Part shown: positions 1 through 64,000 of the stretch, in pieces
How the letters are laid out: every line of letters begins with the position of its first letter
Position numbering within the stretch: the stretch's first letter is position 1
Assembly (NCBI RefSeq): GCF_030651835.1
Contig: NZ_JAUSBX010000020.1
Span: 1-64,000 of the forward strand
Source of the DNA: Methylicorpusculum sp.
GTDB taxonomy: Bacteria > Pseudomonadota > Gammaproteobacteria > Methylococcales > Methylomonadaceae
DNA: 64,000 nt
Reading direction: 5' to 3'
Made by a program: the position numbers and the translations under genes
The notes under the pieces: model-generated
Seen by the model: the letters and a program-made list of their open reading frames with translations, nothing else
Told to the model about the DNA's origin: nothing
The model's database searches: none

Positions 1-126
1 TGGGTGTAGGTGGTTGATTGAAAAGGCTTCTGCAACAGGGATGTTGCAGAGAGCTACAGGGACGTATTGATGCGTCCTTTGAAATCAAGCACCTACACCC
101 TTAATTCAAAGCGGGCGAGTAGTTAC
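1..126 (+). repeat. MITE family A, copy 1 (cut by the window edge)
   Basis: This is the right-hand 126 bp of a dispersed element seen in full at 30385-30538, 46771-46923 and 54397-54550. It holds the internal hairpin ctgcaaca-ggga-tgttgcag and a second small hairpin (ggacg/cgtcc), and ends in gcgggcgagtagttac. The left terminus and any target duplication lie outside the window. It sits 34 bp upstream of the flavoprotein gene. Confidence 0.85.
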
Positions 127-160
127 CGGTTTTACTATTGATTATTTCGGCGGTTATTAG

Positions 161-1435
161 ATGCAACAAAATCCAAATCCGGTAAAAACAGTCGCTGTCA
201 TCGGTGGCGGTCCAGCGGGACTGATGGCTGCCGAAGTGCTAGTCGATGCCGGTTTGACGGTTCATGTTTATGATGCGATGCCTTCGGTAGGACGCAAATT
301 TTTGATTGCTGGCAAAGGCGGCATGAATATTACCCATTCCGAACCGTTACCTCAATTTTTGACACGCTATGGCAAAAGACAAGCCGCACTTGAGCCCTGT
401 GTGAATCAATTCAGCCCGGAAAGACTCAAAGCCTGGCTGGCAGAACTGGGTATTCAAAGTTTTACTGGCAGTTCAGGTCGCGTATTTCCTGAGCAGATGA
501 AAGCCGCTCCCTTATTGAGAAGCTGGTTACACCGTTTGCGTGAGAGCGGCGTAAAATTCTTCATGCGGCATGAATGGCTCAACTGGCAAGCCATGGAGCA
601 GGGATATTTACTGCAATTCAACACCCCGGATGGCATAAAAACGCAGCAAACCGATGCATTTATACTTGCGCTGGGGGGCGGCAGCTGGGCCAAGTTAGGT
701 TCGACTGGCGCATGGGTTTTTTTACTGCAGAATCAGGGAATACCGGTCGCGCCTTTATTGCCGTCAAACTGCGGTTTTGATGTCGCCTGGTCTGAATATT
801 TCAGTGAGCATTTTGCCGGACAACCGGTTAAAACAGTGGTGATGTCTTTTACAGACAGTCAGGGCAACAGAGTTTCAAAGCGAGGTGAATTTAACATTAC
901 GTCAACCGGTGTAGAAGGCAGTCTCATTTATGCCTTGTCTTCGGTTCTACGCGATGAAATACGTTCATCCGGTTATGCGGATGTACTCATTGATTTGTTA
1001 CCCGATATTCCTCTGAATCGGTTGATGGAACGTTTGGAACAACCACGCGGGAAATCATCGCTTACCAATCACTTGAGAAAAAAAGCCGGGTTAAATGGCA
1101 TAAAGACCGGCCTTTTGCGCGAGTGTGTTGCCCCTGGTCGGTTTGACGATATGCCGCATCTGGCTCACTCGATCAAATATGTACCTTTGAGAGTCATCGC
1201 GACAAGACCTTTGGATGAGGCAATCAGCAGCGCCGGAGGCGTTGTTTTTGAAGCGCTGACCGGTGACCTGATGATTAAGGCGTGGCCAGGAATTTTTTGT
1301 GCAGGAGAAATGCTCGACTGGGAGGCGCCTACCGGCGGCTATTTGCTGACGGCGTGTCTGGCTACCGGAAGAGCCGCGGGACAAGGTGTTATAAGCTGGT
1401 TAGGGTTGCCGGTTGAAAGTAAAATGAAAGGTTGA
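161..1435 (+). CDS. HI0933/YhiN-like NAD(P)/FAD-dependent flavoprotein
   Basis: A 424-residue soluble flavoprotein of the HI0933/YhiN group (TIGR03862-like). The N-terminus has a dinucleotide-binding GGGPAG at residues 15-20 after a beta strand, followed by GRKFLIAGKGGMN at about 45-57, characteristic of this family. Near the C-terminus GIFCAGEMLDWEAPTGGY (about 375-392) is the conserved FAD-closing segment. The substrate of these proteins is not known; they are annotated as oxidoreductases by fold only. The gene follows MITE copy 1 and appears monocistronic, convergent with the RND pump. No clear Shine-Dalgarno precedes the ATG. Family assignment is firm, function open. Confidence 0.9.
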   Translation: MQQNPNPVKTVAVIGGGPAGLMAAEVLVDAGLTVHVYDAMPSVGRKFLIAGKGGMNITHSEPLPQFLTRYGKRQAALEPCVNQFSPERLKAWLAELGIQSFTGSSGRVFPEQMKAAPLLRSWLHRLRESGVKFFMRHEWLNWQAMEQGYLLQFNTPDGIKTQQTDAFILALGGGSWAKLGSTGAWVFLLQNQGIPVAPLLPSNCGFDVAWSEYFSEHFAGQPVKTVVMSFTDSQGNRVSKRGEFNITSTGVEGSLIYALSSVLRDEIRSSGYADVLIDLLPDIPLNRLMERLEQPRGKSSLTNHLRKKAGLNGIKTGLLRECVAPGRFDDMPHLAHSIKYVPLRVIATRPLDEAISSAGGVVFEALTGDLMIKAWPGIFCAGEMLDWEAPTGGYLLTACLATGRAAGQGVISWLGLPVESKMKG

Positions 1436-1597
1436 TCCGTTAAACTGCAATCTCGTTGGGAATATGTGATTACATTTTTGCTGGTAATTAATGGTTTACG
1501 ATGTAATTGATATAGCTCTAACGCGAGGTTGTTTTAAAAAAGGATTTACTTTGACTCGTCGAGTTATCGTTTCGATTTTGTCCTGCTTCTCCTACTT

Positions 1598-1625
1598 TCC
1601 CCCCCTTAGAAAGGGGTTGCAGGGC
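1598..1625. terminator. weak hairpin between convergent genes
   Basis: A small inverted repeat (cccctt-aga-aagggg) lies in the 226-bp gap between the convergent flavoprotein and RND pump genes. It could end transcription from either side, but the T-run is poor. Nothing else was recognised in the gap. Confidence 0.3.
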
Positions 1626-1661
1626 AGAATGGGAATTGCTTCATTTTTGCAGGTAAGGGCG

Positions 1662-4600
1662 TTATTTCCGAATTACGTCCTTACCACCAAACTTTCCAAA
1701 GCGCAGCAAGATTGCCGGCAACAACAACAAATTCAATAACGTTGATGAGGCCAAGCCCCCAATAATGATGGCGGCCATGGGGCCCATAATTTCCCTACCC
1801 GGATTATCACTGTCAAAAGCGATAGGCGACATCGCCAAGGCCGTGACCAAAGCGGTCATCAGTATCGAAGGTAATCGTTCTTGAGCGCCCTGCGTCACTG
1901 TCTCCAGGTTCCAGGGTTTACCCTCGGTTTCAGTCAGGTAGCGGTAATGAGATAACAGCATGATGCTGTTGCGAACAGTGATGCCGAAGAGTGTCACAAA
2001 GCCAACGACTGAGCCTATAGAAAGACTTTCGCCACTCAACAAAACAGCGGCAATACCTCCCACTAATGAAAACGGCAGGTTGACCAGAGTGATCAGCGTA
2101 TGCCGGAAACTGCCCAAGGCAATATAGATAAAGATCATCACGCCGGTTCCGGCCAGCAATGAATGCAATATCAGGTCTTTTCGGGCTTTGCTCTGTTCTA
2201 TCGCGGCTCCGGTGAATTCCGGATACATGTTCGCAGGAAAGCTGATGGTATTAAAAACGCGAGATTTTAAGTCCAATATAAAGGCGTCATAGTCCCGGTC
2301 AACCACGTTGGCCGTGATGGCCTGCCTGCGCTGTGCGTTTTGATGCAGAATATTATAGCGGCCACTGGTCAATCTGATATCGGCGACTTGAGCCAAGGTA
2401 ATCAAGGTGCCATCCAGCGTTCGTATCGGTAACCGCCCCAGCAGATCGGGTCGATGCCGGAATTCGGGCGTGAGCGTCACGTTGATATCAAAGATACGGT
2501 TACCCTGGATATTTTTGCCTATCAGCTTGCTTTGATAAGCTGTCTGGATGACATTCATCACCTCAATCGATCTTAAGCCCCAAAAGTTGAGCTTGTCCTC
2601 TCTCAGGTTGACCTGAATAACCGGTGTAGCAGGCGGTGAGCGCAGTTGCACTTCTGCTGCTCCAGGGACGGTGCGCATGACGGCTGCAACCTCCTCCGCT
2701 TTAAGGTCCATGGCGTTTAAATCATTTCCGAATATGTTAACCACGACAGGCGATGTATAGCCAGAGATAGTCTCATCAACACGTTCGGTAAGAAAGGTGT
2801 TGGCTTCATACAGAATGCCGGGAAAGGCGCCAAGAATTTTGCGCAACGCCGTCAGGATTCGCTGTTGTTCCCGGCCGGACATCGGTTTTAGACGCACTTC
2901 AAACTCACTGTAATGACTGCCGTAGGTATCGGCGCCCCGTTCAGCCCGGCCCGCCCATTGCGAAACCGATTCAATGCCCGGAATTTTTAAAAACGCTTCG
3001 GTGATTCGGCTGCCGATGCGAATGGATTCCTGCAGTGAGGTTCCCGGAATACTGGTGGTGTGAACTATGTAGTGGCCTTCACGCAATTCCGGTAAAAATT
3101 TACTACCCATGCCAAAGAAGGCAAAAATGCCGCTCAGACAAAGAAGTGAACTGATGAGTAACACGGTTTTGAACTGGCGGGTCACAAAGCCTAGCGCTTT
3201 CTGGTAGGCGGGTTTAATCAATCGAATGGCCGGCGGTTCTTTGGCGTCATTAAGCTGTTTGCCCAATAACAGGTAACACAAGGCCGGTGTTAACGTCAGT
3301 GCAACCAGCAAAGACATCAGAATGGCGAGAATGTAGGAAATCCCCAAAGGCGCAAACAGGCGTCCAGCGGTTCCGCCTAAAGTCAGTAAAGGCACAAAGG
3401 CCAGTGCGACGATAAAGCTGGCATAGACAACCGAACTGCGCACTTCCAGGGATGCATTAGAGATAACCTCAGACAAAGGCAGGGGCGAAGGAATGAGGCG
3501 ATTTTCGCGCAGTCTGCGGAATATATTTTCCGTGTCGATAATGGCGTCATCGACGACTTCGCCCAGAGCAATGGCCAGTCCGCCAAGCACCATGATATTC
3601 AGATTAATCCCGGATTCCAGCAGAATCACGATGGCGGAAATCAGCGAAACCGGAATCGCAACTGCCGAAATGACGGCGGTACGCAGGTTAAACAAAAACG
3701 CGTACAAAATAATCAGGACGAACAAACCGCCGAACAATAAGTGACCTGATAAATTGGTCAAGGATGCTTCAATGTAATCGGCCGGACGAAATAAATGCGG
3801 ATAAAAGTTGATGTCATGGGTTTGAAACAGGGTACTGAATTCGGTTAGTGTTTCCTCTACCTGTTTTGATACGGTCAACGTATTCGACCCGAATTGACCG
3901 ATCACCATCATGACGATCCCGGGTTTTCCCATGATTTGAGCAGCACCTATGGGCGCATCAGGCGCATGGCGGATCAGCGCGACATCTCCCAGCGTCACAG
4001 CCCGGCCTTGCTGGTGTTTAAGCACGACACCTGCAAATGTTTCAGGAGTGGCTTTTTGCCCGGTGACTTCCAGAGTAAAGCGCTGGTTGGTATTTTCTAT
4101 AAAACCACTGCCTTGCACTTGAGCGGCCTCCGATGCCGCGAGAATAACCTCGTTCAGTGCCAGGTTGAAACGCTGTAATTTGAGCGGATCAACCTGAATC
4201 TGCAGCTGTTGAATTTCGCCTCCGAAGACATTGATGTCGGCCACGCCCGGGACAGCCAGTAGTCTGGGAACGATGGTCCAATCCACCAGATTACGCAATG
4301 TCATCAAATCGCTTTTGTCCGAATTCAAACCGATGGTCAGGACAGTCGCTGATGAAGACGACAGCGGGACGGCGGTTGGCGCGCTGACAACTCCTTGAGG
4401 TAACTGGTTTGCCAAACCGGCCAGCCGTTCACCCAATAACTGGCGGTTGCGGTAGATGTCGCTGTCTTCGCTAAACGTTGCCGTGACAATGGACAGGCCC
4501 TGAATGGACTCGGAACGAACGTTATGGAGCTGGCTGAGGCCTCTAATAGCGCTTTCTATCTGTTGGGTGACTAAAATTTCGACTTGTTCGGCTGAATAAC

Positions 4601-4763
4601 CCGGCGCTTCGGTCTGAATCGTAATTTGTTTGGGCGAAAACTCCGGAAATACATCAAGTCCTGCCAATGCAAAGCGATACAGTCCGTAGCCGAACAGCAG
4701 CACAGCCATGACCGCTACAAGGCCCGCATAACGGATTGAAAATCGGATCAGTGCCGTCAGCAT
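1662..4763 (-). CDS. heavy-metal efflux RND permease, HME5-like
   Basis: A 1033-residue inner-membrane proton/metal antiporter of the CusA/CzcA (HME-RND) family, full length. TM1 is at about 12-34, followed by the porter segment starting FPEFSPKQI. The TM4 signature at about 393-412 reads ALGEVVDDAIIDTEN. The ELVDD..VDVEN-like form, as opposed to DFG..VDGAVV (CzcA) or AIG.MVDAAIV (CusA), is what I recall for the HME5 subgroup, whose metal is not well established. It is co-transcribed with the short adaptor upstream (6-bp gap). No outer-membrane factor gene is adjacent, so it may borrow the TolC-like protein encoded at 15.9-17.2 kb. Confidence 0.9.
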   Translation of the reverse strand: MLTALIRFSIRYAGLVAVMAVLLFGYGLYRFALAGLDVFPEFSPKQITIQTEAPGYSAEQVEILVTQQIESAIRGLSQLHNVRSESIQGLSIVTATFSEDSDIYRNRQLLGERLAGLANQLPQGVVSAPTAVPLSSSSATVLTIGLNSDKSDLMTLRNLVDWTIVPRLLAVPGVADINVFGGEIQQLQIQVDPLKLQRFNLALNEVILAASEAAQVQGSGFIENTNQRFTLEVTGQKATPETFAGVVLKHQQGRAVTLGDVALIRHAPDAPIGAAQIMGKPGIVMMVIGQFGSNTLTVSKQVEETLTEFSTLFQTHDINFYPHLFRPADYIEASLTNLSGHLLFGGLFVLIILYAFLFNLRTAVISAVAIPVSLISAIVILLESGINLNIMVLGGLAIALGEVVDDAIIDTENIFRRLRENRLIPSPLPLSEVISNASLEVRSSVVYASFIVALAFVPLLTLGGTAGRLFAPLGISYILAILMSLLVALTLTPALCYLLLGKQLNDAKEPPAIRLIKPAYQKALGFVTRQFKTVLLISSLLCLSGIFAFFGMGSKFLPELREGHYIVHTTSIPGTSLQESIRIGSRITEAFLKIPGIESVSQWAGRAERGADTYGSHYSEFEVRLKPMSGREQQRILTALRKILGAFPGILYEANTFLTERVDETISGYTSPVVVNIFGNDLNAMDLKAEEVAAVMRTVPGAAEVQLRSPPATPVIQVNLREDKLNFWGLRSIEVMNVIQTAYQSKLIGKNIQGNRIFDINVTLTPEFRHRPDLLGRLPIRTLDGTLITLAQVADIRLTSGRYNILHQNAQRRQAITANVVDRDYDAFILDLKSRVFNTISFPANMYPEFTGAAIEQSKARKDLILHSLLAGTGVMIFIYIALGSFRHTLITLVNLPFSLVGGIAAVLLSGESLSIGSVVGFVTLFGITVRNSIMLLSHYRYLTETEGKPWNLETVTQGAQERLPSILMTALVTALAMSPIAFDSDNPGREIMGPMAAIIIGGLASSTLLNLLLLPAILLRFGKFGGKDVIRK

Positions 4764-4769
4764 GGCAAG

Positions 4770-5789
4770 CTAGTCATCATCGTCTTCATCAGGAATTTGG
4801 GCTTTAAATTCCTCTGACAACAGCATTTGCGCGCCGGTTATGACTATTTCTTCACCGGCTGATAGACCTTGACTGATGAAATAGCCGTTCTGAGCTTCAT
4901 CAAACGTTTGGATGGCGCGGCGATTAAAGTGTTCCGGGCCGGTTTTGATATAAACAAACGCTTGCCCAAGGTGCCAGATCAAAGCCGTGCCGGGTATGAT
5001 GACTCCGGACAGTGCTTCTTGCTGTTTCGGCAGCCAGGCAGCAACGCGGGCGCCAGGTCGAATGCCGGGATGCCGGGTTGTAAAAAAATGACTTTCCCCT
5101 TGTGTCAGCCCGTCAAGTTGTGGTGCTTTAGCGATCCATTCGGCACTTTGCGCCTGATCTCTTTGGCCGGATGGACTCACGGCCAATTTTTGACCCGCCG
5201 GATTGAGCAGGGTTGTGCCGGGAAAGGTGATCAGTAACAACGCTTGTTGTCCGGTTAAATAAGGTGTAACGGAAAGGCTGTCTTGTTGCAAAAACAGGCC
5301 TGTCAGTTTTTCTCCCCAATTCATGAGGGCTTCGTTGCGAATACCTTGTGTGGTCCATTGCGCATTTTGAGATAAGGCCTGTTCCGATTGAAACAGCGCC
5401 TGCTGTTCTTCCAGGGTGCGTTTTGCAGCGACTCCGCTGTCATGCAAGTGGCGTGTCCGGGCCATGGATTTTTGCGTCAATTGCAAACGGGCCCGGCTAT
5501 TTTGTGTTTCTGCCAGCGCGCTTAAATAACGGTTTCTAAGGTCCAATAGGGGCTGCAGACTCATGGCATTGCCGTAAACAGCCATTTCAGGCAGAAAACT
5601 CTCGGCTTTCAAAATCACTGTTTTAATGCCGGACAAGGCTTGTTGATCTGTTTCTATCTCAACGTCAGCGCGCTGACTTGCCTCATCCGATTCCGGGCTG
5701 GTAAAGCCTGGAATGCTGATCAAGCCAAGCGTTGTGGCGGCAATCAGACAAAGCGGCTTTAAGATGTTGACGGCAGTCAGTCTGGACAT
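4770..5789 (-). CDS. short periplasmic adaptor of the HME-RND pump
   Basis: A 339-residue periplasmic adaptor (membrane fusion) protein, first gene of the two-gene RND operon. An N-terminal hydrophobic signal segment (about 10-30) is followed by a beta segment, then a helical hairpin (about 82-145, rich in Q, A and R, with RTRHLHDSGVAAKRTLEEQ), then barrel and membrane-proximal domains. The G-x-V/K-x-G biotinyl-lipoyl half-motifs, which normally flank the hairpin in CzcB/CusB, are not recognisable. It is also shorter than the usual 380-410 residues. The protein ends in an acidic tail (DEDDDD) that could bind cations. Assignment rests on position and overall layout; the missing lipoyl domain is my reading by eye. 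Confidence 0.75.
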   Translation of the reverse strand: MSRLTAVNILKPLCLIAATTLGLISIPGFTSPESDEASQRADVEIETDQQALSGIKTVILKAESFLPEMAVYGNAMSLQPLLDLRNRYLSALAETQNSRARLQLTQKSMARTRHLHDSGVAAKRTLEEQQALFQSEQALSQNAQWTTQGIRNEALMNWGEKLTGLFLQQDSLSVTPYLTGQQALLLITFPGTTLLNPAGQKLAVSPSGQRDQAQSAEWIAKAPQLDGLTQGESHFFTTRHPGIRPGARVAAWLPKQQEALSGVIIPGTALIWHLGQAFVYIKTGPEHFNRRAIQTFDEAQNGYFISQGLSAGEEIVITGAQMLLSEEFKAQIPDEDDDD

Positions 5790-5852
5790 TCAGTTTAAAA
5801 AGTAGGTAGAGTAGCTTAAATTCAAAAACGATATTTTTATTACGGAGCTCAG

Positions 5853-6067
5853 CAGCAATTCTCAGTTTGATCTTTTCGGCGTCCTTTTGGGCTGGGAAAA
5901 GCCTTTTGAGGAACGCCGTAAACCCTTCCAGGGATGTTTGACAGCAGCATCTGACCGCCAAGGACGGTGGAAATGCAGATTTTGTCCGGAATAAAAATCT
6001 GCCCTGCTGCGGACATCCTCAAAAAGCTTCCCCCAGCCCTTTTTTCTCTTCAAATTGAGAATTGCTT
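5853..6067. mobile_element. MITE family B, copy 1
   Basis: A 215-bp non-autonomous element with terminal inverted repeats (left cagcaattctcagtttga; right, reverse-complemented, agcaattctcaatttga). It is flanked by an imperfect 9-bp target duplication: ggagctcag at 5844-5852 and tgagatcag at 6068-6076 (7 of 9 match). It has no coding capacity. The same sequence occurs at 9309-9522 and, shortened and inverted, at 23779-23942. Confidence 0.88.
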
Positions 6068-6076
6068 TGAGATCAG

Positions 6077-6436
6077 GGGCTCGCTTGAAATAATGGCAAA
6101 AATTAGGCGCCAAGGGATAAACTTAAGCGAGGCGGCTTGATTTGCTGGAAGAGATTATAAGACGGACTGAAATCTATAATTAATTTTTTGTTGTTTTATT
6201 GGATTGCAGGTTATTCTTTAGCATCGCTTGAAATGGATAGCAGGGTAGTCCCCGACTTTCGAAATCGGCCCGTTTTAAAGGTGTGTTATTTGTCGGTTTA
6301 CGGTTCAAAAATAATACACTATGTGCCAGCGAAGCTTATCCAATAAAGTCAAGCCTTTATAAATCAATAAACCTTATCGACGAAACAGGCTTGTAAAAGT
6401 TGTTTCCGGATTTAAACTAACCAGGTATGCAGGATA
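6077..6436. other. gcvH upstream region, no gene seen
   Basis: 360 bp of AT-rich DNA between MITE B copy 1 and gcvH. I see no open frame worth calling, no tRNA and no glycine-riboswitch core. It presumably carries the gcvH promoter. Confidence 0.5.
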
Positions 6437-6820
6437 ATGAACGAATTACCCGATAACTTAAAATATGCAAAAACCCATGAATGGGCAAAGCTGGAAGATG
6501 ATAATTTAGTGCGTGTCGGCATTACCGATTTTGCACAATCTGAACTAGGCGACCTGGTTTTTATCGAGTTGCCTAAAATAGGGCGGCAATTAAAAACAGG
6601 TGAACAATGCTCGGTTGTTGAGTCGGTAAAAACCGCATCGGATTTATACAGCCCTGTTTCGGGTGAGGTCGTGTTTGTTAACGAAAACTTAAACGACTCA
6701 CCTGAACAGGTGAATGATGATGCCTATACTTCCTGGTTGTTTTGCATAAAAGCAGATAATCCTTCCGAACTTGATGCATTGATGGATGCCGATGACTACC
6801 AAAAAATGATTGACGGTTGA
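6437..6820 (+). CDS. gcvH: glycine cleavage system H protein
   Basis: A 127-residue lipoyl carrier protein, normal length for GcvH. It shuttles the aminomethyl group between the P, T and L proteins of the glycine cleavage complex in the cytoplasm. The lipoylation motif VESVKTASD places the modified lysine at K65, and the downstream PVSGEV is also conserved. The gene stands alone here: gcvT and gcvP are not in the window. That is common, but H protein can also serve as a lipoyl donor, so an additional role is possible. AGGA lies just before the ATG. A hairpin follows 6 bp after the stop. Confidence 0.96.
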   Translation: MNELPDNLKYAKTHEWAKLEDDNLVRVGITDFAQSELGDLVFIELPKIGRQLKTGEQCSVVESVKTASDLYSPVSGEVVFVNENLNDSPEQVNDDAYTSWLFCIKADNPSELDALMDADDYQKMIDG

Positions 6821-6825
6821 AATGG

Positions 6826-6861
6826 TTTGTCAGAAATGACACTTGTCATTTTTCTGACAAA
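6826..6861 (+). terminator. long hairpin downstream of gcvH
   Basis: Near-perfect inverted repeat: tttgtcagaaatgaca and its complement separated by only a few bases, between gcvH and dgkA. There is no T-run after it, so it may be an attenuating or RNA-stabilising hairpin and not a classical rho-independent terminator. Confidence 0.5.
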
Positions 6862-6908
6862 TTACAAGACTAACATGGACGTTTTGGATAATGGACAGTC
6901 GAACAATC

Positions 6909-7268
6909 ATGGCAAATCAAAACGCAAAAGGCATAAAACGCATTTTTAATGCAGTGTTCTTTTCAATCGCGGGGTTTAAGGCAACTTGGTCGCATGAAGA
7001 AGCGTTCAGGCAGGAAGTGCTCCTGTTTGTTGTTACGACACCCGTAGCGCTATGGTTGGGTGAAACGGCCACAGACAAGCTGTTGCTGATCGGCAGTATG
7101 GTTCTGGTCTTGGTGGTTGAGTTGTTAAATTCGGCGGTGGAAGCGGTTGTTGATCGCGTGGGTCTGGATCATCACGAGTTGTCCGGGAGAGCGAAAGACA
7201 TCGGATCGGCTGCTGTTATGTTGTCTTTGCTCTGGGCCGCTGTGACTTGGGGCGTGATATTATTGTAA
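6909..7268 (+). CDS. dgkA: diacylglycerol kinase
   Basis: A 119-residue integral membrane kinase of the prokaryotic DgkA type, which phosphorylates diacylglycerol to phosphatidic acid and recycles lipid by-products at the inner membrane. Three TM helices are visible. The family signatures EAFRQE (N-terminal amphipathic helix), VELLNSAVEAVVDR and GRAKDIGSAAV (catalytic region) are intact. I chose the ATG at 6909 over the one at 6891 because MANQNAKGIKRI aligns with the E. coli start MANNTTGFTRI as I remember it. The stop is followed by an 80-bp gap before the kinase gene. Confidence 0.95.
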   Translation: MANQNAKGIKRIFNAVFFSIAGFKATWSHEEAFRQEVLLFVVTTPVALWLGETATDKLLLIGSMVLVLVVELLNSAVEAVVDRVGLDHHELSGRAKDIGSAAVMLSLLWAAVTWGVILL

Positions 7269-7348
7269 TTTTTTGAAATTCGCAGGCTTTTCATTTTTTA
7301 TAATGAGCGGCAGACTGCGGTTTGTTAACAAGGGGTTCTGAGGAATTT

Positions 7349-8281
7349 ATGAGTGCATTGATCTGTGGTTCTATGGCTTACGATACCATCATGGTATTTC
7401 ATGATAAATTTAAAAATCATATTTTGCCTGATAAGGTCCACATTCTGAATGTATCTTTTTTGGTGCCGGTGATGCGCCGGGAATATGGCGGATGTGCAGG
7501 TAACATAGCCTATAACCTTAAATTGCTGGGTGAAGATCCTTACATTATGGCGACTGTCGGGCATGATTTCGAGCCTTATGCACAGTGGTTGTGCCAATGC
7601 GGTATCTCCAGAGACCATATTCGGATACTCGACGACAACTATACGGGGCAGGCCTATATCACCACCGATGAAGATGATAATCAGATTACTGCATTTCATC
7701 CCGGTGCAATGAATATGTCACACCTGAATGAAGTGCCTACCAATCTTCCTATCAGTATCGGCATCGTCTCTCCTGATGGTAAAGAAGGCATGCAGCGTCA
7801 TGCCGAGCAATTTGTTGAACAGGGTATTCCGTTTATTTTTGATCCGGGTCAAGGTATGCCCATGTTCAATGGCGAGGAATTGATTCATTTTCTGGATCAG
7901 GCTACCTGGGTGACCTTGAACGACTATGAATCAGAACTCATGCAGGAACGCACTGGACTGAGCCTGGAAGAAATAGCTGAAAAAGTCGATGCGTTGATTG
8001 TTACGCTGGGTGCAAACGGTTCAAAAATTTACACGCAAGAAGAATGCATTGAAATTCCAGCCGCTAAACCAAAATCGATTAATGATCCAACGGGTTGCGG
8101 TGATGCCTTTAGAGCCGGATTGTTATACGGTTTAATTAACGAAATGAGTTGGCGGGTTACCGGTCGCATTGCTTCTTTACTGGGAGCCATCAAAATAGAA
8201 CACCACGGCACTCAGAATCATGGCTTTTCAATGGAAAGCTTCAAAGCCCGCTATAAAGAGAATTTCGGTTCTTCTTTTTAA
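7349..8281 (+). CDS. PfkB-family (adenosine kinase-like) sugar kinase
   Basis: A 310-residue ribokinase-superfamily kinase. The anion-hole and catalytic-base signature DPTGCGDAFRAG (about residues 250-261) is complete. The N-terminal GGCAGNIAYNLKLLG (about 48-62) is the substrate-lid Gly-rich segment typical of adenosine/ribokinase-like members. Exact substrate (adenosine, fructose or another sugar) cannot be read from sequence. I chose the ATG at 7349, not an upstream TTG, because gaggaa lies 5 nt before it. The stop overlaps the mazG start by one base (TAATG), so the two are translationally coupled, which suits a nucleoside/nucleotide housekeeping role. Confidence 0.88.
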   Translation: MSALICGSMAYDTIMVFHDKFKNHILPDKVHILNVSFLVPVMRREYGGCAGNIAYNLKLLGEDPYIMATVGHDFEPYAQWLCQCGISRDHIRILDDNYTGQAYITTDEDDNQITAFHPGAMNMSHLNEVPTNLPISIGIVSPDGKEGMQRHAEQFVEQGIPFIFDPGQGMPMFNGEELIHFLDQATWVTLNDYESELMQERTGLSLEEIAEKVDALIVTLGANGSKIYTQEECIEIPAAKPKSINDPTGCGDAFRAGLLYGLINEMSWRVTGRIASLLGAIKIEHHGTQNHGFSMESFKARYKENFGSSF

Positions 8282-9087
8282 TGCTCCAGCATACCCAAAA
8301 ATTGCTAGCCATCATGGCGCGCCTGCGTTCTCCGGACGGCGGCTGCGCTTGGGATATCCAGCAGGATTTCTACAGTTTAATTCCTTTTACGATTGAAGAA
8401 GCCTATGAAGTGGCTGATGCGATTGAACGCAGCGACTGGGATGATTTGCGACTGGAATTAGGCGATTTGCTGTTGCAGGTTGCTTTTCATGCGCAGATTG
8501 CTGAGGAACAGGGCCTGTTTAATTTCGAACAAGTCGCCGAAAGCATTTGTGAAAAACTGGTTAGACGGCACCCGCATGTGTTTGGTGACACGCACTATCA
8601 TGATGATGACGAGCGAAAAAAAGCCTGGGAAGATGCCAAGCTGGAAGAGCGACAAAGTAAAAAACGCAGCGCTTTACCCGACAGTGTTTTGGACGGTGTT
8701 CCCGGAAATCTTCCGGCATTGGTGCAATGCGAAAAGATTCAGAATCGCGCCGCAGGCCAGGGTTTTGATTGGCCCGAGGTATTGCCGGTATTCAATAAAG
8801 TCATGGAAGAACTGGAAGAAGTCAGGGAAGCTTGGGAATCCGGAGATCAGGTTCATATTCAGGAAGAAATCGGCGATTTATTACTCGTAGCCGTCAATTT
8901 GGCCCGCCATCTTAAAGTCAATCCTGAAATCGCGTTGCGGGAAAGCACTAAGAAATTTTCCAGCCGTTTTCAATACATAGAACAGCAAGTGCTGGCTTCA
9001 GGTCGTGGAATGCGGGACTGCGAACTCGCAGAGCTTGATGAACTCTGGAATGAAGCCAAGCGAGTGCTCAAAGGGCGGAAAGTGTAA
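8281..9087 (+). CDS. mazG: nucleoside triphosphate pyrophosphohydrolase MazG
   Basis: A 268-residue all-alpha NTP pyrophosphohydrolase with two MazG domains, as in E. coli. It hydrolyses NTPs and dNTPs to NMP and pyrophosphate. The first repeat carries EEAYEVADAIE with ELGDLLLQ (about 39-70) and the second EELEEVREAWE with EIGDLLLVAVN (about 178-207); these supply the acidic Mg-binding residues. KLVRRHPHVFGD lies between them. It is the second gene of an overlapping pair with the PfkB kinase. There is no clear terminator; a large palindrome lies 70 bp downstream. Confidence 0.95.
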   Translation: MLQHTQKLLAIMARLRSPDGGCAWDIQQDFYSLIPFTIEEAYEVADAIERSDWDDLRLELGDLLLQVAFHAQIAEEQGLFNFEQVAESICEKLVRRHPHVFGDTHYHDDDERKKAWEDAKLEERQSKKRSALPDSVLDGVPGNLPALVQCEKIQNRAAGQGFDWPEVLPVFNKVMEELEEVREAWESGDQVHIQEEIGDLLLVAVNLARHLKVNPEIALRESTKKFSSRFQYIEQQVLASGRGMRDCELAELDELWNEAKRVLKGRKV

Positions 9088-9156
9088 AGACGCAATGGTT
9101 TTTTGCTCAGGATTTTGTTGACCAAGGCCTGAGTTAAGATCAGCAGAAACTTGGAC

Positions 9157-9211
9157 GATGCGCCGTGTAGGTTTGGTTGGCTTTCGCCAACCGCAACCTA
9201 CACGGGGCATC
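9157..9211. repeat. large palindromic intergenic element
   Basis: A 55-bp near-perfect hairpin: gatgc and ccgtgtaggtttggttggc, loop tttc, then the complementary arm and gcatc. It lacks a 3' T-run. Its form resembles dispersed REP-like palindromes of proteobacterial intergenic regions, and it could also protect the mazG 3' end. No second copy of this exact sequence was found in the window. Confidence 0.65.
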
Positions 9212-9308
9212 ACCTTTATTTTTGTGGCAAAGCTGAATAGTTTTGACTTAGGATTCCGTCATAAATAACTTCCCGGAATTCGGATTGTGTCGAACCGTAC
9301 GATTATCC

Positions 9309-9522
9309 CAGCAACGCTCAGTTTGATCTTTTCGGCGTCATTCCGGGCTGGGAAAAGCCTTTTGAGGAACGCCGTAAACCCTTCCATGGGGGCTTGACAG
9401 CAGCATCTGACCGCCAAGGACGGTGGAAATGCAGATTTTGTCTGGAATAAAAATCTGCCCTGCTGCCGACATCCTCAAAAACTTCCCCCAGCCCTTTTTT
9501 CTCTTCAAATTGAGAATTGCTG
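9309..9522. mobile_element. MITE family B, copy 2
   Basis: A 214-bp copy in the same orientation as copy 1 and very similar through the interior. The left end is degraded (cagcaacgctcag) and the right end is gaattgctg. It is flanked by the 9-bp target duplication cgattatcc (9300-9308) / cgattatct (9523-9531), 8 of 9 matching, which fixes the element boundaries. Confidence 0.9.
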
Positions 9523-9525
9523 CGA

Positions 9526-9611
9526 TTATCTCCCCTCTTTGAAAAAAAGAGGCTAGGGGATGGTTTTTAATAAATCCCTCTCGATCCCCTTTTTTCAAAG
9601 GGGGAAATTAT
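9526..9611. repeat. short palindromic repeat next to MITE B
   Basis: An 86-bp imperfect inverted repeat. The left arm starts ttatctcccctctttgaaa and the right arm, reverse-complemented, starts taatttccccctttgaaa, with AT-rich sequence between. It abuts the right target duplication of MITE B copy 2 and ends 15 bp beyond the porin stop, so it may double as the porin terminator. It looks like a further small mobile palindrome, but only one copy is present. Confidence 0.6.
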
Positions 9612-9625
9612 TTGTAGCGATATCC

Positions 9626-11089
9626 TTAATAGTTCCATTGCAACTGGGTGCGGAGCAAGTCGCCTGAGGCTTGGCCAAGGTAGTCGTTGCCGATGACTGT
9701 GTTGGTTCTGTCCATCATGGTATAGGTCATCACCAGTTCCAGCGCTTTCATCATTTGCCATTCAAAGCCAAAATCGATTTCCTCGACATGAGTGTAGGTC
9801 GCGTTCACGGCTCCTTTGTGCGGACCGTCGTAGTGTTGCCATTTGACGAACGGGATTAAAGTACCTTGAGTGTCGAAAATATTGTCGATCTTATACATGG
9901 CTTGAACATAGCCACCTCTCAGAGACTTTCTTTCGATAATGTTATCTTCAACATTCAGAGCAGGGCCTTTACCCCAGTTCCATTCAGCTTGAAAGCCGAA
10001 AGGTTGCGGGAACAAAATCGCATGGATCGCTGCGCGATCTTCGCTATTGCCTTTATTATCTTGAGTAGGGGGCTTATCTCGCTTTATACCATCGAATGTG
10101 GTGTATGCGCTACGGCTATTTACATTAAATTTACCGGATATGGCATCCGCGCCAACTTCCAGAACCTGCCCATTAAACATGGAACCTAAAAAGTCCAGTT
10201 CGATCGGGTAGGTTGCATGGGCCACCATATAAAGGTCATCGTTGCGCTCATCTTTATTCAAGCTCTGGCCGTTGTAGACACCGAAGCCTAATACGCCATA
10301 ATCACCCGATGTTTTCAGACCTTTCAGGCTTAAATCTTTCCACAGTTTTTGTACATGGGTAGGCGACCAGTAAGCGAACAAGCCTAAATCGCGTTCGCTG
10401 GGTACCGCACTGTTGAGTGCATCTGCCCGGTCCAGTGATAAGCGATTTTGTGATGATTGCAGGTTTTCCCAACCAAACGGAACTTTGGATTGACCTGCGC
10501 GGATACGGTATTCATGGCTTTTATCAAAGGCCAGATCGGCATACGCGTCACGCAACTGCGCAAAGTTCTGATCACCATTCGTAGTAGCAAAATCCGGTTG
10601 AATATAAAGAGATACATATTCGTTGATGTCGCCCGAGAATACCAAACGAACTCGACGGAACGAGAAATTGCTGTTGTCCTTGATCGATTTGTCTCCCTCG
10701 TTAGAACGCAACTCGGGTTGACCCGCTACCCGATCGCCGGTCAGTTTTTGGTTATAACGAAGCTGGGTATAACCTCTTAGGCTGATTTTGTTAAACCATT
10801 TTTCGTCATTTTTAGCATTCGCTTCTTTGACCGCGACGACGCGCTCCTCCAGTTCTTTAAACTCTTGCTCCTTGTTTTTCAAATCATTGCGAATCTCGGC
10901 CATTTCCTCGTTTTGCTTGGTTTTGTCTTCCACTTTTTCAAACGTACCCAATTTAATCCGTCCCGGACCGTCTTCGGCAAAAAGCTGCTTGGTTTCGCTG
11001 TCCATATAAAGATCTATTGCAAAAGCGCTGGTCGAAAGGCTGAAGCCAAGAACTGAAATGATCGCCAACTTCATTTTTGTAAGTTTCAT
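9626..11089 (-). CDS. phosphate-selective porin (OprO/OprP-like)
   Basis: A 487-residue outer-membrane porin. The signal peptide is 1-24 (cleavage after AFA), followed by a charged coiled-coil segment (about 50-92) that probably trimerises or spans the periplasm. A beta barrel begins near 97 (ISLRGYTQLRYN) and ends in an aromatic C-terminus (QLQWNY) as required for BAM recognition. This layout matches the phosphate-selective porin O/P family. The link to phosphate is strengthened by four PhoB half-sites directly upstream. It is flanked by mobile palindromes on its 3' side. Substrate remains inferred. Confidence 0.88.
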   Translation of the reverse strand: MKLTKMKLAIISVLGFSLSTSAFAIDLYMDSETKQLFAEDGPGRIKLGTFEKVEDKTKQNEEMAEIRNDLKNKEQEFKELEERVVAVKEANAKNDEKWFNKISLRGYTQLRYNQKLTGDRVAGQPELRSNEGDKSIKDNSNFSFRRVRLVFSGDINEYVSLYIQPDFATTNGDQNFAQLRDAYADLAFDKSHEYRIRAGQSKVPFGWENLQSSQNRLSLDRADALNSAVPSERDLGLFAYWSPTHVQKLWKDLSLKGLKTSGDYGVLGFGVYNGQSLNKDERNDDLYMVAHATYPIELDFLGSMFNGQVLEVGADAISGKFNVNSRSAYTTFDGIKRDKPPTQDNKGNSEDRAAIHAILFPQPFGFQAEWNWGKGPALNVEDNIIERKSLRGGYVQAMYKIDNIFDTQGTLIPFVKWQHYDGPHKGAVNATYTHVEEIDFGFEWQMMKALELVMTYTMMDRTNTVIGNDYLGQASGDLLRTQLQWNY

Positions 11090-11122
11090 GTAAGCTTGTC
11101 TAAGAGTAGAAAATGCGGCAAT

Positions 11123-11176
11123 CTTATAGGCTTAAAATGACAGTTTTATGACAGAAATATGACAGTTGTGTGACAA
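11123..11176 (-). promoter_or_regulatory. PhoB-binding array and -10 box of the porin
   Basis: On the minus strand four direct repeats with exact 11-bp periodicity are present: TTGTCACACAA, CTGTCATATTT, CTGTCATAAAA, CTGTCATTTTA (+ coordinates 11133-11176). CTGTCAT repeated every 11 bp is the established PhoB half-site arrangement. The last CTGTCAT is followed after 8 bp by TATAAG (11123-11128), a plausible -10, with no separate -35, as in activated Pho promoters. The porin ATG is 34 bp further on. The porin is therefore very likely induced by phosphate starvation. Confidence 0.92.
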
Positions 11177-11362
11177 TTTTAATGATTGCAGGAAAACCAT
11201 CTTATTGCTGTACAGCACATCCTACTAATCTTTCATTTTCTGGGGTGATGCGCTGACTGCCCAGCGTTTGAACAATGACTCTGTTGCATGAAAAGCTGGC
11301 GCTAGAATTTAAGTTCTAGCGTATGAATGAAGTGGCTTATTAAATTAGGTCTTTTCAAAAAA

Positions 11363-11668
11363 TCAAATCACCCCGCCATCAATGACCGGTATAACCCGAT
11401 AGCCGATACCCGCCCCTTTGAATTCGGATTTGAGTCGGGCGATGAGCGCCGTTAGCCCGGCCTGATCCAGGTACATCTGAAAACGGATCTTGCGTTGCCG
11501 TCCGGTGACCTGTTCGGCCGTTGATAATCCTTCATTCCGGTGATCGTGAGCACTGACCGGAAAACTGATAAATCCAAGTTCGGATTCAATCTCCAAAAGA
11601 CAATCGACAATCGCTTCTTCAATGCTTGGGGGTACGCTGAGCGTGACCATAAATTCATTTTTGCTCAT
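11363..11668 (-). CDS. DUF3240 family protein
   Basis: A 101-residue cytoplasmic protein with the ferredoxin-like alpha/beta pattern of the DUF3240 family (PII-like fold). Members are typically found next to czcA/cusA-type genes, as here, and may sense metal or modulate the pump; the function is unproven. No signal peptide or TM is seen. It is the last gene of the czcCBA operon, starting 2 bp after the permease stop. Family recognition is from overall sequence and context. Confidence 0.8.
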   Translation of the reverse strand: MSKNEFMVTLSVPPSIEEAIVDCLLEIESELGFISFPVSAHDHRNEGLSTAEQVTGRQRKIRFQMYLDQAGLTALIARLKSEFKGAGIGYRVIPVIDGGVI

Positions 11669-11670
11669 GA

Positions 11671-14600
11671 TCAGGCTTCCTTGGGTTGACCAAATAGTTT
11701 GAATAAAATCGGTAATAGAAACAAGGTCAGAAAGGTCGATGAAACCAGACCGCCTATCACGACGATTGCCAATGGCCGTTGAATTTCAGAACCCGGCCCT
11801 GTTGCAAACAGCAATGGAATTAAGCCGAAAGCTGCAATAGTGGCGGTCATCATGACCGGGCGCAGTCTGCGTAACGAGCCGGTAATAACGACATCTCCTA
11901 TAGCCATGCCGGTCGCGCGCAACTGATTGAAGTAGCTGACCATGACCACACCATTCAGGACGGCAATACCCAGCAAGGCAATAAAACCTACCGAGGCGGG
12001 TACAGACAGATATTCACCCGATAGCCAGAGGCCAAATACGCCGCCGATCATGGCCAGCGGAATATTGGATAAAACCAGCGTGGCTTGTCTGACTGAGCCG
12101 AAAGTCGAGAAGAGTAACAGGAAAATCAAAGCCAGCGCTACCGGGATAACAATGGTCAGTCTCGCTGCAGCGCGCTGCTGATTTTCAAATTGGCCGCCGA
12201 ACTCCACAAAATAGCCGGCCGGCAGCTTCACTTTTTCGGCAATCGTGCGGCGCGCTTCATCAACAAAACCGACCAGATCCCGGTTATCAACGTTGCTGCG
12301 AATGACGACAAAGCGTTGTCCTCGTTCCCGTTCAACAGACACGACGCCTTCGACACGCTTTAAATGTGCGACGGCTGTGATGGGTACTTTTTCGCCACTG
12401 GGTAGCGTGATCTGCAGGCTTTCAAAATCAGCCGATGAGCTGGCGCCGCGTAAAATCAAGGGGATTCGTTTGATGCCTTCTTGCACAATACCGAGATTTA
12501 ATCCCTCTATCTGAGAACGCAGCAGCGTTTGCAGGCCGTCGCCATTCAGACCCAGACGGCCCAGGGCTAAACTGTCCAGTTCAACGGATAAAAATTGCAT
12601 GCCTTCATTTTGTTTGGCAAAGACATCAGTGGAGCCGGAGATATTTTTAAGTAGAGTAACTATTTCCTGGGCTTTTTCATTCAGAAGTGCCAGATCGCTG
12701 CCGAATAATTTAACAGCCAGATCGCCGCGGGTGCCGGTCAGCATTTCGGAAACGCGCATTTCAATGGGTTGTGTAAAACCATAAGCAATACCCGGCGTTC
12801 CGGCCATGACTTTACGTATTTCGTCGATCAAGGCTTCCTTGCTGCCCATACGCCATTCTTCCTTGGGTTTTAAAACGAGGAAGGTGTCTGTTTCGTTGAG
12901 GCCCATCGGATCCAGGCCTAGCTCATCCGAGCCGACGCGAGAGACTATTTTGACGACCTCAGGGACATTTTTAAGAATATTCTGTTGCACTTTACCGTCG
13001 AGCTTAACCGACTGGTCTAGCGTGATGGACGGCAGTTTTTCCAATTGAATGATGATATCGCCTTCATCCAGCGTCGGCATAAAGGTACTGCCTATCTGGC
13101 TGAAGATGAAAACGGTGATGACCATTAAAATGCCAACGCCGCTAAAAAGTTTTTTAGCATTGCCCATGCACCATTCCAGCATGGGCCGGTAAAGCCGGAT
13201 CAATTGCCTGGGTAGCCAAGGTTCTTCGTGTGATATATTTTTTAGCAGGTAAGACGCCAACACCGGAATGATGCTTAATGACAATAATAATGAACCGCTC
13301 AGCGCAAAGACGATGGTCAGAGCCACCGGTCTGAATAATTTACCTTCCAGACCTTGCAAGGTCAGCAACGGTAAAAATACGATGATGATAATTAAAATAC
13401 CCGAAACGACAGGTGCGGCAACTTCCCGGGTGGCTCTGTAGATGACATGTAATTTAGGCAGGCGTGAAGCTTTTTCCTGATGGGCCAAGTGGGTGATGAT
13501 ATTTTCCACTACCACTACCGCTGCATCCACCAGCATGCCTATTGCGATAGCCAAGCCGCCCAGGCTCATCAAATTGGCCGACATATCCATGCCCCGCATC
13601 AGAATAAATGTCACCAGTGCTGCCAAAGGCAGAGCCAGCGCCACAGTCAGTGCCGCGCGTAAATTGCCCAGAAATAATAGCAGCAGAATAACTACCAGTA
13701 CGATCGCTTCTACCAATGCCTTGATGACGGTATGAACGGCTTTGCCGACCAAATCGCCGCGATTGTAAAATACGTCGATATGAACGCCCTCCGGAAATGC
13801 GGAACTGATATCCTCCAGTTTCTGCTCAATCAGGTTGATGGTTTGCTGGGCGTTGGCTCCGCGCAGGCTCAAGACCAGGCCGGTAACCGATTCACCTTCT
13901 CCGTTTTTACTGACTGCGCCATAGCGGGTCATTGAGCCGGTCCGAATTTCGGCGATGTCGCCGACTCTGATCGGTGTTCCCTGGTCATTGCTGACCACAA
14001 TGTTACGAATGTCTTCCTGGGTTTTGATGCGGCCTTCGGCGCGGACAATCAGGGCTTCTTCACCTTCCGTGAGACGACCTGCGCCGTCATTACGGTTATT
14101 GTGTTCCAAAGCGTTGATTAATTGATCGATACCGATATGCCGGGCTGACATGCGGGTGTTATCGGGTACTACTTCAAAGCTTCTGACCAGACCGCCCAAT
14201 GAATTGACATCGGCAACACCGGGCACGGTTCTCAATGCCGGCCGGATAACCCAATCCAATAAGCTGCGCCGCTCCATCAAGCTGAGATCGCCGCCTTCGA
14301 CGGAAAACATGAACATCTCGCCCAAAGGTGTGGTCATCGGGGCGATCCCGCCCTGAATGCCTGCGGGCAACTCACCCCAAACGGTATTCAAGCGTTCAGC
14401 AACTTGTTGACGTGCCCAGAAAATATCGGTGCCTTCTTCAAAATCCAGCGTGATGTCGGTCATCGCATACTTGGCGATGGAGCGCAGCATGGTTTGATGC
14501 GGTATGCCCAGCAATTCCACTTCTATCGGTGCGGTGATCCGGCTCTCGATTTCTTCCGGCGTCATGCCGGGCGATTTGACAATGATCTTGACTTGCGTCG

Positions 14601-14727
14601 GAGACACCTCGGGAAAGGCATCAATGGGAATATCGCTGACAGCATAATAGCCGCCTCCCGCTAGCGCTATCATCAACAACAGCATTAAGATGCGCTGTGA
14701 GAGAGCAAAACGAATGACGTTGATCAT
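11671..14727 (-). CDS. CusA/CzcA-type heavy-metal efflux RND permease
   Basis: A 1018-residue inner-membrane RND pump moving a metal cation from periplasm or cytoplasm outward by proton antiport. TM1 is near residues 12-31, then FPEVSPTQV opens the porter domain. The TM4 signature (about 386-405) reads AIGMLVDAAVVVVEN: the D and E of the proton relay are present, and alanine replaces the first Asp of the Zn/Co CzcA motif, so it is CusA-like at this point. Metal specificity is left open. I chose the ATG at 14727 because it overlaps the adaptor stop (TGATG); a start 9 codons upstream would lie inside the adaptor gene. Confidence 0.92.
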   Translation of the reverse strand: MINVIRFALSQRILMLLLMIALAGGGYYAVSDIPIDAFPEVSPTQVKIIVKSPGMTPEEIESRITAPIEVELLGIPHQTMLRSIAKYAMTDITLDFEEGTDIFWARQQVAERLNTVWGELPAGIQGGIAPMTTPLGEMFMFSVEGGDLSLMERRSLLDWVIRPALRTVPGVADVNSLGGLVRSFEVVPDNTRMSARHIGIDQLINALEHNNRNDGAGRLTEGEEALIVRAEGRIKTQEDIRNIVVSNDQGTPIRVGDIAEIRTGSMTRYGAVSKNGEGESVTGLVLSLRGANAQQTINLIEQKLEDISSAFPEGVHIDVFYNRGDLVGKAVHTVIKALVEAIVLVVILLLLFLGNLRAALTVALALPLAALVTFILMRGMDMSANLMSLGGLAIAIGMLVDAAVVVVENIITHLAHQEKASRLPKLHVIYRATREVAAPVVSGILIIIIVFLPLLTLQGLEGKLFRPVALTIVFALSGSLLLSLSIIPVLASYLLKNISHEEPWLPRQLIRLYRPMLEWCMGNAKKLFSGVGILMVITVFIFSQIGSTFMPTLDEGDIIIQLEKLPSITLDQSVKLDGKVQQNILKNVPEVVKIVSRVGSDELGLDPMGLNETDTFLVLKPKEEWRMGSKEALIDEIRKVMAGTPGIAYGFTQPIEMRVSEMLTGTRGDLAVKLFGSDLALLNEKAQEIVTLLKNISGSTDVFAKQNEGMQFLSVELDSLALGRLGLNGDGLQTLLRSQIEGLNLGIVQEGIKRIPLILRGASSSADFESLQITLPSGEKVPITAVAHLKRVEGVVSVERERGQRFVVIRSNVDNRDLVGFVDEARRTIAEKVKLPAGYFVEFGGQFENQQRAAARLTIVIPVALALIFLLLFSTFGSVRQATLVLSNIPLAMIGGVFGLWLSGEYLSVPASVGFIALLGIAVLNGVVMVSYFNQLRATGMAIGDVVITGSLRRLRPVMMTATIAAFGLIPLLFATGPGSEIQRPLAIVVIGGLVSSTFLTLFLLPILFKLFGQPKEA

Positions 14728-15911
14728 CAGTCTGCATCCCCTAAGCCCAGCCAATTGGCTTTTAGAGCAGCAGCTCCGCTTAATGCGACAACGGATTGAG
14801 CCGGCAAATTACTGCTAATAAATGATTCGCTCTCTTGTTTGCCGATGATCTGAACAGGGGAAACCAAAAAGCCTTGCTCATTCTTGATGAATATAAACGC
14901 TTGGTCTTGATGCTGTGCGATGGCCTCATTGGGCAGCTTGATAGCCGGTTGTTCAAGCACTTTGATAACATTCACCTGTAAACTTTGGCCGGGACGAACT
15001 TCGTTTTGGGGGGCTTGAATGACGGCGCGGGCCGTTATTGTCTGGTTCTGATCATTGACGCTCTGACCCAAAAGGCTGATTTTGGCCGTCACTTCCGAGT
15101 CAGTGATAGTGACTTTGTCGCCTAAATGAATCGTGTTAATTTTTTCCTGCGGAATGCTCAGTTCCAACCACAGTTCGGTGAGGTCGGCGATAAGGAATAA
15201 GGCGGTCTGATTATCCACCCGGCTGCCCGTGGTAGTTTTATTTTCGAGCACAACACCGGAGATGGGGGCGACCACATTCAGCAAACTGTTCAGTTGTCGT
15301 GTCGTCTCCAGTTGTTTGATCGCGACCTCGGTCATGCCGGTCAAACGCAGCAGTTGCCGGGCTTCATTGGTTTCGGCGCTCAACGAGTCATAGCGGCTGC
15401 GTGATTCCTGCAAACGGCTGTTCGCGATAATGCCGCTGTCAGCCATCTTTTTGTCACGCTGAAAAACTGACTCGGCCAGACGCAGTTCATTGCCCGCTTT
15501 AAGATATTGTCGTTGCAGGTTCAATAATTCCGGGCTGTTAATTTGCGCCAGTAATTGACCTTGGCTGACTTTGTCGCCTAACGCGACTGCAATTTTGGTG
15601 ATCAATCCGCCTTGAGCCGCGCTGACCCAGTTTTCTTTGTTAGGAGGAATAATGGCTTTGGCCGCAACTTGCAGAAGAGGAATTTCCTGAACGGGTATTA
15701 ACTGACCCGTTTTGATGCCCAGCGCCTGTATTTGGGCTTGGGAAATTACGATCTGTCGGGTTTCTTTGCCGGCTTCCTTTAATGGAGCGGGTGCGCTGAC
15801 GGCCGGTGCGATTGTTTCCGGCACTGTTTCCCGAGCTGGTGCTATTTCATCGGCAACGCTGTTAAGCACGATTAGGTTCAAGGTCAGAGCCAAGGTTTTA
15901 ACTAATTTCAT
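14727..15911 (-). CDS. CzcB/CusB-type periplasmic adaptor
   Basis: A 394-residue membrane fusion protein linking the RND pump to its outer-membrane channel. It has an N-terminal signal segment (1-20) and a Pro/Ala-rich linker to about 50. The lipoyl half-motif GGLITKIAVALGDKVSQGQLL is at about 105-125, then a coiled-coil hairpin (about 130-195), the second lipoyl half (VVAPISGVVLENKTTTGSRV, about 213-232), and barrel domains. The complete lipoyl domain contrasts with the short adaptor at 4.8-5.8 kb. The ATG has taggag 8 nt upstream and overlaps the czcC stop by 4 bp (ATGA). Confidence 0.92.
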   Translation of the reverse strand: MKLVKTLALTLNLIVLNSVADEIAPARETVPETIAPAVSAPAPLKEAGKETRQIVISQAQIQALGIKTGQLIPVQEIPLLQVAAKAIIPPNKENWVSAAQGGLITKIAVALGDKVSQGQLLAQINSPELLNLQRQYLKAGNELRLAESVFQRDKKMADSGIIANSRLQESRSRYDSLSAETNEARQLLRLTGMTEVAIKQLETTRQLNSLLNVVAPISGVVLENKTTTGSRVDNQTALFLIADLTELWLELSIPQEKINTIHLGDKVTITDSEVTAKISLLGQSVNDQNQTITARAVIQAPQNEVRPGQSLQVNVIKVLEQPAIKLPNEAIAQHQDQAFIFIKNEQGFLVSPVQIIGKQESESFISSNLPAQSVVALSGAAALKANWLGLGDAD

Positions 15912-17164
15912 GGCAATACTCCTACCGCCTGGTTATAAAGGGCAATGTCGCGCTGGAGCATGACCGCACGTTCGTTGGCATAGAGGATGGATTGTTGGGT
16001 ACGTGCCTGAATTTTAAGCAAATCCATCAGATTGATTTCTCCGGCCGAAAAGCTGAGTTCAGTCATTGCTAAATGTTCTTCGGCCAGTTGTTTAAGCTGG
16101 TTGGCATTATCCTGTTCAGCCCGGTTTACTTCCAATGCATGTTCTGCTTCATGATGCGCCAGTTCCAGGTTTCGGTATAGCTGATCACGCTGGGTAATCA
16201 GTTTGTTCACTTCCACATTCACGGCGGCAATCTGGGGCGCCATATGAGCGCTGCCGCCAAAGGGGACGGAGACGCCGATATTGAAGCTTTCTGTGTAATT
16301 ACTGCGGGGGTCGTTGTTGCCTCTGTCGCTGTTGATGCCTACCGCCACATGTGTTTGGCCCGAGCCTATCCTTCTGATGGTTTCAAGTTCGGCTTGTTTG
16401 CGGTCAATTAGACTGTTTACCGCCACCAAGTCCGGATGGTTTTGTTGAATTTCAGTCAGTTCCGATAAGGATTCCTGATAGTGGCCGGGAATTTTAGAGT
16501 TTTGTGCAATGCTGATATAGCGTTTCCGGGCGTGCATGATTTCCGCTTCTGCGAGGGTCAGCGAGGATTGCTTTTGCAACAATTCGCTTTGGGCGAGCAA
16601 CAGGTCGGAGCGGGGTAAATCGCCCAGTTCATAACGTTGCCGGACTTTATCCAGTAAGGCCTGGGTGACCTCTTTGTCCGTTTTGGCCTGATTGTATTTG
16701 ATGTTGGCCAATTCTATGTCCCAGAGGGTCGCTCTGATCAGGCCGGCAATTCTGAGTTTGACCGCCGATTTTTGAGATTGGGCGCTGTTTCCGGCTTGTT
16801 TTGCCAGCGCTTGTTCGGCGTCGCGTTGCCCCGGATTCCATAAAGGCACCTGGACTGCCGCATCCAGAATATGCAGCGTGCCACTGGTTGCTTCCTGGAA
16901 TGCCAGGCCTGCAGTCGCAGCTCCGGCTGTCCAACTTTGGCCGCGCTCGGCAATGGCGGCAGATTCTTCTTCCAAAGCATTCAGCCATGAGGCATCCGGG
17001 TATTTCTCCAGCGTGGCATCAATAACCTGGCTTAGTGTCAAACCGGCATCCACTTCGATAGGATCTTGATGTCCGGTGCTGGTTAGCGGCTCCGCTTGGC
17101 CCGTCAGGGCAGTGGTCTGCAGGCTTATCAGCAATCCGGCTCTCAACAGGTTGAGGGCAAACAT
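15908..17164 (-). CDS. CzcC/TolC-family outer-membrane efflux channel
   Basis: A 418-residue TolC-superfamily protein, first gene of the operon czcC-czcB-czcA-DUF3240. It has an N-terminal signal peptide (about 1-24) and two repeats rich in Q, A, E and L that form the trimeric alpha-barrel. The segment GSGQTHVAVGINSDRGN and the beta-like stretch before SVPFG are typical of CzcC members. I chose the ATG at 17164 (ggag 6 nt upstream) over a TTG 12 bp earlier. It could serve both RND pumps of the window, since the other lacks a channel gene. Confidence 0.9.
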   Translation of the reverse strand: MFALNLLRAGLLISLQTTALTGQAEPLTSTGHQDPIEVDAGLTLSQVIDATLEKYPDASWLNALEEESAAIAERGQSWTAGAATAGLAFQEATSGTLHILDAAVQVPLWNPGQRDAEQALAKQAGNSAQSQKSAVKLRIAGLIRATLWDIELANIKYNQAKTDKEVTQALLDKVRQRYELGDLPRSDLLLAQSELLQKQSSLTLAEAEIMHARKRYISIAQNSKIPGHYQESLSELTEIQQNHPDLVAVNSLIDRKQAELETIRRIGSGQTHVAVGINSDRGNNDPRSNYTESFNIGVSVPFGGSAHMAPQIAAVNVEVNKLITQRDQLYRNLELAHHEAEHALEVNRAEQDNANQLKQLAEEHLAMTELSFSAGEINLMDLLKIQARTQQSILYANERAVMLQRDIALYNQAVGVLP

Positions 17165-17534
17165 AGTTAACTCCAAAAGCGGTTAGGTCACGAAATGCAC
17201 AAAAGACACTCTTCGAATGACGCACTGATATAAGGTTTGTCGTTTAATACGATCGTGTTTTTACTCCATTTGGAAACTGGACGTTTTTCGACCAGTTAGG
17301 AGTACTGTTTTTCGTTGATTAAATCATTATTCGTAACTATTTCGAGGAGCAACAAAACCAAGTTGATGCTCCGTGTGGGTTGCTGCTTGTAAAAAGAAAG
17401 CCCAACCTATACTGAAAAATTACGATTATTCTAAAATTAATAAGAATGTCATTAGACCAAGTCAGCATGAAACTAAACTGAAAATCGGGACGTTTACAAC
17501 GTAAACTTTATGATATGCCGGTTTTCAGTCTTTT
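17165..17534. other. czc promoter region, no gene seen
   Basis: 370 bp upstream of czcC. It contains a weak imperfect hairpin (gggttg / cccaacc, about 17377-17417) but no open frame worth calling and no MerR-type spaced palindrome that I could identify. The czc promoter should lie here. Confidence 0.4.
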
Positions 17535-17963
17535 TTACAGATAGGCAGGGGGCGCACGCGGGGAATGTGGAGTCAAAAACGCTCTATGTGCCGGCTTGGC
17601 ATGAGCGGATAAATTGATGGTGTAACAAAAAACGGCCGTATAAGTTAAAAAAACGAATGTGGCAGTAATTAAGGCCTGTACGTCATGCTGACCTGGTGAT
17701 GAGCTATTGAGGCCAAAGTCTATGACGATAGGCCGTTCATCGCCGGCATGATCGGGCAAATCGTCCGATGAAGGCGCTTCGGAAAAGAAGCTGAACTGTT
17801 CCAGACCGGGTAGATGAAGTCCGCTTGCGGGTTCTGCGGATGAGGTGTGTGCATGTAACAAAGGCGATACCAACTGCAGTATCGCCAGCGTAATAAACAG
17901 CCAGCGTCGGAAGATCAGGTTGAGTCCTGGTCGTCGTTGATGGCCGGGCATATCAGGCCGCAT
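17535..17963 (-). CDS. uncharacterised small protein between metG and czcCBA
   Basis: A 142-residue protein I do not recognise. The basic N-terminus precedes one hydrophobic segment (about 20-37) ending LLHAHTSS, which could be a signal peptide. An acidic, serine-rich middle follows, then a second hydrophobic segment (about 95-115), and it ends HSPRAPPAYL, a Pro-rich tail that I associate with small proteins encoded beside metal or TonB loci. It starts 10 bp after the metG stop and so may be read through from metG, though its position upstream of czcC suggests a metal-related role. Two further ATG starts are possible (the next at 17951). Confidence 0.6.
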   Translation of the reverse strand: MRPDMPGHQRRPGLNLIFRRWLFITLAILQLVSPLLHAHTSSAEPASGLHLPGLEQFSFFSEAPSSDDLPDHAGDERPIVIDFGLNSSSPGQHDVQALITATFVFLTYTAVFCYTINLSAHAKPAHRAFLTPHSPRAPPAYL

Positions 17964-17972
17964 CACAGGTCA

Positions 17973-19988
17973 TCATTTTACCCGCATACCAGGCACGGCT
18001 CCCGGATCGGGAGACAATAACCAGATATCCTTGCCCCCCGGTCCTGCTGCTATTACAATGCCTTCCGACATGCCGAAACGCATTTTTCGCGGCTGTAAAT
18101 TCGCGACGACCAGTGTCAGTCTGCCAATTAAATCTTCGGGTGAGTAGGCCGATTTTATGCCGGCAAAGATATTGCGGGTTTCATCGCCGATATCGACGGT
18201 AAGCTGCAGCAGTTTATCCGCGCATTCGATAGGCTCTGCGTTAATGATTTTGGCAATCCGCAAATCCAGCTTGGCAAAATCGTCAAACGTGATGGGTTCG
18301 CTGATAGGGTCAAATTTTCTGGGTTTTGGCGTCTCTGTTTTTTGCAGATTTTCCTTGGAAGCGTCAACGACCGCGGCGATTTTTTCCGGGTCTACGCGTG
18401 TCATTAGCGGTTGAAACGGGTTGATGGTGTGTCCGGTTAATGGTTGGCTTTGATCCGGCCAGACCATTGGGTCAATATTCAGAAAAACTTCAGCATGTTG
18501 CGCCATCACCGGTAGAACGGGTTTCAAATAAGCGGCCAGCAAGCGAAAAAGATTGATGCCCATTGAGCTGACTTCGTGCAGTTCTGCTGCTCGCTCCGGT
18601 TCCTTGGCGATAAGCCAGGGTTTTTTCTCATCGATGTACTGATTGGCTTTGTCGGCCAAGGCCATAATCTCGCGCATGGCTTTGCCGAATTCGCGGGTTT
18701 CGTAATGTTCAGCGATGGATGTATTGGCTTCAATAAAAAGCTTGAACAATTCAGGTTCGGCGCAACGATCCGATAAAAGACCGCCAAATTGTTTATGAAT
18801 AAAACCGCTGCAACGGCTGGCAATATTGACCACTTTACCGACCAGGTCGGAATTGACCCGTTGCGTAAAATCATCAAAACTGAGATCAATGTCATCGACC
18901 CCGGCACTGAGTTTGGCAGCGAAATAATAACGCAGATATTCCGGGTTTAAATGATCCAGGTAAGTACGGGCTTTAATGAATGTGCCGCGCGATTTGGACA
19001 TTTTTTCGCCGTTGACGGTCAAAAAGCCATGCACAAAGATCGCACTGGGGGTTCTGAAGCCTGCGCCTTTGAGCATGGCGGGCCAGAACAGGGCATGAAA
19101 ATAAACAATATCCTTGCCTATAAAGTGATAAAGCTCGGTAGGGCTGTTTTCTCCCCAAAACGCGTCAAAGTCCAATCCTTCGCGTTCGCAAAGATTTTTA
19201 AAGCTGGCCATATAGCCGATCGGAGCGTCCAGCCAGACATAAAAATATTTGCCCGGCGCATCAGGAATTTCAAAGCCGAAATAAGGCGCATCTCTGGAAA
19301 TATCCCATTCATGCAGGTCGCCTTCCAGCCATTCATTGAGTTTGTTGGTCACCTCTTGCTGCAAATGACCGGCTTGGGTCCATTCCATCAGCATATCCTT
19401 GAAATCGCCTAGCTTAAAAAAGTAATGCAGCGATTCTTTTTCAATGGGTTTTTCACCGGATACGACTGAAACGGCGTTTTTGAGTTCGGTGGGTGAGTAA
19501 GTCGCACCGCAGGCTTCGCAGCTGTCGCCGTATTGATCTTTGGCACCGCATTTGGGACACTCACCTTTAATAAAACGATCCGGCAGAAACATGTTTTTAA
19601 CCGGATCATAGGCCTGAACGATAGTGCGCGAACTGATATGACCGGCATCACGCAGACGTTCGTAAATCAGTGTCGATAAGACCTGATTTTCTTTTGAATG
19701 CGTACTGTGGAAATTATCAAAGGCTACGCCGAATGCGGTAAAATCGGCCAAATGCTCTTCCCATACACGGCCAATCAAGGCTTCAGGCGTAATACCTTCG
19801 CTGTCTGCACGCAGCATGATCGGTGTGCCGTGGGTATCATCGGCGCAGACGTAATAACAGGTGTTGTTTCTTTGTTTTTGAAAACGCACCCAGATATCGG
19901 TTTGAATATACTCCACCAGATGACCTAAATGGATAGGGCCATTGGCATAGGGCAGGGCGCTGGTAACTAGAATTTTTCTGTCAGGCAT
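17973..19988 (-). CDS. metG: methionine--tRNA ligase
   Basis: A 671-residue class I aminoacyl-tRNA synthetase, nearly the length of the E. coli enzyme, charging tRNA-Met in the cytoplasm. It has [11 protein letters not shown] (13-23, HIGH motif), a zinc knuckle (CPKC ... CEAC, about 145-160), KMSKS (near 330), an anticodon-binding helical bundle, and a C-terminal EMAP/Arc1-type tRNA-binding dimerisation domain (about 570-671). Its divergence from apbC/mrp is the common gammaproteobacterial arrangement. The shared promoter gap is 175 bp. Confidence 0.98.
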
Positions 19989-20163
19989 GATGTATGATAT
20001 CGATCGTACTAAAGCATAAATTAATGCGGCATTATGTCACAAAACCCTGTCTTTCAGAGTAGGTCAATATCAAAAAGTGCGTTTTTAGTAAAAACAGGTA
20101 AAATGGGTTATTCTTGAGTATTTTACTTGGTTATTTATTTTATCTAATTACAACGGAGTAGAC

Positions 20164-21255
20164 ATGACAGCAATCAACCGGGCAGATGTGGAAAATCTGC
20201 TGCGAACGTTCATTGACCCCAATACCGATACGGATTTGGTGGCCCAAAAATCAGTTAAGCAGATTTCTATCGATGGGGCTGATGTTCATCTGGCGCTGGA
20301 GTTGGGTTATCCTGCCAAGCGTTACGCTGAGCAATTGAAAGAAGCTGTACGGGCGCATTTACAGAATTTGCCGGGCATAGGTTCGATTATGATTGATGTG
20401 TCGGTCAATATCATTTCGCATGCTGTTCAGCAGGGCTTGAAGCCCATTCCACAGGTGAAAAATATTATCGCGGTTGCTTCCGGCAAGGGAGGCGTCGGTA
20501 AATCGACGACAGCGGTGAATCTGGCGCTGGCCTTGGCGGCGGAAGGTGCGAATGTCGGCATTCTCGATGCGGATATCTACGGCCCCAGTATTCCGACAAT
20601 GCTGGGTGTGTCGGGCTTTCCGGCGAGTGAGGACGGTAAAACCATGCAGCCCAAATTGTCCTTTGGCTTGCAAACCAATTCCATCGGTTTTCTTGTTGAT
20701 CAGAATCAGCCGATGATCTGGCGCGGGCCAATGGTAACCAGTGCCTTGCAGCAACTTTTGAAGGAAACTCAGTGGTCTGACCTGGATTACCTGGTTATCG
20801 ATTTACCCCCAGGCACCGGTGATATTCAATTGACGATGTCGCAGCAAATTCCGGTCAGCGGTGCGGTTATTGTGACGACGCCACAGGATATTGCGTTACT
20901 GGATGCCCAACGCGGCTTGGGCATGTTTGAGAAAGTCAATGTGCCTGTACTGGGGATTGTCGAGAATATGAGTATTCATATTTGCAGCCAGTGCGGACAT
21001 GAAGAGCCGATTTTCGGTTCTGGCGGCGGTGTTGCGATGGCGGAAAAAAACAAAGTGCCGTTGCTGGGATCCTTGCCTTTAGATATTTCGATCCGACAGT
21101 TTGCCGATTCAGGCAGGCCGATCGTTGTGTCTGATCCTGATGGACGGCCCGCAACCATTTACCGTGAGATTGCACGAAAAGCTGCCGGTAGACTTGCGAT
21201 AAGAGCCAAAGACTTCAGTTCTCGGTTCCCTACTATTGTGGTGCAAAATACATAA
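20164..21255 (+). CDS. apbC: iron-sulfur cluster carrier protein ApbC/Mrp
   Basis: A 363-residue P-loop ATPase that carries and delivers Fe-S clusters in the cytoplasm. It has an N-terminal MIP18/DUF59 domain (about 1-85), a deviant Walker A GKGGVGKST (about 108-116), an IDLPPGTGD switch region, and the cluster-binding CSQC (about 273-276) followed by EPIFGSGGG. A ggag sits before the ATG. It is followed by about 950 bp without an intact gene, so it ends a transcription unit. Confidence 0.97.
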   Translation: MTAINRADVENLLRTFIDPNTDTDLVAQKSVKQISIDGADVHLALELGYPAKRYAEQLKEAVRAHLQNLPGIGSIMIDVSVNIISHAVQQGLKPIPQVKNIIAVASGKGGVGKSTTAVNLALALAAEGANVGILDADIYGPSIPTMLGVSGFPASEDGKTMQPKLSFGLQTNSIGFLVDQNQPMIWRGPMVTSALQQLLKETQWSDLDYLVIDLPPGTGDIQLTMSQQIPVSGAVIVTTPQDIALLDAQRGLGMFEKVNVPVLGIVENMSIHICSQCGHEEPIFGSGGGVAMAEKNKVPLLGSLPLDISIRQFADSGRPIVVSDPDGRPATIYREIARKAAGRLAIRAKDFSSRFPTIVVQNT

Positions 21256-21339
21256 TACATAAGGACTTCTGATTACTTAGAACCTTCAGCCAATGTGATT
21301 TGACTCAGAGTTCCCAGTTGGGTCTCGTTGTCTACCCGC

Positions 21340-21848
21340 CCGTCTTCTTGCTCGTGTGATAGAAACTGTTACCGATACGGTCAATGGGGGAGGCAAGCTT
21401 TCCAAAGGCCGAGGATTAGGCCTTGTTGCTCATTATAGTTTGTTGCGGTTCTGGTTGAGGTTGCCGTCACCGAGGATAGCAAATTAAGCGTACCCCGTAT
21501 TGAGTTGGCCGTGGATTGCAGACCGCAGGTTAATCCGGAACCTATTCGTTCCCAAATTGAGGGAACCTGCATTATGGGGGGCAGTTTAGCCACGCTTGGC
21601 GAAATCAGTTTCAAGGAAGGCGTGGTGCTGCAGGAAAATTTTCATGCCTACCAGTTGATCCTTATGGATGATGCACCTCGCGAAATCCGGGTACATCCTC
21701 TTCCGTCCCCGTCTACGTCACACCGTTAGGCGGGGTAGGTGAGCCGGGTGTTCCTCCCATCGTGCCGGCATTGTGCAATGCCATTTTTGCCGCAACCGGT
21801 CAACGCATTCGCCAGTTACCTATCCGCGATCAATTGCGTAAAGACTGA
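21340..21848 (+). pseudogene. 3' remnant of a molybdopterin-binding oxidoreductase (IorB-like)
   Basis: Fragments of one protein are readable in successive frames. GGGKLSKGRGLGL at about 21386-21424 is followed by a frame change near 21440. An open stretch then reads LAVDCRPQVNPEPIRSQIEG and continues to [11 protein letters not shown] (about 21491-21700). After another frameshift near 21705, [15 protein letters not shown] and [14 protein letters not shown] end at a stop at 21848. This order matches the C-terminus of the isoquinoline 1-oxidoreductase beta subunit / xanthine dehydrogenase-like family. At least two frameshifts and loss of the 5' part make it a clear relic. No alpha (Fe-S) subunit is present. 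Confidence 0.85.
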
Positions 21849-21883
21849 CCGGACGGACGATGTGCCGATAAAATAAAGCCGTG

Positions 21884-22087
21884 TCATAAATGACCCCTTT
21901 GTAGGATGTGGAGAGGAACGAACCGCATCTTTCGCGGTTCATGCTTGATCCAGCGAATCAAGGCTTCCGCGCATATCACTTTGTCGGTAATCAGCGATAC
22001 CTTGGGTTGATAAAAATAGACAAATTCATCATTATTCAGACCGTCTAATATATTTTGTTCTGTAATCACAAACAGCATCGTCCTCAA
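21884..22087 (-). pseudogene. EAL-domain phosphodiesterase fragment
   Basis: This stretch encodes the first ~45 residues of an EAL domain: ILDGLNNDEFVYFYQPKVSL, then ICAEALIRW containing the EAL motif. The similarity stops after WIKHEP and a stop codon follows shortly. A functional c-di-GMP phosphodiesterase needs some 240 residues and several downstream acidic residues, so this is a remnant. It lies tail-to-tail with the IorB-like relic, so the whole 21.3-22.1 kb interval is decayed DNA. Confidence 0.75.
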
Positions 22088-22201
22088 ATCTGAATAGGGA
22101 ATTCAATAGGAATAACCGGTATGGACTGAGTTTGCTCAGTGGGTATTTCTCAGGCGTCGGTTGTTGCATTCGCCGCCTAACAGATTACAGTCCATTCAGC
22201 A

Positions 22202-22987
22202 TCAGTGAACGTCCAGCTTGCGTCCGTTCAGTTTTTGTTCGGAACGAACATTGTCATGGTAAAACCTGCTGTTAAATGCCTTTATCTGTTGTTCCGATAT
22301 TTCCAAAAGCTCTTGCAGAATAAACCACTGAACGCCCTCGCTGCAGGGCGGCGTAGTCAGAGATCCGGCATAAGTATAAAAATGTTGAGTATGCTTAGGC
22401 AGCAATCGATCAGGACGTATCAATAAAGCCGGATTAGCGGTTTGGCCTGCTTGAGTAGGTGCCTGATCAAGAATTTCCTGGAATGCGGCGTTAAAAGTGC
22501 CTGCCTTGATCAAGACAGCCACCACGGCCATCCGGCCATCGGCAGTACCATTGACGAAATGAATCTCCATGGGATAAGTAACCCCGTTTAAGAGATGTTC
22601 GCTAGGCGCATGAAAATGAAACTGGACCAGATCATACTGATTGTTGCCGAAAAACAGCGCGCCTTCCGCGATATTTGCCCGGATAGTGTGCCCATTATTC
22701 GTCAAACTGAGCGGTACTTCGATATAACTGGGTTGAAGTTCATCGATTTTATCAACGTTGATGACATTGCCCGGATCGATGTTCACCGGAGACTGCTTTT
22801 GACCGATGCCGCATTCCGCATAGGGAAAGGGGGGCTTGTACAATGGATCCTTTAATACGCTCCAGTCGGCTTGTTCTTCGTATGTCCAATGCGGATCGGC
22901 GTGACCGTCTGCAGCGAAGACGGAATTGGGCGTCAGGAGATAACTAAAAAATACCAGACTGAAGATAGGCGTAATCTTGCGGTTCAT
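22202..22987 (-). CDS. alpha-class carbonic anhydrase, periplasmic
   Basis: A 261-residue alpha-carbonic anhydrase interconverting CO2 and bicarbonate. The signal peptide is 1-25 (ends VFA), so it acts in the periplasm. QSPVNI is at 65-70; the zinc histidines are H124 and H126 (QFHFHAPSEH) and H143 (EIHFVN), with the usual SLTTPPCSEGVQWF near 210. Length and all active-site segments are normal. It is encoded 75 bp from a haem lipoprotein gene on the same strand. It may supply bicarbonate for carboxylations or speed CO2 escape; the role is inferred. Confidence 0.96.
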   Translation of the reverse strand: MNRKITPIFSLVFFSYLLTPNSVFAADGHADPHWTYEEQADWSVLKDPLYKPPFPYAECGIGQKQSPVNIDPGNVINVDKIDELQPSYIEVPLSLTNNGHTIRANIAEGALFFGNNQYDLVQFHFHAPSEHLLNGVTYPMEIHFVNGTADGRMAVVAVLIKAGTFNAAFQEILDQAPTQAGQTANPALLIRPDRLLPKHTQHFYTYAGSLTTPPCSEGVQWFILQELLEISEQQIKAFNSRFYHDNVRSEQKLNGRKLDVH

Positions 22988-23062
22988 ATCACGATAATTT
23001 GCCGGTTAAGGCCTAGGTCTTGTTAAAAGATATTGACGCCTGTTCGCCATGGCAGAGAGACG

Positions 23063-23635
23063 CTAACAAGTGTATCGGGGGTCTCTGCACTTTTCTAATA
23101 GACTGCGGCTTTTTCTAAATAAAACATGGCACGAAGTGCAGGTATTCGTGATGTTGTCCAAGGTTTCCGGAATACCTTGCAGTTGATGTTGGCGAGCCAA
23201 TGTTTCCATTTGAACCGCGCTTAATCGCAACTTCTCGGCTAATGCGATAAAGGTGGCTTCCTCGTTTGGCTTGAGGTTGAGAGAGGGCATGGTTTCTATC
23301 ATTGATTTTTCGCTGGCAGCCAGTTCTCCGGCAATCCGGGCAATTTCTTCAGTTTTGATCTGGCGTTCCTGGCCCAAACTAATTTCACTGCTCAGTTGGG
23401 CATAGACAAGGCTATTGATCTGCTGCATGACTTGCTGCAGACGGTTGTTTTGAACCGCATGCATGGCGGGTTCACCGGTATCGGGGGGCTCAGAGGCATG
23501 CGCGTTCTTTTTGGATGCAGGAGGGGGATCAGACGAGAGCTGTGCGTCGGGTGTTTCGATCCTTGATTCTGTGGAGCATGACATGATAGTAGGAAATATC
23601 ATGAAAATAATAAGGAGGCGGATCATGTCATTCAT
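23063..23635 (-). CDS. cytochrome c'-like haem lipoprotein
   Basis: A 190-residue exported protein. The N-terminal hydrophobic stretch ends in a lipobox-like PTIMSC (about residue 20), followed by a Ser/Pro-rich linker to about 55, so it is probably a membrane-tethered lipoprotein. A helical region (about 60-160) precedes a single haem c motif CTSCH at 166-170, close to the C-terminus as in the four-helix cytochrome c' fold. Two further cysteines lie near the end. The function is unknown; electron transfer or gas/NO binding would fit the fold. The gene precedes the carbonic anhydrase on the same strand. Confidence 0.78.
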   Translation of the reverse strand: MNDMIRLLIIFMIFPTIMSCSTESRIETPDAQLSSDPPPASKKNAHASEPPDTGEPAMHAVQNNRLQQVMQQINSLVYAQLSSEISLGQERQIKTEEIARIAGELAASEKSMIETMPSLNLKPNEEATFIALAEKLRLSAVQMETLARQHQLQGIPETLDNITNTCTSCHVLFRKSRSLLEKCRDPRYTC

Positions 23636-23778
23636 TCCCAGTTTGAACTTTTAATGTGGTTTGGCGTAAGCCTTATCAGAAATGCCGTTGCCCGATCCCT
23701 GTTGCCGACAAGTTTTTTCATGACCAAATTGGGTATTGCCGGGATCATATAGGTTTCCTGTTAAAAACCGGGTTACTG

Positions 23779-23942
23779 CAGCAATTCTCAATTTGAAGAG
23801 AAAAAAGGGCTGGGTTAAGCTTTTTGAGGATGTCGGCAGCAGGGATGCTGCTGCCAAGCCCCCATGGAAGGGTTTACGGCGTTCCTCGAAAGGCTTTTCC
23901 CTGCCCAGAATGACGCTGAAAATAGCAAACTGGGAATTGCTG
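23779..23942. mobile_element. MITE family B, copy 3 (internally deleted, inverted)
   Basis: A 164-bp copy in the opposite orientation to copies 1 and 2. It starts cagcaattctcaatttgaag and ends gaattgctg. It lacks about 50 bp of the interior present in the longer copies. It is flanked by a perfect 9-bp target duplication gggttactg at 23770-23778 and 23943-23951, the clearest proof in the window that this family transposes. Confidence 0.93.
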
Positions 23943-24002
23943 GGGTTACTGATCCATGGCTACAGAAAGCGCATCCGTGAGTCAGTGAGATTTTAACCAA
24001 TC

Positions 24003-25016
24003 TTAATAGTGGCCTGCGGTAAAGGGATTCTCGAAGCTTTCCAGTACTTTGATGTAATTGATTCTTTCAAAAGCGCCGGGATCGGACACATTCTTTTTAC
24101 TCATTACACCTTTTATCTCTTCCAGAGATTGATAGTCACGAGCGGTTAACCAGTGTTCCAGGCCGTCCACGAGCACCTGCAAAAATTGCGGCCCGTTTTT
24201 CATCAATGCTGAGGCCACCATGACCGTATCGGCTCCGGCGAGCAGATATTTGACTACTTCCACCGGCGAATGCACACCTCGGCTGGCGGCTAACGAAGCC
24301 TTTAGCTGGCCATGCAATACGGCAATCCACAGCAGCGGCAGTCTGATTTCATCAGGGCTGCTGTAGCTGGAGCGAGGGTCAACCTGCAATTTATCCAAAT
24401 CAAAATCCGGTTGATAAAACCGGTTGAACAAGACCAGGGCGTCGGCCCCTGTTTCATCCAGACGTTTTGCCATATTGCCGATGGCGCTGAAAAAAGGGCT
24501 TAACTTAACGGCTACCGGTATTGTCACCGCTTTTTTGACGGCTTTTAAGATTTCAAAGTAGCGTTGTTCAATTTCTTGAGCGGTTAAACTGATGTCCGTA
24601 GGTAAAAAGTAAATATTTAATTCCAGCGCATGGGCGCCGGCATCTTGAATCAGTTTTGCATAATCAATCCAGCCGCTGTTGGTGATGCCGTTCAGACTGC
24701 CGATAATCGGAATATCGGTGCTTTCTACTGCTTTTCTGATCTTGTTGAGGTAGCGGTCAGAATCTTTAGGGCCATCAGAAATATGCGGAAAAAAATTAAG
24801 CGATTCGGCAAAGCTGTCCGAGCCCGATTCCAGGAAAAAATCGAAAGCATCGTTTTCCCGGCGAATCTGTTCTTCGAACAATGAATGCAGGACAACAGCC
24901 GAGGCCCCTGAATCTTCGAGTGTCTTGATTCCTGCTAGAGAATCGGACAAAGGGCAGGAAGACACCACAATCGGGTGCTTTAAAGTTAGTCCCATGTAAC
25001 GGGTGGATAAGTCCAT
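24003..25016 (-). CDS. PreA-like dihydroorotate dehydrogenase homologue
   Basis: A 337-residue FMN-type TIM-barrel protein of the dihydroorotate dehydrogenase superfamily, annotated elsewhere as dihydroorotate dehydrogenase-like. It has the N-terminal HPIVVSSCPLSDS, a central ALELNIYFLP, VAVKLSP (about 170-176) and VMVASALMKNG (FMN phosphate-binding region, about 262-272). Unlike PreA it has no C-terminal ferredoxin domain: only one cysteine is visible. It is the last gene of the operon, 11 bp after nifJ, with a flavin partner two genes upstream. It probably receives or donates electrons in that unit; the substrate is unknown. Confidence 0.85.
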   Translation of the reverse strand: MDLSTRYMGLTLKHPIVVSSCPLSDSLAGIKTLEDSGASAVVLHSLFEEQIRRENDAFDFFLESGSDSFAESLNFFPHISDGPKDSDRYLNKIRKAVESTDIPIIGSLNGITNSGWIDYAKLIQDAGAHALELNIYFLPTDISLTAQEIEQRYFEILKAVKKAVTIPVAVKLSPFFSAIGNMAKRLDETGADALVLFNRFYQPDFDLDKLQVDPRSSYSSPDEIRLPLLWIAVLHGQLKASLAASRGVHSPVEVVKYLLAGADTVMVASALMKNGPQFLQVLVDGLEHWLTARDYQSLEEIKGVMSKKNVSDPGAFERINYIKVLESFENPFTAGHY

Positions 25017-25027
25017 ACGGGTTGCCT

Positions 25028-28000
25028 CTACTCGGAAAAGGTGGCGTCGGGATGAAACTGGCTACCCTTGCGGGTCGCCATTTGTTCGTAAATATCCCAT
25101 TTCTGGTTAACCAGCTGTTGGGCCAGTTCTAGCATCCTATCCGCATCATCCGGATTGGTGCGTTGCAGCATTTTGTAGCGTAATTCGTTGTAAGCGTAAT
25201 CTTTAAAAGCTCTGCGAGGTCTGGGCGAATCCAGGACAAATGGGTTTTTATCCGCCTGCCGGAGTGCCGGGTTGTAACGGACTAATGGCCAATAACCGGT
25301 AGCCGTAGCCAGTGCTTGTTGTTTCAAGCCGTTTTGCATGTTAATGCCATGTGCAATGCAGTGGCTGTAGGCCAGAATCAACGAAGGCCCCGGATAAGCT
25401 TCCGCTTCACGCATGGCCAGTAGCGTTTGTTGCGGATTCGCGCCCATCGCGATACGGGCAACATAGACATTGCCATAGGAGATGCCCTGCAGTGCGATAT
25501 CCTTTTTGGCAACGGTCTTTCCGGCAGCGGCAAATTTTGCGACTGCGCCCAAGGGCGTGGATTTGGACATTTGGCCCCCGGTGTTTGAATAAACTTCAGT
25601 ATCCATAACCAATACATTGACATCCCGACCGCTGGCCAGAATATGGTCGAGTCCCGCCGAACCGATGTCGTAAGCCCAGCCGTCGCCTCCCACAATCCAG
25701 ATGCTGCGGCGGACCAGATGATCGGCTACCGACAAAAGATCACGAGCAGGCTCTGTGTCCAGATGCAATAGCACGGCTTTTAATTCAGCGACGCGTTCGC
25801 GTTGTATGCGAATTTCAGATTCTGTTTTCTGTCTGGCGTTGGTGATGTCGCGGATAAATCCTGATCCCAATTCCGCTTCAAACTGGCGGGTGAGTTGAAC
25901 CGCAAGATCATGGTGTTTATCTGCGGTCAGCCGAAATCCGAAGCCGAATTCAGCGTTATCTTCGAATAATGAATTTGACCAGGCAGGGCCTCTGCCTTCA
26001 TGATTTTTCGTCCAGGGCGTGGTCGGTAAATTTCCCCCGTAGATTGAAGAACAGCCGGTCGCATTGGCTACGATCAAACGGTCGCCAAACAATTGCGAGA
26101 TGAGTTTGACATAAGGGGTTTCGCCGCAGCCGGCACAGGCACCCGAGAATTCAAACAAGGGTTCCAGGAATTGAGCACCGCGTATGGAAGAAAAATCGAC
26201 TCGGGCTCTGTCGTTGACCGGTAAGGTTTCAAAAAAGCGGATGTTTTCTTTCTCAGACACCATGAGCGGTTCTTTATCTTTCATGTTGATCGCTTTAACG
26301 CCGCTTTCCTTAAGGCTTAAGGCCGGGCAAACGCTGACGCATAAATTACAGCCGGTGCAATCTTCCAGATAAATTTGTAAGGTGTAGCGGGTTTCGGGGA
26401 AGCCGCGCGCACTGATTGGCGCCGATTTGAAACTTGCCGGAGCAGAATCCAGCGCGCTTTGATGATAAAACTTGGCTCGGATGACGGAATGCGGACAAAC
26501 AAAACTACAGTTGCCGCATTGTATGCAAAGATCCGGTTTCCATTCAGGGACAAAATCGGAAACATTGCGTTTTTCCCAGGCCGTTGTGCCCGATGGGTAA
26601 GTGCCGTCTATCGGCATTTCGCTGACGGCCAGATCATCACCTAAACCGGCAATCATTTTTGCGGTAACATTTTGCACAAATTCCGGTGCCTCGATCGGAA
26701 TAATTGGCGGCATTGCCAGCGTGCTTGTCGCTGTTTCAGGAACAGTGACCTGATATAAATGCGCCAGTGTCTGATCGACGGCGGCGTAGTTCTTTAAAAC
26801 AATTTCTTCGCCTTTTCTGCTGTAGGTTTTTTTAATCGCTTCCTTAATTTTGGCGATCGCCTCCGCTCGCGGCAATACCCCGGAAAGAGCAAAAAAACAG
26901 GTTTGCAGTATGGTGTTGACACGGCTGCCCATGCCGCTTTCGCGTGCTACGGTGGTGGCGTCGATGACATAGAAGGACAGGTTTTTGCCGATAATCTTGT
27001 CTTGCACATAGCGGGGCAAATGATTCCACACTTCTTCAGCAGGGAAGGGGCAATTCAAAAGAAAGACCGAGCCCTCTGCCGCCTTTGCGAGTATGTCGGT
27101 TTTGAACAGAAAATTGAATTGATGACAGCCGATGAATTGTGCCGATTGGACAAGATAGGGTGCGTGTATCGGGTCAGGGCCGAAACGCAAATGCGACACT
27201 GTTTGAGAGCCTGATTTCTTTGAATCATAGACAAAATAACCTTGAGCGAAAAAATCAGGGATATCACCAATGATTTTGATGGTGTTCTTATTGGCGCCAA
27301 CCGTACCATCGGCTCCCAAACCATAAAATAATGCCGAGATGACATTATCCGGATCAATATTAAAGCCGGGGTCATAGTCCAGACTGGTATGGCCGACATC
27401 GTCGTTGATGCCTATCGTAAAGCGGTGCTTGGGCTTGTCTTTACTAAGCTCGTCAAAAATACCTTTCACCATGGCCGGGGTGAATTCTTTAGAAGACAAG
27501 CCATAACGGCCTCCGATGGTCCGGGGCAGGTTAGCTAATTCATCGGTAGTGAAAGCTTCCGTCAAGGTGTTAATGACATCATGAAGCAAAGGTTCACCGG
27601 TGGATCCGGGGGTTTTACAACGGTCCAGCACGGCAATTTTAAGGGTGGTGCCGGGTACAACCGCTAAAAACGCTTTTTCGTCAAAAGGCAGATAGAGGCG
27701 CACATGGATCACGCCCACTTTTTCGCCGAGAGCAACCAAAGCCTTGACGGTTTGTTTGACCGTTTCGGCGGCTGAACCCATGATCACGATAATGCGTTCG
27801 GCATCCTCTGCGCCTGTATATTCAAACAACTGATAATGGCGGCCGGTTAACTCGGCGAATTTGTCCATGGTCTTTTGGACGATGGCCGGTGTTTGCTGAT
27901 AAAAAGGATTGACTGTTTCACGCGCCTGAAAATAGACATCCGGGTTTTGCGCTGTACCCCTGATAAACGGGTTATCCGGATTCAAGCCTCTGGCTCTGTG

Positions 28001-28609
28001 TTCCCTGACTTTTATCGGGTCTATCATGGTGCGAATTTGCTGGTCGTCCAACAATGCGATTTTGTTAACTTCGTGAGAAGTACGAAAACCATCAAAAAAA
28101 TGAATGAAGGGAATCCGTGCTTCCAGCGTCGCAGCCTGGGCAATCAGGGCCATGTCGTGGGCTTCCTGAACCGAACTGGAACCTAATTGGGCAAAGCCGG
28201 TATCACGGACAGCCATGACATCCGAATGGTCACCAAAAATCGACAATCCCTGAGCGGCCAATGAGCGGGCGGCAACATGAAAAACCGTCGAGGTCAGTTC
28301 CCCGGCGATCTTATACATGTTCGGGATCATCAGCAATAAGCCTTGCGATGCGGTGTAAGTCGTCGTCAATGCGCCTGTTTGCAGTGCCCCGTGAACGGCT
28401 CCTGCGGCACCGCCTTCGCTCTGCATTTCGGCAATAAGAGGAATGTTGCCCCAGATATTGGTTTTGCCTTCGCTGGCCCACTGATCAGCCCATTCGGCCA
28501 TGGTCGAGGACGGCGTGATAGGATAAATTGCGCAGACTTCATTGGTTCTATAAGCCACATACGCAACTGCTTCATTGCCGTCGACAGTAACAAGTTGTTG
28601 TTCAGTCAT
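25028..28609 (-). CDS. nifJ: pyruvate:ferredoxin (flavodoxin) oxidoreductase
   Basis: A 1193-residue single-chain enzyme, full length, oxidising pyruvate with CoA to acetyl-CoA, CO2 and reduced ferredoxin or flavodoxin. The order of domains is the TPP pyrimidine-binding domain (NEAVAYVAYRTNEVCAIYPITP), domain II, a gamma domain, two 4Fe-4S motifs (CIQCGNCSFVCP near 695 and CTGCNLCVSVCP near 750), CAGCGETPY near 826, and the TPP pyrophosphate site GDGWAYDIGSAG near 973. It is oxygen-sensitive in most organisms. It lies between a PreT-like and a PreA-like gene with gaps of 3 and 11 bp. It may feed nitrogenase or micro-oxic fermentation. Confidence 0.97.
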   Translation of the reverse strand: MTEQQLVTVDGNEAVAYVAYRTNEVCAIYPITPSSTMAEWADQWASEGKTNIWGNIPLIAEMQSEGGAAGAVHGALQTGALTTTYTASQGLLLMIPNMYKIAGELTSTVFHVAARSLAAQGLSIFGDHSDVMAVRDTGFAQLGSSSVQEAHDMALIAQAATLEARIPFIHFFDGFRTSHEVNKIALLDDQQIRTMIDPIKVREHRARGLNPDNPFIRGTAQNPDVYFQARETVNPFYQQTPAIVQKTMDKFAELTGRHYQLFEYTGAEDAERIIVIMGSAAETVKQTVKALVALGEKVGVIHVRLYLPFDEKAFLAVVPGTTLKIAVLDRCKTPGSTGEPLLHDVINTLTEAFTTDELANLPRTIGGRYGLSSKEFTPAMVKGIFDELSKDKPKHRFTIGINDDVGHTSLDYDPGFNIDPDNVISALFYGLGADGTVGANKNTIKIIGDIPDFFAQGYFVYDSKKSGSQTVSHLRFGPDPIHAPYLVQSAQFIGCHQFNFLFKTDILAKAAEGSVFLLNCPFPAEEVWNHLPRYVQDKIIGKNLSFYVIDATTVARESGMGSRVNTILQTCFFALSGVLPRAEAIAKIKEAIKKTYSRKGEEIVLKNYAAVDQTLAHLYQVTVPETATSTLAMPPIIPIEAPEFVQNVTAKMIAGLGDDLAVSEMPIDGTYPSGTTAWEKRNVSDFVPEWKPDLCIQCGNCSFVCPHSVIRAKFYHQSALDSAPASFKSAPISARGFPETRYTLQIYLEDCTGCNLCVSVCPALSLKESGVKAINMKDKEPLMVSEKENIRFFETLPVNDRARVDFSSIRGAQFLEPLFEFSGACAGCGETPYVKLISQLFGDRLIVANATGCSSIYGGNLPTTPWTKNHEGRGPAWSNSLFEDNAEFGFGFRLTADKHHDLAVQLTRQFEAELGSGFIRDITNARQKTESEIRIQRERVAELKAVLLHLDTEPARDLLSVADHLVRRSIWIVGGDGWAYDIGSAGLDHILASGRDVNVLVMDTEVYSNTGGQMSKSTPLGAVAKFAAAGKTVAKKDIALQGISYGNVYVARIAMGANPQQTLLAMREAEAYPGPSLILAYSHCIAHGINMQNGLKQQALATATGYWPLVRYNPALRQADKNPFVLDSPRPRRAFKDYAYNELRYKMLQRTNPDDADRMLELAQQLVNQKWDIYEQMATRKGSQFHPDATFSE

Positions 28610-28612
28610 TGC

Positions 28613-30250
28613 TTAAGCTCCCTGTTCAGATTGCATTTCTATGGCATGGCACGGGCATTGTTCGAAACAGACGGCACACCCGGTACATTTTTCATAATCA
28701 AAGCGGTAACGATTTCCAGGGCCTAACTTAACCACGGCAGTTTCCGGACAGGAACCATAGCAGCCGTCACATTCAAAGCAATTGCCGCAAGAATAACAGC
28801 GCTGCGCTTCAAAAGTGGCATCGGCAGCCGCAAGTCCCGAGACAATTTCAGTGAAGCTTCCGGCGCGTTGCTCGGAGTTCAGCATGCCCTGGGTTTTTTG
28901 GTCGGCGTCCGTCGAATACCAGGTGTGGAGGTTCTCATGGCTGACCAGGTCATGTTTTGGCTGCTGGGTATAGCGGCTGTTGCTCAGCCAGGCATCAATG
29001 TGCCGGGCTGCCTTTTTGCCGTGGCCGACGGCGACCGTAACAGTCCGTTCGCTGGGCACCATGTCGCCTCCGGCAAAGATGCCGCTGGACCCGGTTTGCA
29101 TGGTCGAGTCCACGATAACGGTGCCGTCATCTTTATAATCGATTTCGGGCACGGCTTGTAAAAATCCTGTGTCCGTTTCCTGGCCGACGGCCAGAATCAG
29201 CGAATCCGCTTCCAATGTCTCGTATTGCCCTGTCGGTTGCGGGCGGCCACTCTTGTCAATGGTCATGACCTCTACGGTCAATGACGTTCCGTCCATTTCC
29301 TTGATCGTCCGCAGCCAGTTGATTTTGACACCTTCTTCCAGCGCTTCATCCGCTTCGAAGTCATGCGCGGGCATATGTTCGCGGTCCCTGCGGTAGATAA
29401 TCAAGGCCTCTTCTGCGCCAAGCCGTTTGGCGGTTCGGGCGGCATCCATCGCGGTATTGCCGCCGCCGTAAATAGCCACTTTCCGGCCAATTTTTGGGGC
29501 GTTACCTGCCGCAACCTCACGTAAAAAAGTTACGGCATCCAGCATTTTTGAGGCTTCTCTGGCCGGTATGTCGACGCGTTTGCTCAAATGTGCACCGACA
29601 GCGACGAATACCGCGTCGAAATGACCTTCCTTTTTATCGGCTAACAGATTGTTAACTTTGCGATTCAGGATGATTTCGACGCCTAAAGATTCTATGCGGG
29701 CAATTTCCTGGTCTAGTTCTTTACGCGGTAAACGGTAAGTAGGAATTCCAAATCGCATCATGCCGCCTGCGACAGGCCCCGCTTCGTAAATGACCGCTTT
29801 ATGTCCTTTTCTGGCCAAATGATAGGCGGCTGATAAACCACTGGGTCCGGCGCCGATAATCAACACACGTTTGCCGCTGGGCGCGGCGTCGGATTCAATG
29901 TTCCAGCCTTCGGCAACCGCCATATCGCCGAGAAAGCGTTCAACCGCATGAATACTGACGGCGCTATCATAATGCGAGCGGTTGCAGCTGGTTTCGCAAG
30001 GGTGATAGCAGACACGGCCATGCACGGAAGGCAGAGGGTTGTCCTGCATGATGACCTGCCAAGCCTGCTTGAAGTGACCGGCTTGGACTAAAGCCAGCCA
30101 AGCTTGAATGTTCTCACCCGCCGGGCAGGCATTGTTGCAAGGAGGTAAAAAGTCTTTGTAAACAGGTCGTTGACTGCGAATTGCACCCGTACCCAGTTCG
30201 TGACTTTGAAGATTAGCCGGACGCGTGACATCAGAAGGATTCTTGCTCAT
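28613..30250 (-). CDS. PreT/GltD-like NAD(P)H flavoprotein with C-terminal ferredoxin domain
   Basis: A 545-residue soluble electron-transfer protein, first gene of the nifJ operon. An N-terminal Fe-S domain (CNNACPAGENIQAW near 38-51, CYHPCETSCNR near 81-91) is followed by an FAD site (GAGPSGLSAAYHLA, about 133-146) and an NAD(P) site (GGGNTAMDAARTAKRLG, about 262-278). A C-terminal extension has a cysteine-rich segment CYSCGNCFECDGCYGSCPE and a second motif CTGCAVCFEQCPC. The core matches the GltD small subunit and PreT. The extra ferredoxin domain suggests it passes electrons between NAD(P)H and the ferredoxin pool served by NifJ. Confidence 0.9.
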   Translation of the reverse strand: MSKNPSDVTRPANLQSHELGTGAIRSQRPVYKDFLPPCNNACPAGENIQAWLALVQAGHFKQAWQVIMQDNPLPSVHGRVCYHPCETSCNRSHYDSAVSIHAVERFLGDMAVAEGWNIESDAAPSGKRVLIIGAGPSGLSAAYHLARKGHKAVIYEAGPVAGGMMRFGIPTYRLPRKELDQEIARIESLGVEIILNRKVNNLLADKKEGHFDAVFVAVGAHLSKRVDIPAREASKMLDAVTFLREVAAGNAPKIGRKVAIYGGGNTAMDAARTAKRLGAEEALIIYRRDREHMPAHDFEADEALEEGVKINWLRTIKEMDGTSLTVEVMTIDKSGRPQPTGQYETLEADSLILAVGQETDTGFLQAVPEIDYKDDGTVIVDSTMQTGSSGIFAGGDMVPSERTVTVAVGHGKKAARHIDAWLSNSRYTQQPKHDLVSHENLHTWYSTDADQKTQGMLNSEQRAGSFTEIVSGLAAADATFEAQRCYSCGNCFECDGCYGSCPETAVVKLGPGNRYRFDYEKCTGCAVCFEQCPCHAIEMQSEQGA

Positions 30251-30384
30251 TAGGTCAGCTCAATTGTTTGATTTGGAGAAATCAGCTTTAGGAAAAGTTT
30301 CCATGAAATAGTTGGTTGCGGACAGGGCTAATCAAAGCTAAACCCGGTCTTCATTGCCGGAGGGCATGTAATGCTTGATAATTC

Positions 30385-30538
30385 GTAACTACTCACCCGC
30401 TTTGAATTTTGGATGTAGGTCATTGATTTCAAAGGACGCGTGAATTCGTCCATGAAGCTCTCTGCAACATCCCTGTTGCAGAAGCCTTTTCAATCAATCA
30501 CCTACACCCCCATTAAATCGAAAGGGGTGAACAGATAC
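30385..30538 (-). mobile_element. MITE family A, copy 3
   Basis: A complete 154-bp element in reverse orientation. The ends are gtaactactcacccgc and, reverse-complemented, gtatctgttcacccct, an imperfect terminal inverted repeat. The internal hairpin (ctgcaaca / tgttgcag) is intact. A perfect 8-bp target duplication, gataattc, flanks it at 30377-30384 and 30539-30546. It lies upstream of the PreT-nifJ-PreA operon, between its promoter region and the 6S RNA gene. Confidence 0.93.
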
Positions 30539-30546
30539 GATAATTC

Positions 30547-30842
30547 CGGCAATTATTGTAATTCCAGTAATCAGAGGAACGCATTAAGAGCAACTGAAGA
30601 GCGGAAATACCATAAATTAATAAGAGAGTTTAATTCATACGAAATGGGAATGTAAGTAACATATTTTATGAGGTTACTTAATTGGGTCACGGCTTGATTT
30701 GCGCGTACGTAATGAATTTACTTTTCGGCTAAAACAAATGGACTTTAGGCAAAGCCTTTGCCTGGTTATCCAATGAAAATCAGAGGGGTATTGGTAATTT
30801 GACAGATCAAGATGCCTGTCTATTTTTGTAGTCGATAAAGCA
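30547..30842. other. intergenic DNA, no gene seen
   Basis: About 300 bp downstream of the 6S RNA on the minus strand. It contains one perfect small palindrome (aggcaaag-c-ctttgcct, 30755-30771). In other gammaproteobacteria the ygfA gene often follows 6S RNA; it is not here. Confidence 0.5.
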
Positions 30843-31022
30843 GTATCTCCCACCTGCGCCGTAACACGCTATCGTCCTTGAACCGACGGTTCAAGTGGGA
30901 ACTCAATCTACTTATCAGGCTCCCCGAATAAACGGGTATGCACACCAATGTAGAAATCAGCTCCCGGGGTAAATATAGGTTCAGGAAACACCCAGCACAT
31001 CCTCGAACGCTGTAGGAGATAC
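30843..31022 (-). ncRNA. ssrS: 6S RNA
   Basis: A 180-nt RNA gene that mimics an open promoter and sequesters sigma-70 RNA polymerase in stationary phase. On the minus strand the ends form a closing stem GTATCTCC / GGAGATAC (31022-31015 with 30850-30843). CCTGAACCTATATTT near the 5' side matches the E. coli CCTGAGCCGATATTT region as I remember it, and the 3' half contains the conserved hairpin CTTGAACCGTCGGTTCAAGG. The location directly after zapA on the same strand is the classical gammaproteobacterial synteny. Exact 5' and 3' ends are estimated from the closing stem. Confidence 0.93.
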
Positions 31023-31033
31023 GTGCAGCTATT

Positions 31034-31342
31034 CTAGCGCGTTTCTGAATTTTCCAAAACGTTTTCTATTTTTCCGCTCAATTTGATCAGGGTTTCTGTG
31101 AGGTTTCTCTCAAGTTCCCGGTTGCGGGTTTCTGCAATGTGTAATTCATGTGCCAGATTAAGGGCGGCCATCACCGCTATTCTATCCGTGCCGACCACTT
31201 TGCCGGAGTCTCTGATTTTGCGCATCTGATTGTCGAGCTGGCGTGCTGACTCAAGCAGACCGGTTTGTTCGTCAGGCGCGCAGGCAATTTTATATTCTTT
31301 GCTCAGTATGTTGATGGTAATTGCTGATACATTTTTGTTCAT
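31034..31342 (-). CDS. zapA: cell division protein ZapA
   Basis: A 102-residue cytoplasmic protein that binds and bundles FtsZ at the Z-ring. The N-terminal ITINILSKEYKIACAPDEQ strand-turn region and the central GTDRIAVMAALNLAHEL are typical of ZapA. The C-terminal half is a coiled coil for dimerisation. It overlaps the upstream coiled-coil gene by 4 bp (ATGA) and is followed 11 bp later by the 6S RNA gene. Normal length. Confidence 0.95.
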   Translation of the reverse strand: MNKNVSAITINILSKEYKIACAPDEQTGLLESARQLDNQMRKIRDSGKVVGTDRIAVMAALNLAHELHIAETRNRELERNLTETLIKLSGKIENVLENSETR

Positions 31343-31566
31343 GCGCCGTGCTCCATTGCTTTTAACCGGGATATCATAGCTTCGACCCGGGTTCTGGCCA
31401 GGCTGGTTTTTTCGAGTAATTTGGCTTTTTGACGAACCAGTTCTTCTTGTTTGATTTTGAGCGAGTTATTTTCGTTTTTTAATGAATTGTATTGCTCTAT
31501 GAGTTGATCCAGCTTGTCTTCCAGATCTTTCAATTCAAGGGACTGATCATTTTCAGGATGTGTCAT
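31339..31566 (-). CDS. TIGR02449-type coiled-coil protein (ZapB-like)
   Basis: A 75-residue protein that is almost entirely one heptad coiled coil (about 10-65; LEDKLDQLIEQYNSLKNEN). It is usually annotated as TIGR02449 family in this position upstream of zapA, and its form suggests a division-associated partner, although that is inferred. Its stop overlaps the zapA start, so the two are coupled. It is divergent from ygfB, with a 180-bp promoter gap. Confidence 0.85.
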   Translation of the reverse strand: MTHPENDQSLELKDLEDKLDQLIEQYNSLKNENNSLKIKQEELVRQKAKLLEKTSLARTRVEAMISRLKAMEHGA

Positions 31567-31747
31567 GGCAGTGATTGTCTGTAAAAGCTTGGAAAAAAGT
31601 AATATCCCGTCTCAATTACAACACGAGACTAATTCGGCACTCAAGCCGATCAAAGGAAGTCTATGGTAACAAAAATATGACTTTTCAAGTATCATTCGTA
31701 AGAAAATCAAGCGCATTTTTGTTTAGCCCTACTTCCCGTCATTACTT

Positions 31748-32299
31748 ATGGATTATCACGTTTTTGAATCTCTTTTTGTCACTGCCGGCACTAATTGTTC
31801 GGTGGCCGAGGCCCATGGCCTGGCAACCGGAATGTTATGTGTCGATGAGCGCGCAGATGCGGCCAATTGGTTAACCGAATTGTTTGATGAGGATGCAGAC
31901 AGCGATTCTTCGGCTTTCAGCAAATTTTTTGAAAAGACCCGCGCCGCCATAACCAGCGATGACTACCGTTTTGACTTGTTGTTGCCGGAAGACATTGATG
32001 ATCTTGAAGAACAGGTCGAGGCACTGCGCGATTGGTGTCAGGGCTTTTTGTTTGGCGTCGGTTATTCCGGAGGATCAGGCGCATGGCCTGGAGAAATCAG
32101 TGAAATTCTGAAGGATATTGTTGAAATTACCAAAATCGAAGCCGGTCAAAGCATCAGTGGTGATGCAGTTAAAGACGATCAGGATGCAAAAGATGAAGAG
32201 GACAGGGCGGCTTTCATAGAGATCAATGAGTATCTTCGTGCCTCGGTTTACATGATACGCGAAGAATTTCTCAGTCGCGCGGAAAGCGCTCCCCATTGA
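31748..32299 (+). CDS. ygfB: YgfB/UPF0149 family protein
   Basis: A 183-residue acidic, helical cytoplasmic protein of the YecA/YgfB (UPF0149) family. Conserved features are VAEAHGLATGMLCVDE near 20-35 and LRDWCQGFLFGVG near 94-106. The molecular role is not well defined; in Pseudomonas, YgfB has been reported to influence gene regulation. It heads the conserved ygfB-pepP-ubiH row and is divergent from the zapA unit. The gap to pepP is 130 bp. Confidence 0.92.
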   Translation: MDYHVFESLFVTAGTNCSVAEAHGLATGMLCVDERADAANWLTELFDEDADSDSSAFSKFFEKTRAAITSDDYRFDLLLPEDIDDLEEQVEALRDWCQGFLFGVGYSGGSGAWPGEISEILKDIVEITKIEAGQSISGDAVKDDQDAKDEEDRAAFIEINEYLRASVYMIREEFLSRAESAPH

Positions 32300-32429
32300 A
32301 GTAAGCCGGAGTCTTGATATTCTGTTGATTGCCTGCTCGAAGCCTAAGCCCTTTGGCCTGACTTTATTCAGCAAAAACTACCGGATTATTACAGGTACAG
32401 TCATTAACCCCCTCATGACAATTAACTAA

Positions 32430-33740
32430 ATGAAACAAGTTGAATTTAAAAAACGCCGCAAGCAGTTGATGAAGCGAATCGGTCAGGGAAATATCGGGCT
32501 GATAGGCAGCGCATCCGAACAGACACGTAATCGTGATGTCAGTTATCCATTTAGACAGGACAGTGATTTTTATTATTTGACGGGGTTTAATGAGCCTGAA
32601 GCTCTGGCGGTGTTTATTCCCGGAAGACCTCAAGGCGAGTACATCCTGTTCTGCAGGGAGTTTGATGAAAAGAAAGCCTTGTGGGAAGGCGCGCATGCCG
32701 GATTGATGGGCGCTACCAAAGATTATCAGGCCGATGATGCTTTTCCGATTGATGACATCGATGACATTTTGCCCGGATTACTGGAAAACAAAGGCAAGGT
32801 TTTTTATCCGATGGGACGCGACAGCGACCTTGACCATAGCTTGATGGACTGGATCAATCATTTGCGAGGTCAAACACGGTCAGGCATCAGTGCGCCCATG
32901 GAATTGGTGTCGCTGGAGCATATTGTTCATGAAATGCGGCTTATAAAAAGCCCGGCCGAGCTTAAGCTTATGCGAAAAGCGGCGGAAATTTCAGCGCAGG
33001 CTCATGTCAAGGCCATGCAATTCAGCCGTCCCGGATTATTCGAATATCAAGTGGAAGCTGAAATCGTTCATCATTTTATGAACAACGGTTTAAGAGCGGT
33101 GGCCTACCCTTCGATAGTCGCCGCAGGCAAGAATGCCTGTACCTTGCATTACACGGAAAATGCAGACTCGCTTAAAGCCGGAGACTTGTTGCTGATCGAT
33201 GCCGGTGCCGAGTGCGACCATTATGCCGCCGACATCACCCGTACATTCCCGGTGTCAGGGCAATTTAATGAGCCGCAAAAACAGTTGTATCAGTTGGTTT
33301 TGGATGCTCAGTATGCGGCCATTGCCGAAATCAAGCCGGGTACTCCGTGGAATATAGCTCATGAGGCTTCAGTTTCGGTTTTGACCAAAGGACTGGTTAA
33401 ACTGGGCCTGCTAAAAGGCCGCACCGCCAAGTTGATTAAAGATGAAGCCTACAAAGCTTTTTACATGCACCGGATCGGCCATTGGTTAGGTATGGATGTG
33501 CACGATGTCGGCGACTATAAAATTAACGATGAATGGCGATTATTGGAACCGGGCATGGTCTTGACCATTGAACCGGGGTTGTACATTCCCAGCGACTGCG
33601 CGACGGTAGATGAGCAGTGGCGAGGAATCGGCATCCGTATAGAAGACGATGTTTTGGTTACTGAAGACGGCCACGAAATTTTAACCAGTCTGGTGCCCAA
33701 GTCCGTTGAAGCGATAGAAGCGCTGATGCAGGCTGCCTGA
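32430..33740 (+). CDS. pepP: Xaa-Pro aminopeptidase
   Basis: A 436-residue M24-family aminopeptidase P removing an N-terminal residue preceding proline, in the cytoplasm. The N-terminal creatinase-like domain (about 1-170) precedes the pita-bread domain. Metal ligands are seen in order: two Asp in DAGAECDHYAADITRTFP (about 275-292), His in HRIGHWLGMDVHD (about 349-361), Glu in EPGLYIP (about 386-392) and Glu in GIGIRIEDD. Length equals the E. coli enzyme. The stop overlaps ubiH (TGATG). Confidence 0.96.
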   Translation: MKQVEFKKRRKQLMKRIGQGNIGLIGSASEQTRNRDVSYPFRQDSDFYYLTGFNEPEALAVFIPGRPQGEYILFCREFDEKKALWEGAHAGLMGATKDYQADDAFPIDDIDDILPGLLENKGKVFYPMGRDSDLDHSLMDWINHLRGQTRSGISAPMELVSLEHIVHEMRLIKSPAELKLMRKAAEISAQAHVKAMQFSRPGLFEYQVEAEIVHHFMNNGLRAVAYPSIVAAGKNACTLHYTENADSLKAGDLLLIDAGAECDHYAADITRTFPVSGQFNEPQKQLYQLVLDAQYAAIAEIKPGTPWNIAHEASVSVLTKGLVKLGLLKGRTAKLIKDEAYKAFYMHRIGHWLGMDVHDVGDYKINDEWRLLEPGMVLTIEPGLYIPSDCATVDEQWRGIGIRIEDDVLVTEDGHEILTSLVPKSVEAIEALMQAA

Positions 33741-34951
33741 TGAGAAGCGATTACGATGTATTGATTGCCGGAGGCGGATTGGCTGGTAATTGTCTGGCTT
33801 TGGCATTGAAAGACTCCGGCTTGAATATCGCGATTGTCGAAGCGCAAACCCTCAAACAGCTTCAAGAATCTCCCGCCGGTGACCGAGCGTTGGCGCTGGC
33901 GAGCGGAACGGTCGAGCTTTTGGAGGACTTGGGCATTTGGCACGGCATCCGTGAAATGGCCACGCCCATCGTTAATATTCATGTGTCGGATCAGGGGCAT
34001 TTCGGAAAAACACGTCTGGCCGCTCAAAAAGAAAATGTAGCGGCGCTGGGCTATGTGATACGAGCCAGAGACATAGAAACCCATGTGGCCAAGCTGGTCG
34101 ATGAGGCCGGTATTACCTTGATCTGCCCGGCACGCGTTGCCGGATTGATGAGTACTGAGTTCGACATCGGCGTCAGTGTCAAAGCCGGCAACGAATCGCA
34201 TGCGTTGACGGCTTTGTTACTGGTCGGTGCAGATGGCGGCAACTCTTCGGTACGCAAGTTGCTGGATATCGATCAAGACATCACTGAATATGGCCAGACC
34301 GCACTGGTTGCCACGATAAGCTGCAGTTTGCCGCATCAAAATATCGCCTTCGAACGCTTCACGTCTTCGGGTCCTTTGGCTTTATTGCCGATGGAAGGTC
34401 AAACTTGTGCCCTCGTCTGGACGCGCAAACACGAAGAAGCGGAATATCTTAAAGACTGCAGTGAACCAGAATTTATCGAGCGCTTACACGATTGTTTCGG
34501 TTATCGGCTGGGTGAATTAAGTTTATCTGCACCGAGGCGGGCATTTCCATTAAGTCTGATCCGTGCTGAAGCGATGGTTTCCGGGCGAGCAGTCATCATC
34601 GGCAATGCGGTTCATCAATTGCATCCTGTCGCTGGACAGGGCTTTAACCTGGGTCTGAGAGATGTGGTTCAACTGGCTGACACGCTGTTGCATCAAATTG
34701 AGATAAACGGAGATATCGGTGATCCGGACGTACTCAAACAATATGCTGATACCCGGCAGCAGGATTTATCAAAAGTGATCGGTTTTACCCATACACTGGT
34801 CAGCGTTTTTTCAAACCAGTGGGCGCCATTAGCGCTGGTCAGAAATCTGGGCTTGGCTTTGCTGGACATTGCCCCCTCGGGAAAAAGCTTGTTGACCCGA
34901 CATGCAATGGGTCTGGCAAGCCAATTGCCCCGGCTGGGCAAAAATCGTTGA
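33740..34951 (+). CDS. ubiH: 2-octaprenyl-6-methoxyphenol hydroxylase
   Basis: A 403-residue class A flavoprotein monooxygenase of ubiquinone biosynthesis, inner-membrane-associated. It has GGGLAG at 11-16 (FAD), GDRALALASG near 51-60, a DG motif (VGADGGNSSVRK, about 162-173) and the second FAD motif GNAVHQLHPVAGQGFNLGLRD near 289-309. UbiH, UbiI and UbiF are paralogues; position after pepP favours UbiH. It is translationally coupled to pepP. UbiI, which often follows, is absent, and repeats and a toxin-antitoxin pair lie there instead. Confidence 0.93.
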   Translation: MRSDYDVLIAGGGLAGNCLALALKDSGLNIAIVEAQTLKQLQESPAGDRALALASGTVELLEDLGIWHGIREMATPIVNIHVSDQGHFGKTRLAAQKENVAALGYVIRARDIETHVAKLVDEAGITLICPARVAGLMSTEFDIGVSVKAGNESHALTALLLVGADGGNSSVRKLLDIDQDITEYGQTALVATISCSLPHQNIAFERFTSSGPLALLPMEGQTCALVWTRKHEEAEYLKDCSEPEFIERLHDCFGYRLGELSLSAPRRAFPLSLIRAEAMVSGRAVIIGNAVHQLHPVAGQGFNLGLRDVVQLADTLLHQIEINGDIGDPDVLKQYADTRQQDLSKVIGFTHTLVSVFSNQWAPLALVRNLGLALLDIAPSGKSLLTRHAMGLASQLPRLGKNR

Positions 34952-35005
34952 ACCTGGCATGACCCGGAAATTTGCTCATATCTCGGATTGTAGTTTTGTA
35001 GAACT

Positions 35006-35084
35006 GTAGGGCGTTATCGCGATAGCAAAACGCCAACACGCTTTAAAGCAATGGCGGATTGCCTCTGCGAATCCGCCTTACGGG
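35006..35084. repeat. double-palindrome intergenic repeat
   Basis: Two adjacent hairpins: ggcgtt/aacgcc at 35010-35034 and ggcggatt/aatccgcc at 35053-35077. The whole has the look of the dispersed tagggcg...gcggatt...ccgcctta elements common in proteobacterial intergenic DNA. It lies between the ubiH and toxin stops and may end both transcripts. Confidence 0.55.
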
Positions 35085-35381
35085 TTAACTGCTTTTAGGC
35101 CAACGATTCGGATTTCTTGCATCATGCACGACCGCCAACACATGGACTAAATTACTACGCACGACAAAAAACAAACCGAATGGAAATCGTGGGATGAGTG
35201 CGCGGCGAACACCTGGTATTATCTCAGCATATAGTAATGGTGATTGCTCCAGCCGTTTTAGCTGCAGTTCTATTGCGGCAATAAATTCTTCACCGAGTCC
35301 TGAGCTCTGTGACTCGTACCATTCTTGGGCTTCGCCCGTTTCACGTAAGGCTCGTGAAGAAAACTTCAGGCGGTACGCCAT
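35085..35381 (-). CDS. RelE/ParE-family toxin
   Basis: A 98-residue small basic protein of the RelE/ParE superfamily. It has the N-terminal RLKFSSRALRETGEAQEWYES, the core IPGVRRALIPRFPFGLFFVV and the C-terminal VVHDARNPNRW, the standard ParE pattern. It is probably a growth-inhibiting toxin (gyrase- or ribosome-directed; which one cannot be told). The start lies inside the antitoxin gene (16-bp overlap), so the pair is co-translated antitoxin first. Confidence 0.9.
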   Translation of the reverse strand: MAYRLKFSSRALRETGEAQEWYESQSSGLGEEFIAAIELQLKRLEQSPLLYAEIIPGVRRALIPRFPFGLFFVVRSNLVHVLAVVHDARNPNRWPKSS

Positions 35382-35608
35382 GAGCCATCTTTTAGGCGTG
35401 ACTTTACCTGATCCCAGGAATAACCAGCCTCTGGATTTTTCTCGAACTCAATCATGCGTAGTTCCAGTTCGGCTTTAAGCTCTGGTGAAACTTCGACAGC
35501 TTCAGGTACTGCTGCAACGCTGTCCCAGATAAGCTCAACCAGCCGAATGCGCTCCTGTACCGGAAGCTCAAGAATATCGGTAATAGAGATGTTGTTCATT
35601 ATGGACAC
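35366..35608 (-). CDS. addiction-module antitoxin (TIGR02574-like)
   Basis: An 80-residue antitoxin of the CHP02574 addiction-module family. It has an N-terminal helical segment ILELPVQERIRLVELIWDSV (about 12-31), an acidic middle with PELKAELELRMIEFEKNPE, and a C-terminal SWDQVKSRL. It normally partners a ParE-type toxin, as here. The start is probably GTG at 35608 (aaggg 5 nt upstream); ATG at 35599 is the alternative. Confidence 0.9.
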   Translation of the reverse strand: MSIMNNISITDILELPVQERIRLVELIWDSVAAVPEAVEVSPELKAELELRMIEFEKNPEAGYSWDQVKSRLKDGSWRTA

Positions 35609-35640
35609 TGTACCCTTTCGTTAAAAATCAAAAGCGAAGC

Positions 35641-35838
35641 TTATAAGCTACCCGACAATTTAAGTTTTTCCATGACTAGCTCGTCAACTTGATTATTTGG
35701 TGTGCCACCGTTCAAAATATGTTGCGCAGCCCAAACATAGTTTTTAAAGGACGGATAGTCGCCATTTAGCTTCTTAACGATTTCGATAGCCATTTCCGCC
35801 ATATACTCTTTTTGCTCCTGAGTGTATCTCTTGCTCAT
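35641..35838 (-). CDS. small unknown protein
   Basis: A 65-residue protein I do not recognise, predicted helical and soluble (MSKRYTQEQKEYMAEMAIE..., ending MEKLKLSGSL). I placed the start at the ATG at 35838 with a weak aggtg upstream. The same frame stays open to a TTG at 35985, which would add 49 residues including a hydrophobic stretch. It lies upstream of the toxin-antitoxin pair on the same strand in a region of small, poorly conserved genes, so it may be accessory. Confidence 0.45.
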   Translation of the reverse strand: MSKRYTQEQKEYMAEMAIEIVKKLNGDYPSFKNYVWAAQHILNGGTPNNQVDELVMEKLKLSGSL

Positions 35839-35981
35839 TAGTTCTGCACCTAATATTAACCGAAAAACAATCCCCGAATAGCCCGGAACCAGATCTACGC
35901 TGGCAAGTAATGATCCAGGTCTTGCAAACCATACTTTTCTTTTCATCTTGCTGTCAACAATGAGCTTCAAAACCCGATTTA

Positions 35982-36156
35982 TCAACCATTTGATTGAACT
36001 TTTACGCCCCTTAAACAGATCGGTATCTCTTCAGTGAGATAAATGCGAAGAGCAACAAAATCCATCGCTCGCCTTATTTGCCTGCCGATAACTTCGGCGG
36101 TTTCACCTCGAAGTGTTATCTCTTGCGGCGCCTCTTTACCCGATAATTTCAATCAT
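35982..36156 (-). pseudogene. possible frameshifted small gene
   Basis: An open stretch reads GKEAPQEITLRGETAEVIG and continues through RQIRRAMDFVALRIYLTEE to a stop at 35982-35984. The only good ATG (36156; MIEIIG) is in a different frame, one base off at the run ggg near 36140. In-frame initiation would need a TTG at 36152. The amino-acid pattern looks like real protein, so this is either a TTG-started 56-residue gene or a gene broken by a one-base insertion. The function is unknown. Confidence 0.35.
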
Positions 36157-36362
36157 TTCGACTATTTTGAAAAGTTTTAACAGCCCTTTTCTAGTTCGAG
36201 CCTCTTCGATTGAGCATTTAAATTTTCCGTCTTGTTGGGCTTCTGGTATATTCCGCGGTGTTTGTAAGATTAATCAACCGGTTTCATAAGCGCGGCTTAG
36301 ATGCCCCGGAAATGGTATTGCTCTTACAGTAATTTAACGATAACTCTAATCAGGGGCGAACG

Positions 36363-36467
36363 ATGGCGACCGGAATCTATTTGCTGACAACCGTTTTTGT
36401 CGGTTATGTAATTTATGAAGTTCTTGGTGATCAGATCAAAGAGCTTCTGAATAAATTTAAAAAATAA
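36363..36467 (+). CDS. 34-residue single-span membrane peptide
   Basis: A 34-residue protein: one TM helix (about 4-22, LLTTVFVGYVIYEVLG) followed by a charged helical tail ending LLNKFKK. An aggggcg motif sits 4 nt before the ATG. It lies 25 bp upstream of a 192-residue protein whose first 23 residues are clearly similar (LTT-x-[FY]-V-x-YV-[IV]-Y-x-V-x-G in both). It is likely co-expressed and may pack beside the larger protein in the membrane. No known family recognised. Confidence 0.7.
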   Translation: MATGIYLLTTVFVGYVIYEVLGDQIKELLNKFKK

Positions 36468-36492
36468 TAATAATTAAATTCACGGGGGAACT

Positions 36493-37071
36493 ATGACCGA
36501 GGTCTTATTTATACTCACTACAATATATGTAGCGTATGTTGTTTATTTGGTTGTCGGCGAAAAATCGTCGGATAGTAAATCGGGTGCTGCTGGATCAATC
36601 AAATCCAAAGTATCTCAATTGTTTGCTGAAAAGAGCGCAGCACCCTCTTCTGTTGCAGCAGAAATTCAGCCAGCGGCACAAGTCAGCGAAGCCAAGGTGC
36701 CGGAAGCGGCAAAAACTGAAAGCGTTGCTGTTGCAGAAGAAACTGATTTAATAAAAGAGCCGGCAGCGCCAACTCCGGAACCAGCGCCAGCGGTCGAAGC
36801 CAAACCAACAGCTGGGATCAAAAAACCGGCTGCTGCGGCTAAAAAACCTGCGGCAGCAAAAGCTCCGTCTGAAGTGCGAAATCCTGAAACCGGTGAGGTT
36901 AACGCTTTGCCCAACAACTACCGTTTTGCAAAACGCTGGATGAAAGATGCTTTGGTTAAAGAAGGTCTTTTACCAAAAGTTTATAAGAATGATGAGTTGG
37001 ATGAAAAAGCCAATAAAAAGATAAAAACCGCCTTCACTAAATTCGCTAAATTGGAACAATACCGGGTTTGA
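36493..37071 (+). CDS. membrane-anchored Ala/Pro-rich protein with a C-terminal basic domain
   Basis: A 192-residue protein of unknown function. It has an N-terminal TM anchor (about 4-22) and a long low-complexity Ala/Pro/Glu/Lys linker (about 30-128, including KKPAAAAKKPAAAKAP). A conserved-looking C-terminal domain (about 129-192) begins NPETGEVNALPNNYRFAKRW and is rich in lysine and aromatic residues. With its N-terminus in the membrane the domain would project on a flexible arm. A gggga ribosome site precedes it. It is probably one transcript with the 34-residue gene, and convergent with pilR. Confidence 0.75.
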   Translation: MTEVLFILTTIYVAYVVYLVVGEKSSDSKSGAAGSIKSKVSQLFAEKSAAPSSVAAEIQPAAQVSEAKVPEAAKTESVAVAEETDLIKEPAAPTPEPAPAVEAKPTAGIKKPAAAAKKPAAAKAPSEVRNPETGEVNALPNNYRFAKRWMKDALVKEGLLPKVYKNDELDEKANKKIKTAFTKFAKLEQYRV

Positions 37072-37169
37072 TTTTTAAAAACCCAGCGCTGTTTTATGAG
37101 GATTCATCGGTGTATTGGGTGCTTCTCAATAAGGTGAATCCTTATAGCCACGAGCCCGCTTGATCTGGA

Positions 37170-38507
37170 TTATTCCATGCCCAGCTTTTTCAAGCGGTAG
37201 CGGAAAGAACGAAAGGATAATCCCAATTGTTTGGCGGCTGCAGTCTTGTTCCAGCGGTTCGCGGTTAGGGCCATGGTAATGGCCTTGCGTTCGATATTTT
37301 CCAGATAGTTTTCAAGAGACGTTTCCGCCGGATCGAATTCGGGATAATCCGGTAACACATGCGCTTCTATAGGCAGGTTAAGATCATCCTCATCAATCAG
37401 TTTGCCGTCGCTTAAAGCAATGGCTCTTTCAAGAATATTCTCCAGTTCGCGCACATTGCCAGGAAAGGAGTAATGCGTTAGGGCTGCGATGGCGGCATCT
37501 GAAATGCGAGGTTTCAGGTCGCTGTTTTTAGTCAACGCAGTCAGAATAAAACGCGTCAATTGCTCGATGTCTCCGGAACGCACTCTAAGCGGTGGAACAT
37601 TCAGGTCAATGACATTGATGCGGTAATACAGGTCTTGCCGAAATAAACCTTCTTGTACCATGACTGCGAGATCGCGGTGGGTCGCGCTCAACAACCGGAT
37701 GTCGACCGCAATTTCCTGCTGTTCGCCTACCGGACGCACTTTCTTTTCCTGTATGGCGCGTAACAGTTTGACTTGTAATGCGGGCGGTAAATCGGCCACT
37801 TCGTCTAAAAACAGCGTCCCACCCTCGGCTGCCTGAAATAAGCCCATTTTGTCGGCAACGGCGCCGCTGAAACTGCCTTTTTTATGACCGAAGAATTCAC
37901 TTTCCATCAGTTCGGGGGGAATGGCTCCGCAATTGACGGCAATGAAAGGCTTATCGCTGCGCGGGCTCTGTTTATGAATGAGCCTGGCGACCAATTCTTT
38001 GCCTGAGCCCGATTCGCCGCTGATATAGACCGGAGCCTGACTGCGCGCCAGTTTATCGATTTTGGTTCTTACTGCCCGCATAACTGGAGATTCACCAATC
38101 AGGATTTCGCGGGTCCGTCTGTCTTTGGTGTTGGTTTCAGGGCTTAACCGCAACGCTTTGGTGACGATTTGCCGGAGTACGGATAAATCCACCGGTTTAC
38201 AGATAAAGTCGAATGCACCGGCTTTCATCGCTTTAATCGCAGTATCCATGCTGCCGTGAGCGGTAATCACTGCAATGGGTATGGGTTTTTCCGAGTTTTG
38301 CAAATATTCAACCAGTGCCAAACCATTGCCATCCGGGAGCTTCATATCGGTCAGGCACAGATCCAGCGTGTTTTCTTTTAATGATTGTATGGCTGAACTG
38401 ATAGTTTCACTGCATATCGTGTCGATACCCATTCGGTTAAGGGTGATACTGAGCAGTTCGCGGATATCCGGTTCATCATCAACAACAAGGGCAAGTGGTT
38501 TTTTCAT
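37170..38507 (-). CDS. pilR: sigma-54-dependent response regulator PilR
   Basis: A 445-residue NtrC-type activator. The receiver domain (1-120) has VDDEPD at its start and the phospho-acceptor Asp in LTDMKLPDG (about 54). The AAA+ domain has Walker A GESGSGKE (about 164-171), a GSFSGA loop (a variant of the sigma-54-contacting GAFTGA) and a GNVRELENI arginine-finger region. A Fis-type HTH closes the protein (NKTAAAKQLGLSFRSFRYRL). Paired with PilS it normally activates pilA for type IV pili; no pil structural gene is in the window. It overlaps pilS by 4 bp. Confidence 0.92.
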   Translation of the reverse strand: MKKPLALVVDDEPDIRELLSITLNRMGIDTICSETISSAIQSLKENTLDLCLTDMKLPDGNGLALVEYLQNSEKPIPIAVITAHGSMDTAIKAMKAGAFDFICKPVDLSVLRQIVTKALRLSPETNTKDRRTREILIGESPVMRAVRTKIDKLARSQAPVYISGESGSGKELVARLIHKQSPRSDKPFIAVNCGAIPPELMESEFFGHKKGSFSGAVADKMGLFQAAEGGTLFLDEVADLPPALQVKLLRAIQEKKVRPVGEQQEIAVDIRLLSATHRDLAVMVQEGLFRQDLYYRINVIDLNVPPLRVRSGDIEQLTRFILTALTKNSDLKPRISDAAIAALTHYSFPGNVRELENILERAIALSDGKLIDEDDLNLPIEAHVLPDYPEFDPAETSLENYLENIERKAITMALTANRWNKTAAAKQLGLSFRSFRYRLKKLGME

Positions 38508-40132
38508 ATCTCGATATGTGTGTGCTCTGCATTGAGAAGACTCAGACGAAAGCAGGATTTTCCGCTTTCCGTTTGCCGGTAACTTAAATTGGCCTGATTG
38601 AGTTCGGCCAGTTCTCGCGATATATAGAGCCCAAGGCCCGTGCCATCAGGCGAGGTCGTGAAGAAAGGTTCAAATAAATGCATCTTGTCCCCTGGCGAAA
38701 TACCGGCTCCCTCATCAATGACGTCTATCTGCAACAGGTCATGATAAGAGCCTATTTTTAAGGTTATCTTGCCCCGTTCAGGACGTCCGTATTTTAGGGC
38801 ATTGAGACACAGATTATCCAAAATTTGTTTTAAATGTCCCGGATCGATCAATGCATTGGCCGGTGTAGTTTCAATGGCAATATGAAAGGCATCTTTCTTG
38901 ATACCCTGCTCCAAAACAAAGTTTGCAAGATAATCGTTAAGCCATTTGGACAGCTCGATTTTTTTGCGGAGTGAGGCATTTCTTCTCGATAACTGAAGTA
39001 TATCTTCTATGATCCGGTTTACCCGTTGGCTGTGCTGTTGAATGATTTCGGTCAGTCGTTTGTCGACCGGAGGTAAATCGGGATTTTCCGACAGCAATTG
39101 TCCGGCATGGCTAATAGCGCCTAGAGGGTTACGGATTTCGTGCGCGATACTGGCGGTCAGTTGACCCAGCGAAGCCAGCTTGCTTTGTTGAAGCCGCTGA
39201 TTATATAAGGCAATGTCTTCCAAGATGATCATATGGAAAGTTTCATGTTGGGTTGGCAGCGTCATCAAACGGATCTGAATTTCACTTTGGTTGTCGATCA
39301 TAATCAGGGCGAAGTCTTGTTCAGGATCGTCTAGCCAGTGCTCGTAAGCCTGTTTGAGTGCTTCGGAAAGATTATCCAGATGGTGAGGCATTTTCGGGTG
39401 ATGCGTCAGCTTTAAGGCGGCGCCATTGCTCATCTGGATTTGCCGGTTGGTGTCCATGATGATGATGCCTGACTGTAAATGCTGGATGATGTATCGGTTG
39501 AGTTCTTCAAGGGTGTGAATCGTCAGTTGCTGCTCATGGGCAAGTTGAACCGTTTTTTCGGTTCTTTGAGCCAGGATATAGGACAGTAAGGCAATGGTAA
39601 AAAATGAAGCGCCCAACATCCCCGCATAAGTATAGGAACTGGTCTCGGTAAAATGGGTTTGGACTGAATAGACCTGTTCTGCCAGCACGGCAAGACTGGC
39701 TATGGCGGCGAAAAGCATCGCGCAACGTCCGCCGATCAACAGTCCTCCCGATGCAATCGAGACCGCTAGCAGAACGCCCACACCGCTGCTGATGCCTCCG
39801 CAGGCATGCATGATCAGGGTTAACAGCACAATGTCAGTGAAAATTAAGATTTGTGCCTGAACGGTATACGCCGTGAGTCTTCGAAAAACGCAGACGCCGG
39901 AACCAAAGGTGATAAACAGATAACAGAGACTGCTGTAGACAAACAGTAATTGGTCATGAGAGCCGAGGATTGAAGGTCCAACCCGGCTGTAAAAGAGCAT
40001 AATGAAGACACCGCCTAGAATAAAGCGATAGACGAGATAAACTTTTAACAGTAGCCAGGCCTGCTGGCTGGGAATGCCGTAGTTTTTGGAAAAGGGGCAG
40101 GGATAAATATTTTCTTGCGTATTTTCAGACAT
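38504..40132 (-). CDS. pilS: sensor histidine kinase PilS
   Basis: A 542-residue inner-membrane kinase. It has about six TM helices (25-195), a PAS-like domain (about 210-315), a HisKA dimerisation domain with the H-box SIAHEIRNPLGA (about 328-339), and an HATPase domain with N-box NLCLNALKYG, DEGAGIS and GTGLGLY. The domain order and pairing with the downstream Fis-family regulator identify it as PilS. It is divergent from sucC. Confidence 0.92.
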   Translation of the reverse strand: MSENTQENIYPCPFSKNYGIPSQQAWLLLKVYLVYRFILGGVFIMLFYSRVGPSILGSHDQLLFVYSSLCYLFITFGSGVCVFRRLTAYTVQAQILIFTDIVLLTLIMHACGGISSGVGVLLAVSIASGGLLIGGRCAMLFAAIASLAVLAEQVYSVQTHFTETSSYTYAGMLGASFFTIALLSYILAQRTEKTVQLAHEQQLTIHTLEELNRYIIQHLQSGIIIMDTNRQIQMSNGAALKLTHHPKMPHHLDNLSEALKQAYEHWLDDPEQDFALIMIDNQSEIQIRLMTLPTQHETFHMIILEDIALYNQRLQQSKLASLGQLTASIAHEIRNPLGAISHAGQLLSENPDLPPVDKRLTEIIQQHSQRVNRIIEDILQLSRRNASLRKKIELSKWLNDYLANFVLEQGIKKDAFHIAIETTPANALIDPGHLKQILDNLCLNALKYGRPERGKITLKIGSYHDLLQIDVIDEGAGISPGDKMHLFEPFFTTSPDGTGLGLYISRELAELNQANLSYRQTESGKSCFRLSLLNAEHTHIEI

Positions 40133-40508
40133 AAACTTTATAAAACATGGCGTTTTGCCGCGACTTGGTTAAAATAACGTTCATCTTTTTCGCAAAGAAG
40201 ACAGATGCAGGCATAACAAATGACAAGCATGACAATTCTGTACTGATCGCCAACAATCAGAACATGCATCCTCTAACGTCCCTAAACATGAAGCGGCCTT
40301 GTTTGATCCTGGCGCTCAAATAGTGAAATCTTTACTGGGTAAGCTGAGATTATTGATTAATCCTATCAATGACTTATTGTTATTGCCTGCTGTTGCATCT
40401 TTAAAAATGCCAGCCACTGCTGACACGCAATTGTTTAATCATAGCACCGTTGTTTTAGAAAGAGAGACTTCGGGCTATCCAAAGTTTTACCCAACCAGGA
40501 AATAAACG
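40133..40508. other. pilS/sucC divergent promoter region
   Basis: 376 bp between divergent genes. A 68-codon open frame starting at a TTG (40299) looks like chance and is not called. The sucC ribosome site aggaaa lies just before the ATG. No further structure recognised. Confidence 0.45.
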
Positions 40509-41675
40509 ATGAATATTCATGAATATCAAGCCAAACAATTGTTCAAGCTTTACGGTATTGCCGTTCCTGATGGATTGCCGGCCGAATCACCTGGACATGC
40601 CGAGCAAGTCGCACGGGAACTGGGAGGGAGTGCCTGGGCTGTCAAGGCGCAGGTTCATGCCGGAGGAAGGGGAAAAGCGGGCGGTGTCACGATTGCCAAA
40701 AGCTATGAAGATATAGCCGAGTTCAGCCGTAAAATTCTGGGCACTCACTTAGTGACTAAACAGACAGGGCCGGAAGGATTGCCGGTTGAAATGGTATTCG
40801 TTGAAAAAACCAGTCAAATTGACAAAGAGTTTTACCTCAGTTGTCTGGTCGACAGAGGCAGCGAACGGGTCATTTTTATTGCATCTTCCGCCGGCGGAAT
40901 GGATATAGAAGAAGTGGCGGAAACATCACCGGATCAAATTGTGACCTTTGAAGTCAGTCCGGCCGCAGGTCTTCAGCCTTATCAATGCCGCAATGTGGCT
41001 TTTGCGTTCGGTTTTAAAGGCGATCAACTCAAGAAGCTCGAAAAAATAATGTCCGGCATGTACACGCTGTTACTGGAAAAAGACGCCAACCAAATTGAAA
41101 TCAATCCTCTGGTGACAACCGATACCGGCGACCTGCTGGCACTGGATGCCAAAATCAATTTTGACGACAATGCCCTGGCCGCTCATGCCGATATTACAGC
41201 GATGCGAGACGCAGGGCAGGAAGATGAGAAAGAACATAAGGCCCAACAGCATGGACTCAATTACATCACTCTGGACGGCACTATCGGCTGTATGGTGAAC
41301 GGTGCAGGATTGGCCATGGCCACCATGGATCTGGTCAAATTGAAAGGCGGGAAACCGGCCAACTTTTTGGATGTGGGCGGTGGTGCCAGCACTGAGCGGG
41401 TAGCCGAAGCCTTCAAACTTATTTTATCGGACAAAAATGTCAAAGCGGTTTTAGTGAACATTTTTGGCGGCATTGTCAAATGCGACATTATCGCTGAAGG
41501 TATTTTGGCGGCGGTTAAAGAAGTGGGTGTTAACGTGCCGGTTGTCGTCAGGCTGGAAGGGACCAATGCTCCGGCAGGAAGAAAAATACTCAGTGAATCA
41601 GGACTTAATCTAATCGCAGCCGAAGATCTTGCCGTTGCTGCAGAACAAATTGTCGCTTTGGCGGAGGGTGTATGA
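40509..41675 (+). CDS. sucC: succinyl-CoA synthetase beta subunit (ADP-forming)
   Basis: A 388-residue ATP-grasp subunit, the same length as E. coli SucC, catalysing succinyl-CoA + ADP + Pi to succinate + ATP + CoA with SucD. Landmarks are [12 protein letters not shown] at the start, the nucleotide loop [11 protein letters not shown] (about 49-59), IEINPLV (about 196-202) and the near C-terminal [10 protein letters not shown] (about 317-326). Malate-CoA ligase MtkA is a close paralogue in serine-cycle methylotrophs, but GGIVKCD and the overall match favour SucC. The stop overlaps sucD by 4 bp. Confidence 0.94.
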
Positions 41676-42541
41676 GCATATTGATCAATAAAGCAACAAA
41701 AGTTATCTGCCAGGGATTTACCGGTAAACAAGGTACTTTCCACTCACAGCAGACGCTGGATTACGGGACTCAACTGGTTGGCGGTGTAACGCCGGGCCGT
41801 GGCGGCGACACTCACCTGGGTTTGCCGGTTTTCGACACTGTTGAACAGGCGGTGCAAATCACCGGTGCGGAGGCGAGCGTAATTTATGTGCCGCCATTTT
41901 ATGCGGCCGACGCTATTCTTGAAGCGTTTGATGCAGGGATAAAAGTCATTGTTTGTATCACCGAAGGCATACCGGTGCTGCATATGTTACGCGTCAAAGC
42001 GGCTATGGCCGGAACCGACACTGTTTTGATCGGGCCCAATTGTCCCGGCGTCATCACACCCGGCGAATGCAAAATCGGCATTATGCCGGGATTCATTCAT
42101 CAGCCCGGTAAAGTCGGGATAGTTTCACGTTCCGGCACGTTGACTTACGAGGCGGTTCATCAAACTACGCGCGAAGGGTTAGGACAAAGCACCTGTGTTG
42201 GCATAGGTGGTGATCCTATTCATGGGATGAATTTTATTGACGTGATCAGCCGTTTTCAGGCCGATGATGCAACGCACGGTATTGTCATGGTCGGTGAAAT
42301 CGGCGGTAGCGAAGAGGAAGATGCGGCCGAATATATCAAAGCTCATGTCACCAAACCTGTTGTCGGCTATATTGCCGGGCAAACTGCACCTCCCGGCAAA
42401 CGCATGGGACATGCCGGAGCTATCGTAACCGGCGGCAAAGGCACGGCGGCCGGTAAAATTGCTGCGATGAAAGCAGCCGGTGTCGACGTGGTCAGTTCGC
42501 CAACCGATATTGGTGTGGCAATGAAAAAAGCGTTGGGTTAA
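41672..42541 (+). CDS. sucD: succinyl-CoA synthetase alpha subunit
   Basis: A 289-residue CoA-binding subunit of the TCA-cycle enzyme. Its CoA-binding Rossmann domain begins [15 protein letters not shown] (about 11-25). [19 protein letters not shown] is fully conserved, and the phosphohistidine is H247 in GHAGAIV. Coupled to sucC by an ATGA overlap. sucA, sucB and lpd are not nearby. Followed by a 167-bp gap without a clear terminator. Confidence 0.96.
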
Positions 42542-42708
42542 AAACGATAACGTTGTAGTCAGGATGCAGTGAAGCGGAAGTCGGGCCTGGTTAATTTCCC
42601 GGTTCTGCTTCAGGCGGACTAATTGTGTTGCAGATTTCCAAGGCGTCAATCGCGATCCAGGGATTGCTCCTACGAGAGCTCCCGTTTCCAGGGTGAAAAC
42701 AATTTCTT

Positions 42709-44334
42709 ATGAGCGCTACGACGACTCTCAAACTGGCTATTGCGCAAACCAATTTTCTGGTTGGCGACATCAAGGCCAATACCGCTAAAATCATCAATCA
42801 AGCACTGTATAGCCGCGACCGGCTTGGTGCCGATGTCGTGATCTTTCCCGAATTGCCGGTGACCGGCTATCCGCCCGAGGATTTGCTGCTGCGACCGGAT
42901 TTCATTGCCATGGCTCAACAGGCGGTGGATACGATTGCCGGACAGGTCAGCGGGATCGATGTGGTGGTTGGATATCCCGAGCAAACCGACGGTAAGCTCT
43001 ACAATACCGCTGTGGTCTGCCGGTCGGGTGAAATAATCGCGCGTTACCGGAAAAATGCGCTGCCCAATTACGGGGTGTTCGACGAACAGCGTTATTTTTC
43101 GGCCGGTTCCGATACGGCCTTGTTTACTGCAAAAGGGCGGGCGTTGGCGTTGACAATTTGTGAAGATGTCTGGCAGCCTGGGCTGATCGCCAAAAACCGG
43201 CTGGCCGGTGCCGATATTATTCTGACTTTGAACGCTTCGCCGTTTCACGCCGGAAAAATCCATCAGCGTGAGCAGATTGTCTGCGATCAAATCAAAGAGG
43301 CCGGAATCCCTCTGGTTTATGTGAATCTGGTTGGCGGACAGGATGAATTGATTTTTGACGGGGCTTCTTTCGTAGTTGATAGCGACGGTTCGGTCGTCTT
43401 TCGCGCAGAAGAATTTCAGGAACAACTCAGTGTGGTCGAGTTTTCCGGCAATAAACCGTTGAGATCGGTTTGTGCGCCGATTTATCAGCCGGTAACGAGT
43501 GAATATCAGGCCTTGGTGCTGGGTATTCGCGATTATGTCGCCAAAAATGGTTTTAAAGGCGCGCTGCTGGGATTGTCCGGCGGTATTGATTCGGCATTGG
43601 TACTCGCTTTAGCGGTCGATGCGCTGGGCGCAGGTCAGGTCGAAGCGGTTTTGATGCCTTCGCGGTACACGCACATGATGAGTATCGAGGACGCCGAGTT
43701 GGAAGCGCAGGCTTTGGGTGTTAATTACCACGTTATCCCTATAGAACCTGCGGTCACCGCCTTTGCCCAAATGCTGGAACAGGCTTTTGCCGGTAGCGCC
43801 AAAGACACGACCGAAGAAAATATCCAAGCTCGCTGCCGCGGCGTCGTGTTGATGGCGTTGTCGAACAAGCAAGGCAAATTATTGCTTACAACCGGAAATA
43901 AAAGCGAAATGAGCGTGGGATATGCGACGCTTTACGGCGATATGGCCGGTGGTTTTGCGCCGATCAAGGATGTGCCCAAATTATTGGTTTACCAACTGGC
44001 CCGTTACCGTAACAGCATCAGTCAGGTTATTCCCGAGCGGGTGTTGATCCGGCCGCCTTCTGCCGAACTCGCCCCCGATCAGGTGGATCAGGATTCACTG
44101 CCGCCTTATGATCAGCTGGATGCGATTTTGGAGCGTTATGTGGAGCGGGACCAGTCGGCGGAGGAGATCATGGCTGCCGGGTTTGCCAGGGACGATGTCT
44201 ATCGGGCTATCAGTCTGGTCGATAGAAACGAATACAAACGGCGTCAATCACCGCCCGGCATCAGGATTACCCCCAGAGCCTTCGGACGGGATAGACGTTA
44301 CCCGATTACCTCAGGATACAAAGGCGTGAACTAA
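42709..44334 (+). CDS. nadE: glutamine-dependent NAD+ synthetase
   Basis: A 541-residue two-domain enzyme. The N-terminal nitrilase-like glutaminase domain (about 5-260) has the Glu in FPELPVTGYPPED, the Lys region YRKNALPNYG and the nucleophile Cys in ICEDVWQP. The C-terminal synthetase has the ATP-pyrophosphatase loop SGGIDSAL (about 290-297) and TTGNKSEMSVGY. It makes NAD+ from deamido-NAD+, glutamine and ATP. Its stop overlaps the convergent ParA-like gene by 4 bp. No strong ribosome site is seen. Confidence 0.96.
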   Translation: MSATTTLKLAIAQTNFLVGDIKANTAKIINQALYSRDRLGADVVIFPELPVTGYPPEDLLLRPDFIAMAQQAVDTIAGQVSGIDVVVGYPEQTDGKLYNTAVVCRSGEIIARYRKNALPNYGVFDEQRYFSAGSDTALFTAKGRALALTICEDVWQPGLIAKNRLAGADIILTLNASPFHAGKIHQREQIVCDQIKEAGIPLVYVNLVGGQDELIFDGASFVVDSDGSVVFRAEEFQEQLSVVEFSGNKPLRSVCAPIYQPVTSEYQALVLGIRDYVAKNGFKGALLGLSGGIDSALVLALAVDALGAGQVEAVLMPSRYTHMMSIEDAELEAQALGVNYHVIPIEPAVTAFAQMLEQAFAGSAKDTTEENIQARCRGVVLMALSNKQGKLLLTTGNKSEMSVGYATLYGDMAGGFAPIKDVPKLLVYQLARYRNSISQVIPERVLIRPPSAELAPDQVDQDSLPPYDQLDAILERYVERDQSAEEIMAAGFARDDVYRAISLVDRNEYKRRQSPPGIRITPRAFGRDRRYPITSGYKGVN

Positions 44335-45080
44335 AGGCTCATCGCACGGCTTATTTCCTGCCAGAGTGCTTGATAAGCCTGTACCGAGCGAGCGCTGTTT
44401 TTACTGAATGCAGCCAATGGCATGCGCTCGCTGCCCATCCGTTCAATATCGCTGGCATAAGGAATATAAGTCGCCAGTATTTCAGGGTGTTGAACGGGCA
44501 GGGTGAGCATGATATCCAGATGCATTTTTTTGCGTTTGTCCACCATCGAAAAAAACGGCATCAGTTTGAGTTTTTTCAGTTTTTTATCGTGCAAAAAAGC
44601 TTTCAGTTGTTCCAGTGTGCGCTGCGATAACGTGGTGGGAATCACGGGTGACAAGAGCACGTCCGCTGCTTCGAATATCGCTTCGGACAGCAGTGAGATA
44701 GTCGGCGGGCAATCGAGAAAGATCATGTCGTAGTTGTGTTTCAAAGGAGCCAGTAATTTGTGTAAGCGTTCGGTGGGCTTCTTTTTGCCATCAAGGATCA
44801 GGTCCAGATTACGAAACGAAAAGTCGGCCGGCAGTAAATCCAATCCCTCAAAATCAGTGCCTTTGATCAAGTCATCCAAATCCAGTTGACCGGCAACCAG
44901 GTTTTTGCTGCTGCCCTTGATTTTTGGCTTGATTCTAAAGTAATAACTGCTGGCCCCCTGAGGATCAAGATCCCAAACCAGGGTGCGATAGCCTTGTTTG
45001 CTGGCCAGAAAAGCCAGATTGACAGCCGTGGATGTTTTACCAACGCCCCCTTTAATGTTGAATGCCGCTATGGTTTTCAT
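44331..45080 (-). CDS. ParA/MinD-family partition ATPase
   Basis: A 249-residue ATPase with the deviant Walker A KGGVGKTS (10-17), the A' motif WDLDPQG (about 35-41) and Walker B DMIFLDCPP (about 118-126). It has no N-terminal HTH, so it is the small, orphan ParA type that positions chromosomes, plasmids, organelles or protein clusters on the nucleoid. No ParB or parS-like gene is near. It lies 3 bp behind a CHAD-domain gene, so the two form an operon. I infer that its cargo involves the CHAD protein. Confidence 0.9.
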   Translation of the reverse strand: MKTIAAFNIKGGVGKTSTAVNLAFLASKQGYRTLVWDLDPQGASSYYFRIKPKIKGSSKNLVAGQLDLDDLIKGTDFEGLDLLPADFSFRNLDLILDGKKKPTERLHKLLAPLKHNYDMIFLDCPPTISLLSEAIFEAADVLLSPVIPTTLSQRTLEQLKAFLHDKKLKKLKLMPFFSMVDKRKKMHLDIMLTLPVQHPEILATYIPYASDIERMGSERMPLAAFSKNSARSVQAYQALWQEISRAMSL

Positions 45081-45083
45081 GGC

Positions 45084-46607
45084 TCAAGCCGCTCCGCATT
45101 TAAAAAGGGTTTCGAAAATAGTGTGGTTATCCGCTTGGTTAAATTCATTAAACCGCCCATCAAATGCTGATCGCGTTTCAATTTTCTGTTTCCCCAATGC
45201 TTCTATCAACGCGCCCATGGCTAAAAGGGTTTGTGGTGAATCAGTTTGACTATACATTTCTTTGCCCAATTCCTTGAGCGTTTGTTGTTGTATCTCTAAA
45301 TCCTGATAGGTACCCAAAATTTCCTGAAATTCCTTGAGTGAGCGAATCAGCATCTTAATGGTTGATTCAGGATAAAGGCTTTGGAAAAATTCCATCAGGT
45401 ACCTCAGCTTTTTGCAGGTTTTTCTTAAGGTGTGCAATTCTGAGGGCTGAGCATCCTCTTTAATGGCGCCAGCCTGTTTGATGACTTTTTTGTAAATAGT
45501 CCATATGCGTCGATCGGCCAGGGATTTAACCGGGATTAAGGCCTGTGTCTCATCCGGCTTTTTGATGGCGGCTGAGCGGATGTAATCTTCCCATTCAATC
45601 AGCGGGGCGTAATAATCGATAGACTTGAGTTTATCAACCAGTCCGGCATGGACCGCCCGTTTTTTTTGCACCATAAAATCATACAGAGGATCCAGGTCTG
45701 CTTTCATGGTATCCGGCAGATGGTTTTTAAATGTTTCAAAATGAAGCAGATAAATGTCTAAATCTCGCGGTTCACTGGTTATTTGTCCTAACCAGGAAAA
45801 ATAGCTTGAGAACCGTTTGGTCTGGGCGACTGGCAAAACCTGTTTAAGCTGGGTCAGGCCTGTCCGGGTACGTCTGACGGCAACCCTGAAGTCATGCAGG
45901 AATTCGCTGTCAATATCGGCAATCACGCCTTGTTCATTGAGTTTGAGCGTCTTCAATAAATGGCTGTAAATATATTTGACGGCAATGTCGGCCCGCATGT
46001 CCGGCGCCAGTTTAATATTTAATTTGGAGGAATAATCCTTGGGTTTGCGGCCTTGGGTTTTCAGTGCGTCAACTAAAACCGGCTCTTGCGTTGGCATCAA
46101 GCCCAGATTCGATAACAGCTTTGACATGCGTTTAAACGCTTTATCATAGCCTTTGACGGGGTCAAGAATGACCCGGGATTGAATCGGATCATAGTGTTCA
46201 ATAGTCATTTTAAGAACGGTTTTGGCATCACTGTTATGAATATGCAGTTGATAACAGGTGTAGTCCAAGGTTGTGATTTGCATTAGCGCGCGCATGTCCA
46301 GTAAAGGACGCAATAAATCACGAAGTTCCGCTTGACTGAAATCGTCAGCAAAAGAAGGCACTTGATCCGCCTGAACTGAGTGGACGATATTGTCGGAATC
46401 CGCTTCTTTAATAAACAGCATCGATGAAAGACGGGACTGATCATATTCGCAGATCAGGTTCTTTCTGTATAAACGCCAGTCAAAACTGTCATAAAATGTT
46501 TTTAAGGCAAAATGTTGAGTGACCAGTTCCAGAACGGTCTGTTTTTCAAGTTCCAGCAACAGTTTATCGATGCTCAGATGACCTGGTAATTTAAAATGTA
46601 AAGGCAT
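45084..46607 (-). CDS. CHAD-domain protein with a CYTH-like N-terminal region
   Basis: A 507-residue soluble protein. The N-terminal ~190 residues look like a divergent CYTH (triphosphate-tunnel) domain: an opening strand, SDNIVHSVQ and alternating charged strands, but I could not confirm the ExExK signature. The C-terminal ~290 residues are a helical CHAD domain with the conserved histidine/basic motifs HDFRVAVRRTR (about 236) and HTLRKTCKKLR (about 391). CHAD domains bind polyphosphate and localise to polyphosphate granules. It is followed by a ParA-like ATPase and faces the sixA-pst-phoU block, which makes a phosphate-storage role likely. Confidence 0.85.
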   Translation of the reverse strand: MPLHFKLPGHLSIDKLLLELEKQTVLELVTQHFALKTFYDSFDWRLYRKNLICEYDQSRLSSMLFIKEADSDNIVHSVQADQVPSFADDFSQAELRDLLRPLLDMRALMQITTLDYTCYQLHIHNSDAKTVLKMTIEHYDPIQSRVILDPVKGYDKAFKRMSKLLSNLGLMPTQEPVLVDALKTQGRKPKDYSSKLNIKLAPDMRADIAVKYIYSHLLKTLKLNEQGVIADIDSEFLHDFRVAVRRTRTGLTQLKQVLPVAQTKRFSSYFSWLGQITSEPRDLDIYLLHFETFKNHLPDTMKADLDPLYDFMVQKKRAVHAGLVDKLKSIDYYAPLIEWEDYIRSAAIKKPDETQALIPVKSLADRRIWTIYKKVIKQAGAIKEDAQPSELHTLRKTCKKLRYLMEFFQSLYPESTIKMLIRSLKEFQEILGTYQDLEIQQQTLKELGKEMYSQTDSPQTLLAMGALIEALGKQKIETRSAFDGRFNEFNQADNHTIFETLFKCGAA

Positions 46608-46770
46608 GATGAGTGTGTTAGATGACTAAAAATAAACGTTTGGTTACTTGTACCGAGACGGTTATTGTCATAAATTTTTGATTTTAGCAAGCTAATATTA
46701 AAAAACCATGACAAAGTGCCGTATGTTCCTGTGTTACTTTGATGTATCCATTTTTTAATTTAATTGGTAG

Positions 46771-46923
46771 GTATCTGCTCACCCCCTCCAATTTTAGTGG
46801 GTGTAGGTGGTTGATTGAAAAGGCTTCTGCAACAGGAATGTTGCAGATAGCTACAGGGACGTATTGATGCGTCCTTTGAAATCAAGCACCTATACCCTTA
46901 ATTCAAAGCGGGCGAGTAGTTAC
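46771..46923 (+). mobile_element. MITE family A, copy 2
   Basis: A complete 153-bp element. The ends are gtatctgctcaccccc and, reverse-complemented, gtaactactcgcccgc. It has the internal hairpin ctgcaaca-ggaa-tgttgcag. An 8-bp target duplication with one mismatch flanks it: attggtag at 46763-46770 and atgggtag at 46924-46931. The insertion lies immediately upstream of sixA, and an ATG inside the element is in frame with sixA. Confidence 0.92.
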
Positions 46924-46938
46924 ATGGGTAGCCGGATG

Positions 46939-47463
46939 ATGCAAAGAGAGTTATTTATATTAAGACATGCCAAGTCGGATTGGGGAATAGAAACGGATGA
47001 TTTTAACCGTCCATTGAAGAAAAAAGGCAAAAAAGCTGCGCTGCGAATGGGCTTATGGCTGAAGCAGGAAGACCTTGTTCCTGATTGTATCATCACTTCA
47101 CCCGCGGTCAGGGCGCTTAAGACTGCGCAATTGGTTTGTGAGGCCATGGCTTTTGATAGGCGCTCAGTCATTAAAGATCCTCGGGTTTACGATGCCGATG
47201 TGGCGTCATTACTGCTTGTGTTGGCCGAACATTCGAAGACTTATCGGCGTGTTTTATTAGTCGGACATAATCCTGATCTGGAAGCGCTTTTAAGCTATCT
47301 CGCTGACAAGGTAGACGTGCCGCCGGACGGAAAATTGTTTGCAACAGCAACACTGGCAAGGCTCATGATGCCGGATGACTGGACACACTTAACCCGCTCA
47401 TCAGCGAAGTTATTGTTGCTTATTCGAGCCGCTGATTTACGATCTGAAGAGGATCCTGATTAA
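46939..47463 (+). CDS. sixA: phosphohistidine phosphatase SixA
   Basis: A 174-residue histidine phosphatase (phosphoglycerate-mutase fold). MQRELFILRHAKSD has the catalytic RHA at 9-11, and the second conserved His lies in LVGHNPDLEALL (about 98-109). SixA removes phosphate from histidine of phosphotransferase or phosphorelay proteins. I chose the ATG at 46939 because family members start directly at the RELFILRHAKS strand. A frame opening at 46864 would translate the end of MITE copy 2. It faces the CHAD-ParA operon and leads toward pst. Confidence 0.92.
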   Translation: MQRELFILRHAKSDWGIETDDFNRPLKKKGKKAALRMGLWLKQEDLVPDCIITSPAVRALKTAQLVCEAMAFDRRSVIKDPRVYDADVASLLLVLAEHSKTYRRVLLVGHNPDLEALLSYLADKVDVPPDGKLFATATLARLMMPDDWTHLTRSSAKLLLLIRAADLRSEEDPD

Positions 47464-47540
47464 CGGCTAACTTGGCTGACAGGAAATAAATGGTCTGACG
47501 AGTGCGATTTTGCAAGCCTCAGTTGGACGTTTGCGGCTTA

Positions 47541-47703
47541 TATACTTCGCGCGGTCATGTTTGCGGCTTTTATGGCAATGCTATTTTGTTCGAGAGCAAG
47601 GCGCGGAAACAGGCGCATAGCAAGCTATGTAACTGTTTTCGCAACGCTGCTATCGGACAAAAGAGCGCGTCAGAAAACTGCAAATGTGACCGCGCGAAGT
47701 ATA
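47541..47703. repeat. 163-bp long-hairpin element between sixA and pstS
   Basis: Terminal arms tatacttcgcgcggtca (left) and its complement tgaccgcgcgaagtata (right) are perfect. The interior is also palindromic throughout: gctattttgt, gagcaaggcgcggaaacaggc and catagc pair with their imperfect complements around a centre near 47632. There is no flanking duplication that I can see. It could be another MITE-like unit or a long RNA hairpin. It fills most of the 280 bp upstream of pstS. Confidence 0.75.
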
Positions 47704-47745
47704 ATCCTGGATTACTTTTAAAAGAGTGTTGGAAGAGGGGAGCGG

Positions 47746-48732
47746 ATGAAATTCGACAAATACACACAGATAAGCGGATTTTTTTTAGCCATGCTGGCTG
47801 CTCAAGCCAACGCTCTTCCGGTTGTTGATCCCGGTATTCCCGAATATCAGCGAGTGGGCGGAATTTCCGGAAATCTTTCCAGCGTCGGTTCTGATACGTT
47901 AGGTAGCTTGATGACACTTTGGGCGGAGGAATTCAGACGCGTTTATCCCAATGTCAATATCCAGTTTCAGTCGCTGGGTTCTTCCAGTGCTTCGCCCGCG
48001 TTGTCGGAAGGAACCGCTAATTTGGGGCCTATGAGCCGAAAAATGAAAGACAGTGAGTTGGAAGCTTTTGAAAAAAAATTCGGTTACAATCCGTTGGCTG
48101 TGCCGGTAGCCATTGATGCCTTGGCTATATTTGTCAATAAAGATAATCCAATCAGAGCGTTAACGCTCCCTCAAGTCGATGCGATGATGTCTTCAACCCG
48201 AAGATGCGGTCATCCCTTCGATATCATTCGATGGGGGCAGGTGGGGCTTGATGGCATTTGGCGGGGAAGATCGATACAGCTTTATGGGCGCAACTCAGTT
48301 TCAGGAACCTATGGGTATTTTAAAGCGCAGGTCTTGTGTGGCGGCGATTTCAAAAATAATGTCAATGAGCTGACGGGCTCGGCATCAGTGGTACAAGCTA
48401 TTTCTGTTTCTCTAAACAGCATTGGTTATTCAGGGATTGGTTATGCAACATCGGGAGTAAAAAGTGTTGCTTTGGCGATTAAGCCAGGTATGAGCTACGT
48501 TGAGGCCACGCCCGCAAATGCCATTAACGGAACCTACCCACTTGCCCGCTATTTGTATATTTATGTGAACAAGCACCCCACTAAACCCCTGGCGTCCATG
48601 GAGCTTGAATTTCTGAAATTAGTATTATCCAGACGTGGGCAGGAGATGGTGATCAAAGACGGTTATATTCCTTTGCCTAAAGAGATGATAGACAAGATTT
48701 TGAGTTCTCTTGACTCCGGTTATAAGAACTGA
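47746..48732 (+). CDS. pstS: phosphate ABC transporter substrate-binding protein PstS-like
   Basis: A 328-residue periplasmic phosphate-binding protein. The signal peptide is about 1-24 (ends ANA). Phosphate contacts are recognisable: SVGSDTLG (about 46-53), [11 protein letters not shown] (about 76-86), a [10 protein letters not shown] segment (about 89-98) and [12 protein letters not shown] (about 184-195). It is the first gene of pstS-pstC-pstA-pstB-phoU. It has a gagg-type ribosome site. I found no PhoB-type direct repeats before it; a long hairpin element lies there. Confidence 0.93.
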
Positions 48733-48889
48733 ACCTGTTTTACCCGGCAAATATGCCTATCTGAATCTGTACTGTATTTTTTGCTCAGTCGTAACGTGCC
48801 AAAACGAAGGCATGGTTGCGGCTCCTCATTTACTTTTTTCATAGGAAGTCTGATATTACAATGCTCCGGTTGAATTTCTGAGTCATGGC

Positions 48890-51169
48890 ATGAGCGAAAA
48901 GCAATTTTCCAGGCCTGCCTTTTTTGCTTCCCGCATCAAAACTTGTGGCGGCTGGTATGGCTTATGGCGAATGACGAAGGATGCGCTGCTGCGTTATTGC
49001 GTTCATGCCGGCGGTTACGGCGTCATGCTGATGATTGCACTGATGTTCTTTTACCTGGTGGCGATGGTTATGCCCTTGTTTGTTGGCTCTTCAATAAAAC
49101 AGGTCGGAGGATACCCGGTTCCGGATTCTGCGGCAGGCAAAACATTGCTGCTGGGTATGGAGGAGAAAAACAAGCTGGGCGTCCGATATACGGACAAAGG
49201 GCGCATCATTTTTTTTGAGACGGAAACCGGACGAAGCGTTAAAACGGCGTCCATTCCGCTGCCTGAAAATGTCACCATAACAGGCATTAGCCGTGAAGGG
49301 GGTGATCAGTCCTTAGTGGCGTTTGGCCTTTCTGACGGCAAGGCGCTTCTGGTTCAGCCGCATTACGCGCTGACTTTTGAGCATGATCAGGGAGTGATCA
49401 TCCCTTCAATTAATTTTCCTTTCGGTCAAGAGCCTATCAAACTGGATGAATCCGGAGAATCTTTGTCCCGGCTGGCCGTTGCCAGCGAAGAAGGACAGGC
49501 CACTTTGGCAGTTATGACGGCATCGGGTCGTCTGGTGCTCACCAGGCTGGCGGCAATCAGTTCTCCGCTCTGGGCTTCCGGCTTTAAAATAGTCCGCAAG
49601 GAATTTACTTTACCTTTGGGACCCATTGAGCATGTGCTTCTGGATAAGGCCGGACGCACTGTTTATTGGGTTGAAGCATCGGGCGTTCTCAATTGGGTTA
49701 AGGTTGATCCGGCATTTGAGGTTTTGTCCCAAGGTCGGCAAGACCTTGTCGGCCCCGGCCGAAAGCTGAGTAGTGTAACGCTGCTAAACGGACATTTGTC
49801 GATACTGGCCGGAGATGACGCCGGATCGGTTAGTCAGTGGGCTTGGGTTTTGGGCGGGCTTGATCAGTCGGTTTTGCAAAAATTAAGAACGTTTAACGTA
49901 TCCGCTCAAGCGGTCACGTCGATTGAATCCGAGCAACGGCGAAAAGGTTTTATTGCCCTGGATGTAACCGGTAAAGCCGCGCTCTTTTATTCCACCAGTG
50001 AACGGAAATTACTCGAATACCGCTTGTCCGAAAACAAAATCCGGATGATGGCTTTAGCGCCCCGGGCTACTGCGCTTTTAAGTGAGTCGGAAGACGGCAG
50101 GCTGACCTTATGGCGATTGACCAATAACCACCCTGAAGTGTCGTTAAAGGCTTTGTGGCAAAAAATCAGCTATGAAAGCTACGCAAAACCGGATTATGTT
50201 TGGCAGTCGTCCTCGTCCGGCAATGACTTTGAACCCAAATACAGCTTGACACCGCTTGTTTATGGCACCTTAAAAGCCGCATTTTATGCCTTGTTATTTG
50301 CCGTTCCTCTGGCTTTGGCCAGTGCCGTTTATACCGCTTACTTTATGGCTCCTGCCATGCGGAAAATAGTGAAGCCCGGTATCGAAATTATGGAAGCGCT
50401 ACCCACCGTTATTTTAGGGTTTTTGGCCGGACTTTGGCTGGCGCCTTTTATCGAAGCGCACTTGTTCGGCATTATCTTTACTTTATGGGTGACGCCAATC
50501 AGTGTTTTGCTGGCGGCTTACGGTTGGCAATATGCGCCCTCTTCATGGCGTCACAGTTTACCGGACGGCTGGGAAGCGGCATTTTTGATGCCGTTGATCA
50601 TGCTTGTGGTTTGGCTTTGTTTAAGTTTTGGCGGGCCGATGGAGGCCGAGTTTTTTGATGGGGGTATAAAAGACTGGTTATCTCAACAGTGGGGTATCGA
50701 ATATGATCAACGCAATGCGATGGTCGTCGGTATTGCTATGGGATTTGCCGTGATTCCTGGCATTTTCTCGATTGCAGAAGACGCTATTTTTAATGTGCCT
50801 CGTCATCTGACCATCGGTTCGCTGGCTTTAGGAGCAACACGATGGCAAACGATGACTAGGGTTGTGCTGTTAACGGCCAGTCCCGGTATTTTTTCAGCGG
50901 TTATCGTCGGTTTTGGCCGTGCGGTGGGGGAGACGATGATCGTGTTGATGGCCACCGGAAATACGCCGATGATGGATTTTAGTATCTTTCAGGGCATGCG
51001 AACCTTGTCGGCAACCATTGCTATTGAGATGCCCGAATCCGAGACCGGCAGCACGCATTCCCGGTTGTTGTTTCTGGCGGCATTGCTGCTCTTCATGTTT
51101 ACATTTGTAGTCAACACGCTATCAGAGTGGATTCGTCAGCGACTACGCCGCAGCTATAGCGCCTTGTGA
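48890..51169 (+). CDS. pstC: phosphate ABC transporter permease PstC, long form
   Basis: A 759-residue inner-membrane permease of the Pst importer. It is more than twice the length of E. coli PstC. One TM (about 40-62) is followed by a ~380-residue extracytoplasmic beta-rich domain with repeated blade-like segments (LVAFGLSDGKALL..., AALFYSTSERKLL..., LTLWRLT), reminiscent of a propeller. The canonical TM domain begins near 453, with the ATPase-coupling loop ALGATRWQTM near 645. The extended form occurs in several gammaproteobacteria. Its stop overlaps pstA by 4 bp. Confidence 0.93.
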   Translation: MSEKQFSRPAFFASRIKTCGGWYGLWRMTKDALLRYCVHAGGYGVMLMIALMFFYLVAMVMPLFVGSSIKQVGGYPVPDSAAGKTLLLGMEEKNKLGVRYTDKGRIIFFETETGRSVKTASIPLPENVTITGISREGGDQSLVAFGLSDGKALLVQPHYALTFEHDQGVIIPSINFPFGQEPIKLDESGESLSRLAVASEEGQATLAVMTASGRLVLTRLAAISSPLWASGFKIVRKEFTLPLGPIEHVLLDKAGRTVYWVEASGVLNWVKVDPAFEVLSQGRQDLVGPGRKLSSVTLLNGHLSILAGDDAGSVSQWAWVLGGLDQSVLQKLRTFNVSAQAVTSIESEQRRKGFIALDVTGKAALFYSTSERKLLEYRLSENKIRMMALAPRATALLSESEDGRLTLWRLTNNHPEVSLKALWQKISYESYAKPDYVWQSSSSGNDFEPKYSLTPLVYGTLKAAFYALLFAVPLALASAVYTAYFMAPAMRKIVKPGIEIMEALPTVILGFLAGLWLAPFIEAHLFGIIFTLWVTPISVLLAAYGWQYAPSSWRHSLPDGWEAAFLMPLIMLVVWLCLSFGGPMEAEFFDGGIKDWLSQQWGIEYDQRNAMVVGIAMGFAVIPGIFSIAEDAIFNVPRHLTIGSLALGATRWQTMTRVVLLTASPGIFSAVIVGFGRAVGETMIVLMATGNTPMMDFSIFQGMRTLSATIAIEMPESETGSTHSRLLFLAALLLFMFTFVVNTLSEWIRQRLRRSYSAL

Positions 51170-52821
51170 TGAAGTCCTGGCTGCGCACCGATACCCCCTG
51201 GATCTGGCTGAATGCCGCGGCTGTCAGTGTCAGTCTGTTATTGGTGTCCGGGCTTTTACTCCTTATCGCCATTCAGGGCTTGGGTCATTTTTGGCCCAAA
51301 TCGGTTGCAGAAATGAGTTACCTCGATGAAAAGGGCCAAGTCCGGATGATTATTGGCGAAATAGCCGGAACGAATCAACAAGGCGCGTTTATCGCCGGAT
51401 CTGCAGATGCTGGAGATGAAACAGCTGAAAGTGTATCTTTTCAATATTTGATCAAATCCGGAAACCGGGATGTCAATGGATTTGATTTCCACTGGGTATC
51501 AGCCAACAGGATAGAGCGCTGGCATTATCCTGATCAAGTGATGGTGATAGAGCGTAAGGAATGGGGTAATTATTACGGATTTATAGAAAGTATCAACGAG
51601 CAGGGCCGCGTCATTGCCACCAATCTGGAGGCCTGGCCTGTGTTATGGACTAAGCTGGACGAAACATCAAAACGAATTAAAAAAATTCAACAGATTGAAA
51701 GTCATGCCATAAGAAAGATCAGCCAACAACTTGAGCAATTAAAGCTTAGAAAAAAGCGTTTGTTGATGGAGAATTCTACCCAGCCGGATGAATTGAGCCT
51801 GCTCGAAGCTGAAATAACCCGCCACGAAGGGCAATACCAACGCTATCTGGATGAATTAGAGCAGCTATACCCGTTGATTAAACAGTACACTGTGGTTGCC
51901 AGGGATGCAAATGAACAACGGCAAATAATTCCTTTGGCTAACATCGTTCGAATTTATCAGCCCAACAGGCTGAACGGCAGCGATAAAATCCGCATTTATG
52001 GGGCACGGCTTACTGAGTTTTTGACAGGAGATCCCCGGGAGGCCAACAGTGAAGGCGGAATTTTTCCGGCGCTGTTCGGCACCGTGATGATGGTCATCGT
52101 GATGTCACTCGTCGTTGCACCTCTGGGCGTTGTTGCTGCGATTTATCTTCAGGAATATGCCAAACAGGGCTTTGTCACGCAATTGATTCGAATCGCTGTG
52201 CATAATCTGGCGGGCGTTCCGTCTGTGGTGTTTGGCGTCTTTGGTTTGGGTTTTTTTGTCACGTTGTTGGGTGGAGAGATGGACCGCTTATTTTATCCGG
52301 AGGCCTACCCTGTCCCCGTGTTTGCAACTCCGGGTTTGCTTTGGGCCTCTTTGACCATGGCCATGTTGACTTTGCCGGTGGTGATCGTGTCTACCGAAGA
52401 AGGCTTGCTGCGTGTGCCTAGGTCGATACGCGAAGGGAGTCTGGCGTTAGGCGCAACTCAGGCTGAAACACTATGGCGGACAGTTTTGCCCTTAGTCAGT
52501 CCGGCGATGTTGACCGGATTGATTTTAGCTGTTGCCAGAGCAGCGGGTGAGGTGGCGCCCTTGATGCTGGTGGGGGTTGTGAAACTGGCGCCGGCTTTGC
52601 CGGTAGACGGTTCGTTTCCCTTTGTGCATTTGGAAAGAAAGTTTATGCATTTAGGGTTTCATATTTACGATGTAGGGTTTCAAAGTGCGCATATTGAAGC
52701 CGCAAGACCGCTGGTTTACGCCACGGCTTTGTTGTTGGTCCTGGTTATTATCTGTCTCAATCTGACTGCGGTGTGTATCAGGAATTATCTGCGGAAAAAA
52801 TACCAGGCGATGGAGGAATGA
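51166..52821 (+). CDS. pstA: phosphate ABC transporter permease PstA, long form
   Basis: A 551-residue permease pairing with PstC. It has TM1 (about 13-35), a periplasmic extension including a charged coiled coil (about 165-228: [15 protein letters not shown]..., [12 protein letters not shown]), then the permease domain from about 298 with the coupling loop [11 protein letters not shown] near 428. The N-terminal extension matches the long PstC and probably forms a joint periplasmic platform. It overlaps pstC at its start and the pstB ribosome site at its end. Confidence 0.93.
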
Positions 52822-52826
52822 ACGCA

Positions 52827-53585
52827 ATGAATGACTGTATTGTCAAGGTGGATAATTTATCGCTATTTTATGGGGCCAAACGAGCGCTTCATAAAGTCAA
52901 TATGGACATTCCCCGGCAAAGAGTGACGGCATTCATTGGTCCTAGTGGTTGCGGCAAATCCTCTTTGTTAAGATGTATTAACCGCCTGAATGATTTGCTG
53001 GATGATGTGAAAATTGACGGCAGCATATTTCTCGATCATCAGGATATTTATGCCAAGTCATCAAACGTTCCGGCACTGCGCAGGCGGGTAGGAATGGTGT
53101 TTCAACGGCCCAATCCTTTTCCAAAGTCGATTTATGAAAATGTCGCCTATGGGCTTAGAATTCAGGGTATCAATCAGCGTAAGACGCTGGATGAAAAAGT
53201 AGAATTGGCTTTGCGCAAAGCAGCGCTCTGGGATGAGGCTAAAGATCGCCTTCACGATAGCGCATTGAATCTGTCCAGCGGCCAGCAACAAAGGCTGGTG
53301 ATTGCTCGGGCAATCACTATAGAACCTGAGGTTTTGTTGCTGGATGAACCTGCTTCTGCGCTAGATCCTATTTCGACCTTGAAAATAGAAGAATTAATCA
53401 GCGAGTTGCGAAATCAATATACCATCATCATCGTTACCCATAATATGCAGCAAGCAGCCAGGGTATCTGATGTAACGGCATTCATGAATAAGGGCGAACT
53501 GATTGAGATTGGCACAACCAGTCAATTATTTACCAACCCGTCAAAAAAACAGACGGAAGATTATTTAACCGGACGCTACAGCTAA
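52827..53585 (+). CDS. pstB: phosphate ABC transporter ATP-binding protein
   Basis: A 252-residue ATPase driving PstCA. It has Walker [10 protein letters not shown] (about 37-45), the Q-loop [11 protein letters not shown] typical of PstB, the signature LSSGQQQRL and Walker B VLLLDEP. The signature has Ser in place of the first Gly of LSGGQ, a small deviation. I chose the ATG at 52827 because ggagga ends 9 nt upstream, inside the pstA 3' end. An ATG at 52818 is too close to that site. Confidence 0.96.
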
Positions 53586-53598
53586 AAGGAGCCATACG

Positions 53599-54318
53599 AT
53601 GGATGTGAGCAAAATCGGGCATCATATATCCCGTAAATTCAATGAAGAACTTGAAGATATCCGCAATAAAGTCATGATCATGGGCGGCCTTGTTGAAAAC
53701 CAGATTGATGAGGCTGCCACGGCGTTAATGAACAGCGATTTGGAGCTGGCCGAAAAAGTCATACAACAAGACAGTCAGGTTAATCAGCTGGAAATGCAGA
53801 TTGACAAGGAGTGCACCCAAATCATGGCTTTACGGCAACCTGCGGCTTTTGATTTGCGCTTGCTGTTGTCGGTGATAAAAACCATCAATGATCTGGAACG
53901 AGCCGGTGATGAAGCGATAAAAATTGCGGAAATGGCTATTCACTTGAATGGTATGGATCATAAGCATAAGGGTGAAGATTACTATGAAATCCAGCATCTT
54001 GTGTCTATGGTGAAAGAGATGCTGCACGGAGCGCTGGATGCGTTTGCCCGAATGAATGTAGACCAGGTGGTTGCAATTACCGGTCAGGATCAAAAAGTGG
54101 ATAGGGAATACAGCAGTATCATTCGTCAACTGATCTCCAGAATGATGGAAGATCCGCGAAATGTTGGCCGGGCACTGGATGTGTTATGGATGGCCAGGGC
54201 CTTGGAACGTATCGGCGATCATGCCTGCAATATTTGCGAGCATGTGATTTACATGGTCAGAGGCGAAGATGTGCGGCATATCAGCCATGAAGAACTGGAG
54301 CGCAAGATACAAGGCTAG
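53599..54318 (+). CDS. phoU: phosphate transport regulator PhoU
   Basis: A 239-residue all-helical protein of two three-helix PhoU repeats. Metal-cluster segments are ERAGDEAIKIAEMA (about 98-111) and ALERIGDHACNICEHV (about 199-214). It connects the Pst transporter to the PhoR/PhoB system and restrains phosphate uptake. phoB and phoR are not in the window. It lies 13 bp after pstB with aaggag before the ATG. MITE copy 4 follows 78 bp later. Confidence 0.97.
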   Translation: MDVSKIGHHISRKFNEELEDIRNKVMIMGGLVENQIDEAATALMNSDLELAEKVIQQDSQVNQLEMQIDKECTQIMALRQPAAFDLRLLLSVIKTINDLERAGDEAIKIAEMAIHLNGMDHKHKGEDYYEIQHLVSMVKEMLHGALDAFARMNVDQVVAITGQDQKVDREYSSIIRQLISRMMEDPRNVGRALDVLWMARALERIGDHACNICEHVIYMVRGEDVRHISHEELERKIQG

Positions 54319-54396
54319 CGGGCTTTGTTCAGGACGAACGAGCCAAAAAGAGCGGTTGAAAAAGCTCACTCGTCCAATCTCAAGCAAAAGATTTTT

Positions 54397-54550
54397 GTAA
54401 CTACTCGCCCCCTTTGAATTAAGGTCGTAGGTACTTGATTTCAAAGGACGCAACAATACGTCCCTGTCGCTCTCTGCAATATTCCTTTTGCAGAAGCCTT
54501 TTCAATCAACCGCCTACACCCAATAAAATGGGAGGATGGTCAGAAGATAC
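54397..54550 (-). mobile_element. MITE family A, copy 4
   Basis: A complete 154-bp element in reverse orientation, the most diverged copy, but its hairpin (ctgcaa / ttgcag) is retained. The left end is gtaactactcgccccc. A perfect 8-bp target duplication agattttt flanks it at 54389-54396 and 54551-54558. The right duplication overlaps the first bases of the bamD stop codon (complement), so the element inserted exactly at the bamD 3' end. Confidence 0.92.
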
Positions 54551-54556
54551 AGATTT

Positions 54557-55396
54557 TTATTCATCCAGACCGATAAAATCCCACACTTTTCCGGCCGTTG
54601 TGCTGGTGTCTTTAATAGGTACGGGCGGCCCGTCCGGAAAGTTGAGGGTATAAACACGATTAACGTTATTGGCCTGTTCAGTTAGTCCCAGTTTGGTATA
54701 GCCTTCTTTCATGATCTCCAGGGCATAAGGAATCGCAGGTGTGCGCTGGTATTTTTCGATCACTTCTTTGGCTCTATTGATAGCGGCATTGTAGGCTTTA
54801 CGTTTCATGTAAAAACGGGCTACGTGAACCTCATACATGGCCATGTTGTTTCGCAGGGCTATCATGCGCTGCTTCGCGTCGGATACATATTGACTGTTGG
54901 GAAAGCGCGTCAGCAGCTCATTGAAATTGTCGTAGGAATCTCTGGCGCTGCCCGGATCTCTTTGTGTGGAATCAGTAGGCACAAACCGGTCCAGAAAGCC
55001 AATTCCCCGGTTATAATTAACCAGTCCTTTCAAATAATACGCATAGTCGACGCTGGGATTTCGCGGATGAAGTTTGATAAACCGGTCTGCGGCAGCAATC
55101 GCAGCCTCAGGATCATCGTTTTTGAAATAGGCATAAGCAATGTTGAGTTGTGCCTGAGCAGCGTAGTCGCCGAAGGGATAGCGCGATTCCAGGGTTTCAT
55201 AAAGTTTGATGGCTTTTTGATAGCCGCCTGCGTCCATAGCCTCTTTTGCCGAGGTATGCAGTTGTTCTTCGTTCCAGTCGGCGTATTCATCCGTTTCGCT
55301 GTCGCTGCCGAAATTAAAGTTTTTCAAGGTCTCACACCCAGGCAGGATAAGCCCCAGGCTGATGATGAGAAACAATTTTACTAAAAATAATCGCAT
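54557..55396 (-). CDS. bamD: outer-membrane assembly lipoprotein BamD
   Basis: A 279-residue lipoprotein of the BAM complex that inserts beta-barrel proteins. The signal peptide has the lipobox LPGC (Cys at 21), followed by an acidic linker and five TPR-like repeats starting SAKEAMDAGGYQKAIKLYE. It is essential in E. coli. I chose the ATG at 55396, which begins the signal peptide; the frame is open 14 codons further upstream. Divergent from rluD, the usual gammaproteobacterial order. MITE copy 4 abuts its stop. Confidence 0.95.
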   Translation of the reverse strand: MRLFLVKLFLIISLGLILPGCETLKNFNFGSDSETDEYADWNEEQLHTSAKEAMDAGGYQKAIKLYETLESRYPFGDYAAQAQLNIAYAYFKNDDPEAAIAAADRFIKLHPRNPSVDYAYYLKGLVNYNRGIGFLDRFVPTDSTQRDPGSARDSYDNFNELLTRFPNSQYVSDAKQRMIALRNNMAMYEVHVARFYMKRKAYNAAINRAKEVIEKYQRTPAIPYALEIMKEGYTKLGLTEQANNVNRVYTLNFPDGPPVPIKDTSTTAGKVWDFIGLDE

Positions 55397-55536
55397 AGTG
55401 TTAACGACACGTTGTAATATGATCGGTTTTTTGTGCAAACGCAGTGAGTTGCACCCGGACTGATAGCTGCAGTATTCAACTGCGCTTTTATGCGGCGAGT
55501 ATAACTTATACGGTGGGTTAACCAGAAGATTTTGTT

Positions 55537-56481
55537 ATGACTAGATTATCGTCAAATGTGCCCGATGAAATGGCGGGCATGAGGTTGGATCAGGTGTTGG
55601 CTGAGCTTTTTTCAGAGTATTCTCGAAGCAAGCTGCAGACCTGGGTTAAAGCAGGAAAAGTCACCGTCAATGGCCGGGTTTTAAAGCCTAAAGACCGGCT
55701 GGAAGGGGGGGAGGATGTTGAAGTGGATGCGGAGGCCGAGCGCGTTATTGAGTGCGTGGCCGAATCCATTCCGCTGGATATCGTTTATGAGGATGAGGCG
55801 CTGTTGATTATCAACAAGCCGGCCGGATTAGTCGTTCACCCAGCGGTAGGTAACTGGACCGGCACTTTGCAAAACGCTTTGCTCAGTCATTGTCCTGCAT
55901 TGGATACTCTTCCCAGAGCCGGTTTGGTGCATCGCATCGATAAAGAAACCAGCGGTTTATTGATGGTGGCAAAAACCTTACCGGCACATACCAGTCTGGT
56001 GAGACAACTGCAGGAAAGAGAGATAAACCGGGAGTATCTGGCCGTTACCAAAGGGCGGATGATCGCAGGTGGCACCGTCGACGAGCCGATTGGTCGTCAT
56101 CCCCACGACAGAATACGGTATGTCGTCAGGATGAACGGAAAGGAGGCGGTGACTCATTACCGTGTGGTCGAGCGTTTTTCGCGCAATACCCTGATCAGGG
56201 TTAAGCTGGAGACGGGGCGTACGCATCAGATAAGGGTGCATATGGCTCACATTCATTTTCCATTGGTGGGTGATCAGGTTTACGGTGGACGTTTCCAGAT
56301 GCCGGCGCAATGCGGCGAGCGGCTGGAGCGAATTCTTCGTAGTTTCAAGCGGCAGGCCTTGCATGCTGAAAAGCTGGGTCTGGTGCATCCCTTAACCGAT
56401 GAATATTGCGAGTGGGTTCAGGAAATGCCTGAAGACATGAAAGAATTATTGGCGGCATTTCGTGAAAATGACCAACACTGA
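55537..56481 (+). CDS. rluD: 23S rRNA pseudouridine synthase RluD
   Basis: A 314-residue enzyme making pseudouridines in helix 69 of 23S rRNA. It has an N-terminal S4 domain (about 15-75; SRSKLQTWVKAGKVTVNG) and the RsuA/RluA catalytic core with the active-site Asp in HRIDKETSGLL (about 131-141). ETGRTHQIRVHMAH is conserved. Its neighbours bamD and pgeF are the standard syntenic partners. It overlaps pgeF by about 14-20 bp depending on the start chosen there. Confidence 0.96.
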   Translation: MTRLSSNVPDEMAGMRLDQVLAELFSEYSRSKLQTWVKAGKVTVNGRVLKPKDRLEGGEDVEVDAEAERVIECVAESIPLDIVYEDEALLIINKPAGLVVHPAVGNWTGTLQNALLSHCPALDTLPRAGLVHRIDKETSGLLMVAKTLPAHTSLVRQLQEREINREYLAVTKGRMIAGGTVDEPIGRHPHDRIRYVVRMNGKEAVTHYRVVERFSRNTLIRVKLETGRTHQIRVHMAHIHFPLVGDQVYGGRFQMPAQCGERLERILRSFKRQALHAEKLGLVHPLTDEYCEWVQEMPEDMKELLAAFRENDQH

Positions 56482-57202
56482 TAATTGGCTTACCCCCGAA
56501 TGGCCAGCGCCCGATAACGTATTTGCTGTGACCACTTTGCGAACCGGTGGCTTCAGCGAAGGCGCTTATCAAAGCCTCAATCCTGCGTTGCATGTTGGGG
56601 ATGATCCCGAGTCCGTCATGCGCAATAGAGCCAGAATCTCCACTATGCTGGATTTGCCGGCGGAACCCGTCTGGCTTGAGCAGGTGCATGGCAATACGGT
56701 CATCAATGCCGCTCACGTCGATGGCTTATGTGCTGCGGATGCCAGTTTTACCGACGAAGCGGGCATTGTCTGTGCCGTGCTGACGGCTGATTGCCTGCCG
56801 GTTTTATTGTGTTCCAAAGACGGGTTGAGCGTTGCGGCAGTTCATGCCGGTTGGCGGGGGTTGCTGGACGGAGTCATTACCAATACGGTTAAGGTCCTGC
56901 AGGGTAAAGATCTACTGGTATGGTTGGGGCCTGCGATTGGTCCGGCTGCATTTGAGGTTGGCGCGGAAGTCAGGGAAGCGTTCCTGGCGAAATCAACTTA
57001 CTTTGAAGCGGCTTTTACTGAAAGTCATGACGGTAAATGGCTGGCCGATATTTACACGCTCGCTTGTATTGATCTGGCTTCGGTAGGAATTAATCAGGTC
57101 TATGGGGGCGGCTTTTGTACAGTGACGGATGCGGACCGCTTTTATTCCTTTAGAAGGGATAAGCAAACGGGGCGCATGGCCTCACTGATATGGCGGGCAT
57201 AA
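56468..57202 (+). CDS. pgeF: peptidoglycan editing factor PgeF (YfiH)
   Basis: A 244-residue multicopper-oxidase-like (DUF152/YfiH) protein that removes wrongly incorporated residues from peptidoglycan precursors in E. coli; purine nucleoside phosphorylase activity is also reported. The conserved LEQVHGN (about 76-82), ADCLPVLL (about 107-114), AVHAGWRG (about 123-130) and GPAIGP are present. I placed the start at ATG 56468; a GTG two codons earlier is possible. It overlaps rluD and is followed 7 bp later by the ZIP gene. Confidence 0.93.
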   Translation: MTNTDNWLTPEWPAPDNVFAVTTLRTGGFSEGAYQSLNPALHVGDDPESVMRNRARISTMLDLPAEPVWLEQVHGNTVINAAHVDGLCAADASFTDEAGIVCAVLTADCLPVLLCSKDGLSVAAVHAGWRGLLDGVITNTVKVLQGKDLLVWLGPAIGPAAFEVGAEVREAFLAKSTYFEAAFTESHDGKWLADIYTLACIDLASVGINQVYGGGFCTVTDADRFYSFRRDKQTGRMASLIWRA

Positions 57203-57209
57203 GGCGGCT

Positions 57210-58040
57210 ATGAGTTTATTGTTATTGATTGTCACTTTTACAGCGATTGGCGGTGTACTGAGTGTGCTGGCCGCCTCGGTATTTTTACTGTTATCGGAGA
57301 CGCAAAGAGCGCATGTATTGCCTCATGGTATCAGTTTTGCGATAGGGGCATTGCTGGCGGCCGCTTTTTGGGGGCTGATTCCAAACGCTTTTGAAGAGGT
57401 TGAAAAGGCTCAGTTTCAAGGGCTTTCGGCGACCATACTGGGCGGTATTCTGGTATTTTTTGTACTTGAAAAACTACTGATCTGGCGGCATTGTCATCAC
57501 AGCGGCTACGAAGCCGGGGGCGACCATCATCACGACCATCAGCCTGCCGCGATTTTGATCTTGTTAGGTGATGGAATCCATAACTTTGTCGATGGGATAC
57601 TCATTGCGGCGGCATTTTTAACCGATGTTAAACTGGGAATTGTTACCAGTATTGCTGTTGCAGCGCATGAAATTCCACAGGAAGTAGGGGATTTTGCGAT
57701 CTTGTTGCAAAGTGGCTACAGTCGGCGCAAAGCGCTCATTTACAATATGCTGGCCAGTCTATCGACGGTCGTCGGCGGCATTTTGGCCTTTTTCTGCCTG
57801 GAAGATTTACACGACAGTCTGCCTTATTTCCTCGCGATGGCGGCCTCCAGTTTTATCTATGTCGCGGTGGCTGATCTGATTCCTTCATTACATGAAAAAA
57901 CCGATACAAAAACGTCCTTACAGCAAATTGCGTTGATTGCCACGGGCGTATTTTTGATCTGTTTTTTACATGATGTAGCTCATGACGTTGAATTGCAGTC
58001 AGCTCATGAAAAACTTGAAATGTCCGGTTCAAAAGACTAG
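57210..58040 (+). CDS. ZIP-family divalent metal transporter
   Basis: A 276-residue inner-membrane protein with about eight TM helices. The ZIP signatures HNFVDGI (TM4, about 124-130) and HEIPQEVGDFAILL (TM5, about 152-165) supply the binuclear metal site. A histidine-rich loop (HCHHSGYEAGGDHHHDH, about 92-108) precedes them. It probably imports zinc or iron; the exact metal is not readable. Shares a transcript with rluD-pgeF (7-bp gap, aaggcgg ribosome site). A hairpin terminator follows. Confidence 0.92.
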   Translation: MSLLLLIVTFTAIGGVLSVLAASVFLLLSETQRAHVLPHGISFAIGALLAAAFWGLIPNAFEEVEKAQFQGLSATILGGILVFFVLEKLLIWRHCHHSGYEAGGDHHHDHQPAAILILLGDGIHNFVDGILIAAAFLTDVKLGIVTSIAVAAHEIPQEVGDFAILLQSGYSRRKALIYNMLASLSTVVGGILAFFCLEDLHDSLPYFLAMAASSFIYVAVADLIPSLHEKTDTKTSLQQIALIATGVFLICFLHDVAHDVELQSAHEKLEMSGSKD

Positions 58041-58085
58041 CGGTAAACGGTTTTGGCGTTCTGAAGTTTGTTGGAAGGGTAATGC

Positions 58086-58117
58086 CGTCCAGGTGCGAAT
58101 GAATTGACACCTGGACG
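58086..58117. terminator. bidirectional terminator between ZIP and pgm
   Basis: A perfect 10-bp stem (cgtccaggtg / cacctggacg) with a 12-nt loop lies in the 120-bp gap between the convergent ZIP and phosphoglucomutase genes. The flanks are only moderately T/A-rich. Confidence 0.65.
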
Positions 58118-58161
58118 TTAAAGTCTTGAGGACTGAGGTCTTTGATCTGTGTTAATGAGCC

Positions 58162-59835
<1,674 letters not shown>

Positions 59836-59868
59836 TTACAGTCATTTAGCGGTCAATTTTAATTAATT

Positions 59869-60411
59869 ATGTTCAGAAAGTTTTTAGTATTATGTCTGTG
59901 CGCTTTTTCAGTAATGAGCAAGGCAGATAATGATATCTGGTTGTTGGTTGATACTCACGCGTTTACGCTAGAGGTTAAGCAAGGTGAAAAAACGGTTGAG
60001 CTGCTGGAAAATATCGCTATAGGCAGAAACGGCGCGGGTCTCAAGATGCACCGGGGCGATAATATTACCCCTGTCGGGACTTACAAAATTGGCTGGATCA
60101 ATCAAAGCAGTTCTTTTTACCGCTTTTTCGGCTTGACTTATCCTTCAGTCGATGACGCCAGTGTTGCTTTGAAGCAGGGGGTAATAGATCCTTATACGTT
60201 TGACTCAATTGCTTTTGCGCACAATAATAATCGGGTGCCGCCTCAAAACACTTTGTTGGGCGGACAGATAGGAATCCATGGGCTAGGGCGTGGCAATGAA
60301 AAAATTCATAGAACAATGAATTGGACTCATGGCTGTATTGCTTTAACCAATCCTCAAATTGACAGGTTGAGTAAGTGGATAAAGAAGGAAGTGGTCGTTG
60401 AAGTTAGATAA
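59869..60411 (+). CDS. L,D-transpeptidase (YkuD family)
   Basis: A 180-residue periplasmic enzyme that cross-links peptidoglycan or attaches lipoproteins through meso-DAP. The signal peptide is about 1-19. The catalytic pattern is IGIHGLG (His about 138) followed by NWTHGCIALT, with the nucleophile Cys in HGC near 155. The next gene encodes an Lpp-like lipoprotein, a possible substrate for covalent attachment to the wall. The gap between them is 94 bp. Confidence 0.92.
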   Translation: MFRKFLVLCLCAFSVMSKADNDIWLLVDTHAFTLEVKQGEKTVELLENIAIGRNGAGLKMHRGDNITPVGTYKIGWINQSSSFYRFFGLTYPSVDDASVALKQGVIDPYTFDSIAFAHNNNRVPPQNTLLGGQIGIHGLGRGNEKIHRTMNWTHGCIALTNPQIDRLSKWIKKEVVVEVR

Positions 60412-60505
60412 AATAAAACTGGCATTTCTGAAAAAAAAACGTCATCATATGACATTCAAAATTAGTTTTAGTTGCAACTCTTACAGTAAATAAAAGGAAA
60501 AAATC

Positions 60506-60784
60506 ATGAATAAATTAGCTAAATTATCAGTTGTTGCTCTTACAGCAAGTCTGGCTGTAGGTTGTGCAAGCACTTCTGACGTTGAAAACCTTCAATCTCA
60601 AATTGATGCGTTGAGCTCAAAAGTATCTAAAGCTTCTTCTGATGCTGCAAGCGCACAAAGTGCTGCTGCTGATGCATCTGCAAGAGCTGCTGCTGCTGAA
60701 GCTGCTGCAAACCGTGCTGCTAGCTATGCACAAGATGCAAACAGCAAATTAGATCGTTTGTTCAAAAAATCAATGATGAAATAA
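60506..60784 (+). CDS. alanine-zipper outer-membrane lipoprotein (Lpp/OprI-like)
   Basis: A 92-residue lipoprotein. The signal peptide ends at the lipobox AVGC (Cys 20), followed by SSKVSKASSDAAS and an Ala-rich heptad zipper (about 28-80), ending with basic residues LDRLFKKSMMK. This matches the Lpp/OprI class that trimerises and ties the outer membrane to peptidoglycan. The C-terminal Lys is preceded by Met; whether it is linked to the wall is unproven. Strong aagga ribosome site and a strong terminator suggest high expression. Confidence 0.93.
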   Translation: MNKLAKLSVVALTASLAVGCASTSDVENLQSQIDALSSKVSKASSDAASAQSAAADASARAAAAEAAANRAASYAQDANSKLDRLFKKSMMK

Positions 60785-60810
60785 TTTCTATTGATTCAAT
60801 GAAATTTAAA

Positions 60811-60841
60811 AGCCCGACTGGTTCGCCAGTCGGGCTTTTTT
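60811..60841 (+). terminator. rho-independent terminator of the Lpp-like gene
   Basis: A perfect GC-rich stem agcccgactgg / ccagtcgggct with the stable tetraloop ttcg, followed by a run of T. This is the clearest intrinsic terminator in the window. Confidence 0.95.
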
Positions 60842-60909
60842 ATTGGACAAATATTATTGGAATGGCAAACGCTTATTGATATGACTCCAAAAGCGCTTGC
60901 CTATAACAA

Positions 60910-61155
60910 TCAGGGATAGATTACTTTGGGTTCAAAGTACGCAGCAGGATATTTAGGGTCAAAATTTGACTGGGTTGCTGATTTTTTTGCTGAACTGGCG
61001 CTGGATTTTGCTGGTTTTGTATCAGCATCCTTATCCATATAAATGACTTTGGGTTGAAAATTAGTGGCTGGATATTTATCATCGCCCTCAGCGGATGCCA
61101 TTTGAGTGATTAATAATCCTGATAAACCAAAAGTTAATAGTAGAGTTTTTCTCAT
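60910..61155 (-). CDS. small exported protein with a duplicated YPA-x2-F-x-PKVIY motif
   Basis: An 81-residue protein. The signal peptide is about 1-22 (ends ASA). The mature part has two copies of one short motif, KYPATNFQPKVIYMD near 27-41 and KYPAAYFEPKVIYP at the C-terminus, separated by a Ser/Ala/Lys-rich linker. An aggaaa ribosome site precedes the ATG. I know no named family; the duplicated motif suggests a repeated binding site. Convergent with the Lpp-like gene. Confidence 0.75.
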   Translation of the reverse strand: MRKTLLLTFGLSGLLITQMASAEGDDKYPATNFQPKVIYMDKDADTKPAKSSASSAKKSATQSNFDPKYPAAYFEPKVIYP

Positions 61156-61626
61156 TGTATTTTTCCTATTGTCATTTTTTTACCCGATTTTTAAAGCGTG
61201 AGCTCAAGGTTGGGGCTTTGATTTTTAGAGACGTATTTTTTTCTTTGGGAAACGCAAAATAAAACCATCTATGGATCATTTAGCGGTCACCGGAAGCGAA
61301 TTGTTAGTTTCCGGCTAAATAATCAATCGTTTAACACAATCAATTTTGCAGCACCTCCATGTGCTGTCGGAAGCTTTGAAATCTCATCACTCCCATTCAA
61401 TCTTTAATTTACCAGACCAGGCTTACATTGTTCTTTGCTATAAAATGATCGCTGTAGTAATTGATTTCTCAAACACTCATTTATAGCGTTAGCTGCTGCT
61501 TCAGTTAGCTACTCATGCTTTGCCGTTTCAATCAGGGCTCATCATTTTCGCTAGGCTAAAAGGCGGCAAAAGTATCCGGTATTTTATTCAAATTCGCAAC
61601 TGGTGCTGATCAAGCCAAGTTAAAGC
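61156..61626. other. intergenic DNA, no gene seen
   Basis: 470 bp between the ABC transporter stop and the small exported gene. It holds a minor hairpin (cagcac/gtgctg, about 61350-61369) and AT-rich tracts that probably include the promoter for the small gene. No convincing open frame, tRNA or repeat is seen. Confidence 0.5.
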
Positions 61627-62364
61627 TCACAGCAATGACCTGATTTCCGGATGGTTTTCCAGCAGACTTTGCCGAAAAGCTTCGATGGCTTTTTCGTCGT
61701 CCCGTTCGCTTCTTGGTATAGGCACTATTATTTCGCTGACGGCAGTCATGGGCGATTTGGATAAAAAAATCAGCCGGTCAGCCAACGCAATGGCTTCTCT
61801 CAAGTCATGTGTCACGAAAAGAACCGTATGAGGCCGTTGCTGCCAAAGACTGATCAGCCATTGCCTGACCTGCCGGGCAGTGGGCGGGTCCAGTGACACA
61901 AACGGCTCATCCATCAACAGGATATCGGGATTGACGGCAAATGCGCGGATGATGGAGACTCGACGGCTCATGCCCAGCGAAAGCCTTTCCGGGTAATCAT
62001 TCTTGACGTCAGTCAATTGCATGGTTTCGAGCATCACATCAATAGGCTCTGAAGGATAACCCTCAGGTAACGCCAATAAGATATTTTCTCTTACGGTACG
62101 CCAGGGTAACAGGCGAGGGTTTTGAAATACATAGCCGATGCTAGGTTTTTGGTGTCTTTGGGAGAGTGTTACTTCGCCTTCAAAATCGCTATCCAGCCCG
62201 GCAATAATATTGAGCAGGGTACTTTTGCCGCAGCCGGAAGGACCTACTAAGCAGATAAATTCGTGTTCAGCCAGCGACAGCTGCAAATTGGCGATGGTTT
62301 GATTATGTACTCGGCTATCGCCAAGGAAAGATTTATTGGCAATGTTGATTTGAATAGCGCTCAT
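61627..62364 (-). CDS. NitT/TauT-type ABC transporter ATPase
   Basis: A 245-residue ATP-binding subunit. It has Walker [10 protein letters not shown] (about 40-48), Q-loop VFQNPRLLPW, the signature LSLGMSRRV (the form usual in SsuB/TauB/NrtD-like subunits) and Walker B ILLMDEPF, then the H-loop FVTHD. I chose the ATG at 62364, which overlaps the permease stop (ATGA). Substrate class is nitrate/sulfonate/taurine or a related small anion; it cannot be narrowed from this subunit. Confidence 0.93.
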   Translation of the reverse strand: MSAIQINIANKSFLGDSRVHNQTIANLQLSLAEHEFICLVGPSGCGKSTLLNIIAGLDSDFEGEVTLSQRHQKPSIGYVFQNPRLLPWRTVRENILLALPEGYPSEPIDVMLETMQLTDVKNDYPERLSLGMSRRVSIIRAFAVNPDILLMDEPFVSLDPPTARQVRQWLISLWQQRPHTVLFVTHDLREAIALADRLIFLSKSPMTAVSEIIVPIPRSERDDEKAIEAFRQSLLENHPEIRSLL

Positions 62365-63122
62365 CGACGCCACCTGAGGGCTTTTTTATCCAGCGGTTTC
62401 AGAATTGAAAATTCGATGATCTGAATCACGCAGACAAAGGCGATGCTGTAAGCCAGGATACCGGCAACATCAAACAGTTGAAAAAAAAGATGCAGTTGAT
62501 AGCCCACGCCATCACTGCGCCCCAGCAACTCAACGACTAGAATGATTTTCCAGATCAGTGCGAGACCTGTTCGTGTTGCGCCCATGACAAAGGGATACAG
62601 TTGAGGCCAGATGACATGCAAAAAAGTTTTGCGTTTACTGAAATGGTAACTTTTTGCCATTTCCAAAAGATCCCTGTCCAAGGTTCGGGTGCCTTCGCGA
62701 ATCGTGACTATCACATTCGGCAACTTGTTGACGACCACGGCGAGTATCGCGGCGTATTCGACTAGGCCAAACCAGACGTAACATAAAATGATGGTGACCA
62801 GTGCCGGTATGTTCAGAAAAATAACCAGCCAATTGTCAAAAAAATGATTCAGTTTTTCATTTCTGCCCATCGCAATACCGATTGCACAACCCAACAGCAT
62901 GGCGATTGAAAAGCTGAATGCCAGTCTCAGCAGTGTTACGCCCAGATGATAGGGTAATTGTCCGGAAAGCGTTTCAAGCCAAATCACGCGAGCAACAGCC
63001 AAAGGCGCAGGCAGCGTTGAGCTGTCAAGATAAGACGCCAAAAGCTGCCACACCAGCAAAAATAATGCGGAAGAAACAAGGCTTGCCAGCCGGGGTCTGT
63101 CGTAAAGAGCGCTAACTGCCAT
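62361..63122 (-). CDS. NitT/TauT-type ABC transporter permease
   Basis: A 253-residue inner-membrane permease with about six TM helices and a cytoplasmic coupling loop around LLEMAKSYHFSKRKTFLHVIWP (about 150-171), where the usual EAA pattern is loose. It belongs with the SsuC/TauC group. It lies between the binding-protein and ATPase genes, with a 7-bp gap on one side and a 4-bp overlap on the other. Confidence 0.92.
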   Translation of the reverse strand: MAVSALYDRPRLASLVSSALFLLVWQLLASYLDSSTLPAPLAVARVIWLETLSGQLPYHLGVTLLRLAFSFSIAMLLGCAIGIAMGRNEKLNHFFDNWLVIFLNIPALVTIILCYVWFGLVEYAAILAVVVNKLPNVIVTIREGTRTLDRDLLEMAKSYHFSKRKTFLHVIWPQLYPFVMGATRTGLALIWKIILVVELLGRSDGVGYQLHLFFQLFDVAGILAYSIAFVCVIQIIEFSILKPLDKKALRWRR

Positions 63123-63129
63123 GATGTCT

Positions 63130-64000
63130 TTAATCAGCCGCCCAGAAAGTACCCGCTTGTAAATGCTCCGACCCGCCGGTTAGCCGATTGTTACTCTCAG
63201 TTCTTAACAATTGATAAATACGTTCAGCCGCTTGCTGTTCTTTGGGACCCCATTCGTTGACATTACCGGCGCAATAACGGCTGCGTAATTGTGACCGGAC
63301 CTGTTCATCCGGGTTTGGGATCAGCGCTGCGATGTCTTGCCATGCCTGATCCGATGTACAGAGCTGATTTCTGGCTTGCCGAGTTCCGGATAAAAATTCT
63401 GATACAGCTTGTTTGTGCGCTTTACCCCAGCTTTCTTTAAAGACGTAACCCAGGGTAGGCACTGATTCTGTTATGCCCAACGCTTTAATAATCTGACGGC
63501 CATCCATTATCTGGCGATAGCCTTTAGCTTCCAGTTCGGCAGCAAAATTCCAATAGTTCATGGCGGCATCAACGCGCTTGCTCAATAGTTGTTGATTGAT
63601 CAATGGCGGCGCTGCAAAAGTTTTCTCAACCGCTTGGTCCAGATCAAGCTGATTTTGATGTCTGGCAAGCGCTTTAAGCAGCAGCCAGTTTTTATCCAGT
63701 TCGCCACCGGCAATACCCACCCGCTTGCCTTGCAAATCCTGCACGGTCAAAATTGCGCTGTCCTGAGGAACCAGTAATGCGCCAGAAGTTGTGGAGTAAG
63801 GATAAAAAGTTAAGTCGGAACCTGCAGAACGCTGCCTGGATACCCAAACCCAGTCCGAAACAATCATATCCACGGTGTCCGATTGTAATGCGATTTTCCC
63901 CGCCTCGGGGTTTGCAATAGGCACTACCGTCAAACTATAGCTGGCTGAATCTGCCAGTTTGGCCTGCTTCATGGCCTCTATTTCCCAGGCCACCGTGCCG
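63130..64000 (-). CDS. NitT/TauT-type substrate-binding protein (5' end outside the window)
   Basis: The C-terminal ~290 residues of a periplasmic binding protein of the SsuA/TauA/NMT1 type. The frame is open through the window edge (GTVAWEIEAMKQAK is the first readable stretch, normally near residue 40-50), so the signal peptide is missing here. SDWVWVSRQR and DLQGKRVGIAGGELDKNW follow the family pattern. First gene of the three-gene importer. Ligand unknown. Confidence 0.9.
   Translation of the reverse strand, partial: GTVAWEIEAMKQAKLADSASYSLTVVPIANPEAGKIALQSDTVDMIVSDWVWVSRQRSAGSDLTFYPYSTTSGALLVPQDSAILTVQDLQGKRVGIAGGELDKNWLLLKALARHQNQLDLDQAVEKTFAAPPLINQQLLSKRVDAAMNYWNFAAELEAKGYRQIMDGRQIIKALGITESVPTLGYVFKESWGKAHKQAVSEFLSGTRQARNQLCTSDQAWQDIAALIPNPDEQVRSQLRSRYCAGNVNEWGPKEQQAAERIYQLLRTESNNRLTGGSEHLQAGTFWAAD

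Follow-up and report, generated by a model that had tools for sequence, protein, structure and literature searches.

Background

Among the described systems, AlgP of Pseudomonas aeruginosa is a polyphosphate (polyP)-spacing protein (PMC9239181 and PMC13052382, in their accessible text), a single protein that binds both granule and DNA and whose dependence on ATP is unknown (PMC13052382, same part). The accessible part of this 2025 review lists no protein other than AlgP, refers to the granule-placing proteins of Caulobacter as unidentified and leaves energy use open. In the McdA/McdB system, a small stand-alone ParA-type ATPase is encoded with its cargo adaptor and no adjacent ParB. A disordered basic N-terminus has been reported for other partners of ParA/MinD ATPases in a 2023 cargo study, in whose main text, as far as accessible, the word polyphosphate does not occur (PMC10241942). 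Phosins and other CHAD proteins, such as CtCHAD, the CHADs of R. eutropha and the active polyphosphatase YgiF, share the CHAD fold and its polyP-contact residues, and no apparent phenotype followed from CHAD loss in Ralstonia or from ygiF loss according to the accessible text of PMC6537752; a positioning role would give CHAD proteins a function. Moreover, a folD-ppk-parA-CHAD cluster of Acidithiobacillus (PMC6416229, PMC10892726), whose ParA may belong to the subfamily studied here, holds the gene association of the locus described below, an association already in print. In the accessible portions of these two papers the cluster is read in terms of cAMP/polyP or metal-related metabolism, ParA is termed no more than a partition protein and no granule positioning is proposed.

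Here, a CHAD-ParA gene pair was analysed in a 64,000-nucleotide stretch of DNA from Methylicorpusculum sp. (hereafter, the window). Its ATPase, which matches the McdA fold, is likewise small, stand-alone and encoded with a presumptive adaptor, but this adaptor is a folded TTM-like/CHAD protein and the cargo would be polyP. The latter cargo, as proposed here, is shared with AlgP, as is a link to the nucleoid; in four related loci, ParA is followed by a helix-hairpin-helix (HhH) protein with a Lys-rich tail, similar in character to AlgP. In comparison with the phosins, the CHAD protein is coupled to ParA and its TTM N-domain, unlike that of YgiF, has no EXEXK motif.

The sequence comparisons reported below document the recurrence of the pair, its polyP, phosphate and magnesium context, the folds and motifs involved and a ParA-dependent constraint on two residues, K129 and Y154. 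We consider it probable that the pair is a dedicated polyP-granule positioning system, with CHAD as the adaptor, the TTM domain as the docking site and ParA as the motor. In such a system, polyP granules would be coated by the CHAD half of the adaptor, while the pseudo-enzymatic TTM N-domain would dock the nucleoid-bound ParA-type ATPase and trigger its ATPase activity. A ParA-gradient mechanism would then move the granules, spacing them along the nucleoid and sharing them between daughter cells. A motor-adaptor pair and two point mutations make granule placement and inheritance testable, for example in cultured methanotrophs that carry the pair, such as Methylotuvimicrobium buryatense 5G (L182) and Methylomonas lenta (L208).

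Organisation of the locus

The orphan ParA/MinD-type ATPase, the proposed motor, is encoded at 44331..45080 on the minus strand (249 aa; Pfam AAA_31, E 3.8e-34), and the CHAD protein, the proposed granule adaptor, at 45084..46607 on the same strand (507 aa; Pfam CHAD, E 8.7e-50). The two genes are co-directional and 3 bp apart, as the preliminary description had it. No ParB gene adjoins parA, in agreement with the orphan ParA described there: the cognate adjacent ParB of a ParABS system is absent at the locus, parA being flanked by the CHAD gene and by a convergent nadE which overlaps it by 4 bp.

Facing the pair lie a SixA-like histidine phosphatase (46936..47463, plus strand; His_Phos_1, E 2.7e-9) and a pstS-pstC-pstA-pstB-phoU set (47746..54318, plus strand). 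The former is divergent and 328 bp from the CHAD start, as described, but its naming as sixA goes beyond its score against TIGR00249 (64.7 bits, equivalog cut-off 74.5); since this match begins at residue 29 of the 199-aa ORF, the start is likely near 46936. The presence of the full pst-phoU set is borne out, with PstS, PstA, PstB and PhoU above their NCBIfam cut-offs and PstC, the best match of a 759-aa protein, just under its own (189.9 bits versus 196.45). The block accompanies CHAD even where ParA is encoded elsewhere, and thus supports the phosphate link of CHAD, not that of ParA. No Pho box was detected upstream of CHAD/sixA and pst, with 16%, 67% and 50% of shuffles scoring equally well. 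The source genome holds one CHAD copy by genome search and two Ppk1 genes, both on other contigs, and the filter used for the HhH proteins found no Lys-rich-tailed ORF in the 64-kb window.

The ParA-type ATPase

ParA carries a KGGVGKT motif, and K10, K15, T16, D37, D39 and D123 are invariant in all 41 aligned paired homologues; these residues make up what we take to be the deviant Walker A motif with its signature lysine, the switch Asp and the Walker B motif. The structure model (pLDDT 84.5) adopts the ParA fold, matching ParA-ATP 8ray with a Foldseek E of 1.8e-18 and TM of 0.86/0.84. Other matches include Soj, BcsQ structures and, lower in the list, McdA (6non); in sequence, the protein is closer to ParA/Soj structures than to McdA, its nearest matches being chromosome and plasmid partition ATPases. 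It is basic (pI 9.40) and keeps R183 and K184 in 41/41 homologues, and may bind DNA. A single copy is present in each of the 29 relatives which have ParA, and no relatives were found on viral contigs.

Recurrence and co-occurrence

ParA directly follows CHAD in 43 of the 72 assessable loci among 80 named ones (best 80 of 573 relatives), eight having been set aside at contig ends, and the genes overlap by 4 bp in 19 of these 43, as judged from the alignment start. The preliminary description had made its proposal depend on adjacency recurring outside close relatives, and this dependence poses no difficulty, since the pair is found in other Gammaproteobacteria, including Sedimenticola and Thiodiazotropha, in families of the same phylum beyond the window's class (L140, L144, L145, L155), and in SAR324 and Geoalkalibacter, each represented by a single MAG. 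Furthermore, Paracoccus plasmids (Alphaproteobacteria) carry CHAD-ParA-CYTH together with NUDIX, another CYTH or both, and CHAD-ParA-CYTH-NUDIX occurs in L140. Adjacency within 500 bp was registered in 42 of 101 ParA-positive genomes of the order, and adjacency in 20 of 29 such genomes among the first 61 relatives (hand count) and in at least 6 of 66 in the phylum sample. Such conservation in many bacteria singles the pair out as a strong candidate system for the spacing of granules and their allocation between cells. Against this, members of the wider ParA family often lie away from CHAD: in a ParA tree from which three ParAs shorter than 200 aa were left out, 60 of 123 had no CHAD, MgtE or Ppk1 neighbour by the criteria of this work.

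Irrespective of adjacency, CHAD was detected in 97/101 ParA-positive versus 55/150 ParA-negative genomes (251 genomes of the order; p 4e-24, uncorrected for phylogeny), in 56/66 versus 120/283 in the phylum sample and in 29/29 versus 14/32 among the first 61 relatives (hand count); ParA-positive genomes showing no CHAD numbered four of 101 in the order and ten of 66 in the phylum. The co-occurrence with ppk suggested earlier was not significant (Ppk1 in 28/29 versus 25/32, p 0.055), because Ppk1 is nearly universal among those genomes. A plasmid-type parA might have come to lie beside a phosphate locus by chance or hitch-hiking, as would be allowed by the plasmid location of some relatives and by an annotation that goes no further than ParA family or AAA protein; cross-class recurrence, 4-bp overlaps, co-occurrence and the residue coupling described below contradict this, and we hold it to be exceedingly improbable.

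The CHAD half of the proposed adaptor

The CHAD domain (PF05235) spans residues 216-444 of the protein, whose model has a pLDDT of 94.2. Its CHAD half (residues 205-507; 45087..45995, minus strand) matches polyP-bound CtCHAD (6qva) with a Foldseek E of 2.2e-17, TMt 0.94 and 30% identity. H238, R241, R245, R281, R402, Y403 and K425 align with the polyP-contact residues mutated in PMC6537752 (accessible text), and all are kept in 52/52 homologues except R402 (51/52); of a back patch of four basic residues, the window protein keeps two, K373 and K374, as read from the alignment. By fold and conserved contact residues, this half is a predicted polyP binder, and it would bind granules.

The N-terminal domain and its proposed link to ParA

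Residues 1-183 (46059..46607, minus strand) match TTM proteins, including 2een and 7ns8, weakly but consistently (Foldseek E ~1e-5 to 1e-3, TMt 0.42-0.69), and thus adopt the tunnel fold of CYTH/TTM enzymes. The domain is degenerate: EXEXK, which we take to define the CYTH/TTM catalytic motif, occurs in the first 80 residues of 0/52 homologues, and the window protein has no Pfam CYTH match. Both absences speak against the protein being an adenylate cyclase in cAMP signalling, a role proposed for the Acidithiobacillus protein (PMC6416229, accessible text) that would agree with the match of the domain to class IV cyclases and that we judge very improbable. Moreover, the domain is folded (10-residue blocks over residues 1-180 with mean pLDDT 90-96; pI 5.95), and the disordered, positively charged N-terminus of McdB-type adaptors is absent.

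K129 (codon 46221-46223, minus strand) and Y154 (46146-46148, minus strand) lie in this domain. In CHADs from ParA-positive genomes, whether adjacent or not, K129 is present in 120/120 and Y154 in 116/120, versus 9/24 and 6/24 in those from ParA-negative genomes. Removal of identical sequences reduced the discovery alignment from 102 to 94 rows, and truncated CHADs were left unaligned. Newly drawn genomes, some from genera already in the discovery set, served for replication. Here 79 CHAD stretches were taken, of 152 genomes with a CHAD match; 20 of 60 ParA-positive rows were removed as duplicates and five of 19 ParA-negative rows as already present in the discovery alignment (one of the five, G581, having an undefined ParA status there). 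In these CHADs outside the discovery set, K129 was kept in 40/40 versus 4/14 and Y154 in 39/40 versus 1/14, and among 451 positions Y154 ranked first and K129 second. A tree-paired sign test, underpowered at 10 pairs, gave 5.2 same versus 0.2 opposite for Y154 (median p 0.0625) and 3.3 versus 0 for K129 (median p 0.25). Both residues are present in all 54 CHADs whose ParA gene lies elsewhere. The ParA-negative label depends on a threshold of E <= 1e-30 and on genome completeness.

As the conservation of K129 and Y154 tracks the presence of ParA, the TTM-like domain is the predicted docking site, at which CHAD and ParA would be in physical contact. The adaptor-motor relation of the preliminary description fits the strong co-occurrence, the polyP neighbours and this ParA-linked constraint; its analogy with McdB does not hold for the adaptor, in which the ParA-linked residues sit in a degenerate TTM domain. 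A wider reading, to which we give an even chance, is that a dedicated ATP-driven polyP-granule positioner is carried by many proteobacteria and might extend to SAR324 and Geoalkalibacter; its dead TTM domain, fused to the polyP-binding CHAD domain, would dock and trigger ParA, with K129/Y154 at its core and a link outlasting the separation of the genes.

The interdomain linker YSSKL (192-196), considered as a ParA-binding peptide, was set aside in favour of K129/Y154: it is largely conserved in ParA-negative CHADs too, and Y192 and K195 were weak in the tree-paired test. One ParA-negative genome, G614 (94% complete, 470 contigs), has both K129 and Y154 and may be a false negative.

Gene neighbourhoods in other genomes

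Methanotrophs feature the arrangements CHAD-ParA-Ppk1, ParA-MgtE-Ppk1 and CHAD-ParA-MgtE, the Geoalkalibacter MAG has Ppk1-CYTH-CHAD-ParA, and the neighbours in gammaproteobacterial MAGs are Ppx/GppA, a Na/Pi cotransporter, a PhoU-like protein, PiT and CNNM/CorC. Operons with Ppk1, CYTH, NUDIX or Ppx nearby would also suit a ParA that acts as a nucleotide-sensing switch on CHAD or polyP kinase through the TTM-like domain, or that recruits CHAD to a fixed site, the granules remaining unmoved. BcsQ, whose structures are among the fold matches, acts in such a way in cellulose secretion. Since the fold that holds K129 and Y154 formerly bound triphosphate, these residues may serve to contact a ligand and not ParA. 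This alternative seems unlikely in view of the partition ATPases nearest to ParA, the intact signature motifs of positioning ATPases and the nucleoid-type HhH/Lys-rich proteins of the four loci mentioned above.

It is still less likely that ParA is a general positioner of storage inclusions, with the cargo varying by lineage and polyP being carried only where CHAD is the adaptor. It agrees with the frequent absence of CHAD beside members of the ParA family, with the position of ParA ~4 kb from phbB on Marinobacter pMAQU02 and with the glycogen phosphorylase found beside ParA in 11 of 22 Methylobacter-type loci where ParA lies apart from CHAD (one of the 11 confirmed by Pfam; the 22 genomes partly overlap the first 61 relatives). 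Against it stand the single ParA copy per genome and the constraint on CHAD residues where ParA sits elsewhere, which suggests that CHAD is still a partner there. MgtE, which adjoins ParA in seven other loci, was expected beside it in these 22 genomes too but occurs there in one, and a D-Tyr-tRNA deacylase lies beside ParA in eight.

The CHAD-ParA locus and predicted folds

The genes for the ParA/MinD-type ATPase (ParA; 44331-45080, Pfam AAA_31/CbiA) and the CHAD protein (45084-46607, Pfam CHAD at residues 216-444) both lie on the minus strand of the window, 3 bp apart, and no parB adjoins parA, as the preliminary description had stated on both counts. nadE is convergent with parA. Of the sixA-pstSCAB-phoU block described as facing the pair across about 330 bp, the distance (328 bp from the CHAD gene) and pstS, pstC, pstA, pstB and phoU are borne out, but the phosphatase preceding them scores under the family cut-off and is termed SixA-like here. 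PstC (759 aa) and PstA (551 aa), at 48890-52821, have long N-terminal regions ahead of the permease-model match.

Residues 1-215 of the CHAD protein have no Pfam match above cut-off. In its structural model (pLDDT 94.2) this N-terminal half matches TTM proteins, but none of the 52 aligned CHAD homologues has the catalytic motif of these enzymes. The C-terminal half matches polyphosphate (polyP)-bound CtCHAD, whose polyP-binding core residues are present in the window protein by alignment; mutating core CtCHAD residues weakens polyP binding, according to excerpts of PMC6537752. The ParA model matches the ParA-ATP structure 8ray and Soj, with McdA, of the carboxysome-positioning pair, and BcsQ lower in the match list. 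In excerpts of PMC10241942, a disordered basic N-terminus is a feature common to the partners of ParA/MinD cargo systems; unlike these, the proposed CHAD adaptor lacks one, which counts against such a role.

Co-occurrence and adjacency

ParA occurs as a single copy in 29 of 61 relatives, and CHAD accompanies it in all 29, against 14 of the 32 genomes lacking ParA (p 4e-7, relatedness ignored); the genes adjoin in 20 of the 29. Across the order (251 genomes) CHAD is found in 97/101 ParA+ versus 55/150 ParA- genomes, and across the phylum (349 genomes) in 56/66 versus 120/283, both with p-values that ignore relatedness. Adjacency was registered in 42/101 ParA+ genomes of the order and in at least 6/66 of the phylum (G000, G162, G176, G200, G216, G381).

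A CHAD-profile scan of named genomes yielded 80 loci, the best 80 of 573 relatives: ParA comes directly after CHAD in 43, with a 4-bp overlap in 19 of these, whereas 29 lack this arrangement and 8 are cut off by a contig end. Non-adjacent loci are mostly Methylobacter-type. ParA adjoins CHAD in 24 of the 27 loci ranked lowest (L233-L259, chiefly from other Gammaproteobacteria); only L233, L236 and the incomplete L248 depart from this. Of 28 genomes with CHAD but no adjoining ParA, 22 encode ParA elsewhere. The adjacency survey proposed in the preliminary description finds the pair in other Gammaproteobacteria, single MAGs of SAR324 and Geoalkalibacter, and Paracoccus plasmids (six records by coordinates, three by annotation). 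In one locus (L082:5497-7891, genome G017) an opposite-strand ORF lies between two CHAD-gene pieces, and the ParA reading frame is open.

CHAD residues that track ParA

Among 94 distinct full-length CHADs, 84 from ParA+ and 10 from ParA- genomes, the position differing most was K129 of the N-domain (K in 84/84 versus 5/10), followed by Y154 (81/84 versus 5/10). In CHADs outside this discovery set, from genomes partly of genera represented in it, Y154 ranked first of 451 positions (39/40 versus 1/14) and K129 second (40/40 versus 4/14); seven polyP residues are kept in 12-14 of these 14 ParA- proteins. Combined, K129 is found in 120/120 ParA+ versus 9/24 ParA- and Y154 in 116/120, the remaining four having F, versus 6/24. 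Both residues are kept in all 54 CHADs whose ParA gene lies elsewhere, occur in Paracoccus (L032) and in L140, L144 and L120, and form invariant columns in a 15-sequence cross-class alignment. After adjustment for relatedness (10 independent pairs), Y154, A478 and K129 ranked first, second and third of 160 conserved positions, with a median sign-test p >0.05 for K129 and Y154.

We read this residue pattern as pointing to a ParA-dependent function of the N-domain, which would most simply be contact with ParA. K129 and Y154 may instead serve the binding of a ligand required only when ParA is present.

ParA phylogeny and separated loci

On the best tree of 123 ParAs the CHAD-paired state needs 7 changes, of which well-supported branches force 2. 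Most CHAD-paired ParAs (SAR324, Geoalkalibacter, Sedimenticola, methanotrophs) fall in one weakly supported group, and others are L140/L032/L155 and L144/L145. The pair appears ancient and for the most part undivided; Methylobacter-type genomes have split it. Counting against the proposed granule-positioning role, about half of the ParA family in this tree has other neighbours, and among 22 Methylobacter-type loci 11 have glycogen phosphorylase after ParA. In L272 and L280, both of this type, ParA is flanked by genes for a GGDEF response regulator and glycogen phosphorylase. On the conjugative plasmid pMAQU02 of Marinobacter nauticus (L035), a distant family member (41%) lies beside pyruvate kinase, ~4 kb from phbB.

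Neighbouring genes

Four of the 80 scanned loci, the top-ranked of 573 relatives, encode Ppk1, and each of the four is ParA-adjacent. A Geoalkalibacter MAG (L257) carries Ppk1-CYTH-CHAD-ParA, and a gammaproteobacterial MAG (L245) Ppk1, a UspA-like protein (by eye), a Na/Pi cotransporter, a SixA-like phosphatase fused to a NUDIX domain (L245:4753-5721) beside CHAD-ParA, and Ppx/GppA; L235 combines Ppk1, PhoU-like, PiT and CNNM/CorC with CHAD-ParA. Methanotrophs show CHAD-ParA-Ppk1 (L084/L227, one genome), ParA-MgtE-Ppk1 (L069) and CHAD-ParA-MgtE (L079, L189, L199). Other orders are CHAD-ParA-CYTH (L255) and CHAD-ParA-SixA-like (L120), and CNNM/CorC adjoins CHAD in L234, L235, L237 and L244, divergently in three of the four. 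A folD-ppk-parA-CHAD cluster is recorded for Acidithiobacillus in excerpts of PMC10892726 and PMC6416229; within these excerpts, from a search of open PMC papers, no granule-positioning idea was found for it.

Directly after CHAD-ParA, four gammaproteobacterial MAGs encode a small protein with an HhH domain (PF14520) and a Lys-rich tail (L234:6330-6686, L237:6707-7051, L242:2560-2913, L244:6001-6363), an apparent nucleoid-binding partner. Filtering 160 loci recovered three of the four and no others; the fourth extends past the contig end. In several families outside the window's class, perhaps Magnetococcia, a gene divergent from a same-family ParA encodes an RnfH ubiquitin-like domain (PF03658) ahead of a histone H1-like tail rich in Lys and Ala (L135:3476-4189, L147:1311-1958).
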